A stretch of 64,000 bases of DNA from a virus. Below, in pieces: positions 1 through 64,000 of this stretch (position 1 is its first letter; each line of letters starts with the position of its first letter). Location of the stretch: positions 48,795 through 112,794 of IMG/VR virus record IMGVR_UViG_3300003177_000010; one strand, 5' to 3'. Below the pieces are notes generated by a model, which saw only the letters and a program-made list of their open reading frames with translations, ran no database searches and was not told where the DNA came from. A program made the translations under genes and the position numbers.

Positions 1-126
1 TAAATGTTGTGCCACTACAAAGGACCCTAAACTATATAGTAGGTATACGGTAATTAAAAATATTAACATTTTTTTTTCTTTCTTATTAATTTATAAACTA
101 AAAATAACCTTTAGGCAAATAATATA

Positions 127-624
127 TTATATTATTTCATCTATTAAGTTATACTGTTTTGCTTTTTTAGGAGTTAACTGCACGTCATTAGGAGGAAGTA
201 GCTCTGCCTCTATGATTTTCTTTGGTAATTTAGTATATTTACAGTAGTGTTTTACGAATCTTTTATACTCTGCATTTATGTTATTGCTAAATAACTCATG
301 AGCTTTACCAGAGATGCTACCTGAAGGTTGATGCGACACTAATGTAGTATTTTTAGTAACTCTACGGTAATCTCCTGCCATTAGCACGATTAAGGCACAA
401 GAAGCTACCATACCTGTACCAACTATTACAATGGGTATTTTAGACCACGCTATAGTATCAATTAAAGCAAAGGCACTAGCAGTCTCCCCACCATAAGAAT
501 TTATAATTAAAGTTAAAAAGTTATGGATCTTTTGGTCGTTACTATTTACAATCCATTTTATTACTTCTGCAGTGCTTTCATTATCAAAGTCTTTATAGAA
601 GTAAAATTTACTACTATCATACAT
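127..624 (-). CDS. ClpP-like serine protease
   Basis: This 165-residue protein belongs to the ClpP/crotonase-fold peptidase family. It shows the INSYGGET strand-helix (about 41-48), the nucleophile context VASCA with Ser75, HQP with His98, and NDVQLTPKKAKQYNLID near the C terminus, where Asp147 sits as the third triad residue. ClpP-like proteins in phages usually either mature the prohead or degrade proteins with a host unfoldase. Here a separate HK97-type prohead protease is fused to the capsid gene far away (57876-60026). This copy is the last gene of the leftward group that includes the lysis genes, so a head-maturation role is less likely. It lacks an N-terminal propeptide. Its partner is unknown. 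Confidence 0.85.
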   Translation of the reverse strand: MYDSSKFYFYKDFDNESTAEVIKWIVNSNDQKIHNFLTLIINSYGGETASAFALIDTIAWSKIPIVIVGTGMVASCALIVLMAGDYRRVTKNTTLVSHQPSGSISGKAHELFSNNINAEYKRFVKHYCKYTKLPKKIIEAELLPPNDVQLTPKKAKQYNLIDEII

Positions 625-627
625 ATA

Positions 628-825
628 TTATAACCCTGTACTTACTGATATAGACACATTCTGTCGTAATTCTAAAAAAGAATGTATAAAGCTACTAGGG
701 TCATATATAGTAGCACAATTAGTACACTCTATAACACTAATAGGCTGTATGGTACTGTTATAGTACCACACTTCTTCTTCTGTATAGCAATTTGGACAAA
801 ATGCTCTAGCTCTATGTATACTCAT
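628..825 (-). CDS. Small zinc-ribbon-like protein
   Basis: This 65-residue protein carries two CxxC pairs, FCPNCYTEEE at 9-18 and ECTNCATIYD near 33-42, spaced as in a zinc ribbon. The family is not recognised. It sits 3 bases from the ClpP-like gene downstream and 3 bases from the holin-like gene upstream, so it is almost certainly co-transcribed with them. Binding of a metal is inferred from the cysteines; binding of nucleic acid or protein cannot be told from sequence. Confidence 0.7.
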   Translation of the reverse strand: MSIHRARAFCPNCYTEEEVWYYNSTIQPISVIECTNCATIYDPSSFIHSFLELRQNVSISVSTGL

Positions 826-828
826 GTA

Positions 829-1152
829 CTACTTAGGCTTACTCATATAAGCAGTAGCACCAAAGTAAAATCCTATTATAGAGGCAAAAGATAGCATAAC
901 TACCCCACTCATATCGGAAATAAAGGATAATCTATCTGCAGTTACATAGGGAATTATAGGTAGTACAGAATACAAAATTAAAAATATTAAAGCTACCCAT
1001 GCCATATTTTTCTGTGCTAGTGCTTTCTCTTCTCGTAATTCTAACTCTATAAGGTCTTTAGCTAAAGAAACTTCCTCGGCAGTCATATCACCATTTTTAT
1101 TTAAGTCAAAACGACTCCAATCATTCAACATGTTGAATATTCTCTCTTTCAT
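829..1152 (-). CDS. EF-hand-containing holin-like membrane protein
   Basis: This 107-residue protein has an N-terminal cytoplasmic-type segment with a textbook 12-residue EF-hand loop (D16, N18, N20, G21, D22, T24, E27). A charged helix follows, and then two hydrophobic segments (about 49-71 and 78-100), the second containing IIGFYFGATA, a pattern seen in phage three-TM holins. It lies directly downstream of the i-spanin/o-spanin pair, which supports a role in lysis (inner-membrane hole formation). The calcium site next to a holin is unusual and may regulate it. Holin function is inferred from context and topology. Confidence 0.65.
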   Translation of the reverse strand: MKERIFNMLNDWSRFDLNKNGDMTAEEVSLAKDLIELELREEKALAQKNMAWVALIFLILYSVLPIIPYVTADRLSFISDMSGVVMLSFASIIGFYFGATAYMSKPK

Positions 1153-1159
1153 TTTTCCC

Positions 1160-1465
1160 TCATTGATTTATTACGTTATCGTAGTAATTTATAATTCCTT
1201 TTTGTTCCTCAATGTACCTTTTTAACTCTAGTAAGTTTTGTGCTAAGATTTGATAATCAGATATAGTCACCGCATAGTAAATTAAGCCATTTACTTCTAG
1301 CACCTTCCAAGTAATGTTATTTAAAGTGACAGGGGCAGGGCTATTAGGTTTAGTAATAGGTACCGCTATAGGAGTACTTACTGTAGAAATACTATTATCT
1401 TTAGTGCAGCTAATTAGAAGTAGTAAGGCTAGTAATATTACTAAATAAGTTTTTAGTACCTTCAT
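1160..1465 (-). CDS. o-spanin (Rz1-like outer-membrane lipoprotein)
   Basis: This 101-residue protein begins with a lipoprotein signal peptide: Lys at position 2, a hydrophobic run, and the lipobox LISC with the acylated Cys at 20. A proline-rich stretch (about 33-45) follows, as in lambda Rz1. It starts inside the upstream Rz-like gene in a different frame (overlap 1410-1465), the classic overlapped spanin arrangement. Spanins fuse the inner and outer membranes in the last step of Gram-negative lysis, so this is direct evidence for a Gram-negative host. Confidence 0.8.
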   Translation of the reverse strand: MKVLKTYLVILLALLLLISCTKDNSISTVSTPIAVPITKPNSPAPVTLNNITWKVLEVNGLIYYAVTISDYQILAQNLLELKRYIEEQKGIINYYDNVINQ

Positions 1466-1802
1466 TTATTCTTCTCTCTATTAACCCTGGTTTAGCTCTA
1501 CTAAGAGCTTCCCAATCATGCCCTAGTATAACGCTATTTAAAGCATTTTTTTCATTTTGCAACTCTTGCCGCAACCTTCCTAATGTTAATAACTGTTCAG
1601 ACTGCCTTCTATAAGAACTTTGTAGTACATTTATAGCGTCTGTTTGATTATTAACAGCTATTTTTAGTTTTTCATTATTGTTTTGTAATACTCTAATGGT
1701 ATTTTGTGATGTATTATAGTAGTATAAAACCGAAGTAACTATGCTAGCTAGTAGTAAACCGATTACAATATACAACTTTACTTTTCCAAATAATTTAAAC
1801 AT
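1410..1802 (-). CDS. i-spanin (Rz-like inner-membrane protein)
   Basis: This 130-residue protein has one N-terminal transmembrane segment (about 9-28, IVIGLLLASIVTSVLYYY) and a long predicted coiled coil (30-95) rich in Q, N, L and E, the architecture of lambda Rz. The 3' end overlaps the Rz1-like lipoprotein gene. It would pair with that lipoprotein across the periplasm. Identification rests on topology and the overlapping partner, because Rz proteins conserve little sequence. Confidence 0.75.
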   Translation of the reverse strand: MFKLFGKVKLYIVIGLLLASIVTSVLYYYNTSQNTIRVLQNNNEKLKIAVNNQTDAINVLQSSYRRQSEQLLTLGRLRQELQNEKNALNSVILGHDWEALSRAKPGLIERRINEGTKNLFSNITSLTTSN

Positions 1803-2209
1803 TATATATCCTTACTGTATTTATTGCTTTGCATATATAAAATTCTATTAAATTGTAACTCAGTTAATTGACCACTATTATCCTGACAGCGCAAACAGCC
1901 TTTTATAAATGATAAATCTTTATCTGATAAATCTAAGCTTAGTAAATGTTTTTTTAACTTTGGTGTTATTCTTTTTTTAATATAAGTAGCTTTAGGTCCT
2001 GGTCCAGGTTTTAGCACTCTATTTCTGGAGTCTTTAGTGTACCCAAGGGCAAGTAAATAGTTACTCCAACTACCGTATAAACGTATAATTAATTTTTTAT
2101 CACAAAAGTCACTAGTAGCAGTATAATCCTTCATCTTAGGAGGGCAATTATACTTATCTTTATATATCTTCGCTAACTTCTCTGCTTTTTCTTTTGTTAT
2201 TAATAGCAT
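1802..2209 (-). CDS. Protein with homing-endonuclease-associated repeat
   Basis: This 135-residue protein contains a repeat of the kind found beside HNH and other homing endonucleases: PPKMKDY near 23-29 followed by LYGSWSNYLLALGY near 44-57. It resembles the F/YGSWxxALxxxGY DNA-recognition unit. A lysine-rich segment follows, then two cysteines (LRCQ). No catalytic HNH or GIY-YIG motif is visible, so a DNA-binding role is more likely than nuclease activity. The start ATG has a GGAG site. The start lies inside the 3' end of the upstream exonuclease gene (overlap about 50 bases). Confidence 0.55.
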   Translation of the reverse strand: MLLITKEKAEKLAKIYKDKYNCPPKMKDYTATSDFCDKKLIIRLYGSWSNYLLALGYTKDSRNRVLKPGPGPKATYIKKRITPKLKKHLLSLDLSDKDLSFIKGCLRCQDNSGQLTELQFNRILYMQSNKYSKDI

Positions 2210-2852
2210 AGTAACTCCTAATTCTATTTTTTAGCTCAGGAAGGAACATAGGAGCAGGTTTAATAAAAGTTTTTCCTGGCTTATCATCAATAGTCATATT
2301 TATTACTATTTGCTTTATACCAGTACCATATCTTTCGTTATGTGCTACACAGTAAGAACATCCTTGTATAAAGTAATCTTTTATCTGCTTTATATTTTTA
2401 ACCTTTTTTGACGTTTTAAAATCTATAATAGACGGAACGCCATTCCATAAGCCTACCATATCACATCTACCCGCAAACTTATACTTATTGCTCCATAGTA
2501 TTTGTTCCTGTCCCCATACTTCTGGGTTACCAGCTTCCGTAATTTTAATAAGCTCTTTAGTTAAGTGTATAACATCAGCAGCTTCTTGTTCTAACTCTGC
2601 AAATATAGGTATGCCGTTAAAATGTTTTTCGGCATATTCATGTACCAATGTACCTCTATCAGTAGCTATTTTAGATATTCTAGCAGCCTCAGCTTCTCCT
2701 ACTCTAGCGATCCATGCTGCTAACCAAGCTTGGTTAGATGTTTTAGCTAAAATGGTAGTTATAGAAGGGTAAGACCCGTCAGGAGTGTGATAGGTTCTAC
2801 CAGTAGGTAAGGTATCTACAGGCATTTCTGTAACATAGTTATACTTAGTCAC
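2160..2852 (-). CDS. PD-(D/E)XK exonuclease (Cas4/MGME1-like)
   Basis: This 230-residue protein matches the RecB/Cas4/MGME1 nuclease fold: GTLVHEYAEKHF (His/Glu before the core), FAGRCDMVG (catalytic Asp of motif II), SIIDFKTSKK (D-x-K motif III) and QGCSYCVA (the QxxxY-type motif IV). Such phage enzymes digest or trim DNA ends during recombination or host DNA breakdown. The start used is GTG, overlapping the previous stop as GTGA. It is transcribed with the small DsbA-like gene just upstream, away from the replication cluster. Confidence 0.8.
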   Translation of the reverse strand: MTKYNYVTEMPVDTLPTGRTYHTPDGSYPSITTILAKTSNQAWLAAWIARVGEAEAARISKIATDRGTLVHEYAEKHFNGIPIFAELEQEAADVIHLTKELIKITEAGNPEVWGQEQILWSNKYKFAGRCDMVGLWNGVPSIIDFKTSKKVKNIKQIKDYFIQGCSYCVAHNERYGTGIKQIVINMTIDDKPGKTFIKPAPMFLPELKNRIRSYYAINNKRKSREVSEDI

Positions 2853-3085
2853 TTACACAACTTTACAATATTTTTTATTTCCTGCCATACTTCATCTTCT
2901 TCTGCAATATTTTCTTTTCTTACTAAGCTAACAATTTTAGTTATTACAGGGGTAGGTAGATCAAAATTTTCTTTTATATCTTTTTTTAGTGATGATATAG
3001 ATGCATTTATTGCTTCTCGCTGTATTACCAAATCTACTATACGATTAATTTCTTCAGCTAGTTCTGACGCTATAGATGCATCCAT
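2849..3085 (-). CDS. Small DNA-binding protein, T4 DsbA-like
   Basis: This protein has 78 residues from the ATG that overlaps the preceding stop as TAATG, which decides the start over an upstream TTG at 3097. The pattern, an acidic helix then SLKKDIKENFDLP and VSLVRKENI, parallels T4 DsbA, a dsDNA-binding protein, and the small DNA-binding proteins found in many T4-like phages. The match is by pattern only. Its stop overlaps the start of the exonuclease gene (GTGA), so the two are probably translationally coupled. Confidence 0.45.
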   Translation of the reverse strand: MDASIASELAEEINRIVDLVIQREAINASISSLKKDIKENFDLPTPVITKIVSLVRKENIAEEDEVWQEIKNIVKLCK

Positions 3086-3225
3086 TATACTATCCAATAC
3101 TCTTTATGTGCTGCTCTATTAAACCAAGATATTGCTATCTCCATATCTTGTACTGCTTTACTATCCGTTTTTGTTAAACTATTTTGTAAATCTTTTTTAC
3201 ATGTATTGCATTCCAATGAGCACAC
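3085..3225 (-). CDS. Small CxxC protein (short, GTG start)
   Basis: This 46-codon frame has CSLECNTCKKDL near its N terminus (a CxxxCxxC cluster) and ends in AAHKEYWIV. It fills the otherwise empty space between two leftward genes, and its TAA overlaps the next ATG as TAATG, which suggests coupled translation. The only starts in frame are GTG at 3225 or a TTG shortly after, inside the 3' end of the upstream gene, and no clear ribosome site is visible. The function is unknown. It may instead be the C-terminal part of the upstream gene separated by a frameshift. Confidence 0.4.
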   Translation of the reverse strand: MCSLECNTCKKDLQNSLTKTDSKAVQDMEIAISWFNRAAHKEYWIV

Positions 3226-3413
3226 TTATTAGAAAATGCAGTTTGTGAATTTACATTTCTTTCTGATTCTTGAAGTCTTTGTTTTAGTAGCTTAAACAAA
3301 GATTGATATGCAATAAACTTATCTTTATCCTTTAACTCTTTAGAACTAGCAATAATTTTTATATTCTTTACTAAGTCTCTGTATGCGTTTTTAGCTGTTA
3401 ATTTAAAAAACAT
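3174..3413 (-). CDS. Hypothetical protein
   Basis: This 79-residue lysine-rich, mostly helical protein has no motif I recognise. The C-terminal end CAHWNAIHVKK contains a Cys and two His residues. The gene lies between other small leftward genes, and its end overlaps the short CxxC frame by about 50 bases. Coding is supported by strand, spacing and composition only. Confidence 0.55.
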   Translation of the reverse strand: MFFKLTAKNAYRDLVKNIKIIASSKELKDKDKFIAYQSLFKLLKQRLQESERNVNSQTAFSNKCAHWNAIHVKKIYKIV

Positions 3414-3455
3414 TTTATTCCTTATATATTATAATATTTTTACTTTTATGTCAAT

Positions 3456-3800
3456 TTATTTTTTTAAAGAAAAATTATCTACATTGTCTATAAAGTTAAT
3501 TGACCCATTAGTAGATTGTATATAGGTACAGGTAGTAGGGCGGTCAATAGCTCCCCAAAAATCTTCCTCATTATACCAATTAAAATTCTTTATTGTAGCC
3601 CAAAATGAATTAATCCTAGCTGCTGCTAAATCAAATTCATTATAATAAGGGTTATCTAAGTCAATACCATTTAATGCTTCAGACATCCATAAATGCGCTA
3701 ACCAAGGGTTCCACTTAGACACATTTTCAGCCTCTTTTATAGTTCTTAAAATTGACCAATCAGAATAGTCAGAAACAGGAATAATTTTTCTTTTAGCCAT
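3456..3800 (-). CDS. Hypothetical protein (Trp-rich)
   Basis: This 114-residue protein is rich in Trp and acidic residues (for example WNPWLAHLWMSEALNG and SFWATIKNFNWYNEEDFW). Family not recognised. Its start overlaps the end of the upstream 81-residue gene by 8 bases, which is typical of a compact phage operon. No signal peptide or membrane segment is seen. Confidence 0.6.
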   Translation of the reverse strand: MAKRKIIPVSDYSDWSILRTIKEAENVSKWNPWLAHLWMSEALNGIDLDNPYYNEFDLAAARINSFWATIKNFNWYNEEDFWGAIDRPTTCTYIQSTNGSINFIDNVDNFSLKK

Positions 3801-4038
3801 TTATACTTATACTTTCTGACTTCTTATAAAAATTATTTACAATTTCAACAATTATCCTAGATGCAAGAAATTCATTAGTTTTCTTTAATTCTTTATATTC
3901 TATTAAAGCTTGGGAACAATAACTATTATACATTTTATATTGTTCTAAGATCGCAATAGATTCTTTTAACGTAGGTCTTTTTCTCATTATATCCAAAATA
4001 TCTTTATTTTTTACTAATATCAAGTTTTTTGTTGACAT
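3793..4038 (-). CDS. Hypothetical protein, first gene of the leftward operon
   Basis: This 81-residue basic helical protein (KRPTLKESIAILEQYKMY) has no recognised family. Its start codon lies within the -35 box of the rightward promoter at 4032-4060, so the two opposing transcription units share a very short control region. Confidence 0.55.
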   Translation of the reverse strand: MSTKNLILVKNKDILDIMRKRPTLKESIAILEQYKMYNSYCSQALIEYKELKKTNEFLASRIIVEIVNNFYKKSESISING

Positions 4039-4060
4039 TTAAATTATTATAAATTATAAT
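4032..4060 (+). promoter_or_regulatory. Consensus sigma70 promoter for the rightward genes
   Basis: TTGACA (4032-4037), a 17-base spacer and TATAAT (4055-4060) form a perfect sigma70 consensus pointing to the genes from 4118 on. The -35 box overlaps the start codon of the leftward gene. A strong early promoter is the natural reading. Confidence 0.85.
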
Positions 4061-4066
4061 ACAAGC

Positions 4067-4092
4067 AATAGGCAAGAAAAAAATTACCTATT
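4067..4092. repeat. Inverted repeat in the divergent control region
   Basis: AATAGG (4067-4072) and CCTATT (4087-4092) are perfect inverted repeats separated by 14 A-rich bases. They lie just downstream of the 4032-4060 promoter, near the expected transcript start, so they could be an operator or a leader hairpin. Confidence 0.4.
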
Positions 4093-4117
4093 TTCGTGGT
4101 AAAAAAGGAAGTAATAT

Positions 4118-4384
4118 ATGAATTATAAATTAACAGTATTTGTACCTTTATCTGACTTTAATTTAACTGAATATGTTAATAATCAAGCACAACTAATTAA
4201 GCAAAAAATTAACATTCAAGTAGAAGTAGTCGATAATTCTGATTCACGTATGTTACTATATTGTAAAAAACCAGATAGAGTACCTTGTTTTATGATTTTT
4301 AAGAATAGTAAATTTAAAACATATAAACAAATTAAAGTAAATGATAATGATTTACTTTCTTGGGTTACTGAAAATGTATCTTAG
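4118..4384 (+). CDS. Small protein, possibly thioredoxin-fold
   Basis: This 88-residue protein is the first gene of the rightward unit. The segment RVPCFMIFKNSKFKTYKQI (about 55-73) resembles the cis-proline strand turn of thioredoxin-fold proteins (VP-hydrophobic-F-K-x-G position), but no CxxC active site is present. An AAGGAAG ribosome site precedes the ATG. The fold assignment is weak. Confidence 0.5.
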   Translation: MNYKLTVFVPLSDFNLTEYVNNQAQLIKQKINIQVEVVDNSDSRMLLYCKKPDRVPCFMIFKNSKFKTYKQIKVNDNDLLSWVTENVS

Positions 4385-4399
4385 TTGTTTAATAACTTA

Positions 4400-4412
4400 T
4401 ACTAGCACAGTT
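4400..4412. repeat. 13-base element TACTAGCACAGTT, copy 1
   Basis: The same 13 bases occur again in noncoding DNA at 26924-26936. Both copies lie upstream of rightward genes (here the S21 gene). A TATACT hexamer overlaps the left edge of this copy. Confidence 0.5.
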
Positions 4413-4427
4413 CTACCCATTTAGCAA

Positions 4428-4449
4428 ATTTAAAGTTGATTTAAAGTTG
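4428..4449 (+). repeat. Tandem 11-base direct repeat upstream of the S21 gene
   Basis: ATTTAAAGTTG is repeated head to tail (4428-4438 and 4439-4449). The 11-base period puts both copies on the same face of the helix, as expected for side-by-side protein binding, about 30 bases before the S21 start codon. Confidence 0.5.
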
Positions 4450-4480
4450 CTACTACCAAAATTTAAAATAAAGACATTAA

Positions 4481-4678
4481 ATGAAAATATACGTTAAGAA
4501 TAACAATGTAGACAAAGCTATGCGTGTGCTAAAACGTAAGCTTTTACTAGAGGGGGATACAAATGCACTAAAAGATAAAAGATTTTTTGTATCTAAAAGC
4601 GAAAAAAAGAGACTTATAAAAAAAGCAGGCCGTAAAAGATGGTTGCATAAGCAAAAAGAATCGCATTTGTTTGAGTAG
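4481..4678 (+). CDS. rpsU: Ribosomal protein bS21 homologue
   Basis: This 65-residue, strongly basic protein matches bacterial small-subunit protein S21: NNNVDKAMRVLKRKLLLEG (about 7-25), then RFFVSKSEKKRLIKKAGRKR in place of the usual R-x-F/Y-E-K-P-S-E-K-x-R-x-K stretch. The NNVD-A-LK-KL-EG pattern is that of alphaproteobacterial S21. S21 helps the 30S subunit recruit mRNA, and phage-carried S21 genes are known from metagenomes and pelagiphages, where they are thought to steer host ribosomes to phage messages. It lies in the early rightward unit, preceded by two repeat elements and with no strong Shine-Dalgarno. Confidence 0.9.
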   Translation: MKIYVKNNNVDKAMRVLKRKLLLEGDTNALKDKRFFVSKSEKKRLIKKAGRKRWLHKQKESHLFE

Positions 4679-4704
4679 TTAGTGGTAAATAAGTAATTTT
4701 ATAG

Positions 4705-4733
4705 TTGCTAATGACTATTTTTACGTGTATATT
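4705..4733 (+). promoter_or_regulatory. Promoter, TTGCTA type
   Basis: TTGCTA (4705-4710), a 17-base spacer and TATATT (4728-4733) precede the gene at 4802. The same TTGCTA-17-TAnnAT form occurs at 13484 and 15326. Confidence 0.6.
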
Positions 4734-4780
4734 ATATTAATAAGAAACACTAAAAAAGGATTAAGTCTATCCTTAAAGGC

Positions 4781-4800
4781 TTTTAATTGATCAATTAAAA
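4781..4800. promoter_or_regulatory. Perfect 20-base palindrome (operator candidate)
   Basis: TTTTAATTGATCAATTAAAA is a perfect 20-base palindrome. It sits between the 4705 promoter and the start codon of the secreted beta-protein, ending one base before that gene. This is consistent with an operator or a translation-blocking hairpin. It is AT-rich, so a terminator is unlikely. Confidence 0.5.
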
Positions 4801-4801
4801 A

Positions 4802-5167
4802 ATGGAATATAAAATGAATAAAATAATAACATTTGCTGCAACATTACTAGCAGCTACTACAGGGACTGCATCAGCTTTTGACCTAGGTAACACTGGAGTT
4901 GCTTTAGACAATAGTTTAGTTGCGGAATATAATATTAATAGTACAAATTATACTATTAATTATAGTGCAAAACTAAATTATAATATTGTGGATAGCGTAA
5001 ATATGTATGTAAAAACATCAGTAGATCTTACTAATATTACTTATTCTGGCGTTACTCTAGGAGCTACATGGGCTGCTAAACCTAATTTAGACATATATAC
5101 TAATGTAGGAGTAGATAATAATGGTAATATAGGTAATGCTATTATTGGAGCAAAACTTAACTTTTAA
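4802..5167 (+). CDS. Secreted small beta-barrel-like protein
   Basis: A Sec signal peptide (NKIITFAATLLAATTGTASA, cleavage before FDLGN) precedes about 95 residues of alternating hydrophobic/polar strands rich in N, T and Y, ending in a terminal Phe as outer-membrane barrels do (IIGAKLNF). The start may be the ATG at 4802 or, more likely for the signal peptide, the ATG at 4814. An outer-membrane or periplasmic role such as superinfection exclusion is inferred from secretion and gene position, not from homology. It has its own promoter (4705) and terminator (5208). Confidence 0.7.
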   Translation: MEYKMNKIITFAATLLAATTGTASAFDLGNTGVALDNSLVAEYNINSTNYTINYSAKLNYNIVDSVNMYVKTSVDLTNITYSGVTLGATWAAKPNLDIYTNVGVDNNGNIGNAIIGAKLNF

Positions 5168-5184
5168 TACGTAGTATTATAGGG
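5165..5184 (+). promoter_or_regulatory. T7-promoter-like sequence
   Basis: TAATACG (5165-5171) and TATAGGG (5178-5184) are in the same spacing as in the T7 RNA polymerase promoter, with the six middle bases differing. It points at the VWA gene. No single-subunit RNA polymerase gene is in this window, so this may be chance. Confidence 0.25.
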
Positions 5185-5207
5185 CTGGTCGCCGTAAATA
5201 GACTCGT

Positions 5208-5232
5208 GGAAGCCTATGGTTAGCTTCCTTTT
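5208..5232 (+). terminator. Rho-independent terminator
   Basis: The perfect stem GGAAGC/GCTTCC (5208-5213, 5223-5228) is followed by TTTT. It ends the message of the secreted beta-protein before the VWA gene. Confidence 0.7.
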
Positions 5233-5249
5233 ATTATATAGGAGATAGT

Positions 5250-6035
5250 ATGAATAGAATAACTAATATGTATAGCCCTGTATGGACAATACCAAAAACT
5301 GATAAATTTACTAGCGTAAGCTCTAGTAATATAAAAAATAAGGTGTTTAAGCCCAAAAAATCAGGTACTAAAGCTTCACATATAATATTTATACTTGATA
5401 GCTCTTCCTCAATGAATGGTATTAAAGCAGGCACTATAGACGGTTTTAATGAGTTTTTGGATATACATAAAAAGGAATCTAAAGAAGACGGAGTTAAAAC
5501 CTATATTAGCTTATACAGCTTTAATGGATACTCTACTAAAAAAATACTCGATAGAAAAAATGTTAATTCAGTAGAAAATTTAACAGATAGCTCCTATAAT
5601 CCCAGCGGCATGACTAACTTATATGATAGTATAGGTAAAGTAATGCGTAAAATAAATAATAAGGTAAGTAAGTATAAAAAGTCTAGCAGAGACTCTTTAA
5701 TTTTCGTAGTATTAACTGATGGACAGGATAATACATCTAAGAAATATAATGGAGGCGCTATTAAAGAGATGGTAGAATTAGCTGAACAAGCTAACTGGGG
5801 TTTTACTTTTTTAGGCACTAATATAGATACTTTCGGTATAGGGACATCAATGGGCTTTAATTTACATAATACAGTAATGTACAAAGGAGCTAATATAAAA
5901 GAATCTATAGCTGCTGCAGGGGAAATGACTTCTAGACTAAGAACTGTTAGCCTATCTGGAAGCTCTATAATAGACGCTTATAGCTTATCAGGATATACAG
6001 AAAAAGAAAGATTAGAATCAGTAGGGTCAGAATAA
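5250..6035 (+). CDS. VWA-domain protein
   Basis: This 261-residue protein has a von Willebrand factor A domain with a complete MIDAS metal site: D50-x-S52-x-S54 (ILDSSSSM), T122 (PSGMTNLYD) and D157 (VVLTDGQDN). VWA domains mediate metal-dependent protein contacts. In phages they appear as isolated genes of unknown role, and in bacteria they partner MoxR-type ATPases, none of which is seen here. A GGAG site precedes the ATG. The sugar-cluster gene starts 3 bases after its stop. The partner is unknown. Confidence 0.85.
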   Translation: MNRITNMYSPVWTIPKTDKFTSVSSSNIKNKVFKPKKSGTKASHIIFILDSSSSMNGIKAGTIDGFNEFLDIHKKESKEDGVKTYISLYSFNGYSTKKILDRKNVNSVENLTDSSYNPSGMTNLYDSIGKVMRKINNKVSKYKKSSRDSLIFVVLTDGQDNTSKKYNGGAIKEMVELAEQANWGFTFLGTNIDTFGIGTSMGFNLHNTVMYKGANIKESIAAAGEMTSRLRTVSLSGSSIIDAYSLSGYTEKERLESVGSE

Positions 6036-6038
6036 TAA

Positions 6039-6683
6039 ATGTCTAATTTATACATTTTAGGTAATGGAGGTTTTGCACATGAGGTACGTGAGCAAATAAA
6101 AGAGCAATATACTGACTTAGGGTTCGGGGGTTACATCTATAAAGAAGGTGACGCTATAATGGTAGAATCCCCATTCAATACTATTAAGGAGTTTACTTTC
6201 CCTAAATTTAGCAGTTTTCTTTTAGGTACTGGAAATAAGTTTTGGAGGGCTTATTTTATAGACCTGATAGATGAGTACTATGGAGTAAGTAAAGAAATTT
6301 TTCCAAATATAATAGCGGATAATTGTTATTTATCATGTTACGCTAAAATAGGTATAGGTAATCTATTATGTACAAATTCTATAGTTCTTGGCAATGCCAT
6401 TCTAGGGGATTTTAACTTACTAAATGTGCAAACATTAGTATCTCATGACTGTGTAATAGGGGACCATAACTTATTAAATCCTAAAGTATCTGTATTAGGT
6501 ACTTGTAAAATAGGTAGTAATAACTATTTAGCTACTAATGTTACTATAATACCGAAAATCACAATAGGCAATAATAATACTATCAGCGTATCTGAGAATA
6601 TAGTAAGAGATATAAATAATAGTATATTTTTTAAAGACAACAAAGAAAGTAGTAAATATGCATATTCTATTCAGAAGTTGTGA
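6039..6683 (+). CDS. Sugar O/N-acyltransferase, NeuD/hexapeptide type
   Basis: This 214-residue protein has an N-terminal Rossmann-like strand and nucleotide loop (LYILGNGGFAHEV) followed by left-handed beta-helix hexapeptide repeats (for example IGNLLCTNSIVLG, ILGDFNLL, IGDHNLLN, IGSNNYLA) with His in VSHDCVIG as the probable catalytic base. NeuD/PglD-type enzymes acetylate amino-sugars. It is the first gene of a tightly overlapped sugar operon that includes an aminotransferase making such amino-sugars. Confidence 0.8.
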   Translation: MSNLYILGNGGFAHEVREQIKEQYTDLGFGGYIYKEGDAIMVESPFNTIKEFTFPKFSSFLLGTGNKFWRAYFIDLIDEYYGVSKEIFPNIIADNCYLSCYAKIGIGNLLCTNSIVLGNAILGDFNLLNVQTLVSHDCVIGDHNLLNPKVSVLGTCKIGSNNYLATNVTIIPKITIGNNNTISVSENIVRDINNSIFFKDNKESSKYAYSIQKL

Positions 6684-7419
6684 AGCTAATTTATCTCCAG
6701 GGTCTTTGGGAAAAGGCACAGATGATAAACCCAGATGGAATGGTAAGTATAAATTAGAAATCTTACGTAAATCTTATCTATCAATACAGGAAGGACTAAA
6801 TAAAGAAGATAGTATAATTATTGTTAATGATAGAACTACTAAAGAAACTTTAGAATGGATGAAAAATACTACAATAGCTAATTTCTCTGTAGTAGATATT
6901 ACTTCTTTAGATGTGCTAAGAAAAGAGCATAAGTATCCAAAGTATCATCCTGTTGTAATTAATGCTTGCCCAGACTTAACTGAATTACTAATACAAACTG
7001 CGGAAAGTAATCCAGAAGAATTAATATATATATGTGAAGATGATTACTTGCACACTCCTATAGCAATTAGCGCTATGAAAAATTTATATAATTCTTCTTT
7101 TGATGGGTTTTATGTACCTTATGACTACCCTGATAGATATACTATAGACAGGGAAATTAATACTAAGATATATTTAACTAACTACGGGCACATTAGGACT
7201 GTGCCTAGTGCTACTTTAACTATTGCAGCATTAGGTAAGACTTGGTTAAAATATAAGTATGAAATATTAAGAGCAGGAGTTTTTGCAGATGATAGCTGGA
7301 CTTGGAAAGCTTTCGCACAAATACCAGCATTTTGTCCTATACCTGGTCACGCTACTCACTTGCAAGAAGGATGTATTACTCCAGGAGTAGATTGGGAAAC
7401 TGTGTATGCTAATTACTAA
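6658..7419 (+). CDS. Glycosyltransferase-like protein
   Basis: This 253-residue protein has Rossmann-like beta-alpha units and YICEDDYLHTP (about 122-132), a DxD-like acidic patch typical of GT-A metal and nucleotide-sugar binding. DDSWTWKAF follows near 204-212. The start overlaps the previous gene by 26 bases. Specific donor and acceptor are unknown. Similar proteins occur in marine phage sugar clusters. Confidence 0.65.
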   Translation: MHILFRSCEANLSPGSLGKGTDDKPRWNGKYKLEILRKSYLSIQEGLNKEDSIIIVNDRTTKETLEWMKNTTIANFSVVDITSLDVLRKEHKYPKYHPVVINACPDLTELLIQTAESNPEELIYICEDDYLHTPIAISAMKNLYNSSFDGFYVPYDYPDRYTIDREINTKIYLTNYGHIRTVPSATLTIAALGKTWLKYKYEILRAGVFADDSWTWKAFAQIPAFCPIPGHATHLQEGCITPGVDWETVYANY

Positions 7420-8386
7420 AAAGTTAAAAATTAAGAATTTTAATAAATATATACAAGAGGCTAATAGGTCTAATATATTTACAAATTATGGCTATGCAGT
7501 ACAATTACTAGAAGAACGCGCTAGGTACATGCTAAAAATAGATGAGTCTAAAGCAATTATAGCTACTAGTAGTGGGACTGCTGCTTTACATGCAGCAGTT
7601 AATGTGTATGATTGTGAAAATATAAATGTGCAAGACTTTACTTTCCCTTGTAATATACAGGGGCCTTTAAATAATGCTATTATTGTTGATATGCATGACA
7701 GTGCTAATATAGCCTTAGATAAAGATGCTGACTTAATAGTAATAACTAACTGTTTTGGACACCTACAAGATGTAGTATTTATAGAAGAGTTTGCAGAAGC
7801 GCATGACATAGTTACCATATACGATAATGCTGCAACTCCTTTTTCTTTTATTAACAGCACTAACAGTTGCAATATTGGAGACGCGGCTATAATATCGCTA
7901 CACCATACAAAGCACCTAGGATTTGGGGAAGGTGGTTTACTAATTATAGATAAACAATTTGAAGATTTAGCTAGGGATATAATAAATTTTGCTAAGCATA
8001 GTGACCCTTTTTTAGGTAATAATTATAAGATGAGTGAGATAGCTGCTGCAGGAGTGCTACAGTGGTGGGATAGCTTCTCTATAGAAAGTTTAAAAAATAG
8101 CTTATTAGATAGATATTTTTATCTGTATGAGATGGCTAAAAAGTATGCTGAGCTATTTCCTAATGTTGCGGATGATTATTCTTTCTTACCTGCTAATTTA
8201 CCTATTATAATAGAAGATCAGTATATAAGAAAAGATGCAGAGAAACTAGGGGTTAAATACTATAAACCTTTACTAGGGCTACCAAATTCAAGTAAACTAT
8301 ATGAAAATATAGTTTGTTTACCAATAACAGGAAATATAAATGCAAAGAATAGCAATAGTAACTGGCTGCGCAGGATTTTTAGCTAG
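7406..8386 (+). CDS. DegT/DnrJ/EryC1-type sugar aminotransferase
   Basis: This 326-residue PLP-dependent enzyme has TSSGTAALHAA (54-64, phosphate binding), YDNAATPF with Asp140 contacting the pyridine nitrogen, and SLHHTKHLGFGEGG with the Schiff-base Lys169, followed by NYKMSEIAAA. These enzymes turn keto-sugars into amino-sugars on nucleotide carriers. The next gene makes a 4-keto sugar and the first gene of the cluster acylates amino-sugars, so the three fit a single pathway. The 3' end overlaps the dehydratase gene by 47 bases. Confidence 0.85.
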   Translation: MLITKKLKIKNFNKYIQEANRSNIFTNYGYAVQLLEERARYMLKIDESKAIIATSSGTAALHAAVNVYDCENINVQDFTFPCNIQGPLNNAIIVDMHDSANIALDKDADLIVITNCFGHLQDVVFIEEFAEAHDIVTIYDNAATPFSFINSTNSCNIGDAAIISLHHTKHLGFGEGGLLIIDKQFEDLARDIINFAKHSDPFLGNNYKMSEIAAAGVLQWWDSFSIESLKNSLLDRYFYLYEMAKKYAELFPNVADDYSFLPANLPIIIEDQYIRKDAEKLGVKYYKPLLGLPNSSKLYENIVCLPITGNINAKNSNSNWLRRIFS

Positions 8387-9299
8387 TACATTTGTGGAAC
8401 AACTACTAAATAGAGGGTGGTTTGTTTATGGTATTGATAAAATAACTAAAGTATCAAATACAAATAGGCTCAAGTACTTACAAAAAGTATTTCCTAACTC
8501 TTATAAGGTAGTAAAAGAGGATATATGTGAGGTAACATGGCTACCTGATGCAGATGTATTATTTAATTTTGCTGCAGAGAGTGATGTAGATAATAGTAAT
8601 AAAAGTAGTAAAGAGTTTTTTAAAAGTAACGTCAGTGGTGTAGCTAATTTACTAGAGGTACTTAATAACCAAATTAATATTAAAAATAGTAAAACTATGT
8701 TTTTTCAAATATCTACTGATGAAGTTTATGGAGATTTAATTTCTAATAGTGCTAATGAGGATAGTAAGCTAAATCCTAGTAACCCTTATGCAGCTTCTAA
8801 AGCAGCAGCAGATATGCTAATAATGGCTTGGAATAGAACACACGAACAGCCTTTTACTATAGTAAGACCATCAAATAATTATGGACCACATCAATACCCA
8901 GAAAAGTTAATACCTTTAGCAGTTAAAAATCTTAATAGAGGATTACCTATAAATCTGCATAATAAAGGTACTCCTATAAGAGTATGGACACATGTATATG
9001 ATACTGTAGATGCTATATTAACTATATATCATGCTGCAGAATTTAATTGTATATATAACATATCATCAGAATTTTCTCAAACTAACTTGGCTACAGTAGA
9101 AAAAATACTTAGCGCCTATGGAGTAGAACAGAGTAAATATAGTTACTATGTAAATATGCAGCATAACAGACCTGGGCAAGATGTTAGATATTCTATAACA
9201 TGTGAGCCGTTAAAGAGACTAGGGTGGAAACCTAAAAAACAATTTGATGACTCTATAAATCTATTAGTACAAGAGTATAGAAAGGAATTTAGATGGTAA
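8340..9299 (+). CDS. NDP-sugar dehydratase/epimerase (RmlB-like SDR)
   Basis: This 319-residue extended short-chain dehydrogenase has VTGCAGFLAS (7-16, NAD-binding GxxGxxx loop), STDEVYGD (125-132), and the catalytic Y150-x-x-x-K154 in NPYAASKAAADM. The RPSNNYGPHQYPEKLIP stretch is characteristic of dTDP-glucose 4,6-dehydratases. It most likely supplies a 4-keto-6-deoxy sugar to the neighbouring aminotransferase. Confidence 0.85.
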   Translation: MQRIAIVTGCAGFLASTFVEQLLNRGWFVYGIDKITKVSNTNRLKYLQKVFPNSYKVVKEDICEVTWLPDADVLFNFAAESDVDNSNKSSKEFFKSNVSGVANLLEVLNNQINIKNSKTMFFQISTDEVYGDLISNSANEDSKLNPSNPYAASKAAADMLIMAWNRTHEQPFTIVRPSNNYGPHQYPEKLIPLAVKNLNRGLPINLHNKGTPIRVWTHVYDTVDAILTIYHAAEFNCIYNISSEFSQTNLATVEKILSAYGVEQSKYSYYVNMQHNRPGQDVRYSITCEPLKRLGWKPKKQFDDSINLLVQEYRKEFRW

Positions 9300-10030
9300 A
9301 AATAATAACCCCATATATCAACCCCAAAGAAATCAAAAAACATAAAGAACACTATTGGGAGTACGACATATACTATGAACAAGATACTGCCGGTATTGGC
9401 CCTGATTTAATGTTCCAAAAAATGTGGAATAAATTCCCTGATGATGATATATTTATTTTGCATTCAGATATGTTTATGAAAGATACTGATTGGTTATCTA
9501 AAGTATTAAAATATACTAATAAGTATCCAGAAGCTGGTATGTTCGGTTGCCTGTTACTTTATCCTCTAAAAGACGAAAAAGGTGACTATTTTATTCAATC
9601 AGCAGGAGGTAAATTTACAGACGGTAAGCCTGATCATTATGGTAGTGGTATTGTTGTAGAAAATAAATCCACGTTTAAGGAAGAGTTAGAAACTGATACA
9701 GGGGAGTACGATAGTGTAAGAGAAGTAGCTTGGACTACTTTTGGAGGTTGCTATATTAGAAGAAGTTTTATTAACGCAGTAGGGTCATTTTCTCCAGAAT
9801 ATGAGTGGGCGTATAATAGAGACGTAGACTTTTGCTTAGCTGCTAGAAGTGTAGGGCAAAAGATATACCAAATACCTGTAAGAATTATGCACTCCGAGTC
9901 TAAAGATGCTAAAATTATAAAAGCCAACGATCAAAGTAAAGTGCAGATGGAATTAAGAAACTTAAATAAATTAATAGATAAATGGAGCGGCTCTAAGCTG
10001 TATAAAACTATTGATAATAAGATTATATAA
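9293..10030 (+). CDS. Family 2-like glycosyltransferase
   Basis: This 245-residue GT-A protein has IFILHSDMFMKDTDW (about 52-66), in which SDM takes the DxD place, GGCYIRRSFINAVGSF (acceptor-side loop) and YNRDVDFCLAARSVG (the ED/D-x-D-F-x-x-R signature of GT2). The start overlaps the previous stop by 7 bases. It is part of the overlapping sugar operon; donor and acceptor are unknown. Confidence 0.75.
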   Translation: MVKIITPYINPKEIKKHKEHYWEYDIYYEQDTAGIGPDLMFQKMWNKFPDDDIFILHSDMFMKDTDWLSKVLKYTNKYPEAGMFGCLLLYPLKDEKGDYFIQSAGGKFTDGKPDHYGSGIVVENKSTFKEELETDTGEYDSVREVAWTTFGGCYIRRSFINAVGSFSPEYEWAYNRDVDFCLAARSVGQKIYQIPVRIMHSESKDAKIIKANDQSKVQMELRNLNKLIDKWSGSKLYKTIDNKII

Positions 10031-10049
10031 CTATATAAAAGGATATAAA

Positions 10050-10766
10050 ATGGCTACTATTACTAGACCACAAGTAACTGCTTCTCTAACGCTAGCAGAT
10101 GGGGTACAATCTAAATTACCAGAATATATGTTAGATCTATATGGACATAGCTCCTATAGGCTAAAGTCGTTTATTAATAATATTTGTAGTAAAAAGAACA
10201 CAAACTATTTAGAAATAGGAGTAGGTAGAGGTTCAACTATATTAAGTGCAGTATATGAGAATGAAACGTGTAAAGCTACAGGTATAGAAAATTATATGTA
10301 TGACGCTATAGAGCCTACTAAAGTACCTTTAGAAGGAACCATATGGTACAATATGCAAAGTCAGTTAAAAAGCAATCTAAGTAGATATGGTACTTCGGAT
10401 AATAATAGTAAAAAAGGGTCTATAAATATAATAGAAGAATACTTTGAAAAAGTTATGCCAGAGGATGTGCCTAAAGCAGATGTAGTGTACTTTGATGTGA
10501 CTCCTGTTAATGAAAAGGTATATTCTGATTTTTTTGAAAATATAGTTCCTTATATTAGTAGTTCTTCTGTAATTATATTCTCAAATTTTTCGAATACCCT
10601 ACATGAAAGGCAAATAAGAAAAGCATTTGAAGAGCGCGAAGATAAAGTAAAAGTACTATGGGAAGAAACTCGAGTTACTAGTAGCTTAAATGATGCTAGT
10701 AATTACTATTCCGGTATTGGTATATTTGGGGTAGTTAGATCTCATAAAGCAGTAGGTAAAGAATGA
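10050..10766 (+). CDS. SAM-dependent methyltransferase-like protein
   Basis: Motif I LEIGVGRGST lies near 54-63, followed by an acidic strand (TGIEN) and ADVVYFDVTP near 145-154, the Rossmann methyltransferase layout. The ATG at 10050 is chosen over the upstream start at 10011 because AAAGGA sits 7-8 bases before it and it follows the previous stop. It could methylate a sugar or a small molecule. An explicit substrate cannot be read from sequence. Confidence 0.65.
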   Translation: MATITRPQVTASLTLADGVQSKLPEYMLDLYGHSSYRLKSFINNICSKKNTNYLEIGVGRGSTILSAVYENETCKATGIENYMYDAIEPTKVPLEGTIWYNMQSQLKSNLSRYGTSDNNSKKGSINIIEEYFEKVMPEDVPKADVVYFDVTPVNEKVYSDFFENIVPYISSSSVIIFSNFSNTLHERQIRKAFEEREDKVKVLWEETRVTSSLNDASNYYSGIGIFGVVRSHKAVGKE

Positions 10767-11590
10767 AAAAAAGTGTTATAAGTTTAATCAGCTATGATGC
10801 ACATATGCTAATAGAAAGTATAAAATCTTATTATGCATATGTAGACGAAATTATATTAGGGCTTGATGAAGATAGAATTAGCTGGAATAATAATAAATTC
10901 TCTTTTAATGAGGGGGAATTATGGGATTCTTTACTATCTATAGATGTGGATAATAAAATAGAGGTAATTCAAAGTAATTTTCATTCCTCAAAAATAGCTA
11001 TAGAAAATGATAATTATGAACGAAATTTTCTTAAAAGTAAATGCACAAATAGTTGGATTTTTAGCTTTGATGCTGATGAAGTATTATTAAATGCGAAAGA
11101 TTTTTTCTATAGCTATTGCCCCATAGTCCATAAGTATAAAGAAGATAAAGATGTATGTATGATTTGGGTTACTCCTTTTAAAACTATAGGAGATACAACA
11201 TTACTAATAGTGAATGAAGACGGGGCACCTTTCTTCGGAGAAAATCAGAGCATAGCTACTTCTGTAAATAACACTTTTACTTACGCTAGATGGAGTAACG
11301 TGAGCGCTTCCGGGAAAAATAGGCTTATGTCCCCATTAATTGGGCTACATTGGAGCTTAGATAGAGATAAACAAGCATTGTATGAAAAAATTAACAATAC
11401 AGGGCATTCTGATATTGTTAATGAGGATCCATTTTTTTCTTTATGGAATAGTGTGACTTTAGATAATTATAAAGAATTTCATAACTTTAGAACATCAGGT
11501 ATAGGGCCAGCTCAGTGGCCTAGGTTACGCGCAGTACCTACAAAAGATTTAGTATCTTTTATTATGAGTTATAAGGATAAAGCGTATTAA
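10763..11590 (+). CDS. Glycosyltransferase-like protein (GT-A, DxD)
   Basis: This 275-residue protein starts in the GT2 style (KKSVISLISYDAHMLIESIKS) and has WIFSFDADEVL near 98-108 with the metal-binding DxD. The ATGA-type overlaps with both neighbours place it in the same operon. It resembles glycosyltransferases that act on surface polysaccharides. Specificity is unknown. Confidence 0.65.
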   Translation: MKKSVISLISYDAHMLIESIKSYYAYVDEIILGLDEDRISWNNNKFSFNEGELWDSLLSIDVDNKIEVIQSNFHSSKIAIENDNYERNFLKSKCTNSWIFSFDADEVLLNAKDFFYSYCPIVHKYKEDKDVCMIWVTPFKTIGDTTLLIVNEDGAPFFGENQSIATSVNNTFTYARWSNVSASGKNRLMSPLIGLHWSLDRDKQALYEKINNTGHSDIVNEDPFFSLWNSVTLDNYKEFHNFRTSGIGPAQWPRLRAVPTKDLVSFIMSYKDKAY

Positions 11591-12735
11591 TGTTAATTGA
11601 AATATTAGGAAAATTTTTTGATAATCACTCTCTGAGTATTATAAATAGAAACTTAGCAATAGGGCTACATAACGCAGGAGTTGCTGTACAAATTATAGCT
11701 ATTGATTCTTATGACCACGAATTTAAAGTAGACAAAGAATCAGTAAAAATATTACAAAAGTTACGTAAGTCTACCGATAAAGTACCAGATATACAAGTTA
11801 GACATACTTACCCACCAATATGGCAGTGGCCAGAAAATAAAAAAACTAAAATAGTATTTATTCAGCCATGGGAGTTCCCTAAAGTACCTTTTGAATGGCA
11901 GTATAAATTTGAGTCATTTGCAGATGCTTTAATAGTACCAAGTTCTACTAATGCTGAAGTATTTATAAAAGGGGGCTTACGCAGTGATAAAGTTTTTGTA
12001 GTACCTAACGGGTATGACGACAAAATTTTTAAAAGTGGTAGATCAACAAGTTCTTATGTTGAGGAATCTAAATTTAATTTTGTATATGTAGGAAATTCAC
12101 AGTGGAGAAAAGGGTTAGATATACTGCTGAATGCGTGGCATAAATGTTTTAAGTCTTATGATAATGCAAGACTAATTATAAAAGATAACCCAAGGGTATA
12201 TGGAGATAGTAATATAATTAATGAAATCATCCGTATGCAATATAAAACTTCTTGTGCTCCTATTACTTATATAGATAGTGATTTATCTGTAGAGGATATG
12301 GCTGATTTATATAGTAGCTGTTCTGTTATTGTGCATCCTTACAGGGCTGAAGGCTTCGGTATGCATATACAAGAAGCAGTAGCTTCTGGGTGTTTTCCTA
12401 TTATTCCTAATAAAGGGCCTACTAATGACTTTATACCAGATGACTGTAGTATAAAAATAGATACTACTGCTACACCTATTAATATTGCAGATGCTAATAT
12501 ATTTGCTATGAAGCCAGGAGACTCAAGTACCTTAATGGGCACTCATACATTTATTGATGAGCCTTCTGAGCAATCTCTAGAAAAAGCACTTATGTATTTA
12601 TATCACAGCCATGAAAGAGATAAGATAGTTAGTAAAGTAAAGGGTATATCTACACTTAATACATGGGACAAAGTTATAAAGCAATACATTGATGTGTTTA
12701 ACAAAATAAGTAACAACCAGGTAAGGAGAACATAA
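11590..12735 (+). CDS. Family 4 glycosyltransferase
   Basis: This 381-residue protein has the GT-B layout: a linker YVGNSQWRKGLDILLNAW near 171-188 and the donor-site signature EGFGMHIQEAVASG near 253-266, including the E-x7-E pair of GT4 enzymes. It ends the sugar cluster. Its stop overlaps the next start as TAATG. It probably transfers the sugar made by the upstream enzymes. Confidence 0.85.
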   Translation: MLIEILGKFFDNHSLSIINRNLAIGLHNAGVAVQIIAIDSYDHEFKVDKESVKILQKLRKSTDKVPDIQVRHTYPPIWQWPENKKTKIVFIQPWEFPKVPFEWQYKFESFADALIVPSSTNAEVFIKGGLRSDKVFVVPNGYDDKIFKSGRSTSSYVEESKFNFVYVGNSQWRKGLDILLNAWHKCFKSYDNARLIIKDNPRVYGDSNIINEIIRMQYKTSCAPITYIDSDLSVEDMADLYSSCSVIVHPYRAEGFGMHIQEAVASGCFPIIPNKGPTNDFIPDDCSIKIDTTATPINIADANIFAMKPGDSSTLMGTHTFIDEPSEQSLEKALMYLYHSHERDKIVSKVKGISTLNTWDKVIKQYIDVFNKISNNQVRRT

Positions 12736-12893
12736 TGAAAGATAGTATTTTACTAAAGTGTAAAAACAAAATTGAAATTATAGAGTTAGCTACAATTCAA
12801 GGGTTCGACCAAGGTGCTATAGATAAGCTTATAGCACGGTGGGTAGAGCTAAAAAAAGTAAAGAATAAAAAGAAAAATAAGTCTATTAATTAA
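12735..12893 (+). CDS. Small basic helical protein
   Basis: This 52-codon gene is bounded by TAATG overlaps on both sides (with the GT4 gene and the PC4-like gene) and has an AAGGAG ribosome site, strong evidence that it is real. The product has an amphipathic helical middle (GFDQGAIDKLIARWVELKK) and a lysine-rich tail. Family not recognised; binding to nucleic acid or membrane is possible. Confidence 0.65.
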   Translation: MKDSILLKCKNKIEIIELATIQGFDQGAIDKLIARWVELKKVKNKKKNKSIN

Positions 12894-13162
12894 TGGACAA
12901 GGATTTTGGCGTTGCATTCCATAAACCTAATGGGAATGCAGTAAAAGTAACAATAAATGAGTTTAGAGATATATTATATCTACACATACGAGAATATATG
13001 ATGGATGGGGATACAGGCACTTGGTTCCCCACTAAAAGTGGTTTTTCTATGCATGCAGATGAGGTAACATCTTTAATACCTTTATTAGAAGAAGCAGGCC
13101 ATTTAATAGCTAAAAGGTACGAGCATTCTACACAACTAACATTGCCTTTGGAGTATAAATGA
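12893..13162 (+). CDS. PC4/YdbC-like single-strand DNA-binding protein
   Basis: This 89-residue protein follows the PC4 fold: strands FGVAFHKPNG and AVKVTINEFRDILYLHIREYM, then GTWFPTKSGFSMHADEVTSLIPLL, which matches the P-T-x-K-G-hydrophobic-S/H-x-x-E-hydrophobic signature of PC4/Sub1/YdbC proteins (about 44-66). These bind ssDNA in transcription or replication. It overlaps both neighbouring genes and opens the DNA-metabolism section. Confidence 0.7.
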   Translation: MDKDFGVAFHKPNGNAVKVTINEFRDILYLHIREYMMDGDTGTWFPTKSGFSMHADEVTSLIPLLEEAGHLIAKRYEHSTQLTLPLEYK

Positions 13163-13470
13163 GTTTAAAAGCCTGGGAAGATAAAGACACAGAGAAATTA
13201 ATAGACTTGTACGTAAATAGAAAAGAACAAGATGTACACAAGTTAGCTAAGGTATTTAATAAAGGCTATAGAAGTGTTATAAGTAAATTAGTACAATTAA
13301 AGATATACGAAAAGCCTATTAATACTATAGAAAAAGCACCTACAGTTAAAATGATGGTATTAGAAATAGAAGGCATGTTTGGTATTCAACTTAACGGATA
13401 TAACCTAAATAATAAGCAAAACCTAACTATATTGTTAAAAGAGTTAAAAAAGCGGTATTGTAGTGATTAA
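13159..13470 (+). CDS. HTH-type DNA-binding protein
   Basis: This 103-residue protein has an N-terminal helix-turn-helix unit, W-x-D-x-D-T-E-K-L-I-D-L-Y...VHKLAKVFNKGYRSVISKLVQL. It is closely similar in layout to each of the repeats of the multi-HTH protein at 15422. The C-terminal half has LEIEGMFGIQLNGYNL. It starts as ATGA on the PC4-like gene. A role as DNA-binding cofactor in replication or transcription is inferred. Confidence 0.6.
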   Translation: MSLKAWEDKDTEKLIDLYVNRKEQDVHKLAKVFNKGYRSVISKLVQLKIYEKPINTIEKAPTVKMMVLEIEGMFGIQLNGYNLNNKQNLTILLKELKKRYCSD

Positions 13471-13483
13471 ATGTAATTAATTA

Positions 13484-13512
13484 TTGCTAACTACTAATAT
13501 TAAGTATAATAT
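13484..13512 (+). promoter_or_regulatory. Promoter, TTGCTA type
   Basis: TTGCTA (13484-13489), a 17-base spacer and TAATAT (13507-13512) lie upstream of the DNA ligase gene. Confidence 0.55.
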
Positions 13513-13540
13513 AGGTATATACACATAAGGCTATAAATTT

Positions 13541-15283
13541 ATGAACTATATCACTTTAAAGAAACTAGTACAAAAACACTGCGATTTATACTACGATCAG
13601 TCAGTGCCTAGCATATCAGATGCAGACTTCGATGCTCTATACGATAAGCTGGAAGAGGTAGAAAAAGCACAAGGATGGCAGGCTATTGATTCCCCCACAG
13701 TAAAAGTTGGAGGCATAGCAGGTAAGGTGCAACACCCATTTAAGTTGTACTCTCTACAAAAAGTATACAATGTAGAAGAAGTGCCCTCTAATTTTAGTAT
13801 AGAAACCCCAAAAATAGACGGTACTAATATAACTCTAGTGTATAAGTTGGGGCGCTTATCGGCTGCTCTAACACGAGGCAATGGAGAAATGGGGGATAAT
13901 GTTTTACACCTAGTAAAGCACATAAAAAATATACCTAAAACTATAAAATCTTCGTGGAAAATAGTAGTAATAAATGGCGAGTGTGTTACTAATAAAAAAG
14001 TAGATAATTTTAGGAACTACGTATCTGGCGCCTTAGGGCTGAAGTCGGAAGAGGAATTTAAAAATAGAGATATTTTATTTATTGCACACGATTTATTAGG
14101 CGTAACTTTAGATTACACTACTAGAATGAAATTAGTTAGTGCTATGGGTATAACTACAGTTATGGATCCTATTGCAGATAAGTATCCGCAAGATGGTAGA
14201 GTATTTAGAATTGATAGTTATAACAAATCTGTCACTTTAGGGTATACTTCTAAATACCCTAAATTTGCAATAGCATTAAAAGAGAGAGAAGTTACTGTTG
14301 CTATATCTACCTTGCAGGAAGTAATATGGACAGTAGGGAGAACAGGAACAGTAAACCCTACTGGTATTATCAGCCCAGTGGTTTTAGATGATGCTACAAT
14401 AACTAGAGTAACTTTACATAACATCCGTATAATAGAGGATAATAGTCTAGGCATAGGGGATACTATAAAAGTAGAAAGAGCAGGAGGAGTTATACCTAAA
14501 TTTCTGGAAGTTATAGAGCATTCGAAACATAACATTAAAATAAGTAAAATTGATGCAGAGAAGCAAGTTAATCTAGAGCTAGTTAGAAAAGGGCCTACAC
14601 TTGTTGTTAAGAATTCTAGTGATGTAAATCAAGCTAAAGTAGTAGAGCATTTTGTTAAAACTATGGAAATTAAAGGGTTAGGCCCTGCATCCATAAACAA
14701 AATGAATATTACTCATATAAGCCAACTATATAGCAGTAACACTAAGTGGGATCAATTAGGAGCAAACGGGCAAAAAATACTTCAAGAAGTATATAAGTCT
14801 AGATTAAAACCATATAGTATTGTGTTAGCTGCTTTAGGTATAAAAGGGGTAGGTAGGGCAGCAGCTAAGGTTATAGTTAATAAAATACCTGCATTTATAC
14901 ATCTAAAGGATATTGAGTACACAGAAGTTAAAGGAGTAGGCCCCGCTACTATTAATTCTATACTTAGTTTTTTGGAGGATAATGAGGACTGGGTACTGAA
15001 GTTACCTCTACAATTGAGGCAAGAATTATTAATTTCAGATATATTAGATGAACCTACTAAGAAAGTATGCATTACAGGTAAAATGGATATTACTAGAAAA
15101 GAGCTAAGTGATGAATTAGAAATTCTAGGGTACAAAACTACATCTACTGTTACTAAAGATTGCTATGCATTGATAACAGGTGGGGATACTAGCTCTTCTA
15201 AGTATAAAAAAGCTATAGCACAAGGAACTACTATAGTAGATTATTGGTCAAGAAAAAAAGAGGTGCTAACAGGAAAATTTTAG
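13541..15283 (+). CDS. ligA: NAD-dependent DNA ligase (LigA-type)
   Basis: This 580-residue ligase has domain Ia with YYDQSVPSISDADFDALYD (NAD-specific), the adenylation motif KIDG near 90 with the active Lys, RGNGEMGDNV, an OB domain (VGRTGTVNPTGIISPV), helix-hairpin-helix segments (IKGLGPASIN, IKGVGRAA, VKGVGPATI) and a C-terminal BRCT domain (KVCITGKMDITRKELSDEL). The Cys4 zinc finger normally found between OB and HhH is absent: the region around residues 350-375 has no cysteine. It is shorter than the usual 670 residues. It seals nicks during phage replication. Confidence 0.92.
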   Translation: MNYITLKKLVQKHCDLYYDQSVPSISDADFDALYDKLEEVEKAQGWQAIDSPTVKVGGIAGKVQHPFKLYSLQKVYNVEEVPSNFSIETPKIDGTNITLVYKLGRLSAALTRGNGEMGDNVLHLVKHIKNIPKTIKSSWKIVVINGECVTNKKVDNFRNYVSGALGLKSEEEFKNRDILFIAHDLLGVTLDYTTRMKLVSAMGITTVMDPIADKYPQDGRVFRIDSYNKSVTLGYTSKYPKFAIALKEREVTVAISTLQEVIWTVGRTGTVNPTGIISPVVLDDATITRVTLHNIRIIEDNSLGIGDTIKVERAGGVIPKFLEVIEHSKHNIKISKIDAEKQVNLELVRKGPTLVVKNSSDVNQAKVVEHFVKTMEIKGLGPASINKMNITHISQLYSSNTKWDQLGANGQKILQEVYKSRLKPYSIVLAALGIKGVGRAAAKVIVNKIPAFIHLKDIEYTEVKGVGPATINSILSFLEDNEDWVLKLPLQLRQELLISDILDEPTKKVCITGKMDITRKELSDELEILGYKTTSTVTKDCYALITGGDTSSSKYKKAIAQGTTIVDYWSRKKEVLTGKF

Positions 15284-15325
15284 TAATTAATTGTAGTATA
15301 GAACAAAAAATAATCAAATTTGTAT

Positions 15326-15354
15326 TTGCTAAATAATAAAATTTATTATATGAT
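15326..15354 (+). promoter_or_regulatory. Promoter, TTGCTA type, for the multi-HTH gene
   Basis: TTGCTA (15326-15331), a 17-base spacer and TATGAT (15349-15354) lie in the 138-base gap before the gene at 15422. Confidence 0.6.
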
Positions 15355-15421
15355 GTAATCACAGACAAAAAAGTAATAATGCTTTTTTGTAAAAAATAAA
15401 AAGTAATGACAAAGGAAAAAC

Positions 15422-16105
15422 ATGTCAAAATTTGAATACACAGAAGAAATGGTAGAAGAAATGCACACAGTAAGTGCTAATGGTGTAACAGAGGATATTG
15501 TGCAGTCCCTAATGGAGGATTTTGGATTTCCTCGTAGATCCGTAACAGCTAAGCTTCGTAAGCTAGGGTTTGATGTACCTAAGAAACAAGGAGCAGCCGC
15601 AGTATTTTCTGCTGAAGAAACTGCTGCTCTTACAGATATTCTTGAAAATAATAATCAAGAAAAAACCGCTGAAGAAATTGCTAGTACTTTCGCCGATGGT
15701 AAGTTCTCTGCTCGCCAAATAAATGGTAAAGCTCTTGCCTTAGATATGACTGGTACTATTAAACCGGCAGAGAAAAAAGTAGTTGCTAAAACTTATACTG
15801 ATGCTGAGGAGGCAACTGTTCGAGAAATGGCTGAAAGCGGTAAGTTTCTAGAAGAAATTGCAGATGCTCTAGGCAAAACTAAAAACTCTGTGCGCGGTAA
15901 ATTGCTATCTATGAAACTTAAAGCAGAGCAACGTGACAAAGTAGGCGCTAAAGCTGATGCTTATGCGGGTATTGAAGATAATCAAGATAAAACTATCGAA
16001 GAACTAGCAGAAATGTTTGATAAAACTGTACGAGGTGTGAAAACTGTACTTACCCGTAGAGGTCTTGTAGCAGCTGATTATACCCCTAAAGCTTCTAAAG
16101 AGTAA
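15422..16105 (+). CDS. Multi-HTH DNA-binding protein (nucleoid-like)
   Basis: This 227-residue protein is made of about four copies of a Myb/HTH-like unit, each with an acidic start, an IA-type helix and a recognition helix ending in hydrophobics (for example EIADALGKTKNSVRGKLLSM, ELAEMFDKTVRGVKTVL, PRRSVTAKLRKLGF). The unit also occurs once in the protein at 13159. It stands alone, with its own promoter (15326), a good ribosome site (AAAGGA) and a strong terminator (16135), and uses more C/G-ending codons than its neighbours, which points to high expression. A chromatin-like or regulatory role is inferred. Confidence 0.7.
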   Translation: MSKFEYTEEMVEEMHTVSANGVTEDIVQSLMEDFGFPRRSVTAKLRKLGFDVPKKQGAAAVFSAEETAALTDILENNNQEKTAEEIASTFADGKFSARQINGKALALDMTGTIKPAEKKVVAKTYTDAEEATVREMAESGKFLEEIADALGKTKNSVRGKLLSMKLKAEQRDKVGAKADAYAGIEDNQDKTIEELAEMFDKTVRGVKTVLTRRGLVAADYTPKASKE

Positions 16106-16118
16106 CTATAAGGTACTT

Positions 16119-16134
16119 AAGTAGGGGACTACTT
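16119..16134 (+). repeat. Hairpin preceding the terminator
   Basis: AAGTAG and CTACTT form a 6-bp stem with a GGGA loop, immediately 5' of the terminator hairpin at 16135. Confidence 0.45.
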
Positions 16135-16167
16135 ATAGGGAACAACTACGGTTGTTCCCTATTTTTA
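16135..16167 (+). terminator. Strong Rho-independent terminator
   Basis: A 12-bp stem (ATAGGGAACAAC with GTTGTTCCCTAT, loop TACG) is followed by a T-rich run. It ends the multi-HTH message. Confidence 0.85.
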
Positions 16168-16182
16168 TTATTTGAGGGTTAT

Positions 16183-16479
16183 ATGAAATTAAGTGAGTTA
16201 ACAGATGCTCAATTAGATTATATACTAGGTATGGGTACAGTCAAAAGGGCAGAGTATTTAAGTACGGTGTTACACCAGCAATTTCCTAATGTACAAGTAG
16301 GGTCCAAGGAATATACAGAATTACTAGAATGTTATATTAGTAGTTTTTTCGTTGAGAAACTATATAGGAGTAATAGATTTTTCAACGAAAAATTTATAGT
16401 TACATATACAGATACAGGTATGATACATAGTATAACATCAAATATATATTTTGATGAAAAAAGTTTTACAATCCACTAG
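16183..16479 (+). CDS. Hypothetical protein
   Basis: This 98-residue protein (start KLSELTDAQLDYILGMGTVKR, then a beta-rich C terminus) has no recognised motif. A GAGG ribosome site precedes the ATG. It lies between a strong terminator and a strong promoter, so its expression would depend on read-through or an unseen promoter. Confidence 0.55.
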   Translation: MKLSELTDAQLDYILGMGTVKRAEYLSTVLHQQFPNVQVGSKEYTELLECYISSFFVEKLYRSNRFFNEKFIVTYTDTGMIHSITSNIYFDEKSFTIH

Positions 16480-16501
16480 TAAAAAATATATAATTTTATT
16501 A

Positions 16502-16530
16502 TTGACTGATGGTTATTTTTTATATATACT
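16502..16530 (+). promoter_or_regulatory. Sigma70 promoter for the helicase-primase-polymerase block
   Basis: TTGACT (16502-16507), a 17-base spacer and TATACT (16525-16530) lie 37 bases upstream of the HTH gene at 16567. Confidence 0.75.
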
Positions 16531-16566
16531 TATTAGTAACTGATTACATAAAAAATAAGGTTATCT

Positions 16567-17328
16567 ATGACAAGAAAAACTAAAAAGTTAGAAATATCAG
16601 AAGCCAAGATACGTCAAGCTATTTGGTATTTGAAAAAGAAAAAAACTAAGAAATTTGTATGTGAACACCTAGGTATAAAGTATAATACTAAACGTCTAGA
16701 CAGTATTATAAAAGAATTTAATGAAGGATTAGCCAGGGATAAAAGGCTAAAGGCTGCTGCTAAAGTTAAAGTATTTTCTAATGCTGAAATAAATAGTATA
16801 ATAAAAGAGTATTTAAATGGAGGTACTCAAACAGGCATTGCCAAGGAATGGTATATTTCTGCGGCCAGAGTAAAGAAAATACTAGTAGAAAATAATGTAC
16901 CTATTAGGGCTAGAGGTAAGAATAAAAAAGCCACAGTTGCCCATATCGTTCAAGATTTAGATGTACAGTTTAATAATAATGATAGAGTATTTATAGCTAA
17001 GTATAATTGTTTTGGAGTAATTAAGCAAATATACGACGAAAAGTATGTTGAGTACTTAGAAAGAGGTACACAAAGGTATGTAGAATTGACAAAGTTTATT
17101 AGAGGTAGAAATAACTATTTGGAGCCTAAAATAGGTATACATTATGAAATTTACTGGGTTCTTGAAGACGGTAAAGAAATGAAAATGAGTGCTGTAAATA
17201 GGTTAAGAAATAATATACTTGCTATTTTAGAAGATACCGGAAGGGAGTACTATTTAGTATGGAGAGATGATGATTATGCAGGTAACTACTACCTTAGCAG
17301 AGAGCAATTATACCCGGTAGTACAATAG
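16567..17328 (+). CDS. HTH DNA-binding protein
   Basis: This 253-residue protein has two N-terminal HTH-like units: KIRQAIWYLKKKKTKKFVCEHLGI and NSIIKEYLNGGTQTGIAKEW followed by ARVKKILVENNVPIR, which resembles resolvase/MerR-type HTHs. The C-terminal half is beta-rich with no match I know. It leads the block that encodes helicase, primase and polymerase, so a regulatory or replication-initiation role is possible. Confidence 0.6.
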   Translation: MTRKTKKLEISEAKIRQAIWYLKKKKTKKFVCEHLGIKYNTKRLDSIIKEFNEGLARDKRLKAAAKVKVFSNAEINSIIKEYLNGGTQTGIAKEWYISAARVKKILVENNVPIRARGKNKKATVAHIVQDLDVQFNNNDRVFIAKYNCFGVIKQIYDEKYVEYLERGTQRYVELTKFIRGRNNYLEPKIGIHYEIYWVLEDGKEMKMSAVNRLRNNILAILEDTGREYYLVWRDDDYAGNYYLSREQLYPVVQ

Positions 17329-17329
17329 T

Positions 17330-18715
17330 ATGGTAGTAGATTTACAAAAAATTGCAGTTAGAAGACTATTAGATAAACAAAGCCACGATTTATTTTCTAA
17401 GATACAAACCTCTTACTTTACGGGGGCCAATAGTGCTATATTTGATAAGATTCAGTCATTTTATAAGGCTAATACTAAATTACCTTCAGTAAACGAATTT
17501 TTAGTATTAAGAAAGGATCAGTTACTACAAGATTATCTAGAGAATCAAATATTAGATGATAATAATGTCAATGACCTAATAGGAGATGAGTTTTTAGTAG
17601 CCCAGCTACAAGATTATTTTATAAGAGAGGAAACTATAAGTTTTCTAGACAAATTTGTAGATAATCTTGATAACTTAGAAAAAGTAGAGATAATTGAAGA
17701 GTTTAATGACCATCTACTAACACTTAATAAAGCTATGCCATATGATGATGAACTATTTGATGTTGCTAAATTAGATTTCTTCTCTGAAGAAGAGACTTAT
17801 AAACTATACCCATCAGGGCTATCTGCAGAGTTTGATTCGGTTAATGGTGGCTTTGGTACACAAGAGTTAGTATTATTAGGAGGTAGAAGAGGGTCCGGTA
17901 AGTCTATATTAACGGTAAATATGGCTTTAACTAGATTTTTCAGCGGAAATACTGTAGCGTTATTCTCTATAGAAATGAGGTATAAAGAGGTATACGACAG
18001 AATAATGTCTATTATATCTGGCGTACCGTTTCTAGATATATATAAAAATAAAACTTCTACAGAGCAAAAAATAACTATGGCTAAAGCTAAATTTAAAGCT
18101 TTTTACAAACCTTCAGCAGAAGTAGATGACTTATTAAAGACCTTAGAGCTAACTGCTAATTTTAAAGACTTCGATAGTAAATTAAAAATTATAGGGCCAG
18201 AGTTACTAGATAATAGGTTATTTATAATTGATGATGAGAGTTTAACTTTAAATAGAATTGATCATTATTGCAATATGTTTAAAAATAAGTATCCAGACTT
18301 TACATTAGCTGCAGTAGATTATCTTAATATTATTAACCATGAAGACCAAAAAAATTGGCAAACTCAGATTGTAATTGCAGATTCTCTAAAAACATTAGCT
18401 AGAAAACACGATGTTACAATATTATCACCTTATCAAATTGACGCAAGCGGCGAGGCTAGATTTGCTAAGGGTATCCTAGACTCTGCAGATAGAAGTTTTA
18501 ACTTTTTCCCACCACCAGAATCTGAAGATAGGGAATTAGAATCTAAAATAACTGTACATACAACTAAGATTCGTAACGGTAGGCATATGAGTTTCGATGT
18601 TAATATGAATTGGGAATGTGTAAAAGTAGACCCAAATATGTCTAAAGTAGTTAATGAAAAACCCCATAATGCCACTAAGTTCGGCACAGGCAGAGAGTAC
18701 GCAGACGATATATAA
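17330..18715 (+). CDS. Replicative DNA helicase (DnaB/gp41-like)
   Basis: This 461-residue RecA-fold helicase has Walker A GGRRGSGKS near 183-191, FSIEMR after it (the DnaB-type second motif), Walker B LAAVDYLNI near 325-333, and SPYQIDASGEARFAKGI with GILDSADRSF near the sensor region. The N-terminal 150 residues are helical, as in the primase-binding part of DnaB. The stop overlaps the primase start, so the two subunits are co-translated. It unwinds DNA at the phage fork. Confidence 0.85.
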   Translation: MVVDLQKIAVRRLLDKQSHDLFSKIQTSYFTGANSAIFDKIQSFYKANTKLPSVNEFLVLRKDQLLQDYLENQILDDNNVNDLIGDEFLVAQLQDYFIREETISFLDKFVDNLDNLEKVEIIEEFNDHLLTLNKAMPYDDELFDVAKLDFFSEEETYKLYPSGLSAEFDSVNGGFGTQELVLLGGRRGSGKSILTVNMALTRFFSGNTVALFSIEMRYKEVYDRIMSIISGVPFLDIYKNKTSTEQKITMAKAKFKAFYKPSAEVDDLLKTLELTANFKDFDSKLKIIGPELLDNRLFIIDDESLTLNRIDHYCNMFKNKYPDFTLAAVDYLNIINHEDQKNWQTQIVIADSLKTLARKHDVTILSPYQIDASGEARFAKGILDSADRSFNFFPPPESEDRELESKITVHTTKIRNGRHMSFDVNMNWECVKVDPNMSKVVNEKPHNATKFGTGREYADDI

Positions 18716-19575
18716 TGGATATTAGAGAAGTATTAACAGACAAAGGTATACCTTTTAAAGACACTAATAACCCATACGAAATACTTATACAATGTACTAG
18801 TGGAGAACATGAAGATAATAATGCTAGCTTATCTTATAACCTAGATAAAGATATATTTAATTGCTGGAGTTGCGGGTTTAAGGGAGGTTCTACTAAATTT
18901 CTTGCATCTATAGGTGTTACAGAATTACTAGAATCTGATTCAAAACAACCTTTTAGAATAAGAAAACTTAAAAGTAAAATAGAGGATAAGATGCTAAAAC
19001 ATTCAGTAAAACTGCCATTAGATAAGGTAATGGTTACTGAATGTTTTAAAAATATCCATCCTAGAGTACTGATAGAATTCGGAGCATTCACTACTGATTC
19101 TCTAGGGTTATCGGACTACTTCTGTATTCCTGTATACCAATTCAATAAATTAAGATTTATAGAAGGTAGGCTGCAATATACTAATAGTGATCATAAGTCT
19201 AAATATAATAGAAGACCTGAAAAAGCAATTACAGCAGATTGTTTATTTCCTTTAGACAAAGTAGGAAATGTTAACTATGTGATTTTAGTAGAAGGTATTT
19301 TTGATATGCTAAATATGTGGCAACTTGGGTATACTAATACTCTATGTATATTCGGGGCTAGTAATTTTAGTAAAAAGAAAGTAGATTTGCTAGATAGAGT
19401 AGGAGTCACTAGAGTAGATATATTAATGGACCCAGATATACCAGGGCAAAAAGCTGCTAAAAATATAGAAGAATTACTTGAAAAACATGATATTTTTTCT
19501 AGAAATATATTACTACCTGAAGGCGTTGACCCAGGAGAATTAACACAAGCGCAAGCTAAAGCCTATTTAAAATAA
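18715..19575 (+). CDS. DnaG-type primase
   Basis: This 286-residue protein has an N-terminal CHC2 zinc site (C27, H32, C50, C53 in QCTSGEH and FNCWSCG) and a Toprim domain with VEGIFDML (Glu near 192) and LMDPDIPG (DxD near 238). It is shorter than DnaG and lacks the C-terminal helicase-binding domain. It makes RNA primers beside the helicase. Its start overlaps the helicase stop as TAATG. Confidence 0.88.
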   Translation: MDIREVLTDKGIPFKDTNNPYEILIQCTSGEHEDNNASLSYNLDKDIFNCWSCGFKGGSTKFLASIGVTELLESDSKQPFRIRKLKSKIEDKMLKHSVKLPLDKVMVTECFKNIHPRVLIEFGAFTTDSLGLSDYFCIPVYQFNKLRFIEGRLQYTNSDHKSKYNRRPEKAITADCLFPLDKVGNVNYVILVEGIFDMLNMWQLGYTNTLCIFGASNFSKKKVDLLDRVGVTRVDILMDPDIPGQKAAKNIEELLEKHDIFSRNILLPEGVDPGELTQAQAKAYLK

Positions 19576-19605
19576 ATACAAACAACCCGAGGAAGGGTAT
19601 AAAAT

Positions 19606-21888
19606 ATGACAAATAAATCAGAAGTATGTTTTGTTTTTGCAAGTACTGCAGAAAAAGGAGCTACACAAATAGTCAATAAGTATCTTAGTGGGGTACCTTA
19701 TGATATTAAATTTCTTTGTAGTAGCCCTAAAGATAAGGTTCTTAAAAAAGATGTAAACCTGAATTTAGAAGAATTGGAGGGGTATAAAGTTGTATGTCCT
19801 ATAGGTGCCGAATCCCTAAAATATGCAGTAGGTATGACAGGGGTACAAAAATATAATGGAGTGTTTATAGAAAAAAAATATTTACCTATTATGCATCCGA
19901 ATATCGCTATTATTAAGCCCCAGCTCGATAAGGAAATACAAAAGGCATTTAATAAAATACCTAGTATTCTAGAAGGTGAGGACTTCAACAAAGCTAGCGA
20001 AAAAGATTATTGTTTTATTGAAGACGATGAGCAATTTCAAGTATACAAAGACCAATTAACTGAGGCCTCAGAACTAGTAGTAGACATTGAGACTACTTCT
20101 GTATCTCCACATACAGGAAATATACTAGGCATAGCTATATCTACTAAACCTCACCAAGGTCTATATATATCTATAGCTATTGTTAATAAGCATAAAAATT
20201 GGTTTTTTAACTTATTTAAAAGTAAAAAGTGTATATTTCATAATGCTAAATTCGATACGCAATTTATGGAGTACGAACTAGGATTTGAGTTTCCAGATAT
20301 AGAAGATACTATGTTGCTACATTACTGTCTAGAAGAATCTGTAGGTACTCACGGACTTAAACCGTTAGCCTTAAGGTTTACTGATTTAGGGGACTACGAG
20401 AGAGAATTAGATACATATAAGAAAACGTGGGCTAGACAGAATAAAGTAAAATTAGCTGATTTTAACTACGGTATGCTACCTAGTGAAATACTAGCCCCTT
20501 ATGCTTGCAGAGATGCAGACGGAACTGCTCAATTATACTCTAAGTTTAAACCTTTAGTAAGTGCTAGCCCTGAGTTCTCTAAATTATATAAAGAGATTTT
20601 AATGCCTGCAACCCATGCATTAAAAAGACTAGAAGCAAACGGTGGTCCTGTTGATAGGGAGCAAGTTGAATGGCTAGCTGAACAATACAAAATTGACGTC
20701 GAAGAATGTGTAGCTGAAATATCAATGAATAGCGCTGTTAAAAGATTTGAAAGAATACATGAAAAAACTTTTAACCCTAACTCTACCATGCAACTTAGAG
20801 AAGTATTTTTTAATATTATGGGAGTTAAACCAGTAAAGAAAACAGCTACTGGTGCGTTTTCTGTGGATAAAGAAGTTCTTTTAGAAATGAATAATCCATT
20901 AGCTGATGCAGTACTTGAACTTCGTTCAAAAACTAAAATGGCAGGTACTTATATTAATAATATAAGAAAAGGCATTAATAAAGATGATAGGTTAAGGAGT
21001 GGATTTAATATACATGGTACTACTTCTGGTAGACTTAGCTCTAGTGGTACCTTAAATTATCAGAATATTCCTAGAGATAATAAAGACATTAAAAAGCTAT
21101 TTAAAGCCCGTCCTGGGTATAAGATAGTACAGTGCGACTTAGGTACTGCTGAAGTATACTATGCAGCTGTACTAAGTAAGGATAAATTCTTACAGCAAGC
21201 ATTCATTGATAAGCTAGATTTCCACTCTTATATTGCCAAGCAAATGTTTAACTTGCCTTGTGAAGTACACGAGGTAAAATCTACATACCCTGCTGAGAGA
21301 CAATATGCAAAAGCTATAACTTTTGGGATTATGTACCAGGCAGGACCAGCTAAAATTGCTGAAACAGTTAACAAAGATGCTAAAGCAGGAGAAGAGATAA
21401 CTATACCTCAAGCAAAGCAATTTATTAATAAGTACTTTAAGGAGGCTAAAAAACTAAAAATATTCATTGATAATTCTAATTTACAAATAGAAAATTATGC
21501 TTTTATATATTCTTTCTTCGGCAGAAAAAGAAGACTACCAGAAGCAAGGTCTACTAATAGAGGAGTAGCTACTCATGCTATTAGATCTGGTGTCAACTTT
21601 CTAGTTCAATCTGTAGCTTCCGATATAAATGTGCTAGGAGTTATAGATTTAATTAATTGGCTAGATGACAATAATTTAAATAAGGACATTATACCTTTTA
21701 CTGTTGTTCACGACTCTATAGTTAGCGAAGTCAAAGAAGATATGATAGAATTTTATATTAAAAATACCAAAGAATTTATTCAAAAGGACAGAGGGCTGAG
21801 CATACCGGGGTGCCCTATAAAAGTAGACTTTGAAGTTGGGGATAGCTGGGGTGACCTACAAGACGAAGCAGATTATTTCAAAGTATAA
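19606..21888 (+). CDS. polA: Family A DNA polymerase
   Basis: Residues about 1-130 resemble a degenerate uracil-DNA-glycosylase-like domain (VVCPIGAESLKYAVG then MHPN), with no catalytic motif. A 3'-5' exonuclease follows (VVDIETTS near 158; FHNAKFDTQFM; YACRDADGTAQLY). The polymerase domain has motif A CDLGTAEVYY (Asp and Glu kept), motif B RQYAKAITFGIMY (R, K, F, Y of the O helix kept) and motif C VHDSIVSEV, in which Ser replaces the usual Glu after HD. No 5'-nuclease domain is fused; one is encoded separately at 34704-35549. This is the phage replicative polymerase. Confidence 0.92.
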   Translation: MTNKSEVCFVFASTAEKGATQIVNKYLSGVPYDIKFLCSSPKDKVLKKDVNLNLEELEGYKVVCPIGAESLKYAVGMTGVQKYNGVFIEKKYLPIMHPNIAIIKPQLDKEIQKAFNKIPSILEGEDFNKASEKDYCFIEDDEQFQVYKDQLTEASELVVDIETTSVSPHTGNILGIAISTKPHQGLYISIAIVNKHKNWFFNLFKSKKCIFHNAKFDTQFMEYELGFEFPDIEDTMLLHYCLEESVGTHGLKPLALRFTDLGDYERELDTYKKTWARQNKVKLADFNYGMLPSEILAPYACRDADGTAQLYSKFKPLVSASPEFSKLYKEILMPATHALKRLEANGGPVDREQVEWLAEQYKIDVEECVAEISMNSAVKRFERIHEKTFNPNSTMQLREVFFNIMGVKPVKKTATGAFSVDKEVLLEMNNPLADAVLELRSKTKMAGTYINNIRKGINKDDRLRSGFNIHGTTSGRLSSSGTLNYQNIPRDNKDIKKLFKARPGYKIVQCDLGTAEVYYAAVLSKDKFLQQAFIDKLDFHSYIAKQMFNLPCEVHEVKSTYPAERQYAKAITFGIMYQAGPAKIAETVNKDAKAGEEITIPQAKQFINKYFKEAKKLKIFIDNSNLQIENYAFIYSFFGRKRRLPEARSTNRGVATHAIRSGVNFLVQSVASDINVLGVIDLINWLDDNNLNKDIIPFTVVHDSIVSEVKEDMIEFYIKNTKEFIQKDRGLSIPGCPIKVDFEVGDSWGDLQDEADYFKV

Positions 21889-22369
21889 AGGAATAACTTA
21901 TCCATTCTTTTCTATAAATACTAAGCCTTATAGTATTACGTATGATATTAATACTATAAGACTACAAAAGTACGAAGATACACATACTGAAACAGTAGAT
22001 GATAAAACATTATCTGGTAAATATATTAGTAGACTTTTACAACTGAATAATAGAATTACTTTTGATAATACTAGTAACTCCTTACAGGAGTTACTGTTTA
22101 GCAAGGCTAAATGGGGGATGGATAGTAATGCTATACCATTTGACCTAAGTAATAAAGAAAACTACCCAGCAAAGATACATAAAATAAAAAGGGTAATCGG
22201 TAACCTAATATGGCTACGGAATATATCTTACCCATTTACTCTAGCTATGCCTACCGACGTAGACATTGATAGAGAATTATATGCAGTAACTATACTTATA
22301 CACAATGAATGGTACATTAAAGAGTTTGCATATTATCCAACACTATCTAGAAAATGCATAACAGTATGA
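21830..22369 (+). CDS. Hypothetical protein, start unclear
   Basis: The frame is open across the polymerase stop and encodes a beta-rich protein (ITYPFFSINTKPYSITYD, then LRNISYPFTLAMPTDVDIDR). The only standard start, a TTG at 21830, lies inside the polymerase gene. No ATG, GTG or TTG is present between the polymerase stop and residue 60, although AAAGGA occurs at 21888-21893. Its stop overlaps the helicase ATG at 22366 (ATGA). Family not recognised. Confidence 0.55.
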   Translation: MKLGIAGVTYKTKQIISKYKGITYPFFSINTKPYSITYDINTIRLQKYEDTHTETVDDKTLSGKYISRLLQLNNRITFDNTSNSLQELLFSKAKWGMDSNAIPFDLSNKENYPAKIHKIKRVIGNLIWLRNISYPFTLAMPTDVDIDRELYAVTILIHNEWYIKEFAYYPTLSRKCITV

Positions 22370-24726
22370 ACAAAGTACACGTAAAAAGTATAGTAATATC
22401 TGATAAAATATATATGAAAAAAGAGGATGTGGAAGATATAGAGTTATTAACTAAACTTTTTTCATATCCAGGGGTAGATGAAGAGCTAACTACATTAGAA
22501 GAGAATGAAACCCATTATATGGTGCCTTCTAATGGGTACTATAAGCTAACATGGGATAATGTAATAGACAATAGGACTTTTGAAGAGTTAACATACGACT
22601 TAAATTTTACAGGTACTCTTAGACCAGAACAAGAAGAGTCTGTAGCTAAATTCTTAACTAAAGGCAGAGCAATAAGTGGTATTTTTCAGGCAGAGTGTGG
22701 TTATGGTAAAACATTCGCAGGGTGTGCTATAGTAGCAAGAAACAACACAAGAGCTTTAATACTAGTGCATACTAAATTATTATTTAGGCAATGGATAGAA
22801 GAACTAGAAAAATTATTAGATAATACCAAAATTGGTAAAATTGGCGATGGACTTTTTCAACTAGAAGATGTTACTGTAGCTATATACAAGTCTGCTTTCA
22901 ATAACATTGACAAAATTAAGGATGAATTCTCACTAGCGGTTATCGACGAATGCTTAGATTATGAAGCTGCAGTACAAGATGATAAAGGTAATAAAATTAA
23001 AATAGGTAAAGTAGTTAACAATAAGATGCCTATTAATATACTATGCTACAATGAAAATTTACAGTGTTTTGAATATAAAAAAATATATAACTGGTTTAAA
23101 AATAAACATGATAATATGTTGTATATACAAACACATAATAATGCTACTTTACGTTGTACAAGTAACCATATAGTATATAAATATGAACAAGGAAAAATAG
23201 TAAAGGTTTCTGCTGACACTCTAAAGATCGGAGACTTTTTAATATCAAATAACAAAAATAAAGTTTCAAAGCTATTAAAAAAGGAGGTCCTACCTATATT
23301 ACTCGGGCTGATACTAGGTGAGGGATCTTTAGAGAATACTAGAGGTAAGAAAACTACCAGAGTTAAAATTACTCATGGGTATAAACAACAAGAGTACTTA
23401 GAATATAAGACTAAAATATTAAAAGATTTTTTTGTAGGTAATACTATAAAAGGGACATCAGGGTATAAACCGGAGAATACAGTATACAGTAACCAATCTG
23501 TTAGTTTTATAGATAATTTAGGATTAATTAGTAAGTTATATGGAGATAAACGATCTAAAAGTACTATAGATAATTCCTTATTTAGTTACATAAATGAATT
23601 TACTTGGGCGCTATTGCACCAAGACGATGGGTCTTACGTAAATGGTCAGATAACTTTTAGCGTGTGTGAGTTAGATGAAAAATCTTGTGAATTATTAATT
23701 AAATCTTTAAAGAGTTTATTTAAGCTGAAAGATCCATATTTTTTTACGTGCAATAGAGGTTTTAAGTACATTAGACTAAAAACTAATGATTCCACTATTT
23801 TTTTACAAAAAATAAATAAATATATACATCCTACAATGGCGTATAAGACTTGCAACTATCGCCCAGAAAACTTTATACCTATAGAAGTAGATAATATATA
23901 TGAGAATTTTACCCTTAAAGAGATAAAAAAAATTAGTAGTAGGCCCGCTACTAATGGTTATAGGTATAATATTAGTGTAGAAGATAATCACAATTATATA
24001 GCTGGAGGCGTATTAGTAGGTAATTGCCATAAGTCGCCAGCTAATATGTTCTCTACCGTAGTTAATAATCTAAGTGCAAAAGTGAAAATAGGGATATCAG
24101 CTACCCCAAAAAGAAAAGATGGAAAACATGTATTTTTGTATGATTATTTTTCGCCTTTTCATGTAGTAGCTAAGGATGCAAGAACGTTACTTAACCCCTC
24201 TATAAAAATAATAGATACAGATTTTAAATTTAATGTTATACAGCCTAAAAGAGACTGGGCTAGGCAGATTAATAAACTAGCTTCTAATAAAAACTATATA
24301 AACTTAATTGCTAACCACGCAATAGCAGATATTAATAACAATAGATGCATACTTATACTTAGTGATCGACTAGGTATGCTGAAAGATTTAGAAAAGCTAA
24401 TACCTAATAGCATTTTATTAGTAGGAGCTACTAAAAATGAAGTACGAGAAGATATACTTAAAAATGCAGGTAAAACTTACAAAGTTATACTAACTACGAG
24501 GATATTTGATGAAGGTATTAGCTGTCATAGATTAGACACTATGTACACTACTTGTCCTAGTAATAATCCTAATTTACTAGAACAACGAATAGGTAGAATT
24601 ATAAGAGAACACCCAGATAAGGAGGCTCCTTTAGTAAAAGACTTCTGGTTAAAAGGGCATATAGTAGCTCGTCAACAAATGAGTAGAAAATTATGGTATG
24701 GTAAACGTGGCTATAACATACTTTAA
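22366..24726 (+). CDS. SF2 DNA helicase interrupted by an intein (UvsW-like)
   Basis: The exteins form a superfamily 2 helicase: TLRPEQEESVAKF (Q-motif-like), Walker A AECGYGKT, motif Ia LVHTKLLFRQW, the DE-CH box split by an intein, GISATPKRKDG (motif III), TTRIFDEGIS (motif V) and QRIGRIIRE (motif VI). T4 UvsW-type helicases act in recombination-dependent replication. The ATG at 22366 overlaps the previous stop as ATGA; an in-frame ATG at 22354 is possible. After splicing the protein is about 428 residues. Confidence 0.85.
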   Translation: MNKVHVKSIVISDKIYMKKEDVEDIELLTKLFSYPGVDEELTTLEENETHYMVPSNGYYKLTWDNVIDNRTFEELTYDLNFTGTLRPEQEESVAKFLTKGRAISGIFQAECGYGKTFAGCAIVARNNTRALILVHTKLLFRQWIEELEKLLDNTKIGKIGDGLFQLEDVTVAIYKSAFNNIDKIKDEFSLAVIDECLDYEAAVQDDKGNKIKIGKVVNNKMPINILCYNENLQCFEYKKIYNWFKNKHDNMLYIQTHNNATLRCTSNHIVYKYEQGKIVKVSADTLKIGDFLISNNKNKVSKLLKKEVLPILLGLILGEGSLENTRGKKTTRVKITHGYKQQEYLEYKTKILKDFFVGNTIKGTSGYKPENTVYSNQSVSFIDNLGLISKLYGDKRSKSTIDNSLFSYINEFTWALLHQDDGSYVNGQITFSVCELDEKSCELLIKSLKSLFKLKDPYFFTCNRGFKYIRLKTNDSTIFLQKINKYIHPTMAYKTCNYRPENFIPIEVDNIYENFTLKEIKKISSRPATNGYRYNISVEDNHNYIAGGVLVGNCHKSPANMFSTVVNNLSAKVKIGISATPKRKDGKHVFLYDYFSPFHVVAKDARTLLNPSIKIIDTDFKFNVIQPKRDWARQINKLASNKNYINLIANHAIADINNNRCILILSDRLGMLKDLEKLIPNSILLVGATKNEVREDILKNAGKTYKVILTTRIFDEGISCHRLDTMYTTCPSNNPNLLEQRIGRIIREHPDKEAPLVKDFWLKGHIVARQQMSRKLWYGKRGYNIL
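22951..24024 (+). mobile_element. Intein with LAGLIDADG endonuclease in helicase motif II
   Basis: The 358-residue intein starts at Cys (CLDYEAAV), has block B-like TLRCTSNHIV, two LAGLIDADG-type helices (LLGLILGEGSLE and ALLHQDDGSYVNG), and ends NYIAGGVLVGN before Cys of the C-extein (CHK). Insertion is exactly between Glu and Cys of the DECH box, a typical conserved site for inteins. The terminal His is replaced (VGN rather than HN), as in a minority of active inteins. Confidence 0.88.
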
Positions 24727-25147
24727 CTATAACGAAATATTATTAAGGGCACGAGGCGACCCTGCAGCAATAATAATTTTGACACATGCCCAAACAAAAT
24801 ATTATAATGAGTTAACAACTCGGCAGTTAATGAAAAGTCTATGTATTAATCATATACCGATTTACTTATTTAGAAGTAAAACATTAGTAAAACATAGAAA
24901 ATTTGTTAAGTGCATATATAGAACAAAAGAGCCACAAAGTTATATAAAGAACGTAGAGTTCTTAAAGTATAATATTAATGCAAGATACAAAGCTTTGTAC
25001 ATTAGAGCTTTGTCAATGAGAAAAATATCAGAACATATAGATTATATACCAAGAAGCTATTTTGGCAATATAAGTAAGAATCCTCTTATAACATATGATG
25101 ATGATAAGATATACTTTCCTCTAGAAAGTAAACAGTCCTCGCGATGA
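24698..25147 (+). CDS. Hypothetical protein
   Basis: This 149-residue basic protein (KTLVKHRKFVKCIYRTKEPQ, then a mixed helix/strand C terminus) starts inside the 3' end of the helicase gene (overlap 29 bases). Family not recognised. It lies between recombination and SSB genes. Confidence 0.5.
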   Translation: MVNVAITYFNYNEILLRARGDPAAIIILTHAQTKYYNELTTRQLMKSLCINHIPIYLFRSKTLVKHRKFVKCIYRTKEPQSYIKNVEFLKYNINARYKALYIRALSMRKISEHIDYIPRSYFGNISKNPLITYDDDKIYFPLESKQSSR

Positions 25148-25158
25148 GGAAAATTAAC

Positions 25159-25172
25159 TCCTACATGTAGGA
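25159..25172 (+). promoter_or_regulatory. Perfect 14-base palindrome in the SSB leader
   Basis: TCCTACATGTAGGA is a perfect palindrome 30 bases before the SSB start codon. CCTC/GAGG at 25138-25150 adds a second small hairpin. They could be an operator or a leader element; T4 gp32 controls its own translation through its leader. Confidence 0.45.
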
Positions 25173-25201
25173 ACCAACGTTCAGAAAAAGGAACAACAAA
25201 T

Positions 25202-25858
25202 ATGGTAGCTTGGGATAAAGCAAAAGGAAAACAACCGGGTGGTGGTCAAAAACGTGACATAGTTAGGTTACCAATGAAAATGGGGGACAATAAAATTAGA
25301 CTAGTAGGTGATTTGTTACCTAGATATGTATACTGGGTAATTACAAAAGAGGGTAGAAAAATACCGGTTGAATGTTTAAAATTTGATAGAGAAACAGAAA
25401 CTTTTAATAATAATGCAGAAGATCCTTTTGACGAAATTGATGAAGCAGTATTTTCTGATAAACCACAATTTGCCTATGTGTGTAACGCAATAGATAGGTC
25501 TGATGGGCAAGTTAAACTATATGATTTACGTAGCACAGTATATGGGCAAATAGTAGACTATGCAAAAGACCCTGAGTATGGGCCCCCTACTGACGAAGTA
25601 AATGGTTATAACTTTAATGTTAAAAAAGAATCTACCGGACCCTTACCTCAAAATGTAAAATATACAGTAGTGGCAGGTAGAGGTAATGCACCTCTTACAG
25701 AAGAAGAAAAAGCTATGGAATTGTATGAGTTAGATAATATTATGAAAAGACCTACATATGATGAACAAAAAGCATGGCTACTTAAAAATACTACGTATTT
25801 TATGGCGGAAGTTACTGACGAATTTAAAGCTACAGAGGAAGTTACCGATTTAGCATGA
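25202..25858 (+). CDS. gp32-like single-stranded DNA-binding protein
   Basis: This 218-residue protein has a basic N terminus (AWDKAKGKQPGGGQKR), an OB-like core with LRSTVYGQIVDYAKDPEYG and NGYNFNVKKESTG followed by NVKYTVVAGRG, matching the layout of T4 gp32-type SSBs, and an acidic C-terminal tail (EVTDEFKATEEVTDLA) of the kind that contacts replication partners. An AAAGGAAC site precedes the ATG. Its stop overlaps the next gene's start (ATGA). Confidence 0.75.
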   Translation: MVAWDKAKGKQPGGGQKRDIVRLPMKMGDNKIRLVGDLLPRYVYWVITKEGRKIPVECLKFDRETETFNNNAEDPFDEIDEAVFSDKPQFAYVCNAIDRSDGQVKLYDLRSTVYGQIVDYAKDPEYGPPTDEVNGYNFNVKKESTGPLPQNVKYTVVAGRGNAPLTEEEKAMELYELDNIMKRPTYDEQKAWLLKNTTYFMAEVTDEFKATEEVTDLA

Positions 25859-26706
25859 GAAAGTCATTAGCAGAGTTAGCTAAAAATTCTGCTACTGATA
25901 ATAATAAAGCACCAGAACCTAGTAGTTTTGGTGCTTTTAAATCAGTAGAGGGTGGCCAAGCTACTATAGACCTAGATAAACTAAGAAAACATAATATATT
26001 TTTTGCTACTCCTTGCTATGGGGGTATGTTAACAGACCAATTCTTTTTAAGTATGTTTAAAACTTCTCAATTATTTATGCAGCAAGGTATTAACTTTAGG
26101 GTAACTACTCTAAGAAACGAGAGTCTAATAACTAGAGCTAGAAATATTTTGGTAGCTATGTTTTTAGAATCTGATTGTTCTCACCTTATGTTTATTGATA
26201 GTGATATTGAGTTCCAGCCAGAAGATATACTTAGAGCTTTAGCTTATGATAAACCAATAATGGCAGCTGCATATCCTAAAAAAACTATAGATCTAGATGC
26301 TGTTAGACGAGGAGAATCAGGAGTACAATATGCTATAAACTTTAAATTTCAAGATATAGAAAGTAAAAAGGTACGAGTGGATAAAGGGGCTGTAGAAGTA
26401 CTGGATGCTTCAACAGGGTTCTTCTTAATAAAAAGAGAAGTTATTGAAAAAATGATAGCTGCACATCCAGAGCTACATTACCGAAATGACTCTAATGTTG
26501 ACCCTAGGTTAAATAAATATTGCTACGCTCTCTTTGATACAGTAATTGACTCTACAGATTCACGCTATTTATCTGAGGATTACACGTTCTGCCGTCGCTG
26601 GCAGGATCTAAAAGGGGAAGTCTGGTTAGATACTAATACAAAACTTAATCATGTTGGTAGCTACACTTTTGAAGGTGATGTGTCAAAAATTATAAACCGT
26701 GGTTAG
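25855..26706 (+). CDS. GT-A glycosyltransferase-like protein
   Basis: This 283-residue protein has FFATPCYGGMLTDQF, RNILVAMFLES, HLMFIDSDIEFQPEDI near 110-125 (DxD) and TGFFLIKREVIEKM, plus SEDYTFCRRW near the C terminus (the D/E-x-F-C-x-R acceptor signature). The DSD/EDxxFC layout is that of GT2-like glycosyltransferases. It is separated from the sugar cluster and coupled to the SSB gene by ATGA, which raises the possibility that its acceptor is DNA or protein rather than surface sugar. Confidence 0.7.
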   Translation: MRKSLAELAKNSATDNNKAPEPSSFGAFKSVEGGQATIDLDKLRKHNIFFATPCYGGMLTDQFFLSMFKTSQLFMQQGINFRVTTLRNESLITRARNILVAMFLESDCSHLMFIDSDIEFQPEDILRALAYDKPIMAAAYPKKTIDLDAVRRGESGVQYAINFKFQDIESKKVRVDKGAVEVLDASTGFFLIKREVIEKMIAAHPELHYRNDSNVDPRLNKYCYALFDTVIDSTDSRYLSEDYTFCRRWQDLKGEVWLDTNTKLNHVGSYTFEGDVSKIINRG

Positions 26707-26980
26707 CAGTATTGAACTACGTTCAAATAGGCTGGGAATTAACTTTCTTGGCCTATATTAGCAGGCACAGTACTCCCACTTAAAAATGTGAAACTTCGTT
26801 TCATCGCTAATAACGTTGTGAAACGAAGTTTCATAAAAAATAACAACTTTTTAATAGCTGTGCGGCACTTGTTTAACAGCTTATCACCTACGGTGTAATG
26901 TTAATCACTTTGTTATACATAAATACTAGCACAGTTTAATTAATTGTGCAATATAAAAAATTAAAAAAAAGGATTTAAGC
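26707..26980 (+). other. Structured noncoding region with six inverted repeats
   Basis: No ORF of note is present. Inverted repeats: TTGAAC/GTTCAA (26712-26726), ATAGGC/GCCTAT (26727-26756), a 15-bp perfect stem TGAAACTTCGTTTCA with TGAAACGAAGTTTCA (26789-26833, 15-base loop), AGCTGT/ACAGCT (26856-26881), CACC/GGTG (26885-26895) and GCACA/TGTGC (26929-26949). Each arm of the 15-bp stem can also fold on itself (GAAAC/GTTTC). It could be a replication origin, a small RNA or a regulatory leader. Confidence 0.6.
26924..26936. repeat. 13-base element TACTAGCACAGTT, copy 2
   Basis: Identical to 4400-4412. It lies 45 bases upstream of the SbcD-like gene, at the end of the structured region. Confidence 0.5.
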
Positions 26981-27943
26981 ATGAAAATACTTAACTCAGC
27001 AGACTGGCACATAGTCCTAAATAAAAAGAAAGTACCTTATGAATGGCAAGAAGAAAGATTTATTATGCTATTCGAAAAGTTACGAGAGTTAGAAAAAGAT
27101 GTAGATGTTCATATTATTTCAGGAGATATATTTGATAAAGCTCCTAACACTGACGAAACTTGTTTAGTTCTTTCTTACTTAAATAGTGTTACAATACCTA
27201 CTATAATCATTCCAGGTAATCACTCATCTACTAAAAAAGGTCATTCTTTTTGGGAATCTTTTGAGAGGGAAAATGCAATAACTAATTCTAATATTCACTT
27301 ATTTACTAAAAATGGTAGAGTAAAAGTATTAGATCAATGGTTTCAGTGTTTTCCTTACGGTGAAATGCAAGTAGGAAATCTACCTGAATTTATAGAAGAT
27401 GATATTTTAGTTACTCATATAAGAGGGGAAGTACCTCCACATATAACTGCTGAATATGACTTTGAAAAAATTCGTCCATGGAAGTTAACATTGATTGGGG
27501 ACCTTCACTTTAACCACCAATACAAAGACTTTAATGTATTTTACCCTGGGTCCCCTGTTAATACCACGTTTGATAGACTAGAAAATAGAGAATATGGGGT
27601 AGATATGTTCACAGTAGATGGTAGTACTTTTTCGAAGCAATTTATAGACTTGAAATTACCTAAATTATTAAGAAAAACAGTTAAATCAATAGAAGCTATG
27701 GTAGAAGACCCTTATAATCATGTAATATATGAAATTACTGGGTCATTAGACGATTTAGCAAAAATTAAGAATTCTAGTTTATTAGATAAAAAGTTAGTAG
27801 ATACCCCTAGCTCTAATAGTAAACTTAACTTAGCTGATAAAAGTATATATGAAGAACTTGCCGTATACCTTAAATACAAAAAGATAAGTAATACTAAAGC
27901 AGTACTAGAAGAGTTTACAAACAGCTATACAGGAGAATTATAA
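26981..27943 (+). CDS. SbcD/gp47-like nuclease subunit
   Basis: This 320-residue calcineurin-like phosphoesterase has SADWHI near the N terminus (D-x-H motif I), IISGDIFDK (GD motif II), IIPGNHSS (GNH motif III), LVTHIRGE and IGDLHF (H motifs). It pairs with the ATPase encoded by the next gene, forming the SbcCD/Mre11-Rad50/gp46-gp47 complex that resects DNA ends for recombination. Start GGATTTAAGC-ATG. The stop overlaps the next start. Confidence 0.88.
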   Translation: MKILNSADWHIVLNKKKVPYEWQEERFIMLFEKLRELEKDVDVHIISGDIFDKAPNTDETCLVLSYLNSVTIPTIIIPGNHSSTKKGHSFWESFERENAITNSNIHLFTKNGRVKVLDQWFQCFPYGEMQVGNLPEFIEDDILVTHIRGEVPPHITAEYDFEKIRPWKLTLIGDLHFNHQYKDFNVFYPGSPVNTTFDRLENREYGVDMFTVDGSTFSKQFIDLKLPKLLRKTVKSIEAMVEDPYNHVIYEITGSLDDLAKIKNSSLLDKKLVDTPSSNSKLNLADKSIYEELAVYLKYKKISNTKAVLEEFTNSYTGEL

Positions 27944-29784
27944 TGAGTAACATAGTATTAAAAAATTTAACGTTCTCTAATATGTTTGGGTACGGCAAAG
28001 ATAATAGTGTGTGTCTTAATAGTAATAGTATTAGTCAGTTGTATGCTGAAAATGGATTCGGAAAATCGACAATAGCTCTAATAATACAAGAGCTATTGTT
28101 TAATAAAAACGTTAAAGGTATAAAAAAAACTGATATAATAAATCGCTATGTTAATGATAAATACTGGGAGGCATCATTATCCTTTAGTGCAGATGACTTA
28201 GATTATATAGTTAAAGTACGTAGACAAGGCGCTACTACTAAAGTTACCTTATTTGAGAATGATGTTGACATATCAGAGCATAAAGTCTTAGATACTTATA
28301 AAAAAATATCAAATATAATAGGCATGACATTTGAGGTATTTTCTCAGCTTACTTATCAATCTAGTGTTGACTACTTAGAATTTCTAAAAGCTACTGATGC
28401 AAACAGGAAAAAATTTTTAATAAAGTTATTTAATTTAGAGAAGTACATAACTATTGGTGAAGTTATGAAGGCAAAAGCTACAGACATCAGTAAGGAACTC
28501 TTGGGCCTAGAAGGCGAATTAAAATCTGTAGAGGACTTTTTAAATACAACTACAATTCCTGAGTATAAAACCGAAGTATCTATCCCTAAAATAAATAAAG
28601 ACATAATTATAAAAATAGCAGAGATTTCTGAAAAAATAAGTAATATTAATAGCATAACTAAGGCTATAGATGCTAATAACTTAAGAATTAAAGAGCGAGA
28701 CGCTTTAGATTTTGATATTAGCTTAGAAAAACCAGAGGACTTTAAGTATAAAAACGAAATGTCAACTTTAAAGTTTGATTTAACTAAGTTACAGTCAGAA
28801 ATTAGCCAACTTAAGTTAGATATAGCTAATATAGATACTACAGATATTTGTGAAACTTGTGGGCAGGCTATAAATACCGACCATCTTAAAGAAATTAAGA
28901 GTAAAAAAACTAAGTTACTTAATAGTAAAAAAGATATTCATAACCAAGGAAGTCATAAATTTATAGAGTTTGAAAAAGAAGCTAAAAGGATATATGAAGA
29001 AAATACTAGATATATTAATAACAAAAGATTAATAGAAAAATTTGAGCAACTAACTCAATTAATAGATACATCTATGGATACGGAGTATCCAGATATAGGG
29101 GCTTTAACTAAGGAAAAACATGAGCTGGTTGCTACTAACGCAAAAGAGCAACTGGCTAATGAAAAAGCGTATAATATCAATAGCTCAATTAAAGCTCATA
29201 ACGCTAAGGTAGATACACTAATTGAGCAAAAAAATGAATTTAAAGTTAGACAAAATACTTTATCTAATGTTATACTAAATAAATCTAGTCAGCACACAAA
29301 CTTAGATATATTAAAAAAAGCTTTCAGCACTACAGGTATAGTAGCTTTTAAACTAGAAAACCTAACCAAAGAGCTGGAGATCAATATAAACTACTATTTA
29401 GCGCTGCTAAGTGATGGTAAATTTCAAATTGAGTTCGTATTAGATAAAGAAAAGCTAAATATATCAGTTATAAGTGATGGTAAGACTGCTCCTATAGAGA
29501 CTACTTCTGGAGGTGAATTTAGTAGGATACAAACAGCTATTTTATTTGCTATACGTAATGTTTTAGCAAAACTCGGCGGTAGTAGTGTTAATTTACTATT
29601 TTTAGACGAGGTAATGTCAGTACTAGATGATGCAGGTAAAGAAGGGCTAATAGATATTCTATTTGAGGAACAAAATATAAATGTATTCTTAATATCTCAC
29701 GAATATACTAATCCATTAATACCGAAAATAATAATAAATAAAAAAGATAATATAAGTAATATAACTGATCAGTCAGTTAATTAA
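27943..29784 (+). CDS. SbcC/gp46-like ATPase subunit
   Basis: This 613-residue SMC-type ATPase has Walker A AENGFGKSTIA near 36-46, a coiled coil on both sides of a zinc hook CETCGQ near 303, the ABC signature TTSGGEFSRIQ near 520-530, and Walker B LLFLDEVMSVLD near 549-560. It works with the SbcD-like nuclease. The arms are shorter than cellular SbcC, as usual in phages. Confidence 0.9.
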   Translation: MSNIVLKNLTFSNMFGYGKDNSVCLNSNSISQLYAENGFGKSTIALIIQELLFNKNVKGIKKTDIINRYVNDKYWEASLSFSADDLDYIVKVRRQGATTKVTLFENDVDISEHKVLDTYKKISNIIGMTFEVFSQLTYQSSVDYLEFLKATDANRKKFLIKLFNLEKYITIGEVMKAKATDISKELLGLEGELKSVEDFLNTTTIPEYKTEVSIPKINKDIIIKIAEISEKISNINSITKAIDANNLRIKERDALDFDISLEKPEDFKYKNEMSTLKFDLTKLQSEISQLKLDIANIDTTDICETCGQAINTDHLKEIKSKKTKLLNSKKDIHNQGSHKFIEFEKEAKRIYEENTRYINNKRLIEKFEQLTQLIDTSMDTEYPDIGALTKEKHELVATNAKEQLANEKAYNINSSIKAHNAKVDTLIEQKNEFKVRQNTLSNVILNKSSQHTNLDILKKAFSTTGIVAFKLENLTKELEININYYLALLSDGKFQIEFVLDKEKLNISVISDGKTAPIETTSGGEFSRIQTAILFAIRNVLAKLGGSSVNLLFLDEVMSVLDDAGKEGLIDILFEEQNINVFLISHEYTNPLIPKIIINKKDNISNITDQSVN

Positions 29785-29808
29785 AGCTAAACGAGTTTAG
29801 GAGAATAC

Positions 29809-32800
29809 ATGTTAGCAATAGGTAAAAAACCAATTAAATTTACTTTGAAAAAAGCATTTAAAGATAATCTTAATACCTTACCAGTAAAATGGGGATATGA
29901 AGGATTATCTGAATTTACTTTTTATAGAACGTATTCAAGAAAGAAAGAAGATGGTACTTTAGAAACTTGGGCAGATTGTGTAGCCAGAGTAGTAGAAGGA
30001 GTATTTAGTATATTAAAGACTCATGCAATATCCTCGAATCTGCCATGGAATGAGCAGAGATCACATAAGCTAGCAGAAGAATCGGCAGAAAGGCTTTTTG
30101 AATTTAAGTGGACACCTCCAGGTCGTGGTTTATGGATTATGGGTACTGACTACTTATGGGATAAGGGAGGCATGGCTCTATATAATTGTACTTTTGCATC
30201 TACAGAAAATATAGATGCTGATCTCAGTAAGCCTTTTGCCTTTGTTATGGATACTATGATGCAAGGAGTTGGAGCTGGCTATGATACAGACGGTGCCGGT
30301 AAATTAATAGTAAATGAGCCTATAGGAGATCCTGAATTAATTGTAGTTGAGGATACAAGAGAGGAATGGGTAGAAGCAATTTCATGCCTAATTGATTCTT
30401 ATCTAGAAGATGATAGTAATCCTATTTTAATAGATACACACAAAGTTAGAGCTTATGGAGAACCTATAAAAGGTTTTGGAGGAGTAGCAAGCGGTCCTGA
30501 ACCTTTGATACAAGGATTTCATGGTATTAAAGAGATATTAGATAATAGAGTTAATGAATTAATTACTGTATCAGATATTGTGGATATTATGTGTATAATA
30601 GGCAAAATAGTTGTAGCTGGTAATGTTAGACGAAGTGCTTTAATTACTTTAGGAGACGCTAATAACGAAGAATATATTAACCTAAAAAATTGGGATAGAC
30701 ACGCTATTGCAATGGGAGTAGAAGCTCCTTTAGAGCTAAAAGAAATAAGCGAAGAAGATTATAATAACTATAATAATTCTTACGATTCTAGAGAGGCTAT
30801 AGCTAAAAAATATGCTACCGAAAAATGGAGTTGGAAGTTTGGAGGTTGGCGTTGGGCATCTAATAATTCAGTGTATGCTAAAGCAGGGATGGATTATGAG
30901 AAATACGTTGATGCTATTGCTCAGAACGGGGAACCAGGCTTCTTCTGGATAGATACTGCAAAAAATTATGGAAGACTAGCGGACGGAATAGATGTTAGTG
31001 ATAGAGAGGTGAAAGGGCTTAATCCGTGTGTCAGTGGAGACACTTGGGTATTAACAGTCGAAGGCAATAAACAGGTTAAAGATTTAGTAGGAAAACCTTT
31101 TAAGGCTATAGTTAATGGTGAGGCCTATCCATCTACTGAAGAAGGTTTTTGGTCTACAGGAGTAAAACCAACTTATGAAGTAACTTTAGATAACGGTAGT
31201 AAAGTTGTAGCAACAGGTAACCATAAATTTTTAAATAATAAGGATGAATGGGTAGAATTATATAATTTGGAAATTGGTAACACGTTACAAATAAATAACC
31301 AAAAGCCTATTTGGGATAATGAAATAGGAAACCATCAAGAAGGCTACTTTATAGGGCAGTTAATAGGCGATGGTACATTCAGTCCAGATAATAAACCTAT
31401 TATAACTCTGTGGGTAGATAAAGATAAATATAGTAGTTTAAATGACTATGGACCTTATATTTATATACAAAAATGGCTTGCAACCTTACCTACTAGGAGC
31501 GCTTTTTTAGGTCTAAGTTTAGCTGTAGATACGGATAAGTATATGCAAGTAAGAGCCTCTTGTAGCGCTCTACAACAGATAGCTAATAAGTACGGAGTAT
31601 ACAAGTTAGAGAAAAAAGTTCCAGAATTTGGTAGTTTATCTTTTACTAAAGGACTACTTCAGGGTCTTTTTGACGCGGACGGTTCTGTACAAGGAGATCT
31701 ACAAAAAGGCGTATCTATTAGACTAACTCAGAATAATTTAAAAAGATTAGAAGCTGTACAAAGGCTTTTACTAAGTTTAGGTATAGCATCTAAAATATAT
31801 AAAGATAGGAAAAAAGAAGACTATTATAAAATGCCAGACGGTAAAGGCGGTAGTAAAGACTACTTATGTAAGGCAGTACATGAGTTAATAATTACTAGAG
31901 ATAGCATAGTAATATTTAATGAACAAATAGGTTTTAGAGATAACGCTAAAAAAGATAAACTTAACACTATTATTAATTCGTATACTAGAAAGCCTTATAA
32001 GTCTAAATATACTTATAAAATCGTATCTATAGTACCAAAAGGCGAAGAAGAGGTATACGATTGTACAATAAGTGAAGTTCATAGATTTAGCGCTAACGGT
32101 TTAATAGCTCACAACTGTGCTGAAATCGCCCTTGAGAGTTTTGAGACGTGTAATCTTAATGAGAACTACCCAGCCAACCACGAAGACTACTGGGATTTTC
32201 AAAGGACCTTAAAGTTTTCATATCTATATTCTAAGGCTGTAACTTTAATGGCTACAAACTGGCCAGAAACAAACGCTATTATTAGTAAAAATCGAAGAAT
32301 AGGTTGTTCTCTATCAGGAATACAAGAAGCGTTTATTAAATTTGGTAGACATAATTTCCTAGAGTGGGCTAATGATGCCTATGATTATTTAGGATATTTA
32401 GATAAGAAGTATTCTGACTGGTTAGGTATTCCTAAATCTAAAAGAAGAACTACAGTAAAACCTAGTGGAACTGTTTCATTATTAGCAGGAGCTTTACCAG
32501 GTATTCATCATACAGAATCTACTTCTTACTTTAGGTTAGTAAGAATAGCTACAACGTCACCACTAGTACAGATACTTAAAAATTCTAACTATAAAATAGA
32601 ACCAGCAACAAGCGATCCTACTAGAACATTAGTTGTATATTTCCCTGTAATTGTTGATAGTAGTTTACCTACTAAGAAAAATGTTTCTATATGGCAACAA
32701 TTTAAAGATTTAGCAGATATGCAGAAGTTGTGGGCAGATAATGCTGTATCTATAACAGTTACATTTTCAAAAGAAGAAAAAAATCAAATTGCTGCATGTC

Positions 32801-33009
32801 TAAGTGCTTTTGATAGTGAAATAAAGTCAGTATCTCTGTTACCATTCTCAGATCATGGATATGAGCAAGCTCCGTATACTGCAGCACCTTTAGAAGAGGT
32901 TCAGCAATATGCAGATACATTATTACCCTTAGACTTTAGTTTATTAACTTCAGAGGGTGATAATGCAGAATCAAATAAGTTCTGCTCTAACGACTCTTGT
33001 GAGATATAA
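29809..33009 (+). CDS. nrdJ: Class II ribonucleotide reductase with intein
   Basis: The exteins total 703 residues and match monomeric adenosylcobalamin-dependent ribonucleoside triphosphate reductase: TFYRTYSRKKEDG, PPGRGLWIMGTDY, GMALYNCTF (first redox Cys), NVRRSALITLGD, GLNP-CAEIALESFETCNL (catalytic Cys and Glu, split by the intein), PSGTVSLLAGALPGIHH and a C-terminal Cys pair (KFCSNDSCEI). It makes dNTPs without oxygen dependence but needs cobalamin. The dUTPase gene starts at the base after its stop codon. Confidence 0.92.
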   Translation: MLAIGKKPIKFTLKKAFKDNLNTLPVKWGYEGLSEFTFYRTYSRKKEDGTLETWADCVARVVEGVFSILKTHAISSNLPWNEQRSHKLAEESAERLFEFKWTPPGRGLWIMGTDYLWDKGGMALYNCTFASTENIDADLSKPFAFVMDTMMQGVGAGYDTDGAGKLIVNEPIGDPELIVVEDTREEWVEAISCLIDSYLEDDSNPILIDTHKVRAYGEPIKGFGGVASGPEPLIQGFHGIKEILDNRVNELITVSDIVDIMCIIGKIVVAGNVRRSALITLGDANNEEYINLKNWDRHAIAMGVEAPLELKEISEEDYNNYNNSYDSREAIAKKYATEKWSWKFGGWRWASNNSVYAKAGMDYEKYVDAIAQNGEPGFFWIDTAKNYGRLADGIDVSDREVKGLNPCVSGDTWVLTVEGNKQVKDLVGKPFKAIVNGEAYPSTEEGFWSTGVKPTYEVTLDNGSKVVATGNHKFLNNKDEWVELYNLEIGNTLQINNQKPIWDNEIGNHQEGYFIGQLIGDGTFSPDNKPIITLWVDKDKYSSLNDYGPYIYIQKWLATLPTRSAFLGLSLAVDTDKYMQVRASCSALQQIANKYGVYKLEKKVPEFGSLSFTKGLLQGLFDADGSVQGDLQKGVSIRLTQNNLKRLEAVQRLLLSLGIASKIYKDRKKEDYYKMPDGKGGSKDYLCKAVHELIITRDSIVIFNEQIGFRDNAKKDKLNTIINSYTRKPYKSKYTYKIVSIVPKGEEEVYDCTISEVHRFSANGLIAHNCAEIALESFETCNLNENYPANHEDYWDFQRTLKFSYLYSKAVTLMATNWPETNAIISKNRRIGCSLSGIQEAFIKFGRHNFLEWANDAYDYLGYLDKKYSDWLGIPKSKRRTTVKPSGTVSLLAGALPGIHHTESTSYFRLVRIATTSPLVQILKNSNYKIEPATSDPTRTLVVYFPVIVDSSLPTKKNVSIWQQFKDLADMQKLWADNAVSITVTFSKEEKNQIAACLSAFDSEIKSVSLLPFSDHGYEQAPYTAAPLEEVQQYADTLLPLDFSLLTSEGDNAESNKFCSNDSCEI
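31027..32115 (+). mobile_element. Intein with LAGLIDADG endonuclease in RNR
   Basis: The 363-residue intein starts CVSGDTWVL, has VVATGNHKFL (block B TxxH-like), two LAGLIDADG helices (FIGQLIGDGTFS and GLLQGLFDADGSV), and ends FSANGLIAHN before the C-extein Cys. The terminal HN and downstream Cys are intact. It is inserted in GLNP/CAEI, immediately before the catalytic cysteine of the RNR. Confidence 0.92.
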
Positions 33010-33441
33010 ATGACTAAACTGTTTTATAAGAAATTAAGTGATAAAGCTATTACCCCTACAAGGGGTAATAGCACTGATGCAGGATTAGATGTATACGCTA
33101 CTAGTAGTGCATTGATAGAGCCTAATAGCAGAGCAATGATATCGACAGACATATGTTTTGGAATACCAGAAGGGTATTATTTACGTGTAGCCCCTAGATC
33201 TGGATTAGCGTATAAAAAAGGTTTAGACATTCTAGCTGGAGTAATAGATTCTAGTTACATAGGTCATTGTAAGATTATAATACAAAACACAGATAAAAAT
33301 AATAGCGTAGAAGTTAACATTGGAGATAAAATTGCCCAACTAATCCTTGAAAGAATTGATATACCAGAACTCGTAGAAGTAGAATCTTTGGGAAATACTG
33401 AACGAGGGTCTGCAGGTTTTGGGTCCACTGGGTATAAATAA
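33010..33441 (+). CDS. dut: dUTPase
   Basis: This 143-residue trimeric-type dUTPase has all five motifs: AGLDVYATS, APRSGLAYKKG, GVIDSSYIGHC (catalytic Asp), GDKIAQLILERI and ERGSAGFGSTGY at the C terminus. It removes dUTP and supplies dUMP to the ThyA encoded at 36164. It directly abuts the RNR gene. Confidence 0.95.
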   Translation: MTKLFYKKLSDKAITPTRGNSTDAGLDVYATSSALIEPNSRAMISTDICFGIPEGYYLRVAPRSGLAYKKGLDILAGVIDSSYIGHCKIIIQNTDKNNSVEVNIGDKIAQLILERIDIPELVEVESLGNTERGSAGFGSTGYK

Positions 33442-33451
33442 AAAAATATTA

Positions 33452-33480
33452 TTGACAAATTAGCCATTATTTACTAATAT
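33452..33480 (+). promoter_or_regulatory. Sigma70 promoter before phoH
   Basis: TTGACA (33452-33457), a 17-base spacer and TAATAT (33475-33480) lie 42 bases upstream of the PhoH start. Confidence 0.75.
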
Positions 33481-33522
33481 AAGTTATAGACTACTTCAGT
33501 TTATATTTTATGAAAGATTATA

Positions 33523-34245
33523 ATGGCTAAACACAGAGTTAATAAGAATAAAAAGAATACCAATGAAGAATACCCGTGTAAAACTATAAGAATAGACGAT
33601 TTACCTGTATTAGAAGCACTTACAGCTAATCAACAAAAAGCCTTTGACGATTTTAGGGTAGATAAGAACATGGTTCTTCATGGCCTAGCAGGTACGGGCA
33701 AATCCTTTATTGGTATATACTTAGCATTAGAGCAAGTACTAGACCCTAGTAATAAATACAAAAAACTAATAATAGTTAGGTCTACAGTCCCAACAAGAGA
33801 TATGGGCTTCTTAAAAGGTAATGAAAAAGAAAAAATTGAAGTGTACGAGGCTCCTTATCGCAGTATATGTGAGGAGCTTTTTTCATATAAAGATGCATAT
33901 AAAGCCTTAAAGCAACAAAATAATATTGATTTTATTAGTACCTCTTATATTAGGGGAGTAACTTGGAATAACGCTATTATTATAGTAGATGAGTTACAAA
34001 ATATGACTTTCCACGAACTAGATAGCATAATTACTAGACTAGGTAGTAACTCTAAAATAGTGCTATGTGGTGATTACACTCAAACAGATTTATGTAAACA
34101 TAGTGATAAACAAGGATTACATAAATTTCTAGGCATAGTTAAGTCTATGGATTTTTTTACTTATATCGAGTTTAAAATAAAAGATATAGTAAGAAGTAAC
34201 TTTGTTAAATCATATATTATAGCAAAGTATGAGATGGAGAAATAA
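33523..34245 (+). CDS. phoH: PhoH-like ATPase
   Basis: This 240-residue P-loop protein has LEALTANQQKAFDDF, Walker A GLAGTGKSFIG near 53-63, IIIVDELQNMTFHEL (Walker B) and RLGSNSKIVLCGDYTQTDL, the PhoH family layout. PhoH is common in marine phages; its cellular role is unresolved. It starts its own transcription unit at the 33452 promoter. Confidence 0.9.
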   Translation: MAKHRVNKNKKNTNEEYPCKTIRIDDLPVLEALTANQQKAFDDFRVDKNMVLHGLAGTGKSFIGIYLALEQVLDPSNKYKKLIIVRSTVPTRDMGFLKGNEKEKIEVYEAPYRSICEELFSYKDAYKALKQQNNIDFISTSYIRGVTWNNAIIIVDELQNMTFHELDSIITRLGSNSKIVLCGDYTQTDLCKHSDKQGLHKFLGIVKSMDFFTYIEFKIKDIVRSNFVKSYIIAKYEMEK

Positions 34246-35549
34246 TGGCTTATAATAAGAGTAAAGCTAAAGGATCTGCATTTGAAGCGAAAATAGCTAA
34301 GCGACTAACTAGCGAATTTGGAAAAGAATTTAAAAGGGTACCTCTTAGCGGAGCTATAGAGTACCTTAAAAGTGATATATGGGTACCTTCTGATACTGCT
34401 TGGTTCCCTTATACTATAGAGTGTAAGCATTATAAAGAAGTTAACTGGAATGGTTTATTAACGGCTAAATCATCTGTAATATACAAATTCTGGGATCAGG
34501 CTACTAATGACTCTATAACAATGGATAAAAAGCCTTTATTAATTTTTAGGTGGGATAGGTCTAAAGACTACGTAGCCTTCTCTGATGATATTAGCCCAGA
34601 AGCATATATACACGTAAATTCTTTTGGCTACAAGTTTAAAATTGCTTTATTATCTGACTGGTTAATAGCAATAAAATCGCAAACTAATATAAAAGGAAAA
34701 TACATGAGTAAATCATGGAATGATTTAGCAGCACTAGAAGTGACAAATGAACCTACAGGAAATAATTTGTTACTAATAGATGGAAACAACTTAGCTTATA
34801 GGTTTTTGCGCCATAGAAACAGCGGTAATTACTCAAGTGACTATGTAAAGCTGGTGCAGTCATTAGCTAAGTCGTATAACGCTAGTAAAGTAATAGTATG
34901 TTTCGACTTCGGCAAAAGCTATTATAGGCTAAATCTATTAGAAGACTATAAAGGTACCCGGGAAAAACCTAGCGACCCTGATGAAATAAAAAAATTAGAT
35001 GAATTTTTTGCTGTTATGAACTTGCTACCAGAGGTACTACCCTATACTGTATTAAAATTTAGAGGAATTGAAGCTGATGACCTTATAGCGTACTTATCCA
35101 TTAATTTGTCCGACGACTATGATCATACATGGATAGTCTCTTCAGATAAAGACCTAATACAGTTAATAACAGATGGTGTATCAATTTTTAACTTATTTAG
35201 TAGGAAAGAAAGAACTATAGATTCTATATATGAAGACTTTGAGCTTACCCCTATAGAGTTTATGCACTCTAGGATAATTGAGGGAGATAAATCTGATAAT
35301 ATTATGGGTATTGAGGGTATAGGGCCTAAAAGAGCACAAACCTTAATAAAAACATATGGAACTGTATATAATGTTATAGACTCTTTACCTATATCAGGAA
35401 CATCTAAGTATATAAAAAACTTAAATGAAGGTAAGGATAAGCTAATCAATAATGAATTACTAATTAATTTGGCTGATTATCATGAAGACGCAATACTAGC
35501 AGGTAAAGATGGTGAGCAGGTATTAGACTATTTAGTAGATTTAGAATAA
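34245..35549 (+). CDS. Fused PD-(D/E)XK nuclease and 5'-3' exonuclease
   Basis: Residues 1-150 look like a Holliday-junction-resolvase-type nuclease: KGSAFEAKIAKRL, FKRVPLSGA, KSDIW, and YTIECKHYKEVNW (E-x-K core). Residues 154-434 are a FEN/T4 RNase H-type 5'-nuclease: LLLIDGNNLAYRF, VIVCFDFGKSYYRL, FRGIEADDLIAYL, IVSSDKDLIQL, IEGDKSDNIMGIEGIGPKRAQTLI (acidic metal sites and H3TH). An internal ATG at 34704 (residue 154) has AAAAGGA before it, so the exonuclease may also be made alone. The two-domain fusion is unusual. Confidence 0.8.
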   Translation: MAYNKSKAKGSAFEAKIAKRLTSEFGKEFKRVPLSGAIEYLKSDIWVPSDTAWFPYTIECKHYKEVNWNGLLTAKSSVIYKFWDQATNDSITMDKKPLLIFRWDRSKDYVAFSDDISPEAYIHVNSFGYKFKIALLSDWLIAIKSQTNIKGKYMSKSWNDLAALEVTNEPTGNNLLLIDGNNLAYRFLRHRNSGNYSSDYVKLVQSLAKSYNASKVIVCFDFGKSYYRLNLLEDYKGTREKPSDPDEIKKLDEFFAVMNLLPEVLPYTVLKFRGIEADDLIAYLSINLSDDYDHTWIVSSDKDLIQLITDGVSIFNLFSRKERTIDSIYEDFELTPIEFMHSRIIEGDKSDNIMGIEGIGPKRAQTLIKTYGTVYNVIDSLPISGTSKYIKNLNEGKDKLINNELLINLADYHEDAILAGKDGEQVLDYLVDLE

Positions 35550-35684
35550 TTTTAGTATAAGGTACATAATAGCTTTGATAAAATTATTTTTATAAATTAC
35601 ATGTATAGAGAAAATTTTAACAGTAGTTATTTAGTTAATTTATACAATAATTAGAATAAATTTTTTATAATATTTGGAAATTTA

Positions 35685-36167
35685 ATGACGATAAGAGTGA
35701 TTGTAGCGTGCGATAGCACTTATGGTATTGGATACAAGGGTACTATCCCTTGGGGAGCTAATAAAGAAGACTTACGATGGTTTAAAAAGAATACATTAGG
35801 AAGTGTCGTAATAATGGGTAAAAATACCTGGGAAGACCCTAAGATGCCTAAACCCCTAATAGGCAGAACAAATGTAGTAGTATCTAAAAGTAGCATAACA
35901 GAAGGATTCGACACTAAGTTAACTAACTATAACTTAGAACCATATGTACGTATAATGAAGAGCCGAGGTATAAATATATATTTAATAGGAGGAGCTACGT
36001 TAATTAGGAATAACTTACATATAGTTGATGAAGTACTTATTAATATATTACCTTCTGTATATAACTGCGATACTTTTTTACCTATGGAAGAAATAAATAT
36101 GGACTTTTATTTACAACAAGAATTTACTAATACTAAAATACATACACTAAGATATATAAGAAAATGA
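35685..36167 (+). CDS. folA: Dihydrofolate reductase
   Basis: This 160-residue protein has IRVIVACDSTYGIGYKGTIPW (nucleotide and folate loop), GSVVIMGKNTWED, RTNVVVSK and YLIGGATLIRN. Together with ThyA it regenerates tetrahydrofolate consumed in dTMP synthesis. Its stop overlaps the thyA start as ATGA. The 134-base gap upstream (35550-35684) is AT-rich with a TATAAT at 35673-35678 but no convincing -35. Confidence 0.92.
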   Translation: MTIRVIVACDSTYGIGYKGTIPWGANKEDLRWFKKNTLGSVVIMGKNTWEDPKMPKPLIGRTNVVVSKSSITEGFDTKLTNYNLEPYVRIMKSRGINIYLIGGATLIRNNLHIVDEVLINILPSVYNCDTFLPMEEINMDFYLQQEFTNTKIHTLRYIRK

Positions 36168-37018
36168 TTCAATATATAGATGCACTAAAAAATGTATTGC
36201 ATAATGGTGAAGAGGTACTTGATAGAACGGGGGTAGGTACTAAAAGTATATTCGGCTATCAAATGAGATTTAATTTACAAAAAGGATTCCCTGCAGTAAC
36301 TACTAAGAGGCTAGCATGGAAATCCGTAGTAAGTGAATTATTATGGTTTTTAACTGGAAGTACTGATGAAAGAGAATTAGCTAGGATCTTATATGGGCAG
36401 AAAGAGTATAGTGATAAAAAAACTATATGGACCGCTAATGCTAATAAGCAGGGTAAAGATTTAGGGTATATAAACGACTCTTATAATAAATTTTTAGGCC
36501 CAATATATGGTAAGCAATGGCGAGACTTTGGAGGTGTCGACCAGGTTCAGCAGTTAATACGTAATATAAAAACTAATCCTTATAGCAGAAGACATATTAT
36601 ATCTGCATGGAATACTCCAGAGATAGCTAGTATGGCCCTACCTCCTTGCCATATACTAGTGCAGTTCGTAGTAAGAGACGGTAAGTTAAGCTGCCATTTT
36701 TACCAAAGAAGCGCAGATATGTTCTTAGGAGTGCCTTTCAATATAGCTAGCTATGCACTATTAACACATATTATAGCAAAATTAACTAAATTAGAGGTAG
36801 GTACTTTAGTACAGTCCATAGGAGATGCTCATATATATAATAACCATCTAGAGCAAGTGTCTACACAGATTAATAGAAAACCCAAAGAGTTACCAAAGCT
36901 ACTTATAGAAGATAACATAAATGATTTAGTTACTATAACTGATAACCCTTGTATAAGTAGCTATAAGTTAATTAACTATAAGCCTATGGGAAATATTAAA
37001 GCCGTTATGGCAGTATAA
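36164..37018 (+). CDS. thyA: Thymidylate synthase ThyA
   Basis: This 284-residue protein shows RTGVGTKSIFGYQMRF, TTKRLAWKSVVSELLWFL, GPIYGKQWRDF, NPYSRRHIISAWN, the catalytic LPPCHILVQF and RSADMFLGVPFNIASYALL. It methylates dUMP to dTMP. It ends the rightward unit; the bidirectional terminator begins at its stop codon. Confidence 0.95.
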   Translation: MIQYIDALKNVLHNGEEVLDRTGVGTKSIFGYQMRFNLQKGFPAVTTKRLAWKSVVSELLWFLTGSTDERELARILYGQKEYSDKKTIWTANANKQGKDLGYINDSYNKFLGPIYGKQWRDFGGVDQVQQLIRNIKTNPYSRRHIISAWNTPEIASMALPPCHILVQFVVRDGKLSCHFYQRSADMFLGVPFNIASYALLTHIIAKLTKLEVGTLVQSIGDAHIYNNHLEQVSTQINRKPKELPKLLIEDNINDLVTITDNPCISSYKLINYKPMGNIKAVMAV

Positions 37019-37048
37019 AAAAAGCGGACCGAAAGGCCCGCTTTTTTT
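37017..37048. terminator. Bidirectional Rho-independent terminator
   Basis: AAAAAAAGCGG-A-CC, loop GAAA, GG-C-CCGCTTTTTTT forms a stem with one mismatch flanked by A and T runs. It therefore works for both the rightward ThyA unit and the leftward late unit, which converge here. Confidence 0.9.
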
Positions 37049-37060
37049 TATTTAATAGGG

Positions 37061-37699
37061 TTAAGCTAATAATGCTTTAACTACTTTTAATGTACCTCCA
37101 GCATTAGCACCTCCGGAAGTGGAAGCAGTTACCGTTACTGTAGGAGACCCTACACCTCCAGTGCCTTTCTGGAAGTATGAATTAGCACTAGTATTCAAGG
37201 CAGACCAGCTTACTTCTACATTAGCGTTAGCTACTACACATCTATCAGTATCTCTAGAATCTACTCTATCAAAAATAACTTGTTTATTAGTAGTAGCCAT
37301 TGTAAGTTCACTATTGTGAGAAACTGAGAATACTGCATTAGAGAAGGTACATTCCTTAAATAGTAGAGGAGCACTAGCCGCCCCTATTTTTGTAACACAG
37401 GCTGTTCCTGAATTTATAGCAGCATTGGACCCTACAAAACTAATATTAGTAAAGGTAGTAGTATTAGCAGTAGTATTAGCTATAGTCATATCCCCTGCTA
37501 CTATAGTCTCTGCACGCTCACCTATACCTATAAAAGCTATATCATCATACACTGCATTAGTTGGAGCTGTATAGACTCCTGGGTACATAAGCACAGTAAC
37601 ATGTTGCTTAGCTAATATATCACTAGGAATAGCTGTCAATGACTTATAATTAGCTCCATCAGTTAATGTTGGGCTAACCTTAATTGTATATTTACTCAT
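37061..37699 (-). CDS. Beta-helix-like virion protein
   Basis: Its 212 residues from the ATG at 37699 (GGAG 10 bases upstream; the ATG at 37708 is too close to the ribosome site) read as right-handed beta-helix coils: VTVLMYPGVYTAP, YDDIAFIGIGERAETIVAG, NTTTFTNISFVG, ALLFKEC-type turns. These folds occur in phage fibres, decorations and depolymerases. It has its own promoter and operator (37725-37765) and follows the S74 fibre gene. Function within the virion is inferred. Confidence 0.6.
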   Translation of the reverse strand: MSKYTIKVSPTLTDGANYKSLTAIPSDILAKQHVTVLMYPGVYTAPTNAVYDDIAFIGIGERAETIVAGDMTIANTTANTTTFTNISFVGSNAAINSGTACVTKIGAASAPLLFKECTFSNAVFSVSHNSELTMATTNKQVIFDRVDSRDTDRCVVANANVEVSWSALNTSANSYFQKGTGGVGSPTVTVTASTSGGANAGGTLKVVKALLA

Positions 37700-37724
37700 G
37701 GTATACATTCTCCTTATTTTTTAC

Positions 37725-37763
37725 GACGTATACTATATATTATACTTTTTTGTGGTATACGTC
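37725..37763. promoter_or_regulatory. Operator-like 9-base inverted repeat
   Basis: GACGTATAC (37725-37733) and GTATACGTC (37755-37763) are perfect inverted repeats flanking a promoter on the minus strand. One arm overlaps the -35 box and the other the expected +1, as a repressor site would. Confidence 0.6.
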
Positions 37764-37765
37764 AA
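37737..37765 (-). promoter_or_regulatory. Promoter for the beta-helix gene
   Basis: On the minus strand: TTGACG (37765-37760), a 17-base spacer and TAATAT (37742-37737). It lies in the 70-base gap between the S74 fibre gene and the beta-helix gene. Confidence 0.65.
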
Positions 37766-37769
37766 AATT

Positions 37770-38636
37770 TTAATTTTTTAATTTTTGTATTTCTACCTGT
37801 AACTCTTTTATAGCTTCTATTAGTACTCCTACTATATTACCGTAAGCTACTGACTTATACTCTGCTTCTGATACTACTTCAGGTAATATATTTTCTATTT
37901 CTTGTGCAATAACTCCTGTGGACTCTAAGCCATTTTTAATAAAATATACTCCACGCATAGAAGACACTTTTGATAAGGCATTATCAATAGTATGTATATT
38001 ACTTTTTAGCCTTATATCGGAAGCACTACTTATATCCCCTGATGCAACTATACTACCTACTATATCTAAGGCTTCAGAAGGGTTATTCTTACCTATGGAC
38101 ACATTAGATGTAGCTACTAAAATACTAGCAGTAAGACTTTGGCCTGTAGAGATTAAATTACTGTCTGTACTTAGTTCCATACCTGGCGGTATACCTACAT
38201 CAATAAAATCAGCCATAGTACGTGTATTGCCAGTAGCTAAATATAATCTAGCATTACTAGATAATAAAGCATTAGAAGACACGGTAGCTACTAGTTCTCC
38301 TATCTCATATGTAGAAGCATTAATAGCTAATGACGATATACCTTCTTCTAACCTATGACCTATACCTGCACGAGTAAAATTACCCCCAATAGGTGAGGAC
38401 TTTACCTGCTCACTATCTTCTACATACAAAGCTTTATTAGATGCATTCCAATGTAGCGTACCGTCTTGAGGGCCTATAGCCACTCCTTCTGCTATTATAT
38501 TAACACTAGTTGGAGCTACTGTAGACCTAAAATTAGTTAATAGAGACCTAAGAGAATCATTATTATACAGTCTAGATATGTTAAAAGATGTGCCAGCTGT
38601 GGCCTCTATATATGTGTTTGAAGGTACTATTGCCAT
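37770..38636 (-). CDS. Tail fibre with S74 chaperone domain
   Basis: This 288-residue protein has a fibre-like N-terminal part rich in N, S and T. A C-terminal intramolecular chaperone of endosialidase (peptidase S74) domain follows: SDIRLKSNIHTIDNALSKV, GVIAQEIENILPEVV and YGNIVGVLIEAIKELQ. S74 domains trimerise the fibre and cut themselves off. The gene lies right after the J-like tip protein, where side fibres are normally encoded. Confidence 0.82.
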   Translation of the reverse strand: MAIVPSNTYIEATAGTSFNISRLYNNDSLRSLLTNFRSTVAPTSVNIIAEGVAIGPQDGTLHWNASNKALYVEDSEQVKSSPIGGNFTRAGIGHRLEEGISSLAINASTYEIGELVATVSSNALLSSNARLYLATGNTRTMADFIDVGIPPGMELSTDSNLISTGQSLTASILVATSNVSIGKNNPSEALDIVGSIVASGDISSASDIRLKSNIHTIDNALSKVSSMRGVYFIKNGLESTGVIAQEIENILPEVVSEAEYKSVAYGNIVGVLIEAIKELQVEIQKLKN

Positions 38637-38637
38637 A

Positions 38638-41600
38638 TTATACTCCTATAGCTGTTATCATTACGTTTGCAGAACTATTAGCTAAGTATTGCCCAGAGCC
38701 ATTACTAGCAAATATATTAAAAGATAATTGGTTATTTGAAGCTGCTGTAGTAACTACTATAGCAGTATTATTTTGTGCATCAACTTGATCTATTATAGTA
38801 TATGTTATTGTAGGTCTATATATAAAATCAGCTGTGCTATAATCTACGTTAGTTGGGCTACTTGTATAAGGAACTGTAGTTGTAAAAATTGTTTGTTCTT
38901 TATCTACTGTATATCTTAAGGTATCTATAGTATAATCATAGCTACCGGGGTTATTATTAGTAATTTCCTGTTTAAGCTGAAAGTATCTAAACCTGCGAGT
39001 ACTGGTAGTAAAAGGTGCCCAACCATTACTAGATGCACTACCTATAAAGGCTAATACATTAACATTACCGTTTGCAAAATATACATTGTTTGTAGCTACT
39101 CTTATGAAGATTTGAGAAGTTACTGCTCCTAGATCACCAACGTAGGTAGCATCTACACCTGTGTCATTATATTGTCTAAAGTTTACCAAAGAGTAAGTAC
39201 TAGGGGCAGAAGTAATATTACTAAAGTAATTAGCGCTAGTAGGGGACCCGTTAGCATAAAAAGTAGCTCCTAGCTCTATAGCATTAGCATTTATAACACC
39301 TGCTACTAGAGCGTAAGAATTAGCATTAGCATAGTCTCCTATATATTGACCATAGTTCCATATGCCCCATACATTACCAGCTACTCCTCCATCCATTATA
39401 GTTTGGTTATTAGCATCAAATCTACTATCTACTACTGCGGAGTTGTTAAATCCTAATACATGGCCGATACCGCCGAAGCTTGTATCTATTAAAACATTTG
39501 AAGAAGTTGATATATCTGATACCGAGGAAAAAATATCTATATGTTGGTCATTCCACTTATTATTTATAACTTGGTAAGCATTATTAGTCAATACTATAGA
39601 GGCAGTAACTTCAGTAAGCATGTCTCTAATAGGAGTTATATAAGTACTAGAAGACTCCGCTAATATATCCGTAGCACTACCTATTATTACGCTAAAGCCA
39701 GTAGAAGACCCATTAGCATTATCAATTGGAGAAGAGTAACTATAAGATAGGCCACCGGTATTAGAATTAGCAAAGGAAGGAAAATAATACTCATTAGTAT
39801 TATTATTATTTATAGATGCAAAACTTACGTAGGGATTATCTTCATTATAAGCTGCAATAGTATTTGTTTTCTTAGGCTTAACAGTAGTTAACGTTATTCC
39901 TTCTACAGTATCACTATAATTGCCACTAGTATCTTTAGTTCTAACTAGGTAAGTAAATGTACCGTACATGTCAATAGGTATAGATTTTCTAGCTGTACCA
40001 GCCGATACGGTAACCAAATCATTAGCTACTATATAGTTAGATAAAGTCGCAGCTTTAGTTCCTGGTATTTTACGAATTATAACTTCTTTTAAGTCTATAT
40101 CAAATAAGTCACCGTTTTTACGTACGTATTGCCAGAATAAAGTAATCTGGGTATCTTGTTGTCCTCCAGACAGCCCAATAATATTTAAAGGAGCAGCAGT
40201 CTTACCGATAATAGTAGCTGATTTAGTTGTAGTTACCCCTCTAATACTATTATTAATAGGAGTAATTCTAAATGTTATACTATTAGATCCACTAATAGCC
40301 CCTCTATTCACTCCTGATACTGTAAAACTAATTCTACCTTCAGAAGTAACACCGCTAGCGGATACCTTAACAGTATTATAGTTAGTTAAACTAACACCAG
40401 CATCATTTCCATTTATATTTTCTACAGTACTTAACCTATAAGAAATTTCATAATCAGTAACTTCTTGATTTATTATATGGTCAAAAGAGCAGGTGACCCT
40501 AACACTTACCCCGCCTGTTTGTTCTCTATATAATGATTCGTCTATGCTTATATTGGTAACTTTTTGTATCGGTAAAGGTAATACTAGTACATCTTTATGC
40601 ACGTAGGAGCTAGTCCTACCTAGAGCACTTTTATTTCTAGCCATTAAAGATGTTACTCCTAGAGGTAGGTCTTTTATTACTAAATCCTTTGATAAGAACA
40701 CCTTATCATAGTTAGAATCTACTTCTAAAGTATATATACTACTATTAGCTAAATGTAAATATGTAGGATACTCTAAATTACTATAATCAAAACTACAAGT
40801 ATTATTGTACACGTTATTTATGTAACCTGTAGGATTACTACTAATATTTATAAAGCTAGCTCCTGCTAACTCAATATTAGGAGTTTCTGCCAGTTGTACT
40901 TTATATATATTATTAGCAGTAAGAGATGCATTATATATATTACTTTCTTTTATGTAAGATGCTTCTAACACAGAGAACACATTAGAACTAGATACTTGTA
41001 GAGAGTCTCCTAGTTCTATAGAGGGAACAGTATAAAAATCTACTTCATACCTAAATGTAGTATCTGATGTTGCTTTTGTATAAGTGATAAAAGCATTATC
41101 AGCATTGTTATAGTTTAAAGTTACAGAATACTGGCCACTATTTTTAAGAATACCGTCTATATATAGCTGTACATCTTCTATATTTCTAGGCTTAACATTA
41201 AGAGGTATATACTCTGTAGTACTATTTGTTAAATTGCCAGTAACTACTATATGTTTAGAAGTACCAGTTACATAAAAGGTGTTAGCAGCGTAATTGTTAT
41301 TAGCTAATAATTGAGAAATAGATATATTAAATGGAGTACTAGGTAATAAGTTAGATAAACTAATAGAATTTGTAATAGTATTAGGGATAGTAATACTATT
41401 GCTAGTGTTACTGTTTATTGGTCTAGATACATAAGAAGTATCGGAACTATAACCAATAAAATTTAGTTGATTTATTGTACTACTTTTATCTACTATAGGT
41501 ATAACAATATTGTTTGCACCTTTCAAACTTCCGAACACATTAGCGGAGTTAGTATCTAGTACGTGAGCACTAAAATTATCGTCGTAGCAATCAGATAGCC

Positions 41601-44289
41601 CATCTATTGACAGTGTTATATAAGAAGCATTACTAGTTACAGCACTACACTGAAGCTTAAGTTCACCTATAGGGGAGGTAAATCCACTCTTACCTACTAT
41701 AGCAGCCGGAGCACCATTAGATAATATAGCAGTATTTGAGGTAACTACTGTAAATGCATTTGTTGTATAAGCGTTAGATATTAAAGTAGAGGATAGAGGG
41801 TTAGCTAAATAATACTCTGTCTCAAAGTTTTGCCCAATACCTAATGTATCTGTATAATTGTTTATTATACCGTCTACTGCTACTGTACCATCTAATCTCC
41901 TAGTGTATTTTGCGTAAAAGTCAATTAAAGGAGCAGGAGGCGGTAACAAAGGACTAGGTATATCAGTATATGCAGTAGGCTCATAATTTATAAAAGTATC
42001 TGAATCCACGTATATATTAGAGATATATTCAATACCTGTAACTTTAACAGATTCCTCTTTAGAATTTCTAGTTATACTAGTTACTTTAAATAGTTTACCC
42101 GATTTACTAGTATAGTAATTATTTATGTTAGTAAATTCCCCAATACTCCATAAGTCGCCTGTACTAGGAGTACTATTAGCAGAAAAAGAACTAATAGGGA
42201 CTATACTTTTACTTATAGGGTCAAACTTACTTATAGCATGTACTTGTATTGTATCGGCACCAGTAGTAGTAGTACCATTATTATATATATTATAACTACT
42301 ATTACTAAGTATGTACAAATCTTGTTTATCACTACTATGACTTATTATACGCATAGCTAAAGGATAAGTATTACTAGTAAATAAAGACGAGGTTATTGCA
42401 GGCACAGTAAAGTGTTCTAAGGTAACATTAGCGTCGGAAGAGGAGCTATTAATAATTTTACCCCCATATCCATAAGCTACTCCAGTACCATTTACTGCTA
42501 TAGCTATAACATCTCCAGGAGCTAAAGATAATGCCTCAGTGCCCGTCTCAAAAGATATATGTCTTCTTAAGTACTTAGAAGATGCAATATGATACTGAGC
42601 AGCGCGTATAGCTTGCCCACGTCTAGTAACTCCTTGTAAATCTAAGGATAGTATGTTATCAATAGTGTTTCTAGTAAGTCCATCATTAAATTCTTGAGAA
42701 TCTACTCTAACTACTTCTCTTTTAAAATGATTAGTAGGCTCTATATAGCTAACATCTACTCCTGTAACTATTGATTCTTCTTTACTACCTGAGATAGTTA
42801 TACTACCCTTTTTTATGGACGCTTCATTAAACAACATCACTGGGTACATATCTGGCATATCTACTGCTAAGCTTATCTTACCTCCAGAGTATATTAATAT
42901 ACCTCTAAAAGTAGCTGTAATACTGTTAAGCACATCAATAGATAGCTGTTGGTCTACTAAACTTAAATCTAGTGTAAACCTGCGTTCAGGTACTATAGTT
43001 CCTGACGGCAACCCTACTTGGTTTTCTTTTACTTTAGTGTAAGTTCCTTGAGGTTTATACCTATAAGACCCGTCTGCAATACCTTCTACCCCATAAAATA
43101 CACCAGTGGTATCATCACAAGCGTCACAATACTGTGCTACTTGATAAAACTTATATTTATCTATATTTTTTTCTGGTATACCCAGTCCATAAGTATTATT
43201 AGTAAGTATATCGTAGACTATCCATACAGGGTTTTGTGTCCATGCATATACAAAAGTACCGTCCCAAGTACCTGTATAAATTTCAGGACTTGTAGAATAA
43301 TTAACTGTAGATGTACCACTTTTTTGTAGTCTATAACCATTAGAACTTAAGTAACTAGTAGGTACTTCTAGTTGCCTCCAATCAATGTCACCACTAGGCA
43401 ATATTGGTTGGTTATAATTAGAAGGTACTTTAACTAATAGCCCTTTAACCATAGAAGTAAAATTAGGTACTCCACCCGTATGCTCGTTAGTAGCTTTTAT
43501 AGCATAACCTATTAAAGCAGTTCTAGGGTACGCCTGTTTAGAGCTTTCAATTTCGTTCCACCCAGTTATCTTAATATCATCGCCTATTTTAGCATCAGAA
43601 GAATCATCTGTGGTCTTACTTACGGAAAATTTATATCCATTAGCAGATTTATAAGTTTCAGGTATTATTACTCTTATGGTAAACTTAAAAGATATATCAG
43701 TTTTACCTTTTATAACCTTAGAAGCAGTAGCTATTATATTGGAACTAGTATCATCGTACACATCAACTTTAACACCTACAGAGTAAGACAGAACCCCTCC
43801 AGAACTTGTACCTTTATATAGTTTACTAACTATAAAGTTAAAGTCTAGTATATCCCACGCACCATTACTAGTATCTTGTAGAGTAATGCTAGAAGCAGGT
43901 ACCCCAGCTAAGTTACCCTTTTTTAGAGTAACTGCAGAGGAAAAGTTTTGAGGAGTTACAATAGAATCTCCAAATACAGATAGCGACCCCTGCACAGTAG
44001 TACCTGTTGCAGTTAATGTTTTAAATTTATCAGTATTTTCTGCCCCATTCCCCTCTAAGAATAATAAATCATCAATGGAACTATCTTGTACTTGTATATC
44101 CTGAGGCCCGTTAGGATTAACACGATAAACGGGACCCTCTCCTATAGCATTAACTATAAAAAGTATATCAGTAGAGAATAAAGAGTTAGCATCTATTTTA
44201 GGAGTACCTTTACTACCCCCACCAGCACCTGCTATAACAGGTAGTGTTTTACCCTTATATGTTAAAAAATTACCCAAAGAAGTTACCAA
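38638..44289 (-). CDS. Tail tip host-specificity protein (lambda J-like)
   Basis: This 1883-residue protein is the longest in the window. The N-terminal region has LFIVNAIGEGPVYRV near 50, typical of lambda J, followed by GYAIKAT and IVYDILTNNTYGLGIP (the central tip hub), a YCD-A-C-DD segment, and many fibronectin-III-like and Asn/Ser-rich beta repeats toward the C terminus. It sits just after the I-like gene in lambda order. It forms the central tail tip and likely contacts the host receptor. Confidence 0.85.
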   Translation of the reverse strand: MVTSLGNFLTYKGKTLPVIAGAGGGSKGTPKIDANSLFSTDILFIVNAIGEGPVYRVNPNGPQDIQVQDSSIDDLLFLEGNGAENTDKFKTLTATGTTVQGSLSVFGDSIVTPQNFSSAVTLKKGNLAGVPASSITLQDTSNGAWDILDFNFIVSKLYKGTSSGGVLSYSVGVKVDVYDDTSSNIIATASKVIKGKTDISFKFTIRVIIPETYKSANGYKFSVSKTTDDSSDAKIGDDIKITGWNEIESSKQAYPRTALIGYAIKATNEHTGGVPNFTSMVKGLLVKVPSNYNQPILPSGDIDWRQLEVPTSYLSSNGYRLQKSGTSTVNYSTSPEIYTGTWDGTFVYAWTQNPVWIVYDILTNNTYGLGIPEKNIDKYKFYQVAQYCDACDDTTGVFYGVEGIADGSYRYKPQGTYTKVKENQVGLPSGTIVPERRFTLDLSLVDQQLSIDVLNSITATFRGILIYSGGKISLAVDMPDMYPVMLFNEASIKKGSITISGSKEESIVTGVDVSYIEPTNHFKREVVRVDSQEFNDGLTRNTIDNILSLDLQGVTRRGQAIRAAQYHIASSKYLRRHISFETGTEALSLAPGDVIAIAVNGTGVAYGYGGKIINSSSSDANVTLEHFTVPAITSSLFTSNTYPLAMRIISHSSDKQDLYILSNSSYNIYNNGTTTTGADTIQVHAISKFDPISKSIVPISSFSANSTPSTGDLWSIGEFTNINNYYTSKSGKLFKVTSITRNSKEESVKVTGIEYISNIYVDSDTFINYEPTAYTDIPSPLLPPPAPLIDFYAKYTRRLDGTVAVDGIINNYTDTLGIGQNFETEYYLANPLSSTLISNAYTTNAFTVVTSNTAILSNGAPAAIVGKSGFTSPIGELKLQCSAVTSNASYITLSIDGLSDCYDDNFSAHVLDTNSANVFGSLKGANNIVIPIVDKSSTINQLNFIGYSSDTSYVSRPINSNTSNSITIPNTITNSISLSNLLPSTPFNISISQLLANNNYAANTFYVTGTSKHIVVTGNLTNSTTEYIPLNVKPRNIEDVQLYIDGILKNSGQYSVTLNYNNADNAFITYTKATSDTTFRYEVDFYTVPSIELGDSLQVSSSNVFSVLEASYIKESNIYNASLTANNIYKVQLAETPNIELAGASFINISSNPTGYINNVYNNTCSFDYSNLEYPTYLHLANSSIYTLEVDSNYDKVFLSKDLVIKDLPLGVTSLMARNKSALGRTSSYVHKDVLVLPLPIQKVTNISIDESLYREQTGGVSVRVTCSFDHIINQEVTDYEISYRLSTVENINGNDAGVSLTNYNTVKVSASGVTSEGRISFTVSGVNRGAISGSNSITFRITPINNSIRGVTTTKSATIIGKTAAPLNIIGLSGGQQDTQITLFWQYVRKNGDLFDIDLKEVIIRKIPGTKAATLSNYIVANDLVTVSAGTARKSIPIDMYGTFTYLVRTKDTSGNYSDTVEGITLTTVKPKKTNTIAAYNEDNPYVSFASINNNNTNEYYFPSFANSNTGGLSYSYSSPIDNANGSSTGFSVIIGSATDILAESSSTYITPIRDMLTEVTASIVLTNNAYQVINNKWNDQHIDIFSSVSDISTSSNVLIDTSFGGIGHVLGFNNSAVVDSRFDANNQTIMDGGVAGNVWGIWNYGQYIGDYANANSYALVAGVINANAIELGATFYANGSPTSANYFSNITSAPSTYSLVNFRQYNDTGVDATYVGDLGAVTSQIFIRVATNNVYFANGNVNVLAFIGSASSNGWAPFTTSTRRFRYFQLKQEITNNNPGSYDYTIDTLRYTVDKEQTIFTTTVPYTSSPTNVDYSTADFIYRPTITYTIIDQVDAQNNTAIVVTTAASNNQLSFNIFASNGSGQYLANSSANVMITAIGV

Positions 44290-44944
44290 CCTTTATTACT
44301 TCTGATTTTCCGTGTTCTATAGCTTGAATATAACCGCTTATAAACTGGCCTGCTACGCGTACCTCTCCATAATGAAGAGCTACAGGAGTATCACTAGTTG
44401 TAGAATTCGATAAGGAACTAAACATATCATTTCTACTAGCTTTATCTTTATTACCCGATTTCTTAGTGAACATTGCTACAAAACCAGATAAAATTAAATT
44501 TATACCTATATTAGTAATTGTACCTGCAATAGTAGCTTCTAAAGCCCCACCAGCAGCAGCACCCAAAACTCCCCCTATAGCGGGAGCTAAGGTACCCGCA
44601 GAAGCAACTAACGCTACTCCTAAAAGTACAGTCATTAAGCCGTTATCTCCGCCACCACCTACTATAGTAGGTACTATATATATCTTATCATTTTTTTTAG
44701 GTACTCTAATCATTAACTCTTCTATGCTTATTATATTAAAGTCCTTATCTAAAATAACAAAACAATCCGTCTCTCCGTTAACAAGTTGCTGCTTTATGAA
44801 ACCAATAAAAGATTTGTGCATAGCGTGTAAATAGGTAATTAGTTCACTATAAGTACTTAAGTCTGTGCTAAACGATTTACTAGGGAAAAACCTTTTGAAT
44901 GCTGAATGTACGTGAATATTAACTATCAAGGTGCTTACTCTCAA
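44270..44944 (-). CDS. Tail assembly protein (lambda I-like)
   Basis: This 224-residue protein has an N-terminal ubiquitin-like half, then KIYIVPTIVGGGGDNG and a Gly/Ala-rich hydrophobic segment (about 104-160), as in lambda gpI. It is encoded between the JAB-domain and J-like genes. No ATG is available near the N terminus; TTG at 44944 or 44929 is the likely start, within the JAB gene's 3' end. Confidence 0.75.
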   Translation of the reverse strand: MRVSTLIVNIHVHSAFKRFFPSKSFSTDLSTYSELITYLHAMHKSFIGFIKQQLVNGETDCFVILDKDFNIISIEELMIRVPKKNDKIYIVPTIVGGGGDNGLMTVLLGVALVASAGTLAPAIGGVLGAAAGGALEATIAGTITNIGINLILSGFVAMFTKKSGNKDKASRNDMFSSLSNSTTSDTPVALHYGEVRVAGQFISGYIQAIEHGKSEVIKVGNFFG

Positions 44945-45290
44945 ATTCTTCGAATTTTAGTGCATGTACATTAGAATCGTACCAATACGTATATATTTTG
45001 TTAATGAACCCAACAAAAAATTTATACTCACTAAACATAGTACTCATTTTATCTTCTTTACTAGGTATAGGGTCTTCTTCTCCTGGGTGGGAATGAAATA
45101 TACCGAAGATATTACCATCATTAACTACTAAGGCTTCAGGATCTAAAAAAAATGTAGTTTTTGGGGTACTACTTATATTTTTACAAGGTATATACTGCAT
45201 ATCTTTAGTAACTAGCCCTACGCATTCTCTAGGAAAATCCTTGAGTGCATGTGCTTTCATTTCTTTTTTTATCCTATTAAAGGTGTCCAT
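44919..45290 (-). CDS. JAB/MPN metalloprotease-like tail protein (K N-domain)
   Basis: This 123-residue protein has the JAMM zinc motif FHSHPGEEDPIPSKEDK (H-x-H-P-x7-S-x2-D, about 85-101) with an upstream Glu in PRECVGLV. Lambda gpK joins a JAB domain to an NlpC/P60 domain; here the JAB part is a separate gene after two NlpC/P60 genes. It probably acts in tail-tip assembly or in opening the cell wall. Confidence 0.85.
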   Translation of the reverse strand: MDTFNRIKKEMKAHALKDFPRECVGLVTKDMQYIPCKNISSTPKTTFFLDPEALVVNDGNIFGIFHSHPGEEDPIPSKEDKMSTMFSEYKFFVGFINKIYTYWYDSNVHALKFEEFESKHLDS

Positions 45291-45712
45291 CTAAATATTC
45301 CTGTAGTATATTGTCTATAGTAGCTACCGTATGGAGCCAGCCAGCTTACATGTCCTGGCATACTATGTAAAATTTTATTTGCACCTATAAATAATGCACA
45401 ATGATTAGATATATTAGTGCTGCCAATGCTCATAATCACTATATCTAAAGTGCTGGCAGTATCTACCTGTTTCCAGTAGTGGCTATTAGTAGTAAAGTTA
45501 ACACCTTTATACAATAAATCTTCTGTAGTTCTGTTATACCAATCTTCTTCTATTATATTACAAAAGTCAGATGTTTTAATAGGAATACTAACATTACTTT
45601 CTTGCTCAATTACGAACTTACATAAGTTAAAACAGTCAATACCTGTATGTATATTATCACCTAAATGCTTAAAAGGGGCGCCTAAATACTTATTATACCA
45701 GAGTGTATACAT
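45269..45712 (-). CDS. NlpC/P60-type peptidase (tail), copy 2
   Basis: This 147-residue protein has WYNKYLGAPFKHLG and GIDCFNLCKFV with the catalytic Cys27, and NHCALFIGANKILH with the catalytic His near 104. These peptidases cut peptidoglycan during DNA entry. It overlaps both neighbours by about 20 bases. Having two consecutive NlpC/P60-like proteins is uncommon. Confidence 0.75.
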   Translation of the reverse strand: MYTLWYNKYLGAPFKHLGDNIHTGIDCFNLCKFVIEQESNVSIPIKTSDFCNIIEEDWYNRTTEDLLYKGVNFTTNSHYWKQVDTASTLDIVIMSIGSTNISNHCALFIGANKILHSMPGHVSWLAPYGSYYRQYTTGIFRWTPLIG

Positions 45713-46070
45713 TATATAGCCTTTTTAACCATAAGTCATTAATAATATCAATCTTCGCATAGGAACCTTTTAATATGTGGAACATTCTAAAGGTGGGTAT
45801 ATAGATTGCAAAATGTATAATTTTATTTTTATTCCTAAATACTAGTAAATCATATTTTTTAACATTTTGCAAGTCAATTTTTATAAAATAGTTTAATAGG
45901 TGCTCATCTATATAGCCTATAGACATCTCAGTCATCCATTCGTCAGATTTAGGGTACTTTGGTAGTTCTATAAGAATACCTAGTTCTTTTTCATAAAACT
46001 GTTTAATTAACTCTACACAATCAAAGGTGCCGTATTCATGCTTAATATCCATATATGGTAATATGCTCAT
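45693..46070 (-). CDS. NlpC/P60-type peptidase-like protein (tail), copy 1
   Basis: This 125-residue protein has YGTFDCVELIKQFYEKELGI with Cys18 and KIIHFAIYIP with His near 87, then FHILKGSYAKI. It has the NlpC/P60 layout, with less similarity than copy 2. It overlaps the L-like gene by 4 bases. Either copy may be the active wall hydrolase; the other may be structural. Confidence 0.7.
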   Translation of the reverse strand: MSILPYMDIKHEYGTFDCVELIKQFYEKELGILIELPKYPKSDEWMTEMSIGYIDEHLLNYFIKIDLQNVKKYDLLVFRNKNKIIHFAIYIPTFRMFHILKGSYAKIDIINDLWLKRLYNVYTLV

Positions 46071-47428
46071 TGCTTTGGTATAGTCCTATTAGTACCAGGA
46101 AACCCGCCAAAATGTAATTCATTATTTCGTAATGAGCAAGCTTTAAAAGACTTACTACATATATCTTGTGACCCTATAGCATTATTAGCTTCTATAGAAT
46201 TACTATTGGATACCTTATTAGTGCCTGGAATAGGTAAGCCCCCTGGGCCAGGGTATTGACACTCCTCACCCTTATATAGCCACTGACAGGTATTTTTATA
46301 ATATTTTCGTCTAGGGGTAACCATCTTAAAGTATTGTAACCAGGACACTAATCCAAATTTAGCTACGTGGTCCGTTAACCCTTCTAATTGATTAATTTTA
46401 AATACATCAGAATGAAAACTATCAGGGTCAGCTAAAGGATTAACTATATAAATAGCATCGCTAATGCTTGTAGCACTATTCAGAGATTTAGATAGGTGTA
46501 ATAACTCATTATTTTCTATATCAATAATTGTAGCTTCTTCTGGTCCTGCAGAGGACTTTACATTGTCACCTATTCTATAAGCTAACGCGCTAGAGACTTT
46601 AATAAGGTCACTATTTACATTAGATGCAATACTATACTCAGGCCAGTAGTCTAAAAAATTAGCAAAGGTTGTTTTAATTTCTACAATACCTCCTAATAAG
46701 TCTCTAGTATCTAACTTTTGTTCCTGCCAAGTACCGTTCACTGATTTAGTCTGAGCATAAGTGAATGTTGCATTAGTAGTACCGTAAGCATTGACTACTG
46801 AATTAGAGTACAACAACCCGTTTGACCTAGCCCTAGACAAGCTATCATATGCTGTAGAACCAGCTATTCCTACATCAGAAGGATTAGCGTTGACAGTCCT
46901 AGGGTCGATACCATTAACAAATTCATTATTAACATAGGCTACTACAGAATTAGAAATATTATTGCCTACTAAGTAAGGGTCTTCTATAAGAGAAGTTATT
47001 ATGTTATCTACATTAAATAAGGAGATAGACAGATCATTTATTTTGCCATCAGCACCTTGGTCAAAACTGTCTATAGCAACAGGATAAGGCATATAACTAG
47101 AAGAGCCATAAGTTACATTATATTGTAAATCGTTAGCTGTATCTCCTACTATTTCTGCAAATCTAATAGGAAAAGTATTAGGCCAAGCTCTACCTTCTCC
47201 GAGTCCTGAAGGGTTACCGTTACCGTTTGGAGGGTACCAATTACCTGGGTAATATATAGAATATAACCTAACTATAGGATTTTGTATGAATGAATTTTTT
47301 TCTGCTATAAAGGTACTAGGGGCTATAGAAGATATAGTAGTTATAGCAGTAGTTGTATTACCTACCATAGTATTAGCTTGAAAAGGTTCGCTACCGCTAT
47401 TTAAAGTACCGTTAGCTGACCCAGACAT
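46067..47428 (-). CDS. Minor tail protein (lambda L-like)
   Basis: The C-terminal part has four conserved cysteines: NTCQWLYKGEECQYPG, then DICSKSFKACSLRN, ending LHFGGFPG. This matches lambda gpL, which holds an iron-sulphur cluster. The frame remains open upstream of the first ATG at 47428 to the stop of the M-like gene and encodes sensible protein there, with AAGGAG 8 bases before an ATA codon at 47632. The true start may therefore be near 47632 (521 residues). It is placed between M and K as in lambda. Confidence 0.8.
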   Translation of the reverse strand: MSGSANGTLNSGSEPFQANTMVGNTTTAITTISSIAPSTFIAEKNSFIQNPIVRLYSIYYPGNWYPPNGNGNPSGLGEGRAWPNTFPIRFAEIVGDTANDLQYNVTYGSSSYMPYPVAIDSFDQGADGKINDLSISLFNVDNIITSLIEDPYLVGNNISNSVVAYVNNEFVNGIDPRTVNANPSDVGIAGSTAYDSLSRARSNGLLYSNSVVNAYGTTNATFTYAQTKSVNGTWQEQKLDTRDLLGGIVEIKTTFANFLDYWPEYSIASNVNSDLIKVSSALAYRIGDNVKSSAGPEEATIIDIENNELLHLSKSLNSATSISDAIYIVNPLADPDSFHSDVFKINQLEGLTDHVAKFGLVSWLQYFKMVTPRRKYYKNTCQWLYKGEECQYPGPGGLPIPGTNKVSNSNSIEANNAIGSQDICSKSFKACSLRNNELHFGGFPGTNRTIPKQ

Positions 47429-47644
47429 GAGTATAGTATTAGAGTGTATAACCTCACTAGTTACAAACTCCTGAAGAGTGTTAGATAATTTGACTTTTAC
47501 ATAGTTATTAGACGAATCTATAGCAGCTATTACTCCAACTGCTGTAGAGGAATTACCTATTATAAAATCTGAGACTGCAAAGTTATTAGTAGAAGCTACT
47601 GTTAATATTACATCATAATTACGTGCTGTTATTGTTTCATCTCC

Positions 47645-48061
47645 TTATCCAAATACTTCTTTTAACTTAAAAGATATAGAGTAGTAACTAGCTAACAAGT
47701 TACTACCCGTGCTTTCGACATGTGATACAGACAAACCACCAGCAAAACGTACAGTAACGTTACCAGTCTCTCCTATATGTGATAAGTCTAAGGTAAAAGA
47801 TTCAAAATCTCCATTTCTGTTATTATAAAAAGTTTCAATAGCATTTTTCTGTAGCCCCGTAGCATTAGTGTAAGTTAAAGTATAGTCTCTCACGGGTCTT
47901 CTAGATCTAAGCCTTCTTTTTTCATATCCAGCATCTGTACTAAATACTATAGTAGAAAAAGACTTAGTATAGCTATGGCCTTTATCTGGCGTGTAATCCG
48001 CCATAGAAGAGAAAGAATCTGTAGAGAATATTCCTATGGCATCTGAAGGGTAATAAGCCAT
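47645..48061 (-). CDS. Minor tail protein (lambda M-like)
   Basis: This 138-residue protein has YEKRRLRSRRPVRDYTLTYTN (about 48-68) and NRNGDFESFTLDLSH, the RxRRP...LTY and G-x-F-x-F patterns of M/DUF2460-type tail proteins. It follows the tape measure and precedes the L-like gene, as in lambda. Its start overlaps the tape-measure stop (TAATG). Confidence 0.72.
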   Translation of the reverse strand: MAYYPSDAIGIFSTDSFSSMADYTPDKGHSYTKSFSTIVFSTDAGYEKRRLRSRRPVRDYTLTYTNATGLQKNAIETFYNNRNGDFESFTLDLSHIGETGNVTVRFAGGLSVSHVESTGSNLLASYYSISFKLKEVFG

Positions 48062-51000
48062 TAAACTACTGCCCCTCGTATAGATTGCTTAATAGGACCA
48101 TTATTAGCTATATCTTTTGTTACTATATCTATAATCCACTTCTTACCATCAAACTTAGGAGCAGAAGCAGTAGCCTCTTGAGGAGTACCATTATTAACTA
48201 CATTAACTTGTACGTTACCGTGGCTACTTATATTACCAGTAGCATTTAGTTCTTGCAAAGCAGGGGCGCCTAAAGCTTTAGCTATAGGCTTACGCAGCAT
48301 AAATTCCCCGGGTTCTGCTAATAAAGGTATTCTATCTCTTACGGCACCGCCGCCAGCAAATTTCTGAATAACTCCTCCAGAAGCTTTTTTACCTATACCA
48401 AATAGACTTCCTATAAATTTACCTATGAAACTCAGTATTCCACCTCCTCCGGTACTTTTACCACCGAATAAACCTCCTATACCTTTGAATAAGTTTGCAA
48501 AAAATCCCTCTTTACCGAATACTTTTGCAAAGAATTTACCTATAGAACTATCTTTACCTATTAGGCTTTCAAGAAGTGTTTTATCACCTTTAGCTCTTTT
48601 ACCAAATAAGTTAAAAGGGCCAGTATTTTCTGCACTAGTCACAGGGACCGCACCATTAACTAGGGTCACACTATCAATACCTCTTTTTACCCCAAATAAT
48701 TTACCTACAGAATTAGTAAGAAATTTAGCTGTAGGGTCTGCAATAGTTGACTTAAAGAAATCTTGTTGAATTGTTTTAAATAAGTTACTCATTATTGACC
48801 TAAAGTCTCCTTGCCCATAGAATATAAGGTCATTTAGACCCATAAGAGCGGAGTTAAAAGCTCCTTCTATATTATCAAATAAGCTTTTAACTTTTTTCAT
48901 AGCGCTAGATAAACCTGTAGAACCTCCAGACCCTCCAGAACCTCCTAAGGTATCAGCAAGAGCAGCAGTACTATTAGCTGCTGAATCTTGTATCTCCTGC
49001 AGCTTAAGTTCAAGCCTAGCTCTTTTTTCTACTCTAGCTCTATAAGTATCAGCACTACCAGTTATAGTACCATTAATTTGCTCTTGTATGTTAGCAATTT
49101 TAGTAGCAGCATTCTCATTAATTGCTGTTATTTGAGCATTTATTGAGTTAGCCTGAGCTGTTCTACTTGCGTCTAAAGCAGTAGTGGCTGATGCACCAGC
49201 AGTAGCTACTTGAGTTGATATACTAGTAGGAGTAACTTTACTTATATTACCTTTTAACCTAGGGTCTGCATCTATGTAGCTCTGTAGTACATTACCTAAA
49301 TCTTTAACACTCTTACTAAAACCATCCACTCCCTTAGCAAAAGAAGTATACCCTTTAATTTGTTCCTCAACTATACTAGCAGCTATTCTATTATTAGCCT
49401 CATCAGCTCTAATCTTAGCGATGTCTAATGCTTTTTTAGCCCTAATAATAGCTATCTCATGCTCTTTCTTAACTACTTCGGCTAACCCTCTTGCTGCTAT
49501 ATTTTTAGATTCAGCGTCAAATATAGCTAACTGAGCATCAATAAATGTTTTCTTACTATTAGCATCAGTAGCTATAAGTTCTTTTTGTGCTGCAATAGTA
49601 TCATGATTTTGAGAGTTCATAGCACTAACTACTATGTTACTATAATCTTCTGCCGCTGCTCTAACACTAGGGTTGCTTATTCCTATAGTTAGTGAAGATA
49701 TCTCATTAGCTATAGCGGACTGTCTATTAGCTACAACTGAAGGATCTAGTTTTTTATTCTTAGCTAAGTCTATTGATGCCTGTGCCTCTTGTCTTATTAA
49801 ATCTACACGTTGCTGATCCGTAGAAAGTCTAGAAGTAGCTAAATCATTAGTAGCCTGCATATGCGTTAGGTTATTAGCACTTATAGTTTCTAACTTAGCG
49901 TAGTAGTTAGTTAAATTTTCTAAAGAATGGGCTTGTTTTTGAAGTGCAAGTTGTTGCTCTAGCTGTCTAGTGTGTTCTTTTTCTTTAGTAACTATATCAT
50001 TTAAAGACTTAATACTATTAACTTGTCTACCTACAATAGCTTTCAACGTAGTTGAATACACCTCAGCTTCAGCAACTTGATTAGCATCTAGTTTTGCTCC
50101 TGCTTCCTGCAATCTAAAAGATTCTCTAGTTCTATCTAGTATAGACCCTAATAAAGATACTTGATTAGCTAAGATTTCTTTACTAGATTTAGCAAAATTG
50201 CCAGTACTATTAATTAGCCCTCCATACGTTAAAGTATTAAGTGCATTAATACCTTTAGAAAATGTTTTAGTAATATTTTTAAATATATTTTCAGTAGCAG
50301 CTAATTTATCTCTTAGTACTACATTAGCAGCTATAGACTCTCTTAAACTTGCTGTATAATTGTCATACACATGAACTGCTTGGTCAATAGACATACCGTT
50401 GTTAATATTAGCAGTAATGTTATCCTTAACTGCAGCTATCTGGTCTAATAACTGCGATCTAGCACCTGATATAGCCGCAGACATTTTATCTGCTGTAGTG
50501 GCACCAGCGTAATAAGCATCTGATAGTTTATTCATAGTGCTTGTGCCAACGAACCAAGCTTTAACAAGTTTCTTTTGACTCTCCGTTAGAGAGTCAAAAG
50601 AAATAACGCCATTGTCACCAACACGGGCAACTAATCCTCCAAATAATTCTAGCTGCTCATTAATTACTTGTAGCTTTTTAGAATCTAATACTGCAAATAC
50701 ATCTATTGCAGATAAACCAGTTAATGTAGCAATTCTACCTGCAAAACTATCAAGTACTCCTCCATATTTTTCAAGACTAGTTATATAAGTTTGTAATGCT
50801 AGGTTTTCTATCTTTAGATTAGCAGCTACTTCTAAATCCTTAGTTACATTTATACTATCCACATTATCTGCAATACGAGCTCTAGCAGCTTCAATTTGCA
50901 TAAGTACAGGGCTTACTGCTCTAGCTGCATTTAACATAGGAATAAAAGCCTGTCTAGCCTTAGCACCTGCTTCCTTAGCTAAATTACCTGCATTATCCCT

Positions 51001-51666
51001 AGTACTAAGATTATTACTATTAATAGCAGCACTGTAAGCTAAAGAATTAGCAGAAGCTGCAGCATCATTCATATCTAATGTTATTCTATTGATGTTCCTA
51101 GTTATAGCAGAATTAGCAGAAGAATTTACTGTAGCTACTACATTTTCGTACGTAGTAGCAAAACCAGCAATTTGGTCTTTATTAGCTCCTAACTCTTTTA
51201 GCTTACTATTTAGTAGTTCTACACCCCCAGCAGCAGCTGTCATAGCACCTAACATACCGTCTTTAAAATCTGCAGCAGCTTGAGAGGTATCAACAAAATG
51301 GTCTTTTATAGCCTTAAGAATATCAACCCCGAATATATCACCTATTAATTGTATAGCTCCAATAATAAAGAATAATTTATTCATTGCAGATGCAGCAAAA
51401 TTAGCAACTGTTTTTAGTTTATTTAACCCAGCTGCCATTAGTATAGACCCTTTTGTAAATAACTTAGCTTTAGTACCTGCTTGTTTTAATGCTTCTTCAT
51501 AAGTTTTTAACATAATAGTATTACTGTGTAAAGCAGCATCAAAAGAAGCCATTCTATCTGCAGGTATTTTACTCTTTAAACGTAACATTTCTTTTTCTAC
51601 TTCTTTAAGCTTAGCTATGTCAGTAGTCATTTGGGTTGTGCTAAATAGTTTAACATCACCATTCAT
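48061..51666 (-). CDS. Tape measure protein, C-terminal ORF
   Basis: This 1201-residue, coiled-coil-rich protein has Ala/Gln/Lys-rich helices through about residue 900. It ends in hydrophobic Gly-rich repeats and GGGAVRDRIPLLAEPGEFMLRKP, the typical tape-measure C-terminal signature. Together with the 342-residue ORF it sets tail length. It begins as ATGA on the stop of that ORF, so the two may be parts of one tape measure separated by a stop codon. Confidence 0.85.
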   Translation of the reverse strand: MNGDVKLFSTTQMTTDIAKLKEVEKEMLRLKSKIPADRMASFDAALHSNTIMLKTYEEALKQAGTKAKLFTKGSILMAAGLNKLKTVANFAASAMNKLFFIIGAIQLIGDIFGVDILKAIKDHFVDTSQAAADFKDGMLGAMTAAAGGVELLNSKLKELGANKDQIAGFATTYENVVATVNSSANSAITRNINRITLDMNDAAASANSLAYSAAINSNNLSTRDNAGNLAKEAGAKARQAFIPMLNAARAVSPVLMQIEAARARIADNVDSINVTKDLEVAANLKIENLALQTYITSLEKYGGVLDSFAGRIATLTGLSAIDVFAVLDSKKLQVINEQLELFGGLVARVGDNGVISFDSLTESQKKLVKAWFVGTSTMNKLSDAYYAGATTADKMSAAISGARSQLLDQIAAVKDNITANINNGMSIDQAVHVYDNYTASLRESIAANVVLRDKLAATENIFKNITKTFSKGINALNTLTYGGLINSTGNFAKSSKEILANQVSLLGSILDRTRESFRLQEAGAKLDANQVAEAEVYSTTLKAIVGRQVNSIKSLNDIVTKEKEHTRQLEQQLALQKQAHSLENLTNYYAKLETISANNLTHMQATNDLATSRLSTDQQRVDLIRQEAQASIDLAKNKKLDPSVVANRQSAIANEISSLTIGISNPSVRAAAEDYSNIVVSAMNSQNHDTIAAQKELIATDANSKKTFIDAQLAIFDAESKNIAARGLAEVVKKEHEIAIIRAKKALDIAKIRADEANNRIAASIVEEQIKGYTSFAKGVDGFSKSVKDLGNVLQSYIDADPRLKGNISKVTPTSISTQVATAGASATTALDASRTAQANSINAQITAINENAATKIANIQEQINGTITGSADTYRARVEKRARLELKLQEIQDSAANSTAALADTLGGSGGSGGSTGLSSAMKKVKSLFDNIEGAFNSALMGLNDLIFYGQGDFRSIMSNLFKTIQQDFFKSTIADPTAKFLTNSVGKLFGVKRGIDSVTLVNGAVPVTSAENTGPFNLFGKRAKGDKTLLESLIGKDSSIGKFFAKVFGKEGFFANLFKGIGGLFGGKSTGGGGILSFIGKFIGSLFGIGKKASGGVIQKFAGGGAVRDRIPLLAEPGEFMLRKPIAKALGAPALQELNATGNISSHGNVQVNVVNNGTPQEATASAPKFDGKKWIIDIVTKDIANNGPIKQSIRGAVV

Positions 51667-52691
51667 AATTTACCATCATACTTTTTACTAATATCTTTTT
51701 TTAGCTTTACGACTCCTTTGCTAATAACATCAAAGCTACCTTTAGAAGCAGCTGCATTATTAGCTACACTTTCTGTCCATTTTATACCTGAGTCTATCAT
51801 ACTACTAAAACTATGTCCAATCATTTTAGTAGCTTTATTGAATACTACAGCCCCTAAAATACCAAAAGCTAATAATGCGTTACCCGCATCATTAGTTATG
51901 AAGTCTACAAAAGGAGCTATATAGTTAGCTAATACTTGACCAAAACCACTAGCCATATTTGCGATTTCAGTAGCTAGCTGTTGTAAAGATTTTTGAGCAG
52001 ATGCTGAAGATACATTAATAGAGCTAAATTTTCTGTCACCTTCTGCAATAGTCGCGTTAACAAAAGCTTGTCTACGTTCAAATGTAGAAAGAGAATTAAC
52101 ATTTACACCTAACTGCCTAGCATATGCCTTAGCTGCAGGCTGTATTCTAACAAATATACCTAATTCATCTAATAGTTCCGGTTCTAGTTTAGCAGTACCA
52201 CGTATAACACGTTGCATAGCATCAGTAAGGTTCCTACCTAAAGCCCTAGAAGCTCTCATAGCAACTCTAGTAACCCCTTCTAGCTGTTTAGTATTAAAAC
52301 CAGCAGATAAAGCAATGTTAGCGTTCTGTGCTGCCTCGGCTAAAGTAAGTTGTCCTTGTGTAATATCTTTAATAACTGCTAGTATAGCAGGGCCACTTTG
52401 CCCTACCTCAGCAGCCAAGGCGTTTGTACCTCTTACAATAGTTTCATTCTGTGCCGCTTTATTAAGAGCAGTAAAGGCGGCAGTAACAGCAAAAATAGTC
52501 GCAGCCGCACCGGCATAAGCGCCGACTAAGCCGCCTAAGCCAGATGCTTGAGCAGAAAAAGATCTACCAGCATTAGAAGATTCGTTAGCAAGTCTAGTCT
52601 GTTTCTTACTAATCTCTTCGGTATCGCTTTTAACTTTACTAGCGCCTTTTGACGTGAATAAAATTTCTACTATGTTACTAATTGTGCTCAT
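51663..52691 (-). CDS. Tape measure protein, N-terminal ORF
   Basis: This 342-residue protein has a coiled-coil start (SKKQTRLANES), a hydrophobic Ala/Gly-rich stretch near 52-75 (GGLVGAYAGAAATIFAVTAA), and the ITQGQLTLAEAAQNANIALSAGF segment common to N-terminal parts of tape-measure proteins. Its start lies within the 3' end of the G-T chaperone reading frame, as in lambda. Its stop overlaps the next ATG (ATGA). Confidence 0.82.
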   Translation of the reverse strand: MSTISNIVEILFTSKGASKVKSDTEEISKKQTRLANESSNAGRSFSAQASGLGGLVGAYAGAAATIFAVTAAFTALNKAAQNETIVRGTNALAAEVGQSGPAILAVIKDITQGQLTLAEAAQNANIALSAGFNTKQLEGVTRVAMRASRALGRNLTDAMQRVIRGTAKLEPELLDELGIFVRIQPAAKAYARQLGVNVNSLSTFERRQAFVNATIAEGDRKFSSINVSSASAQKSLQQLATEIANMASGFGQVLANYIAPFVDFITNDAGNALLAFGILGAVVFNKATKMIGHSFSSMIDSGIKWTESVANNAAASKGSFDVISKGVVKLKKDISKKYDGKL

Positions 52692-53001
52692 TTTGTTTTG
52701 CAGAACTTTCTTTTTGTTTTTGTTTATAGTAATTGCCTAATACTACTTCTAACTCTTTAAGTCTTTCAAAAACCTTTTTTCTATTTTCTATTTCGTATAT
52801 GTCCATTATAGCTAATAAACCACTATAATCTTTACCCATCCAGCTACCACTCATACCTTCCCATAGATCAGGTAAGTAATTTAATAGTAGTATAGCTTGT
52901 TGAGACTCTATAGGTAAGGAAGAGGGGTCAATAGGAATTTCCTCTTCTTTAGGCTCCCAACCCATTTGGCTACACATGTCAAAATATTGTTCTATACTCA
53001 T
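52678..53001 (-). CDS. Tail chaperone T-part, made by -1 frameshift
   Basis: This 107-residue frame (SIEQYFDMCSQMGWEPKEEE, then an acidic helical part ending KQKQKESSAKQ) corresponds to lambda T. The open frame extends upstream without a stop to the slippery heptamer at 53040-53046, so it is expected as the C-terminal part of a G-T fusion rather than as a free protein. The ATG at 53001 has a GGAGG before it and could also start independently. Confidence 0.75.
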   Translation of the reverse strand: MSIEQYFDMCSQMGWEPKEEEIPIDPSSLPIESQQAILLLNYLPDLWEGMSGSWMGKDYSGLLAIMDIYEIENRKKVFERLKELEVVLGNYYKQKQKESSAKQNEHN

Positions 53002-53036
53002 ACCTCCACCATTTAAAGAATTATGGAGGTATTTTG

Positions 53037-53468
53037 TTAGTTTTTTACTTCTTCCGCATCCTTAAGTGTAGAAAACTCTTCATAATCATTCATAGCGTCG
53101 GTTACGAATTGATCAAATATTGAAGAATTCTTCAATAGGTCTAAAGCATCTTCTTCAGAAAAAGGTATCTCTTCATCCGCATTTAGATTAGATATATCAG
53201 CAGGCATTAGCTTAGGTAAGGTACCTATAGTAAGCCCTCTCCAATTAATTATAGCTTTTTTTGCGTAGTTACTTAAGAATTTATCAGTATCTACTTCTTC
53301 CTCTCTTTGCCTAGTCTTTTTACTAAACTTGTACTCTAAACTAGCTTTTTGGATTTTCTGTAGATGTTCTCTAGTTAGAAATTGTAATTCTACTTCAAAA
53401 CCGTCAGTGTCTGGAACTTCCATCCAGCTTGTTGCGTTATTTGCAACTGCGTTACTTATAATACCCAT
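53037..53468 (-). CDS. Tail assembly chaperone G-like
   Basis: This protein has 143 residues from the ATG at 53468, chosen because ATGAGGAAT gives a strong ribosome site 5 bases upstream. The ATG at 53501 lies inside an inverted-repeat arm. GFEVELQFLTREHLQKIQKASL and FLSNYAKKAIINWRGL match tail assembly chaperones. It binds the tape measure during tail assembly. The last sense codons contain A-AAA-AAC, followed at once by TAA, for the -1 shift to the T frame. Confidence 0.82.
   Translation of the reverse strand: MGIISNAVANNATSWMEVPDTDGFEVELQFLTREHLQKIQKASLEYKFSKKTRQREEEVDTDKFLSNYAKKAIINWRGLTIGTLPKLMPADISNLNADEEIPFSEEDALDLLKNSSIFDQFVTDAMNDYEEFSTLKDAEEVKN
53040..53046 (-). promoter_or_regulatory. 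Programmed -1 frameshift site A-AAA-AAC
   Basis: The last two zero-frame codons are AAA AAC, preceded by GTA, giving the canonical X-XXY-YYZ heptamer just before TAA. After slipping, the frame reads CTA ACA AAA TAC and continues open into the 52678-53001 frame. The genes are the G/T chaperone pair, where such shifts are known in lambda. Confidence 0.9.
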
Positions 53469-53485
53469 GTATTCCTCATAAAAAT

Positions 53486-53578
53486 GAACGCCCATTAACA
53501 TATCTGCTTTTCTAAGGTGAGGGGAGACCTAGAATTGCAAGTTAACGGGCGTTCTCTGTTAAAATGTTGTCCCCCCTC
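53486..53578 (-). ncRNA. Interleaved RNA stems (pseudoknot or switch) before the chaperone gene
   Basis: On the minus-strand RNA, stem 1 pairs GAGGGGGGAC (53578-53569) with GTCTCCCCTC (53528-53519), 10 bp with one G-U. Stem 2 pairs GAACGCCCGTTAAC (53554-53541) with GTTAATGGGCGTTC (53499-53486), 14 bp with one G-U. The arms alternate 1a-2a-1b-2b, an H-type pseudoknot order or two exclusive folds. It spans the gap between the tail-tube stop and the chaperone ribosome site. Confidence 0.65.
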
Positions 53579-53587
53579 AGAAACTTA

Positions 53588-54856
53588 TTACTTAGCGGCT
53601 ACAATTGTAACCTCACCGCCTGAGCCACAGGTTGCTCCAGGCTCTTGGCCTATAAAGTCAACTGTGACAGCTACCACATCACTAATATCTAGTTTAGGAA
53701 AACTAAATTGACAAGCATCTAATTGAAATGCTACATAAGGGGCTGTAGCGCCCCCAATAATAAGATTAGCATTAGAAGTACTTGCAGAGCTAGTCCTACC
53801 GTCATTGGCTATATTTCTTAAGAATTGAGCAGATTGACCGTTACCAGCTCTAAGGTACATAGTTGCAGAGCCGGATACTGCTCTAGTACCTGTAAATTGT
53901 CCTATAGGCTCATTTAGGTTACTTAACTCCTCAGGAGTTAAGTAACTTATATTATTATTATAGTCGAAGGTTAATGCCGTAACGGGGAATGTATAAGAAA
54001 CGTCGGCACCTCCTGCAGAAGGAGTGTGATGAAACTCAATAGCACTTAGTCTATTTTTAATAAAGGAATTAGTAGCTATACTACCAGCTACATTCATCTG
54101 ATTATACGGATGGTAGGCAGAAGAAGCTGATAACTCACTCACATTTGCATTAGCTAGTACAGTAGCTCCACTATTTAATATACCACCAAATACTGATACA
54201 GCATTATCTCTAGGGGCACCGGTAAGCTCTCTTAAGGTAGTACCAAAACCTGTCCATGTTACCGTAGAAATAGCGTCAATACCTGCGTCTACAGTAGCTT
54301 GGTTAACCGTAGCATTAGCTACTTGATAGAATATATTATCTAATTTTAAGTATAAATGATTTTCAGTAGCAGTTGAGAAATTAGCTCTAGTCGAGTGAGA
54401 ACCAGCTCCAGCAGCCACATTTGTAGTCTGCAACTTACCTCCTGTAACCCATACAGACTGGTCCGACGTGCCATCAGATACTCTAGTATTAGATACTAAC
54501 GACTGCCATAAGAACCAGTCAGCAGTAGGTTTAACATTACCACTAGCAGAAGTACCTGTAGTCGACCCTCCAGCAGCTGCACCAGTCTGAACTCCTGTAG
54601 GTCTTATATATGTTTGAAGGTTCCAATCCACTGGATCTATAGAAGTGTTGAAACGTTGTTGCGACCTATCAGGGGATAAGCCTGACTCTAAGGTAGTTAT
54701 ATCTTGTGTAGCTGCAGAAGAAGTGGCTGCAAAACCACTTAGAGCTTCTATCTTCCAAGTATTTTGTGGGGTCATAGCAGTAACAGCAGCGCCATTAACT
54801 AAATCAACTGTTGAGAAAAATATCTCGGAATTTCTTTGTAAATTAATACATGACAT
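53588..54856 (-). CDS. Major tail tube protein
   Basis: This 422-residue beta-rich protein begins SCINLQRNSEIFFSTVD and ends GSGGEVTIVAAK, with FQLDACQFSFPKLDISDVVAVTVDF near the C terminus, a strand pattern found in siphovirus tube proteins. It stands between the tail terminator and chaperone genes, the place of lambda V. The large insert (about 80-260) may project from the tube surface. A strong GGAG ribosome site precedes the ATG. Confidence 0.78.
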   Translation of the reverse strand: MSCINLQRNSEIFFSTVDLVNGAAVTAMTPQNTWKIEALSGFAATSSAATQDITTLESGLSPDRSQQRFNTSIDPVDWNLQTYIRPTGVQTGAAAGGSTTGTSASGNVKPTADWFLWQSLVSNTRVSDGTSDQSVWVTGGKLQTTNVAAGAGSHSTRANFSTATENHLYLKLDNIFYQVANATVNQATVDAGIDAISTVTWTGFGTTLRELTGAPRDNAVSVFGGILNSGATVLANANVSELSASSAYHPYNQMNVAGSIATNSFIKNRLSAIEFHHTPSAGGADVSYTFPVTALTFDYNNNISYLTPEELSNLNEPIGQFTGTRAVSGSATMYLRAGNGQSAQFLRNIANDGRTSSASTSNANLIIGGATAPYVAFQLDACQFSFPKLDISDVVAVTVDFIGQEPGATCGSGGEVTIVAAK

Positions 54857-54867
54857 GTTTTGTCTCC

Positions 54868-55323
54868 TTAATCTTCTAGTCTATAGACTATTGATAAATT
54901 TACGTTTAATACCCCATAAGGGCTAATCAGACCTTCATCCATCGAGATACTTTCTATAGTTATATCTAGTATTCCTTTTTCTGAGGCTTCAGGAAGATTA
55001 TATATAATATGCTCTATATCTTCAGCTAAATCATCTGATAGTTTCTGAGAATTATCTTCCCCATATACGTATGCTCTTATAATAACCGTTAATGTAGCTA
55101 TAGTCAAATTTTCAGATTGAAAATTTCTAAATTCGGTACCCGCGTTAAGGTATAGAGAAGGGAAATCATTTACCTCATCAATGAATTTTAATTTACGAAA
55201 TACATTATTAAAAATATTAGAATTATAAGAGTAACTGTTATCATATAAAGAAGTGCCTCCATCTATATTTTTTAAATTATTAACAAGAAAATTTATTATA
55301 TCTGTTCTTCTAGATACTGTCAT
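54868..55323 (-). CDS. Tail terminator (lambda U-like)
   Basis: This 151-residue protein has RRTDIINFLVNNLKNIDG, NDFPSLYLNAG and ATLTVIIRAYVYGED...DDLAEDIEHIIYNLP, the layout of tail terminator/completion proteins of the U family. It would cap the growing tail tube. Position is between the Z-like gene and the tube gene. Confidence 0.72.
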   Translation of the reverse strand: MTVSRRTDIINFLVNNLKNIDGGTSLYDNSYSYNSNIFNNVFRKLKFIDEVNDFPSLYLNAGTEFRNFQSENLTIATLTVIIRAYVYGEDNSQKLSDDLAEDIEHIIYNLPEASEKGILDITIESISMDEGLISPYGVLNVNLSIVYRLED

Positions 55324-55324
55324 A

Positions 55325-56521
55325 TTATACTCTTACTATATTAAACTTACGTGTATACAGAGAGGTAACTACTTCTCTAATAGAGTTACTAACTTGAGTT
55401 TCCGGGTCGTAACCATATTTTATATTAGCATCATATAAAGGCATGTAAGTAAAACGTATTAAACTATTACGATAGTTTGGGTATACTGTTATACTACTCC
55501 TAAATCTACCGCTTCTTTCTGTAAACCATGGTGGGGTAGCTTTACCACTTTTTTTCATAGTTTTATCTAACCTTTTCTGTACTAATGCAGTAAGCTGAGC
55601 GCCTGAAATAAATGTCTGTCTATTATTCTTTTTGGTAACTTTAGTAGAAATCTTACCTTGCTTAGGCTTTATAATCTTAGTACTATAATTTATAGGACGT
55701 TTTTCAAATTCATTAGCTATTCCTATAACAGCAGATAAAAAATCATAGGTATGTTGAGTAGATCTGCCCTTAGTAAACCTAACTAAAGCATCATTTATAA
55801 ATCTACTAGAAATATTAGTACTTAGTGCTTTATGGAATTTTATAGTAGTACTTGTTATACTAGCTATAACTTTAGCGTAACCAGCGTCACTTAAAGAGTA
55901 GTATAAAGTTATTCCTGATTTAGTAGGTTTAGCTGTTATACTTAAGTACTCTTCTGTAACTATATTACTAGAGTTTAATAGTCTAGTAACTAAGGACCCT
56001 AGTGCTTTATCTCCTATATTACTTTTATCTAAGTAATTCTTATTAAATAAATTAGAAAATTTTTGTGATATTTGTTTAGTTACTATTTTTTTTATTTCAT
56101 TATTACTGTTAATATAATTAATAAGCTCTACGTTAGATAACTTGTCTACTCTAGTATTCTTATCGAAGGTAAAACCATTTTTATTTTGTGTAGCAGCTAT
56201 ATTATTAGCTTTATTAAATGAAACACTATCTGAATTACTTAAAGAAATAGGAGAAAAATATGTTTTTTTTACTTTACTTAATGTATCAAATATATCCTTG
56301 GTGTTAACATCATCAGAAAAACTAGATGCGCTAGGGGCAGTAAAAGGACTTTCTGCAGCTATAAAATCAGAAAAATACCTTAATACTAAGCTTCTTGCCT
56401 TTTTGTTACCTCTAGAAGCTTTAATTAACGCTTGTTTATTTTTGCTAACAAATAGTTCTACAGGTAGCCCGTCAATAGTTATCTTAGTATCTACCAGACT
56501 AATATGATTATTTTTTGTCAT
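55325..56521 (-). CDS. Neck/tail completion protein (Z-like)
   Basis: The C-terminal part has FISGAQLTALVQKRLDKTM, PWFTERSGRFRSSI and PLYDANIKYGYDPETQ, a pattern of Z/HK97 gp10-like completion proteins (RTGRFxxSV). The 398 residues are longer than usual, with a basic helical N-terminal extension (about 1-270) I do not recognise. The gene abuts the U-like gene and overlaps the connector gene by one base. Confidence 0.6.
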   Translation of the reverse strand: MTKNNHISLVDTKITIDGLPVELFVSKNKQALIKASRGNKKARSLVLRYFSDFIAAESPFTAPSASSFSDDVNTKDIFDTLSKVKKTYFSPISLSNSDSVSFNKANNIAATQNKNGFTFDKNTRVDKLSNVELINYINSNNEIKKIVTKQISQKFSNLFNKNYLDKSNIGDKALGSLVTRLLNSSNIVTEEYLSITAKPTKSGITLYYSLSDAGYAKVIASITSTTIKFHKALSTNISSRFINDALVRFTKGRSTQHTYDFLSAVIGIANEFEKRPINYSTKIIKPKQGKISTKVTKKNNRQTFISGAQLTALVQKRLDKTMKKSGKATPPWFTERSGRFRSSITVYPNYRNSLIRFTYMPLYDANIKYGYDPETQVSNSIREVVTSLYTRKFNIVRV

Positions 56522-57795
56522 TACATTATAGTTCTATACATATCTAGTACTCTTCTTACATGGGGAGGGAAGTTGGAAGATAAGCTGTAAGATGCGCCTT
56601 TTTCTCCACTAAAGGTGAACCCCTTTGAATTCTGCGTCTGCTTATATAATATCTTTATATAGTCAAGAGTAGCTAATTTAATATCATAAGGTACTTCATT
56701 AATTTCATACCCAGCTCTATACGATATCTTTACACCAGAACTATAGTTATTAAACGCAGTAGTAGGTAACAATGATAACGTTGGATTACCGTAATTTTTA
56801 CTTATTCTGCCTGATCCACGAGAAAAGGTAAAATCACTAGGAGTGCTATGACAGTCCTTAAATGAGTCATCAAAGTGAAATAATACTGCAGTGTCGCTAT
56901 CAGGCCTAAATCTGTGAGTAGCTGGTACAAAGTCATCTGTGTATCTTGCTATAGTAGATACTCTTAACTCATCTAAGTATCCTACTAACCCTTCGCCTAT
57001 TATTACGTTTGATGTAAAAGTTAAGTTACTTTCAGTAAAAGAAGCATTTGCTATAGTGTTACCATTATAATGTAAGTAAATTTTCTCATCATCTAGCTTC
57101 CTACTTACTGCTATATGTGCCCATTTTCTGCTACTAAATTGTTGAGACTCTACTAAGCTATTAGCACCTTGTATAGTAGTGGTAACTCCATTAACATTAC
57201 TAGTTAAGGCGATACCGTACTGGTTAGCAAGTCCTAGTGATAGATAGTTATTATTATCCGTATTTATACTAAATAAAGTATTATCACTAAGGGTGTTATT
57301 ATCAATACGTACATAGGCTTCTATAGTAAAGTCTGACTCTTCAAATTTTAGAGAGTCAGGAACAGAATTAGTATATAGTAGGTCTGAGCTAGTAAATTTA
57401 ACACTAGTATCTCCTGTTTTTTTGATAGTAGAGTATTGTGGGTCACCTAAGCTATCTAGTAGTACTGCAGGAGAAGTATTAGTAATAGGCAGTCCTAGTG
57501 TGTCAGGGTCTGCTAGTCTATTATAAGAAGTACCGTTATACTCTTCTACCTGGTACACGTTACTTAAAGGTAATCTACTAGTATATACGTATGAAGAACC
57601 CCCATCTAATACTTCAATGTAGTCATTAGCTAGAACCTCTTGGCCAATATAATGCTCGACAACTCCTGTAGCGTAGTGTATAATGTTAGATAGCCTAGCA
57701 TCATAAGTATTACTAGAGATAGCTAAATAATCAGTTACTGTAGCTAAGTCTATAAATGTATACTTTCCCAAGTTTTCTTCAAATTTATTCGCCAT
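56521..57795 (-). CDS. Head-tail connector with LamG-like insert
   Basis: Residues 1-95 (LATVTDYLAISSNTYDARL, IIHYATGVVEHYIG) and about 330-424 (GVKISYRAGYEINEVPYDIK, ATLDYIKILYKQ) match HK97 gp6-type connectors. Between them, about 120-320, lies a concanavalin/LamG-like jelly roll: FTIEAYVRIDN, LFSINTDNNNYLSLGL, KWAHIAVSRK, YLHYNGN, GYLDELRVSTIARY and VLFHFDDS. Such domains bind carbohydrate and would be displayed at the neck. The arrangement is unusual for a connector. Position follows the capsid gene. Confidence 0.75.
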   Translation of the reverse strand: MANKFEENLGKYTFIDLATVTDYLAISSNTYDARLSNIIHYATGVVEHYIGQEVLANDYIEVLDGGSSYVYTSRLPLSNVYQVEEYNGTSYNRLADPDTLGLPITNTSPAVLLDSLGDPQYSTIKKTGDTSVKFTSSDLLYTNSVPDSLKFEESDFTIEAYVRIDNNTLSDNTLFSINTDNNNYLSLGLANQYGIALTSNVNGVTTTIQGANSLVESQQFSSRKWAHIAVSRKLDDEKIYLHYNGNTIANASFTESNLTFTSNVIIGEGLVGYLDELRVSTIARYTDDFVPATHRFRPDSDTAVLFHFDDSFKDCHSTPSDFTFSRGSGRISKNYGNPTLSLLPTTAFNNYSSGVKISYRAGYEINEVPYDIKLATLDYIKILYKQTQNSKGFTFSGEKGASYSLSSNFPPHVRRVLDMYRTIM

Positions 57796-57815
57796 ATTAA
57801 CATCCTTTTATACTA

Positions 57816-57847
57816 ATTGGGGGAGGCGTTTTACCACCTCCCCCAAT
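57816..57847 (-). terminator. Stable hairpin after the capsid gene
   Basis: The perfect 11-bp stem ATTGGGGGAGG/CCTCCCCCAAT has a 10-base loop and sits 28 bases after the capsid stop. No T-run follows on the minus strand, so it may protect or partly terminate the capsid message rather than stop it fully. Confidence 0.6.
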
Positions 57848-57875
57848 ACACGTTAATTATTTACTATTTTAACTA

Positions 57876-60026
57876 TTAGCCGGCAACAACTGTAGCAGCT
57901 AATGAATAGCGAGAGCTTAGACCTGCATTAGCAACAGTAGTTTTTGCTTTAAAGTCAAATCTAGTACTCATATATATAGCGGTAACTTGCTGGCGAGGTT
58001 CATACTCACTCTCTACTTCTATAGCTCTACGCTCACCAATCATGAATCCAGGTTTATAAATAAGAGACCCTAGGTGGTTACCAGTAGCACCTACATTGTC
58101 CATAAATTCAGAAACAACTACCGGGATACCATAAACAGCACCTACGGTACCTGTTTTATATGTAGCATCTGGACCAAACTTATCTACTGTTCTGAAGTCC
58201 GCAGTAGTAATTAGATTGTTATAACCTTCTACAGAAGTTACGTATACTAGGTCTGAGCCTACTTGTAAGCCATACTTACCTAGTAATACTCTAGCAGCAG
58301 CAATATTTGACGGGTCAGCTTTACCAGTAGCGGCACCTGTAGAGGTCTCTAAGGACGCAGCAGCAGCTAGCTTAGTAATGCCAGTTATAACAGAAGAGTA
58401 GCCTGTGCCTGCTGTAATAGCATTAGTAGGCGAAGCATTAAACCCTGTTAAGGTACCTGTGCCTCTAAGGATAGATTTATCTATAGCTCTAGCTAGTCTA
58501 CGTGTAGCTTGCTCACGTAAGTAATCTATAAGAGGTATTACATTATCTTCCTGCTCATCCTTAGGTAAGTGAGTAGATGCCATAAACTTATGAGGAGTAA
58601 GGTCTACAGCACTGATAGCACCTTGATTAGACGTAGGTACATTAGTAGTATCTGCTATACCAGTAGCATATGTGCCGCTCTTGAACATAGCTACATCACC
58701 ATCAGTATCTTCATCTGATACAGGGAAGCTAAAGCTTTTACTATTTACAGACATACGAGTAAACATAGGAGCTATAACTAAAGATTGTTCCATCTCTTTA
58801 TGTACTTCAGTAGAAAAGGTACTTAGGAGAGTGTCGAATACGTCACGTTTATCAAGTAACTTTGATAAGAAAACAGCTTTGGTCATGTCACCTTTAGAGA
58901 ACTGTGAAGAATTTCGTGAATTTTCCTGAAATTCCATTTTAGTATGCTCTAAAGCTTTGATTTCGTCTTTAGCTTTATTCATTTGAATTAGAAGCTCTTT
59001 AAGTTCTTCTTTTTCAGCAGAGTTATAATCGCCACGAAGATCTTCATTATCAGCAACCGCTAATAGTTTCTCTCCAGTTTCTTTAACTAATTGCTCCACT
59101 ACAGGGGCATTAACTTGGTTAATTGACGCAGGCTGCTTAGCAGGCACTTCATCTGTTTTTACCGCTTTGGTAAGGTCTATTGATTCTACGACTTGCTCAG
59201 CCATGTTTGTATTCTCCTTTGAATTTGAATCATCATGAAGTATCTCAGTTTGATTACTTTCACTTATTTTTTTCTCAGATAGTTGTGAAATTTCTTCTTT
59301 ATCCACATTAAGAATATTATTACATTCTTTACCATTTTCGTCAATTTCTAAAAATTTAAATATAGGGCTTTGGTCTGTCGCTATCTTAACTACCTTAAAC
59401 ATTTTATTTTTAAAATTAACTATGTCTCCGTTTTGCAGATCATTAGTATCTATATTATTATTCTCTTCAGAAATACTCTCATCGTTATCTACTATACTAT
59501 TATTTTTACTAGTAATACTATCTATAAAAGCCTTATAACTATTATCAGCATCAAAACTCTTTTTTACACTGAATAAAGACTCTTGATTGCAAGGTACTGA
59601 TACTACTGATATTTCTAATAATTCTACATCAGTTATAGTTAGAGAGTCCTCGTTATCATCATTACGCATACCGTCTTTAATTCTAAAACCTACACTAAAG
59701 CTTTTCAGCGCTTTATCCTGTATAAGAGTTTTTATTCCATATAGCTTCTCTGCAGCATCGCTAATAGAAGCCTCTACAAAAATACCTTTATCGTCGACAC
59801 TTATAGTATCAACTCTACCAATAGGCTGGTCATGCTTATGCTGATTAAGCAGTATAGGGTTATTTCTATAGTTATCTATACCTTTTCTCCAAGCATCTGC
59901 AGTAATTATATCGCCAGATCTATCTTTAGTAGTAGTGTTAGCATATCCTTCTATTCTAAGCTTTTTAGCTTTTTCTTTACTAGTTTTAGTAGTAAAAGGG
60001 CTATTTATATAAAATGTTTTTTCCAT
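57876..60026 (-). CDS. Prohead protease-major capsid fusion (HK97-like)
   Basis: The N-terminal 170 residues are an HK97-type protease: EGYANTTTKDRSGD, LLNQHKHDQPIGRV (His) and LKSFSVGFRI (Ser). An acidic linker and coiled-coil delta domain (about 310-380) follow, then the capsid fold (SFSFPVSDEDTDGDVAMF, HLPKDEQEDNVIPLIDYL, GVYGIPVVVS-like end). The ATG at 60026 is preferred over 60062 because of AAGGAA. An internal ATG at 59204 with AAAGGAGA permits a separate 442-residue capsid protein. It is the only capsid gene seen. Confidence 0.9.
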   Translation of the reverse strand: MEKTFYINSPFTTKTSKEKAKKLRIEGYANTTTKDRSGDIITADAWRKGIDNYRNNPILLNQHKHDQPIGRVDTISVDDKGIFVEASISDAAEKLYGIKTLIQDKALKSFSVGFRIKDGMRNDDNEDSLTITDVELLEISVVSVPCNQESLFSVKKSFDADNSYKAFIDSITSKNNSIVDNDESISEENNNIDTNDLQNGDIVNFKNKMFKVVKIATDQSPIFKFLEIDENGKECNNILNVDKEEISQLSEKKISESNQTEILHDDSNSKENTNMAEQVVESIDLTKAVKTDEVPAKQPASINQVNAPVVEQLVKETGEKLLAVADNEDLRGDYNSAEKEELKELLIQMNKAKDEIKALEHTKMEFQENSRNSSQFSKGDMTKAVFLSKLLDKRDVFDTLLSTFSTEVHKEMEQSLVIAPMFTRMSVNSKSFSFPVSDEDTDGDVAMFKSGTYATGIADTTNVPTSNQGAISAVDLTPHKFMASTHLPKDEQEDNVIPLIDYLREQATRRLARAIDKSILRGTGTLTGFNASPTNAITAGTGYSSVITGITKLAAAASLETSTGAATGKADPSNIAAARVLLGKYGLQVGSDLVYVTSVEGYNNLITTADFRTVDKFGPDATYKTGTVGAVYGIPVVVSEFMDNVGATGNHLGSLIYKPGFMIGERRAIEVESEYEPRQQVTAIYMSTRFDFKAKTTVANAGLSSRYSLAATVVAG
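59202..59220 (-). promoter_or_regulatory. Internal ribosome site and start for free capsid protein
   Basis: AAAGGAGAAT lies about 9 bases before an in-frame ATG (codon MAEQVVESID) inside the protease-capsid ORF. It allows excess capsid over protease from one message. Confidence 0.7.
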
Positions 60027-60042
60027 TAGTATTTCCTTATTT

Positions 60043-61215
60043 TTATTTAGCAGGTTTACCACCTACACTAGGGTTTGTAGCACTACCAGTAATATTCTGA
60101 GGTACTCTAATACTATCTCCACCGCTTTCTAACGGTGACATCTCTAGTTTACCTCTTGCTTCATCAGGAGTTATGACCCCACTGTTAACCAAAGTAGCTA
60201 GATAAGTAGCTTGAATTTTATGATCCGGTTGTAGCGCTGGTAACAATTCAAATGCACTAGTAAATTGCGTTAATATAGGTAATATAGTGTGCTGATAAAA
60301 TAGTTTCTGATTTGCATCAATGTTAGCGTTGTTACCTGACTTAAGTAGCACGTAAGGAACTCCTAAAGCTTTTGCCATATCTTGCTGAATTCTTTCTATG
60401 GAGCCTTCAAAATCTAGTTGGGAAAAATTTATAGAGGAAAAGCTATCTATCTTTAAGCCACCGTCTAGTATTGCGGGGTTTCTAGCACCCTCAAAAATAG
60501 TAGTATAAGTAGATCGCCAAGCTTCTAGTAATCTTTCTTTTACTCTTTTAGACAAAACATTGTCCGTTGTTAGTACAAAGCCTGGTACTGCATTATTCTT
60601 AAAAAACTGTCTTTGAAAGTTTATCATATAGAAGTATAATTCTATTAACTTTTTTATCGGTTTTATTTTAGATGCACCTCTATAAATAGAAGCATCATTA
60701 TCATTTTTAATATGGATTATCTCTGACGTTGTAAAAAATATCCCACTACTTTTATTACTGACAGGTGAGGGACCAAAAAAACTACTATCAGAATGACTAC
60801 TCGTATTTCGGTATCTATAACCAGAAATAAATGTTTTTTTGTCTGGTATTATCTCAACATCATTAGCAGGTAGGGTATATAAATTAGACCCATCATAATA
60901 AAAAAAAGCATTACCATCTAGATGGAAGTCCAAAAAGGCTCTTCTAAACATACTTACCCTATTCTCATAAGGATTAGGTCGAGTATTTAGTAACTTAGCT
61001 ACTTTTACTATAGGACCGTTACCCTCTACTATAAGAGGCATCTCTACACAAGCATTAATTATCATTTCTACTGCTCTATGTATAATCTCTATGTCACTAT
61101 ATGCTTCTTCATAAGCAGCTATAGAAGTAGACGATACATTAGCAGAGCTACTAGTACTTATAGATGCTTGTGCTGGGTTAAATTTTTCTGAAACCCACTC
61201 TCTCCATCTACTCAT
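60043..61215 (-). CDS. Portal protein (HK97 family)
   Basis: This 390-residue protein has HRAVEMIINACVEMPLIV, FRRAFLDFHLDGNAFFYY, IIHIKNDNDASIYRGASKI, LEAWRSTYTTIFEG and AKALGVPYVLLKSG, the HK97-type portal layout. It forms the DNA channel at the capsid vertex. The 3' end overlaps an upstream start of the protease-capsid ORF, and its start overlaps the HNH gene stop by 8 bases. Confidence 0.9.
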   Translation of the reverse strand: MSRWREWVSEKFNPAQASISTSSSANVSSTSIAAYEEAYSDIEIIHRAVEMIINACVEMPLIVEGNGPIVKVAKLLNTRPNPYENRVSMFRRAFLDFHLDGNAFFYYDGSNLYTLPANDVEIIPDKKTFISGYRYRNTSSHSDSSFFGPSPVSNKSSGIFFTTSEIIHIKNDNDASIYRGASKIKPIKKLIELYFYMINFQRQFFKNNAVPGFVLTTDNVLSKRVKERLLEAWRSTYTTIFEGARNPAILDGGLKIDSFSSINFSQLDFEGSIERIQQDMAKALGVPYVLLKSGNNANIDANQKLFYQHTILPILTQFTSAFELLPALQPDHKIQATYLATLVNSGVITPDEARGKLEMSPLESGGDSIRVPQNITGSATNPSVGGKPAK

Positions 61216-61480
61216 ATTTTTCCCTTTGAATATTTAACCATTTTGACACTTTAGGGACTAGGTGATTCGAGTATCTCTGTCCATATATACTATGTAAGTT
61301 ATTATGGTGCGCTTTACATAACTCTCGTAATTCAGAAGCCTGTTCTATAGTATCAACATTAGTAATTTTATTACTATCTAGCCAGTTGTTAAGTAATTCA
61401 CTTAAGCTATATAAATGATGTAACTCTAAATTAGAAGTGGATTTACAAGCAAAACACTTACTACTTTTTAGTTCCGTCAT
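61208..61480 (-). CDS. HNH nuclease, packaging-associated
   Basis: This 90-residue protein has KCFACKSTSNLELHH (CxxC then HH), a helix, then LRELCKAHHNNLHS (C-x-x-H-H-N), the HNH beta-beta-alpha-metal site. HNH proteins next to terminase assist DNA cutting during packaging. It lies between TerL and portal. No small terminase gene is seen in the window. Confidence 0.8.
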   Translation of the reverse strand: MTELKSSKCFACKSTSNLELHHLYSLSELLNNWLDSNKITNVDTIEQASELRELCKAHHNNLHSIYGQRYSNHLVPKVSKWLNIQREKYE

Positions 61481-61549
61481 AAATCCTCTTACTGTTACCT
61501 TATCTTATAATATTTTAATCTGTAGGTCCAACATTATTTTATAAAAATG

Positions 61550-62800
61550 TTAAATATATATATCTACACCACTCATTATATGATGCGTATATAATGCATA
61601 TCTAATAGCATCACTAGGGTGCGAGGGCCACTTATGCAAAGGCTTTTGATTATCGGAATTAGGGTTCCAAGAGTAGGCGGCTAAAGCCTTAAAGGTATAA
61701 TCTGCGCACTCTTCATCAAAAAATAATTTATCATGCTCTATTAAGCTTTGGACAAAGTTTATACCATCGTTTACTGATTTAATAGCGTTCGTACATTGTA
61801 TATCGTAGTCGTAAGCTAGATCCGCTTTAGCTTGCGCGGCAGCTGCATCTATATATATCGTTTCTATATCATACTTCTCTATCATAGTGCCCAATACTTC
61901 TGCTACTTGAGATGTGGTAGCTTCATTAGAATTATATTCATCTATAACATAATATTTATCTTGTATTACTCCTATAACTGCTAAAGCATTGGGGTCTCTA
62001 TAGCCTACGTCTAATCCGGCTATTACTTCGTCAAATTTTATACCATGGAAGTCTCCTACATGAGTTTCTTCATCTAAATACTCGTATATCTGAGCTTCTG
62101 TGGTAGTCCACTCACACATGTACTCTTGTGCAAATAATGCTTTAGTTGATGATTTTTCAGCTTCAGATATATCTTTTTCAGATAATAAGGGGTTACTTCT
62201 CCAGGTGTGTAAAGAGGACCCCCATTCTTCGTAGTCAGGATCTTCTCCACGCTTAAAATATTCATACATATAATTACCTTTACCGCGGGGGGTAGTAATC
62301 CATAAGCACCTAGAATCTTTAAAAGTAGACAATGCAGGGCGTAAGTCTCTAGTGAAATACTCTTCGTTAGGGATAATTGCAGCCTCATCTACTATCAGTA
62401 GGTTTGCAGCTCTACCGATTAAGGAGTCTCTATTAGCAGCAGATAGTAGTCTAAAAACAGAACCATTTATTAGCTTAATAACCTTATCTTTTTGGTTAAA
62501 CTTCTCAATCTCTACCCCGGTAGCTTTAATAAGGTCAGTAACATAGTCCCATATTATAGAAGATAAAGAGAAGTTGGGTGCAACTACCATTACTTGTTGC
62601 TTAGGCTCTAACAGCTTATCAAAAGCAATAATAGCCGCTGCGTAAGATTTACCGGTACGTCTTGCAGAAATATGTACCCAAAAACGGTTTTCATTTAATC
62701 CGTCAACCATCGCCTGTTGAGATTCGTTAAATTTAATATTTCCTGGTAGCTTACCTAATAGCTTAGCTATAGGTACTCTGAAAAAAGGTAATTTTGGCAT
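61550..62800 (-). CDS. terL: Terminase large subunit
   Basis: This 416-residue protein has the Walker A variant ARRTGKS near 46-52, VMVVAPN, Walker B LLIVDEAAII near 133-142, the C motif WITTPRGKG, and nuclease residues in AGLDVGYRDPN (about 264) and IYIDAAAAQAKAD. It packages DNA into the prohead. Its start overlaps the preceding fibre stop (TGATG), so translation may be coupled to the fibre gene. Confidence 0.92.
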   Translation of the reverse strand: MPKLPFFRVPIAKLLGKLPGNIKFNESQQAMVDGLNENRFWVHISARRTGKSYAAAIIAFDKLLEPKQQVMVVAPNFSLSSIIWDYVTDLIKATGVEIEKFNQKDKVIKLINGSVFRLLSAANRDSLIGRAANLLIVDEAAIIPNEEYFTRDLRPALSTFKDSRCLWITTPRGKGNYMYEYFKRGEDPDYEEWGSSLHTWRSNPLLSEKDISEAEKSSTKALFAQEYMCEWTTTEAQIYEYLDEETHVGDFHGIKFDEVIAGLDVGYRDPNALAVIGVIQDKYYVIDEYNSNEATTSQVAEVLGTMIEKYDIETIYIDAAAAQAKADLAYDYDIQCTNAIKSVNDGINFVQSLIEHDKLFFDEECADYTFKALAAYSWNPNSDNQKPLHKWPSHPSDAIRYALYTHHIMSGVDIYI

Positions 62801-63744
62801 CAGGCTACTATTTTCTTGACGTTCACTTCAACGTAGACTTCGACTTCGCCTGAGCCTGAAAAGGACCCCAACCCTGCGGGGTTGGCGATTTGGCAATAAT
62901 GCCTCAGCTCAAAAACAGTCGTGGCGGTGATCGTAATCCTGCCGCGCAATTGCGTTGGCCATGAATTAATATAGGCCGTCCATGATGACATCCCGATTAT
63001 TTGATAGACCGCAGCCGTTATATTGTAGAGCGCGAGTTGGGTCCTTTGCACCTCATACGCCGTAGCAAATGCATCTATGTCATAAGTGCCAGCAGGTAGC
63101 GTGATCCGCCCAGTCGCAGGAGCGTAACTAGCCCCCGCAATCGAATTGTGCCGCTCAACATTCAAGCTTCGAGTATTCCAGCCAGCCGCCGAAGCCCCGC
63201 CGTCTGTGCCGCTTGCCTGTTCCTGCCGCCATTGCGCCGATTGTGAGGTTTGCGCCACGATCTCTGCCTTAACCCCCACGACGTCCGGGTATTTCCCGGT
63301 GGCGGTGCCTGCCTGCGCCTCTGCCGTTGTTGCCTTTTCTACAGCACCTTTTGTAGTGGTAGTAGCGCTGGCAACGCTGGCCCCTGATATTTGATTAGCA
63401 GCTAAGGTTAAAGCACCTCCGGAGACATCTAAAGTGCTCCCACTGCCGACACTTATGTTGCCTGAGTTATATAGTATATCCTGCCACCCTACTCCAGTAA
63501 CATTAATCTTAGGTATAGACTTTACTGTAGTACCGTTAATACCGGCGAACCTGATGGAGCCGCCTTCACAACCTAGATACATGTTACCTCCACTATGGGT
63601 AATAGTGTTAAGCCTATCTACTCCTGCTACTCGGTCTGTATCTTCCATAGTTATAGAAGGAAAGGATGCGAATAATGTTAAATATTTTACATTAGCTTGT
63701 AGAGTGTTATCTATTACAGTATTTCCGTTTACTTTTATTGCCAT
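62800..63744 (-). CDS. Tail fibre protein, mosaic
   Basis: This 314-residue protein starts AIKVNGNTVIDN, a common fibre N terminus in marine phages, then a glycine-rich beta part, the linker TTTKGAVEKATTAEAQAG, and a C-terminal jelly roll (ITLPAGTYDIDAFATAYEV, FELRHYCQI, GEVEVYVEVNVKK) like fibre receptor-binding heads of alphaproteobacterial phages. From about residue 135 on, the DNA is strikingly GC-rich: 44 of the 60 bases at 63181-63240 are G or C. This marks the C-terminal head as recently imported. Confidence 0.8.
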   Translation of the reverse strand: MAIKVNGNTVIDNTLQANVKYLTLFASFPSITMEDTDRVAGVDRLNTITHSGGNMYLGCEGGSIRFAGINGTTVKSIPKINVTGVGWQDILYNSGNISVGSGSTLDVSGGALTLAANQISGASVASATTTTKGAVEKATTAEAQAGTATGKYPDVVGVKAEIVAQTSQSAQWRQEQASGTDGGASAAGWNTRSLNVERHNSIAGASYAPATGRITLPAGTYDIDAFATAYEVQRTQLALYNITAAVYQIIGMSSWTAYINSWPTQLRGRITITATTVFELRHYCQIANPAGLGSFSGSGEVEVYVEVNVKKIVA

Positions 63745-63756
63745 TTTCGTTTCTCC

Positions 63757-64000
63757 TTAAACTAGGCTATTTAATGTAGTAGCGAAAGCAGACGCCGCCG
63801 ATGTAATTCCAAGGTCAGAAAAGTGCGTGTTGTCCCCGATATATGCAGGGCCTGTGCTGTCGCCGGTCGCTGTGCTGAAATTCGGGTGCGCCTGCTCAAT
63901 ATCGCAAATTGCGGTTACGCCTAACGCTGCATAACCAGCCTTTAGAAGCGTATTGTAAGCCGCCACCTTGTCGTTTTGCAGCGGCGCGTTGCCTCTGCGC
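63757..64000 (-). CDS. SGNH/GDSL hydrolase, partial
   Basis: The C-terminal part of a gene that continues past the window end: the frame stays open from the edge. It has QNDKVAAYNTLLKAGY, AICDIEQAHPNF, and YIGDNTHFSDLGI near the end, the D-x-x-H catalytic block of SGNH esterases. The DNA is GC-rich like the fibre head. It probably de-esterifies host surface sugar as a tail-fibre enzyme. The N-terminal GDSL motif is outside the window. Confidence 0.72.
   Translation of the reverse strand, partial: RRGNAPLQNDKVAAYNTLLKAGYAALGVTAICDIEQAHPNFSTATGDSTGPAYIGDNTHFSDLGITSAASAFATTLNSLV

Follow-up and report, generated by a model that had tools for sequence, protein, structure and literature searches.

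Among the described RNA elements, the guanidine-II riboswitch (mini-ykkC) consists of a pair of hairpins with a flexible linker between them; an intramolecular loop-loop kiss has been proposed, and in the resulting model the kiss frees the Shine-Dalgarno sequence from an anti-Shine-Dalgarno (PMC7544219). In phages, a pseudoknotted message upstream of the ribosome-binding site has been described as the operator of gene 32 in T4 and RB69, where it controls translation (PMC535899). For the activator pseudoknots of IncI-alpha repZ and IncL/M repA, PMC10724649 refers to Asano and Mizobuchi (1998). Here we describe a structured RNA element between the tail-tube and tail-assembly-chaperone genes of an uncultured T5-like phage, a junction where two proteins are required in very different quantities. 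Discussions of tail chaperone control have usually been confined to the G/GT frameshift. The phages that carry the element have this frameshift as well, and a structured leader would add a second layer of control.

The window (the whole stretch of 64,000 nucleotides analysed here, part of a 112,794-base virus record) carries on its minus strand the gene order head-protease/capsid fusion, adaptor, tail terminator, tail tube, chaperone G, chaperone T and tape measure. The tail tube (major tail protein) gene (53588..54856, minus strand; PHROG 3575, E=4e-46) ends with a UAA stop codon at 53590-53588, and every isolated phage found to encode a relative of it is T5-like (Demerecviridae), at less than 60% identity, with 25.7-28.8% for the best among the matches listed. 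The tail assembly chaperone G (143 aa; 53037..53468, minus strand; PHROG 313, E=2e-10; T5.143 homologue, E=3e-13) has been annotated as an ORF beginning at 53501, while its true start is at 53468, with UGAGGA ahead of it. The AUG at 53468-53466 is regarded as the real start because it yields a product of 143 aa, the length found in 71/71 relatives. The original prediction had pointed to an alternative ATG covered by the RNA structure; ATGs do occur at 53501 and 53495, in or touching a stem, but the relatives' chaperones, all of 143 aa, give them no support as starts.

Directly 5' of the chaperone G stop, the slippery heptamer A AAA AAC (53046-53040, minus strand) is found at an identical position in 71/71 relatives, followed on its 3' side by a hairpin UACCUCC/GGAGGUA (53031-53001, minus strand), and together these form a classical -1 frameshift making GT. 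In the relatives inspected the T frame is open across the G/T junction, in some of them without a start codon there; an independent hairpin sequestering the Shine-Dalgarno of the T cistron (53031-53001) was consequently dropped, as the relatives show T to be read by -1 frameshifting. Further downstream, the tape-measure region (48061-52691, minus strand) consists of two ORFs with a 4-bp overlap, of which 51663-52691 (342 aa) matches a PHROG tape measure and 48061-51666 (1201 aa) matches no PHROG. The tail-tube coding sequence contains a 16-bp inverted repeat with a 3-nt loop (53915-53949); a T-rich stretch follows it on the plus strand, which gives it the appearance of an antisense terminator-like site. 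The head-tail adaptor (56521-57795, minus strand) carries an extra segment of ~200 aa with matches to parts of other virion structural and baseplate proteins from phages.

The message strand at the element is the minus strand, on which a 10-bp stem pairs 53578-53569 (GAGGGGGGAC) with 53528-53519 (GUCUCCCCUC), and a 14-bp stem, P2, pairs 53554-53541 (GAACGCCCGUUAAC) with 53499-53486 (GUUAAUGGGCGUUC), each with one G-U. The G/C-rich 10-bp stem, the 14-bp stem, their arm order 1a-2a-1b-2b and their single G-U pairs had been predicted and are all confirmed in the sequence, as is the gap to the chaperone start, the last stem base lying 17 nt upstream of the AUG. Folding of 122 nt has given z = -3.67, with 0/200 shuffles folding as well. 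The topology is interleaved as claimed, but two hairpins with kissing loops fit better than the H-type pseudoknot that had been suggested, since the stem of hairpin A and the helices P3 and P4, overlooked before, exist beside the two noted stems. A plain two-stem pseudoknot has been rejected because these helices are conserved too, and because the arms 1a and 1b are located in hairpin loops, that of hairpin A and the apical one of hairpin B, respectively.

Hairpin A (53569..53584, minus strand), recovered by RNAalifold unprompted and supported against the phylogenetic null, has a stem P0 of 53584-53581 with 53572-53569 plus a closing C53580-G53573, and its loop is the kissing sequence UGAGGG (1a, 53574..53579), which shows zero substitutions in 72 aligned rows; among these rows P0 is 4-8 pairs long. 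The stem of hairpin A is in competition with the outer four pairs of the 10-bp stem (53572-53569). A linker of 11-21 nt with a conserved CAG at its end (72-row alignment) leads to hairpin B (53486..53554, minus strand), which is supported by compensatory double changes and by RNAalifold and is built from three helices. Above P2 (13-14 pairs in the consensus) follows P3, UUGC/GCAG in the window (53540-53537/53507-53504) and UUGC/GCAR in the consensus, with a 3' bulge that is AUAU in the window (53503-53500) and AUAU, AUUC or AUUAA in the consensus. A purine-rich symmetric internal loop separates P3 from P4, which reads UUC.AGG/CCU..GAA in the window (53534-53532/53512-53510 and 53530-53528/53517-53515) and AAGG/CCUU above UUC/GAA in the consensus. 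The apical loop ends in the kissing sequence CCCUCA (1b, 53518..53523, minus strand), extended by the pyrimidines 53527-53524, and the pairing between the loops involves six invariant positions and up to three co-varying ones. The complementary UGAGGG/CCCUCA has been found in all 72 rows, with one deleted A in loop B of a single sequence (L076). From comparison of the aligned sequences, the fold is established as a short hairpin A and a long hairpin B whose loops are predicted to kiss.

The evidence for this fold has been obtained from an anchored alignment of 72 distinct rows and a null model that keeps the tree and the per-column substitution number (300 simulations); an R-scape-like all-against-all test was underpowered (1/42 pairs significant), so that a helix-level branch test was used. 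For P2, 32 compensatory paired double changes have been counted on single tree branches, compared with 2.6 expected and a null maximum of 7 over the 300 simulations, and 99.8% of its cells are paired against 85% under the phylogenetic null, while slid versions of P2, as control, have shown no excess. Covariation had been named by the original prediction as the decisive check, and the compensatory changes in related phages support the 14-bp stem decisively. For the G/C stem the outcome is divided: the three flanking pairs of the kissing extension co-vary (93% paired vs 68%; 4 double changes vs 0.49, 0/300), whereas the six core pairs never vary and consequently provide no covariation evidence of their own. 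Free variation in P2 beside zero substitutions in the kissing core suggests that the core is constrained by more than pairing. P0 is paired in 86% of cells versus 69% under the phylogenetic null (0/300), P4 shows 4 double changes versus 0.6 expected (1/300), and P3 is almost without change, apart from one exchange of C-G to U-A (L018, L095). Over the whole structure, 95% of cells are paired, compared with 43-50% when it is slid, and RNAalifold, applied unprompted to 25 sequences, has recovered hairpin A, P2, P3 and the top of P4. As G-U cells far outnumber A-C cells in P2 (60 vs 2), the selected molecule is the message-strand RNA.

Relatives have been gathered by tail-tube scans and a sequence-pattern scan, which yielded several hundred contigs from which duplicates were then removed, leaving 89 distinct tail-tube/chaperone junctions with tail-tube identities from about 59% up. 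The element has been detected at 89/89 of these clade junctions, 88 by pattern and one (L381) by covariance model (76.6 bits), and as far as these sequences reach, the whole clade has it fixed at this position. All real pattern matches lie directly 3' of the tail-tube gene, with the exception of four at contig edges; matches elsewhere in viral contigs do not fold like the element and were dismissed as chance or tRNA genes, and covariance-model matches on the opposite strand (e.g., L347, E=0.04) as the palindromic image of the same element. The window's own genome contains a single copy. In six isolated T5-like phages (T5, JSF12, Slocum, VCPH, D254 and 234P7B; 24-29% identity) the tail tube and chaperone are homologous to those of the window, but the junction differs in that a second tail tube-like gene stands between them, the gaps are of a few nt and no element is present; a covariance-model search of the whole genomes of T5, JSF12, Slocum and VCPH has found nothing above chance. 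This second gene (T5.144) is missing at the window junction, tblastn has found no T5.144-like gene elsewhere in the window, and the RNA element occupies the new tail-tube/chaperone junction left without it. A blastn search of GenBank phages has given no match to the element, Rfam no match at the gathering score (only a chance mir-586 match, E=0.36), a tail-tube profile scan of GTDB genomes no relative, and a scan with the chaperone protein nothing. The statement that no element like it had been described thus stands, with no Rfam match and no copy in GenBank phages.

A further feature of the locus is the chaperone Shine-Dalgarno. It reads UGAGGA in the window (53473..53478, minus strand) and GAGGG(G) in most relatives, GAGGG being present in 73/80 elements and GAGGGG in 58/80, compared with 3/172 and 1/172, respectively, for other starts with a recognisable site on the same contigs; the tail-tube Shine-Dalgarno is AAGGAG in 37/37. 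The prevailing form of the chaperone Shine-Dalgarno repeats the sequence of loop A, which makes loop B complementary to the two of them. The window phage and three relatives (L008, L010, L106) have GAGGA, only a partial match to loop A, and L018, L095 and L152 have an AAGG Shine-Dalgarno with no complementarity to loop B. With no more than three changes of the GAGGG state over the tree, few independent events underlie the correlation. Duplex energies, which ignore loop geometry, are -16.9 kcal/mol for 1a:1b, -12.4 for Shine-Dalgarno:1b and -7.7 for Shine-Dalgarno:anti-Shine-Dalgarno; the nested minimum-free-energy fold of L061 pairs the Shine-Dalgarno with 1b, and outside L061-type sequences nested folding has not predicted this pairing. 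In L002, L004 and L013 the Shine-Dalgarno lies inside a small predicted hairpin (e.g., AUGA GGGGAAA UCAU), which is possibly a third loop able to meet loop B. The distance from P2 to the AUG is 17-27 nt (sd 2.2), and that from the tail-tube stop to loop A is 7-23 nt.

Because the element lies near the start (17-27 nt), the Shine-Dalgarno is specialised and the invariant loops are needless for a passive hairpin, we infer that the fold sets the level of chaperone initiation relative to that of the tail tube. We assign a probability of roughly 40% to the reading that it is a conserved cis-acting leader tuning chaperone translation, with loop B most likely a switchable anti-Shine-Dalgarno. Lowered chaperone output or protection of the tube message had originally been suggested as possible roles; the unusual Shine-Dalgarno favours control of chaperone initiation. 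In the proposed mechanism, loops A and B would kiss intramolecularly within the leader of the chaperone cistron, inside the tail-tube/chaperone message, a short way 5' of the Shine-Dalgarno. As long as loop A keeps loop B engaged, the ribosome-binding site of the chaperone would be free; opening of loop A, e.g., by ribosomes finishing the tail tube, would release loop B, which could then pair with the GAGGGG Shine-Dalgarno and reduce chaperone initiation. The least certain parts of this scheme are the switching of loop B from loop A to the Shine-Dalgarno and the coupling of this step to translation of the tail tube. The putative competition for the Shine-Dalgarno is not universal, being lost in the three AAGG sequences and weaker in the four with GAGGA, whereas the kiss is. 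Moreover, hairpin B is ~26 stacked pairs tall and the linker from P2 to the Shine-Dalgarno is about 5-12 nt, and loop B could therefore reach it only if the hairpin bends, for which the AUAU bulge is a candidate site, or if P2 opens in part. A more specific form, which we regard as tentative and rather doubtful, is a stoichiometry controller in which one anti-Shine-Dalgarno loop is shared by a decoy after the tail-tube stop and the real Shine-Dalgarno, and chaperone output would be set by the ribosomes travelling along the tail-tube cistron. The match between decoy and real site makes a clear mutational test possible in a plain reporter.

Other roles have to be weighed against control of chaperone initiation. 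The position of the element directly 3' of a highly expressed gene, its long, irregular hairpin with an asymmetric bulge, and the lack of any promoter or terminator found between the tail tube and chaperone genes would all suit a stability or processing element, which, as a barrier to 3'-5' exonucleases or a site of RNase III cleavage, would let the tail-tube message outlast or separate from the downstream cistrons. We consider this unlikely, since a barrier or an RNase III site needs no invariant loops, the match of the chaperone Shine-Dalgarno to loop A is left unexplained, and the six T5-like isolates express their tail tube without the element. Another reading is an operator, i.e., the recognition site of a translational repressor of phage or host origin, and such autogenous control is exemplified by T4 gp32 and the ribosomal proteins. 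The near-invariant loops, UGC/GCA, the GCARAU-type bulge and the CAG linker, together with a site just upstream of the ribosome-binding site, would fit a protein target, yet no candidate RNA-binding protein is tied to the element, and to our knowledge neither the chaperone nor the tail tube binds RNA, which makes this reading somewhat less probable again.

Explanations in which the fold serves geometry or transcription appear improbable. The short distances on both sides (7-23 nt from the stop to loop A, 17-27 nt from P2 to the AUG) would be compatible with a compact bridge, a spacer of ~120 nt folded to let ribosomes that have terminated on the tail tube reinitiate on the chaperone, although T5-like isolates manage with spacers of a few nt and a bridge requires neither invariant loops nor a special Shine-Dalgarno. 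Hardly better placed, and marginally the less probable of these two, is a leaky intrinsic terminator or attenuator in which P2 and a following U-rich stretch lower downstream transcription: the 8 nt after P2 average 4.7 U against a background of 2.3, but a run of at least five U occurs in only 13/80, the stem, with ~40 nt inside it, lacks the compactness of a terminator hairpin, no terminator was called at 53486-53590, and a U-rich leader 5' of the Shine-Dalgarno is also compatible with S1 binding. A self-cleaving ribozyme of HDV type, which shares the strand order (P1-P2-P3-P1-P4-P2) and in most sequences a CNRA-like CAGA or CAAA, is highly improbable, as CAUA replaces this motif in L061, L064, L067 and L071, a P1.1-type GG is absent, and the HDV-like P3 (CUUG/CAAG) and P4 have shown 0 and 1 double changes with pairing at the null level; the ribozyme was rejected because covariation supports the mutually exclusive nested P4 instead. 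A stimulator of -1 frameshifting was likewise discarded, an XXXYYYZ-like heptamer being found within 45 nt before loop A in only 11/80, and the tail tube frame being closed by stop codons before the element.

The leader proposed here is a strongly supported new RNA family, fixed in an uncultured T5-like phage clade of which the collections searched contain no isolate. With the guanidine-II riboswitch it shares two hairpins with a proposed loop-loop kiss and a flexible linker, the release of the Shine-Dalgarno being a model in both, but it has no tetraloops or guanidine site, its sequence is unrelated and without an Rfam match, one of its hairpins is long and built from three helices, and it stands upstream of a structural phage gene. 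The gene 32 operator resembles it as a pseudoknotted fold in a phage message upstream of a ribosome-binding site; that pseudoknot, however, is ~28 nt and bound by gp32, whereas the element is ~100 nt, consists of kissing hairpins, has no known protein and precedes a different gene. In the repZ and repA pseudoknots, translation is reportedly switched by a hairpin loop whose distant pairing partner lies near the Shine-Dalgarno, and the switch is coupled to an upstream reading frame. The distant loop pairing near a Shine-Dalgarno would be common to both, while repZ and repA are plasmid replication genes under antisense RNA control, and their architecture and sequence are unlike those of the element. 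Having no Rfam match, a different architecture and a different gene, the element is consequently a member of none of these systems, and by analogy its behaviour would most resemble the guanidine-II model and the pseudoknot operators of phages and plasmids.
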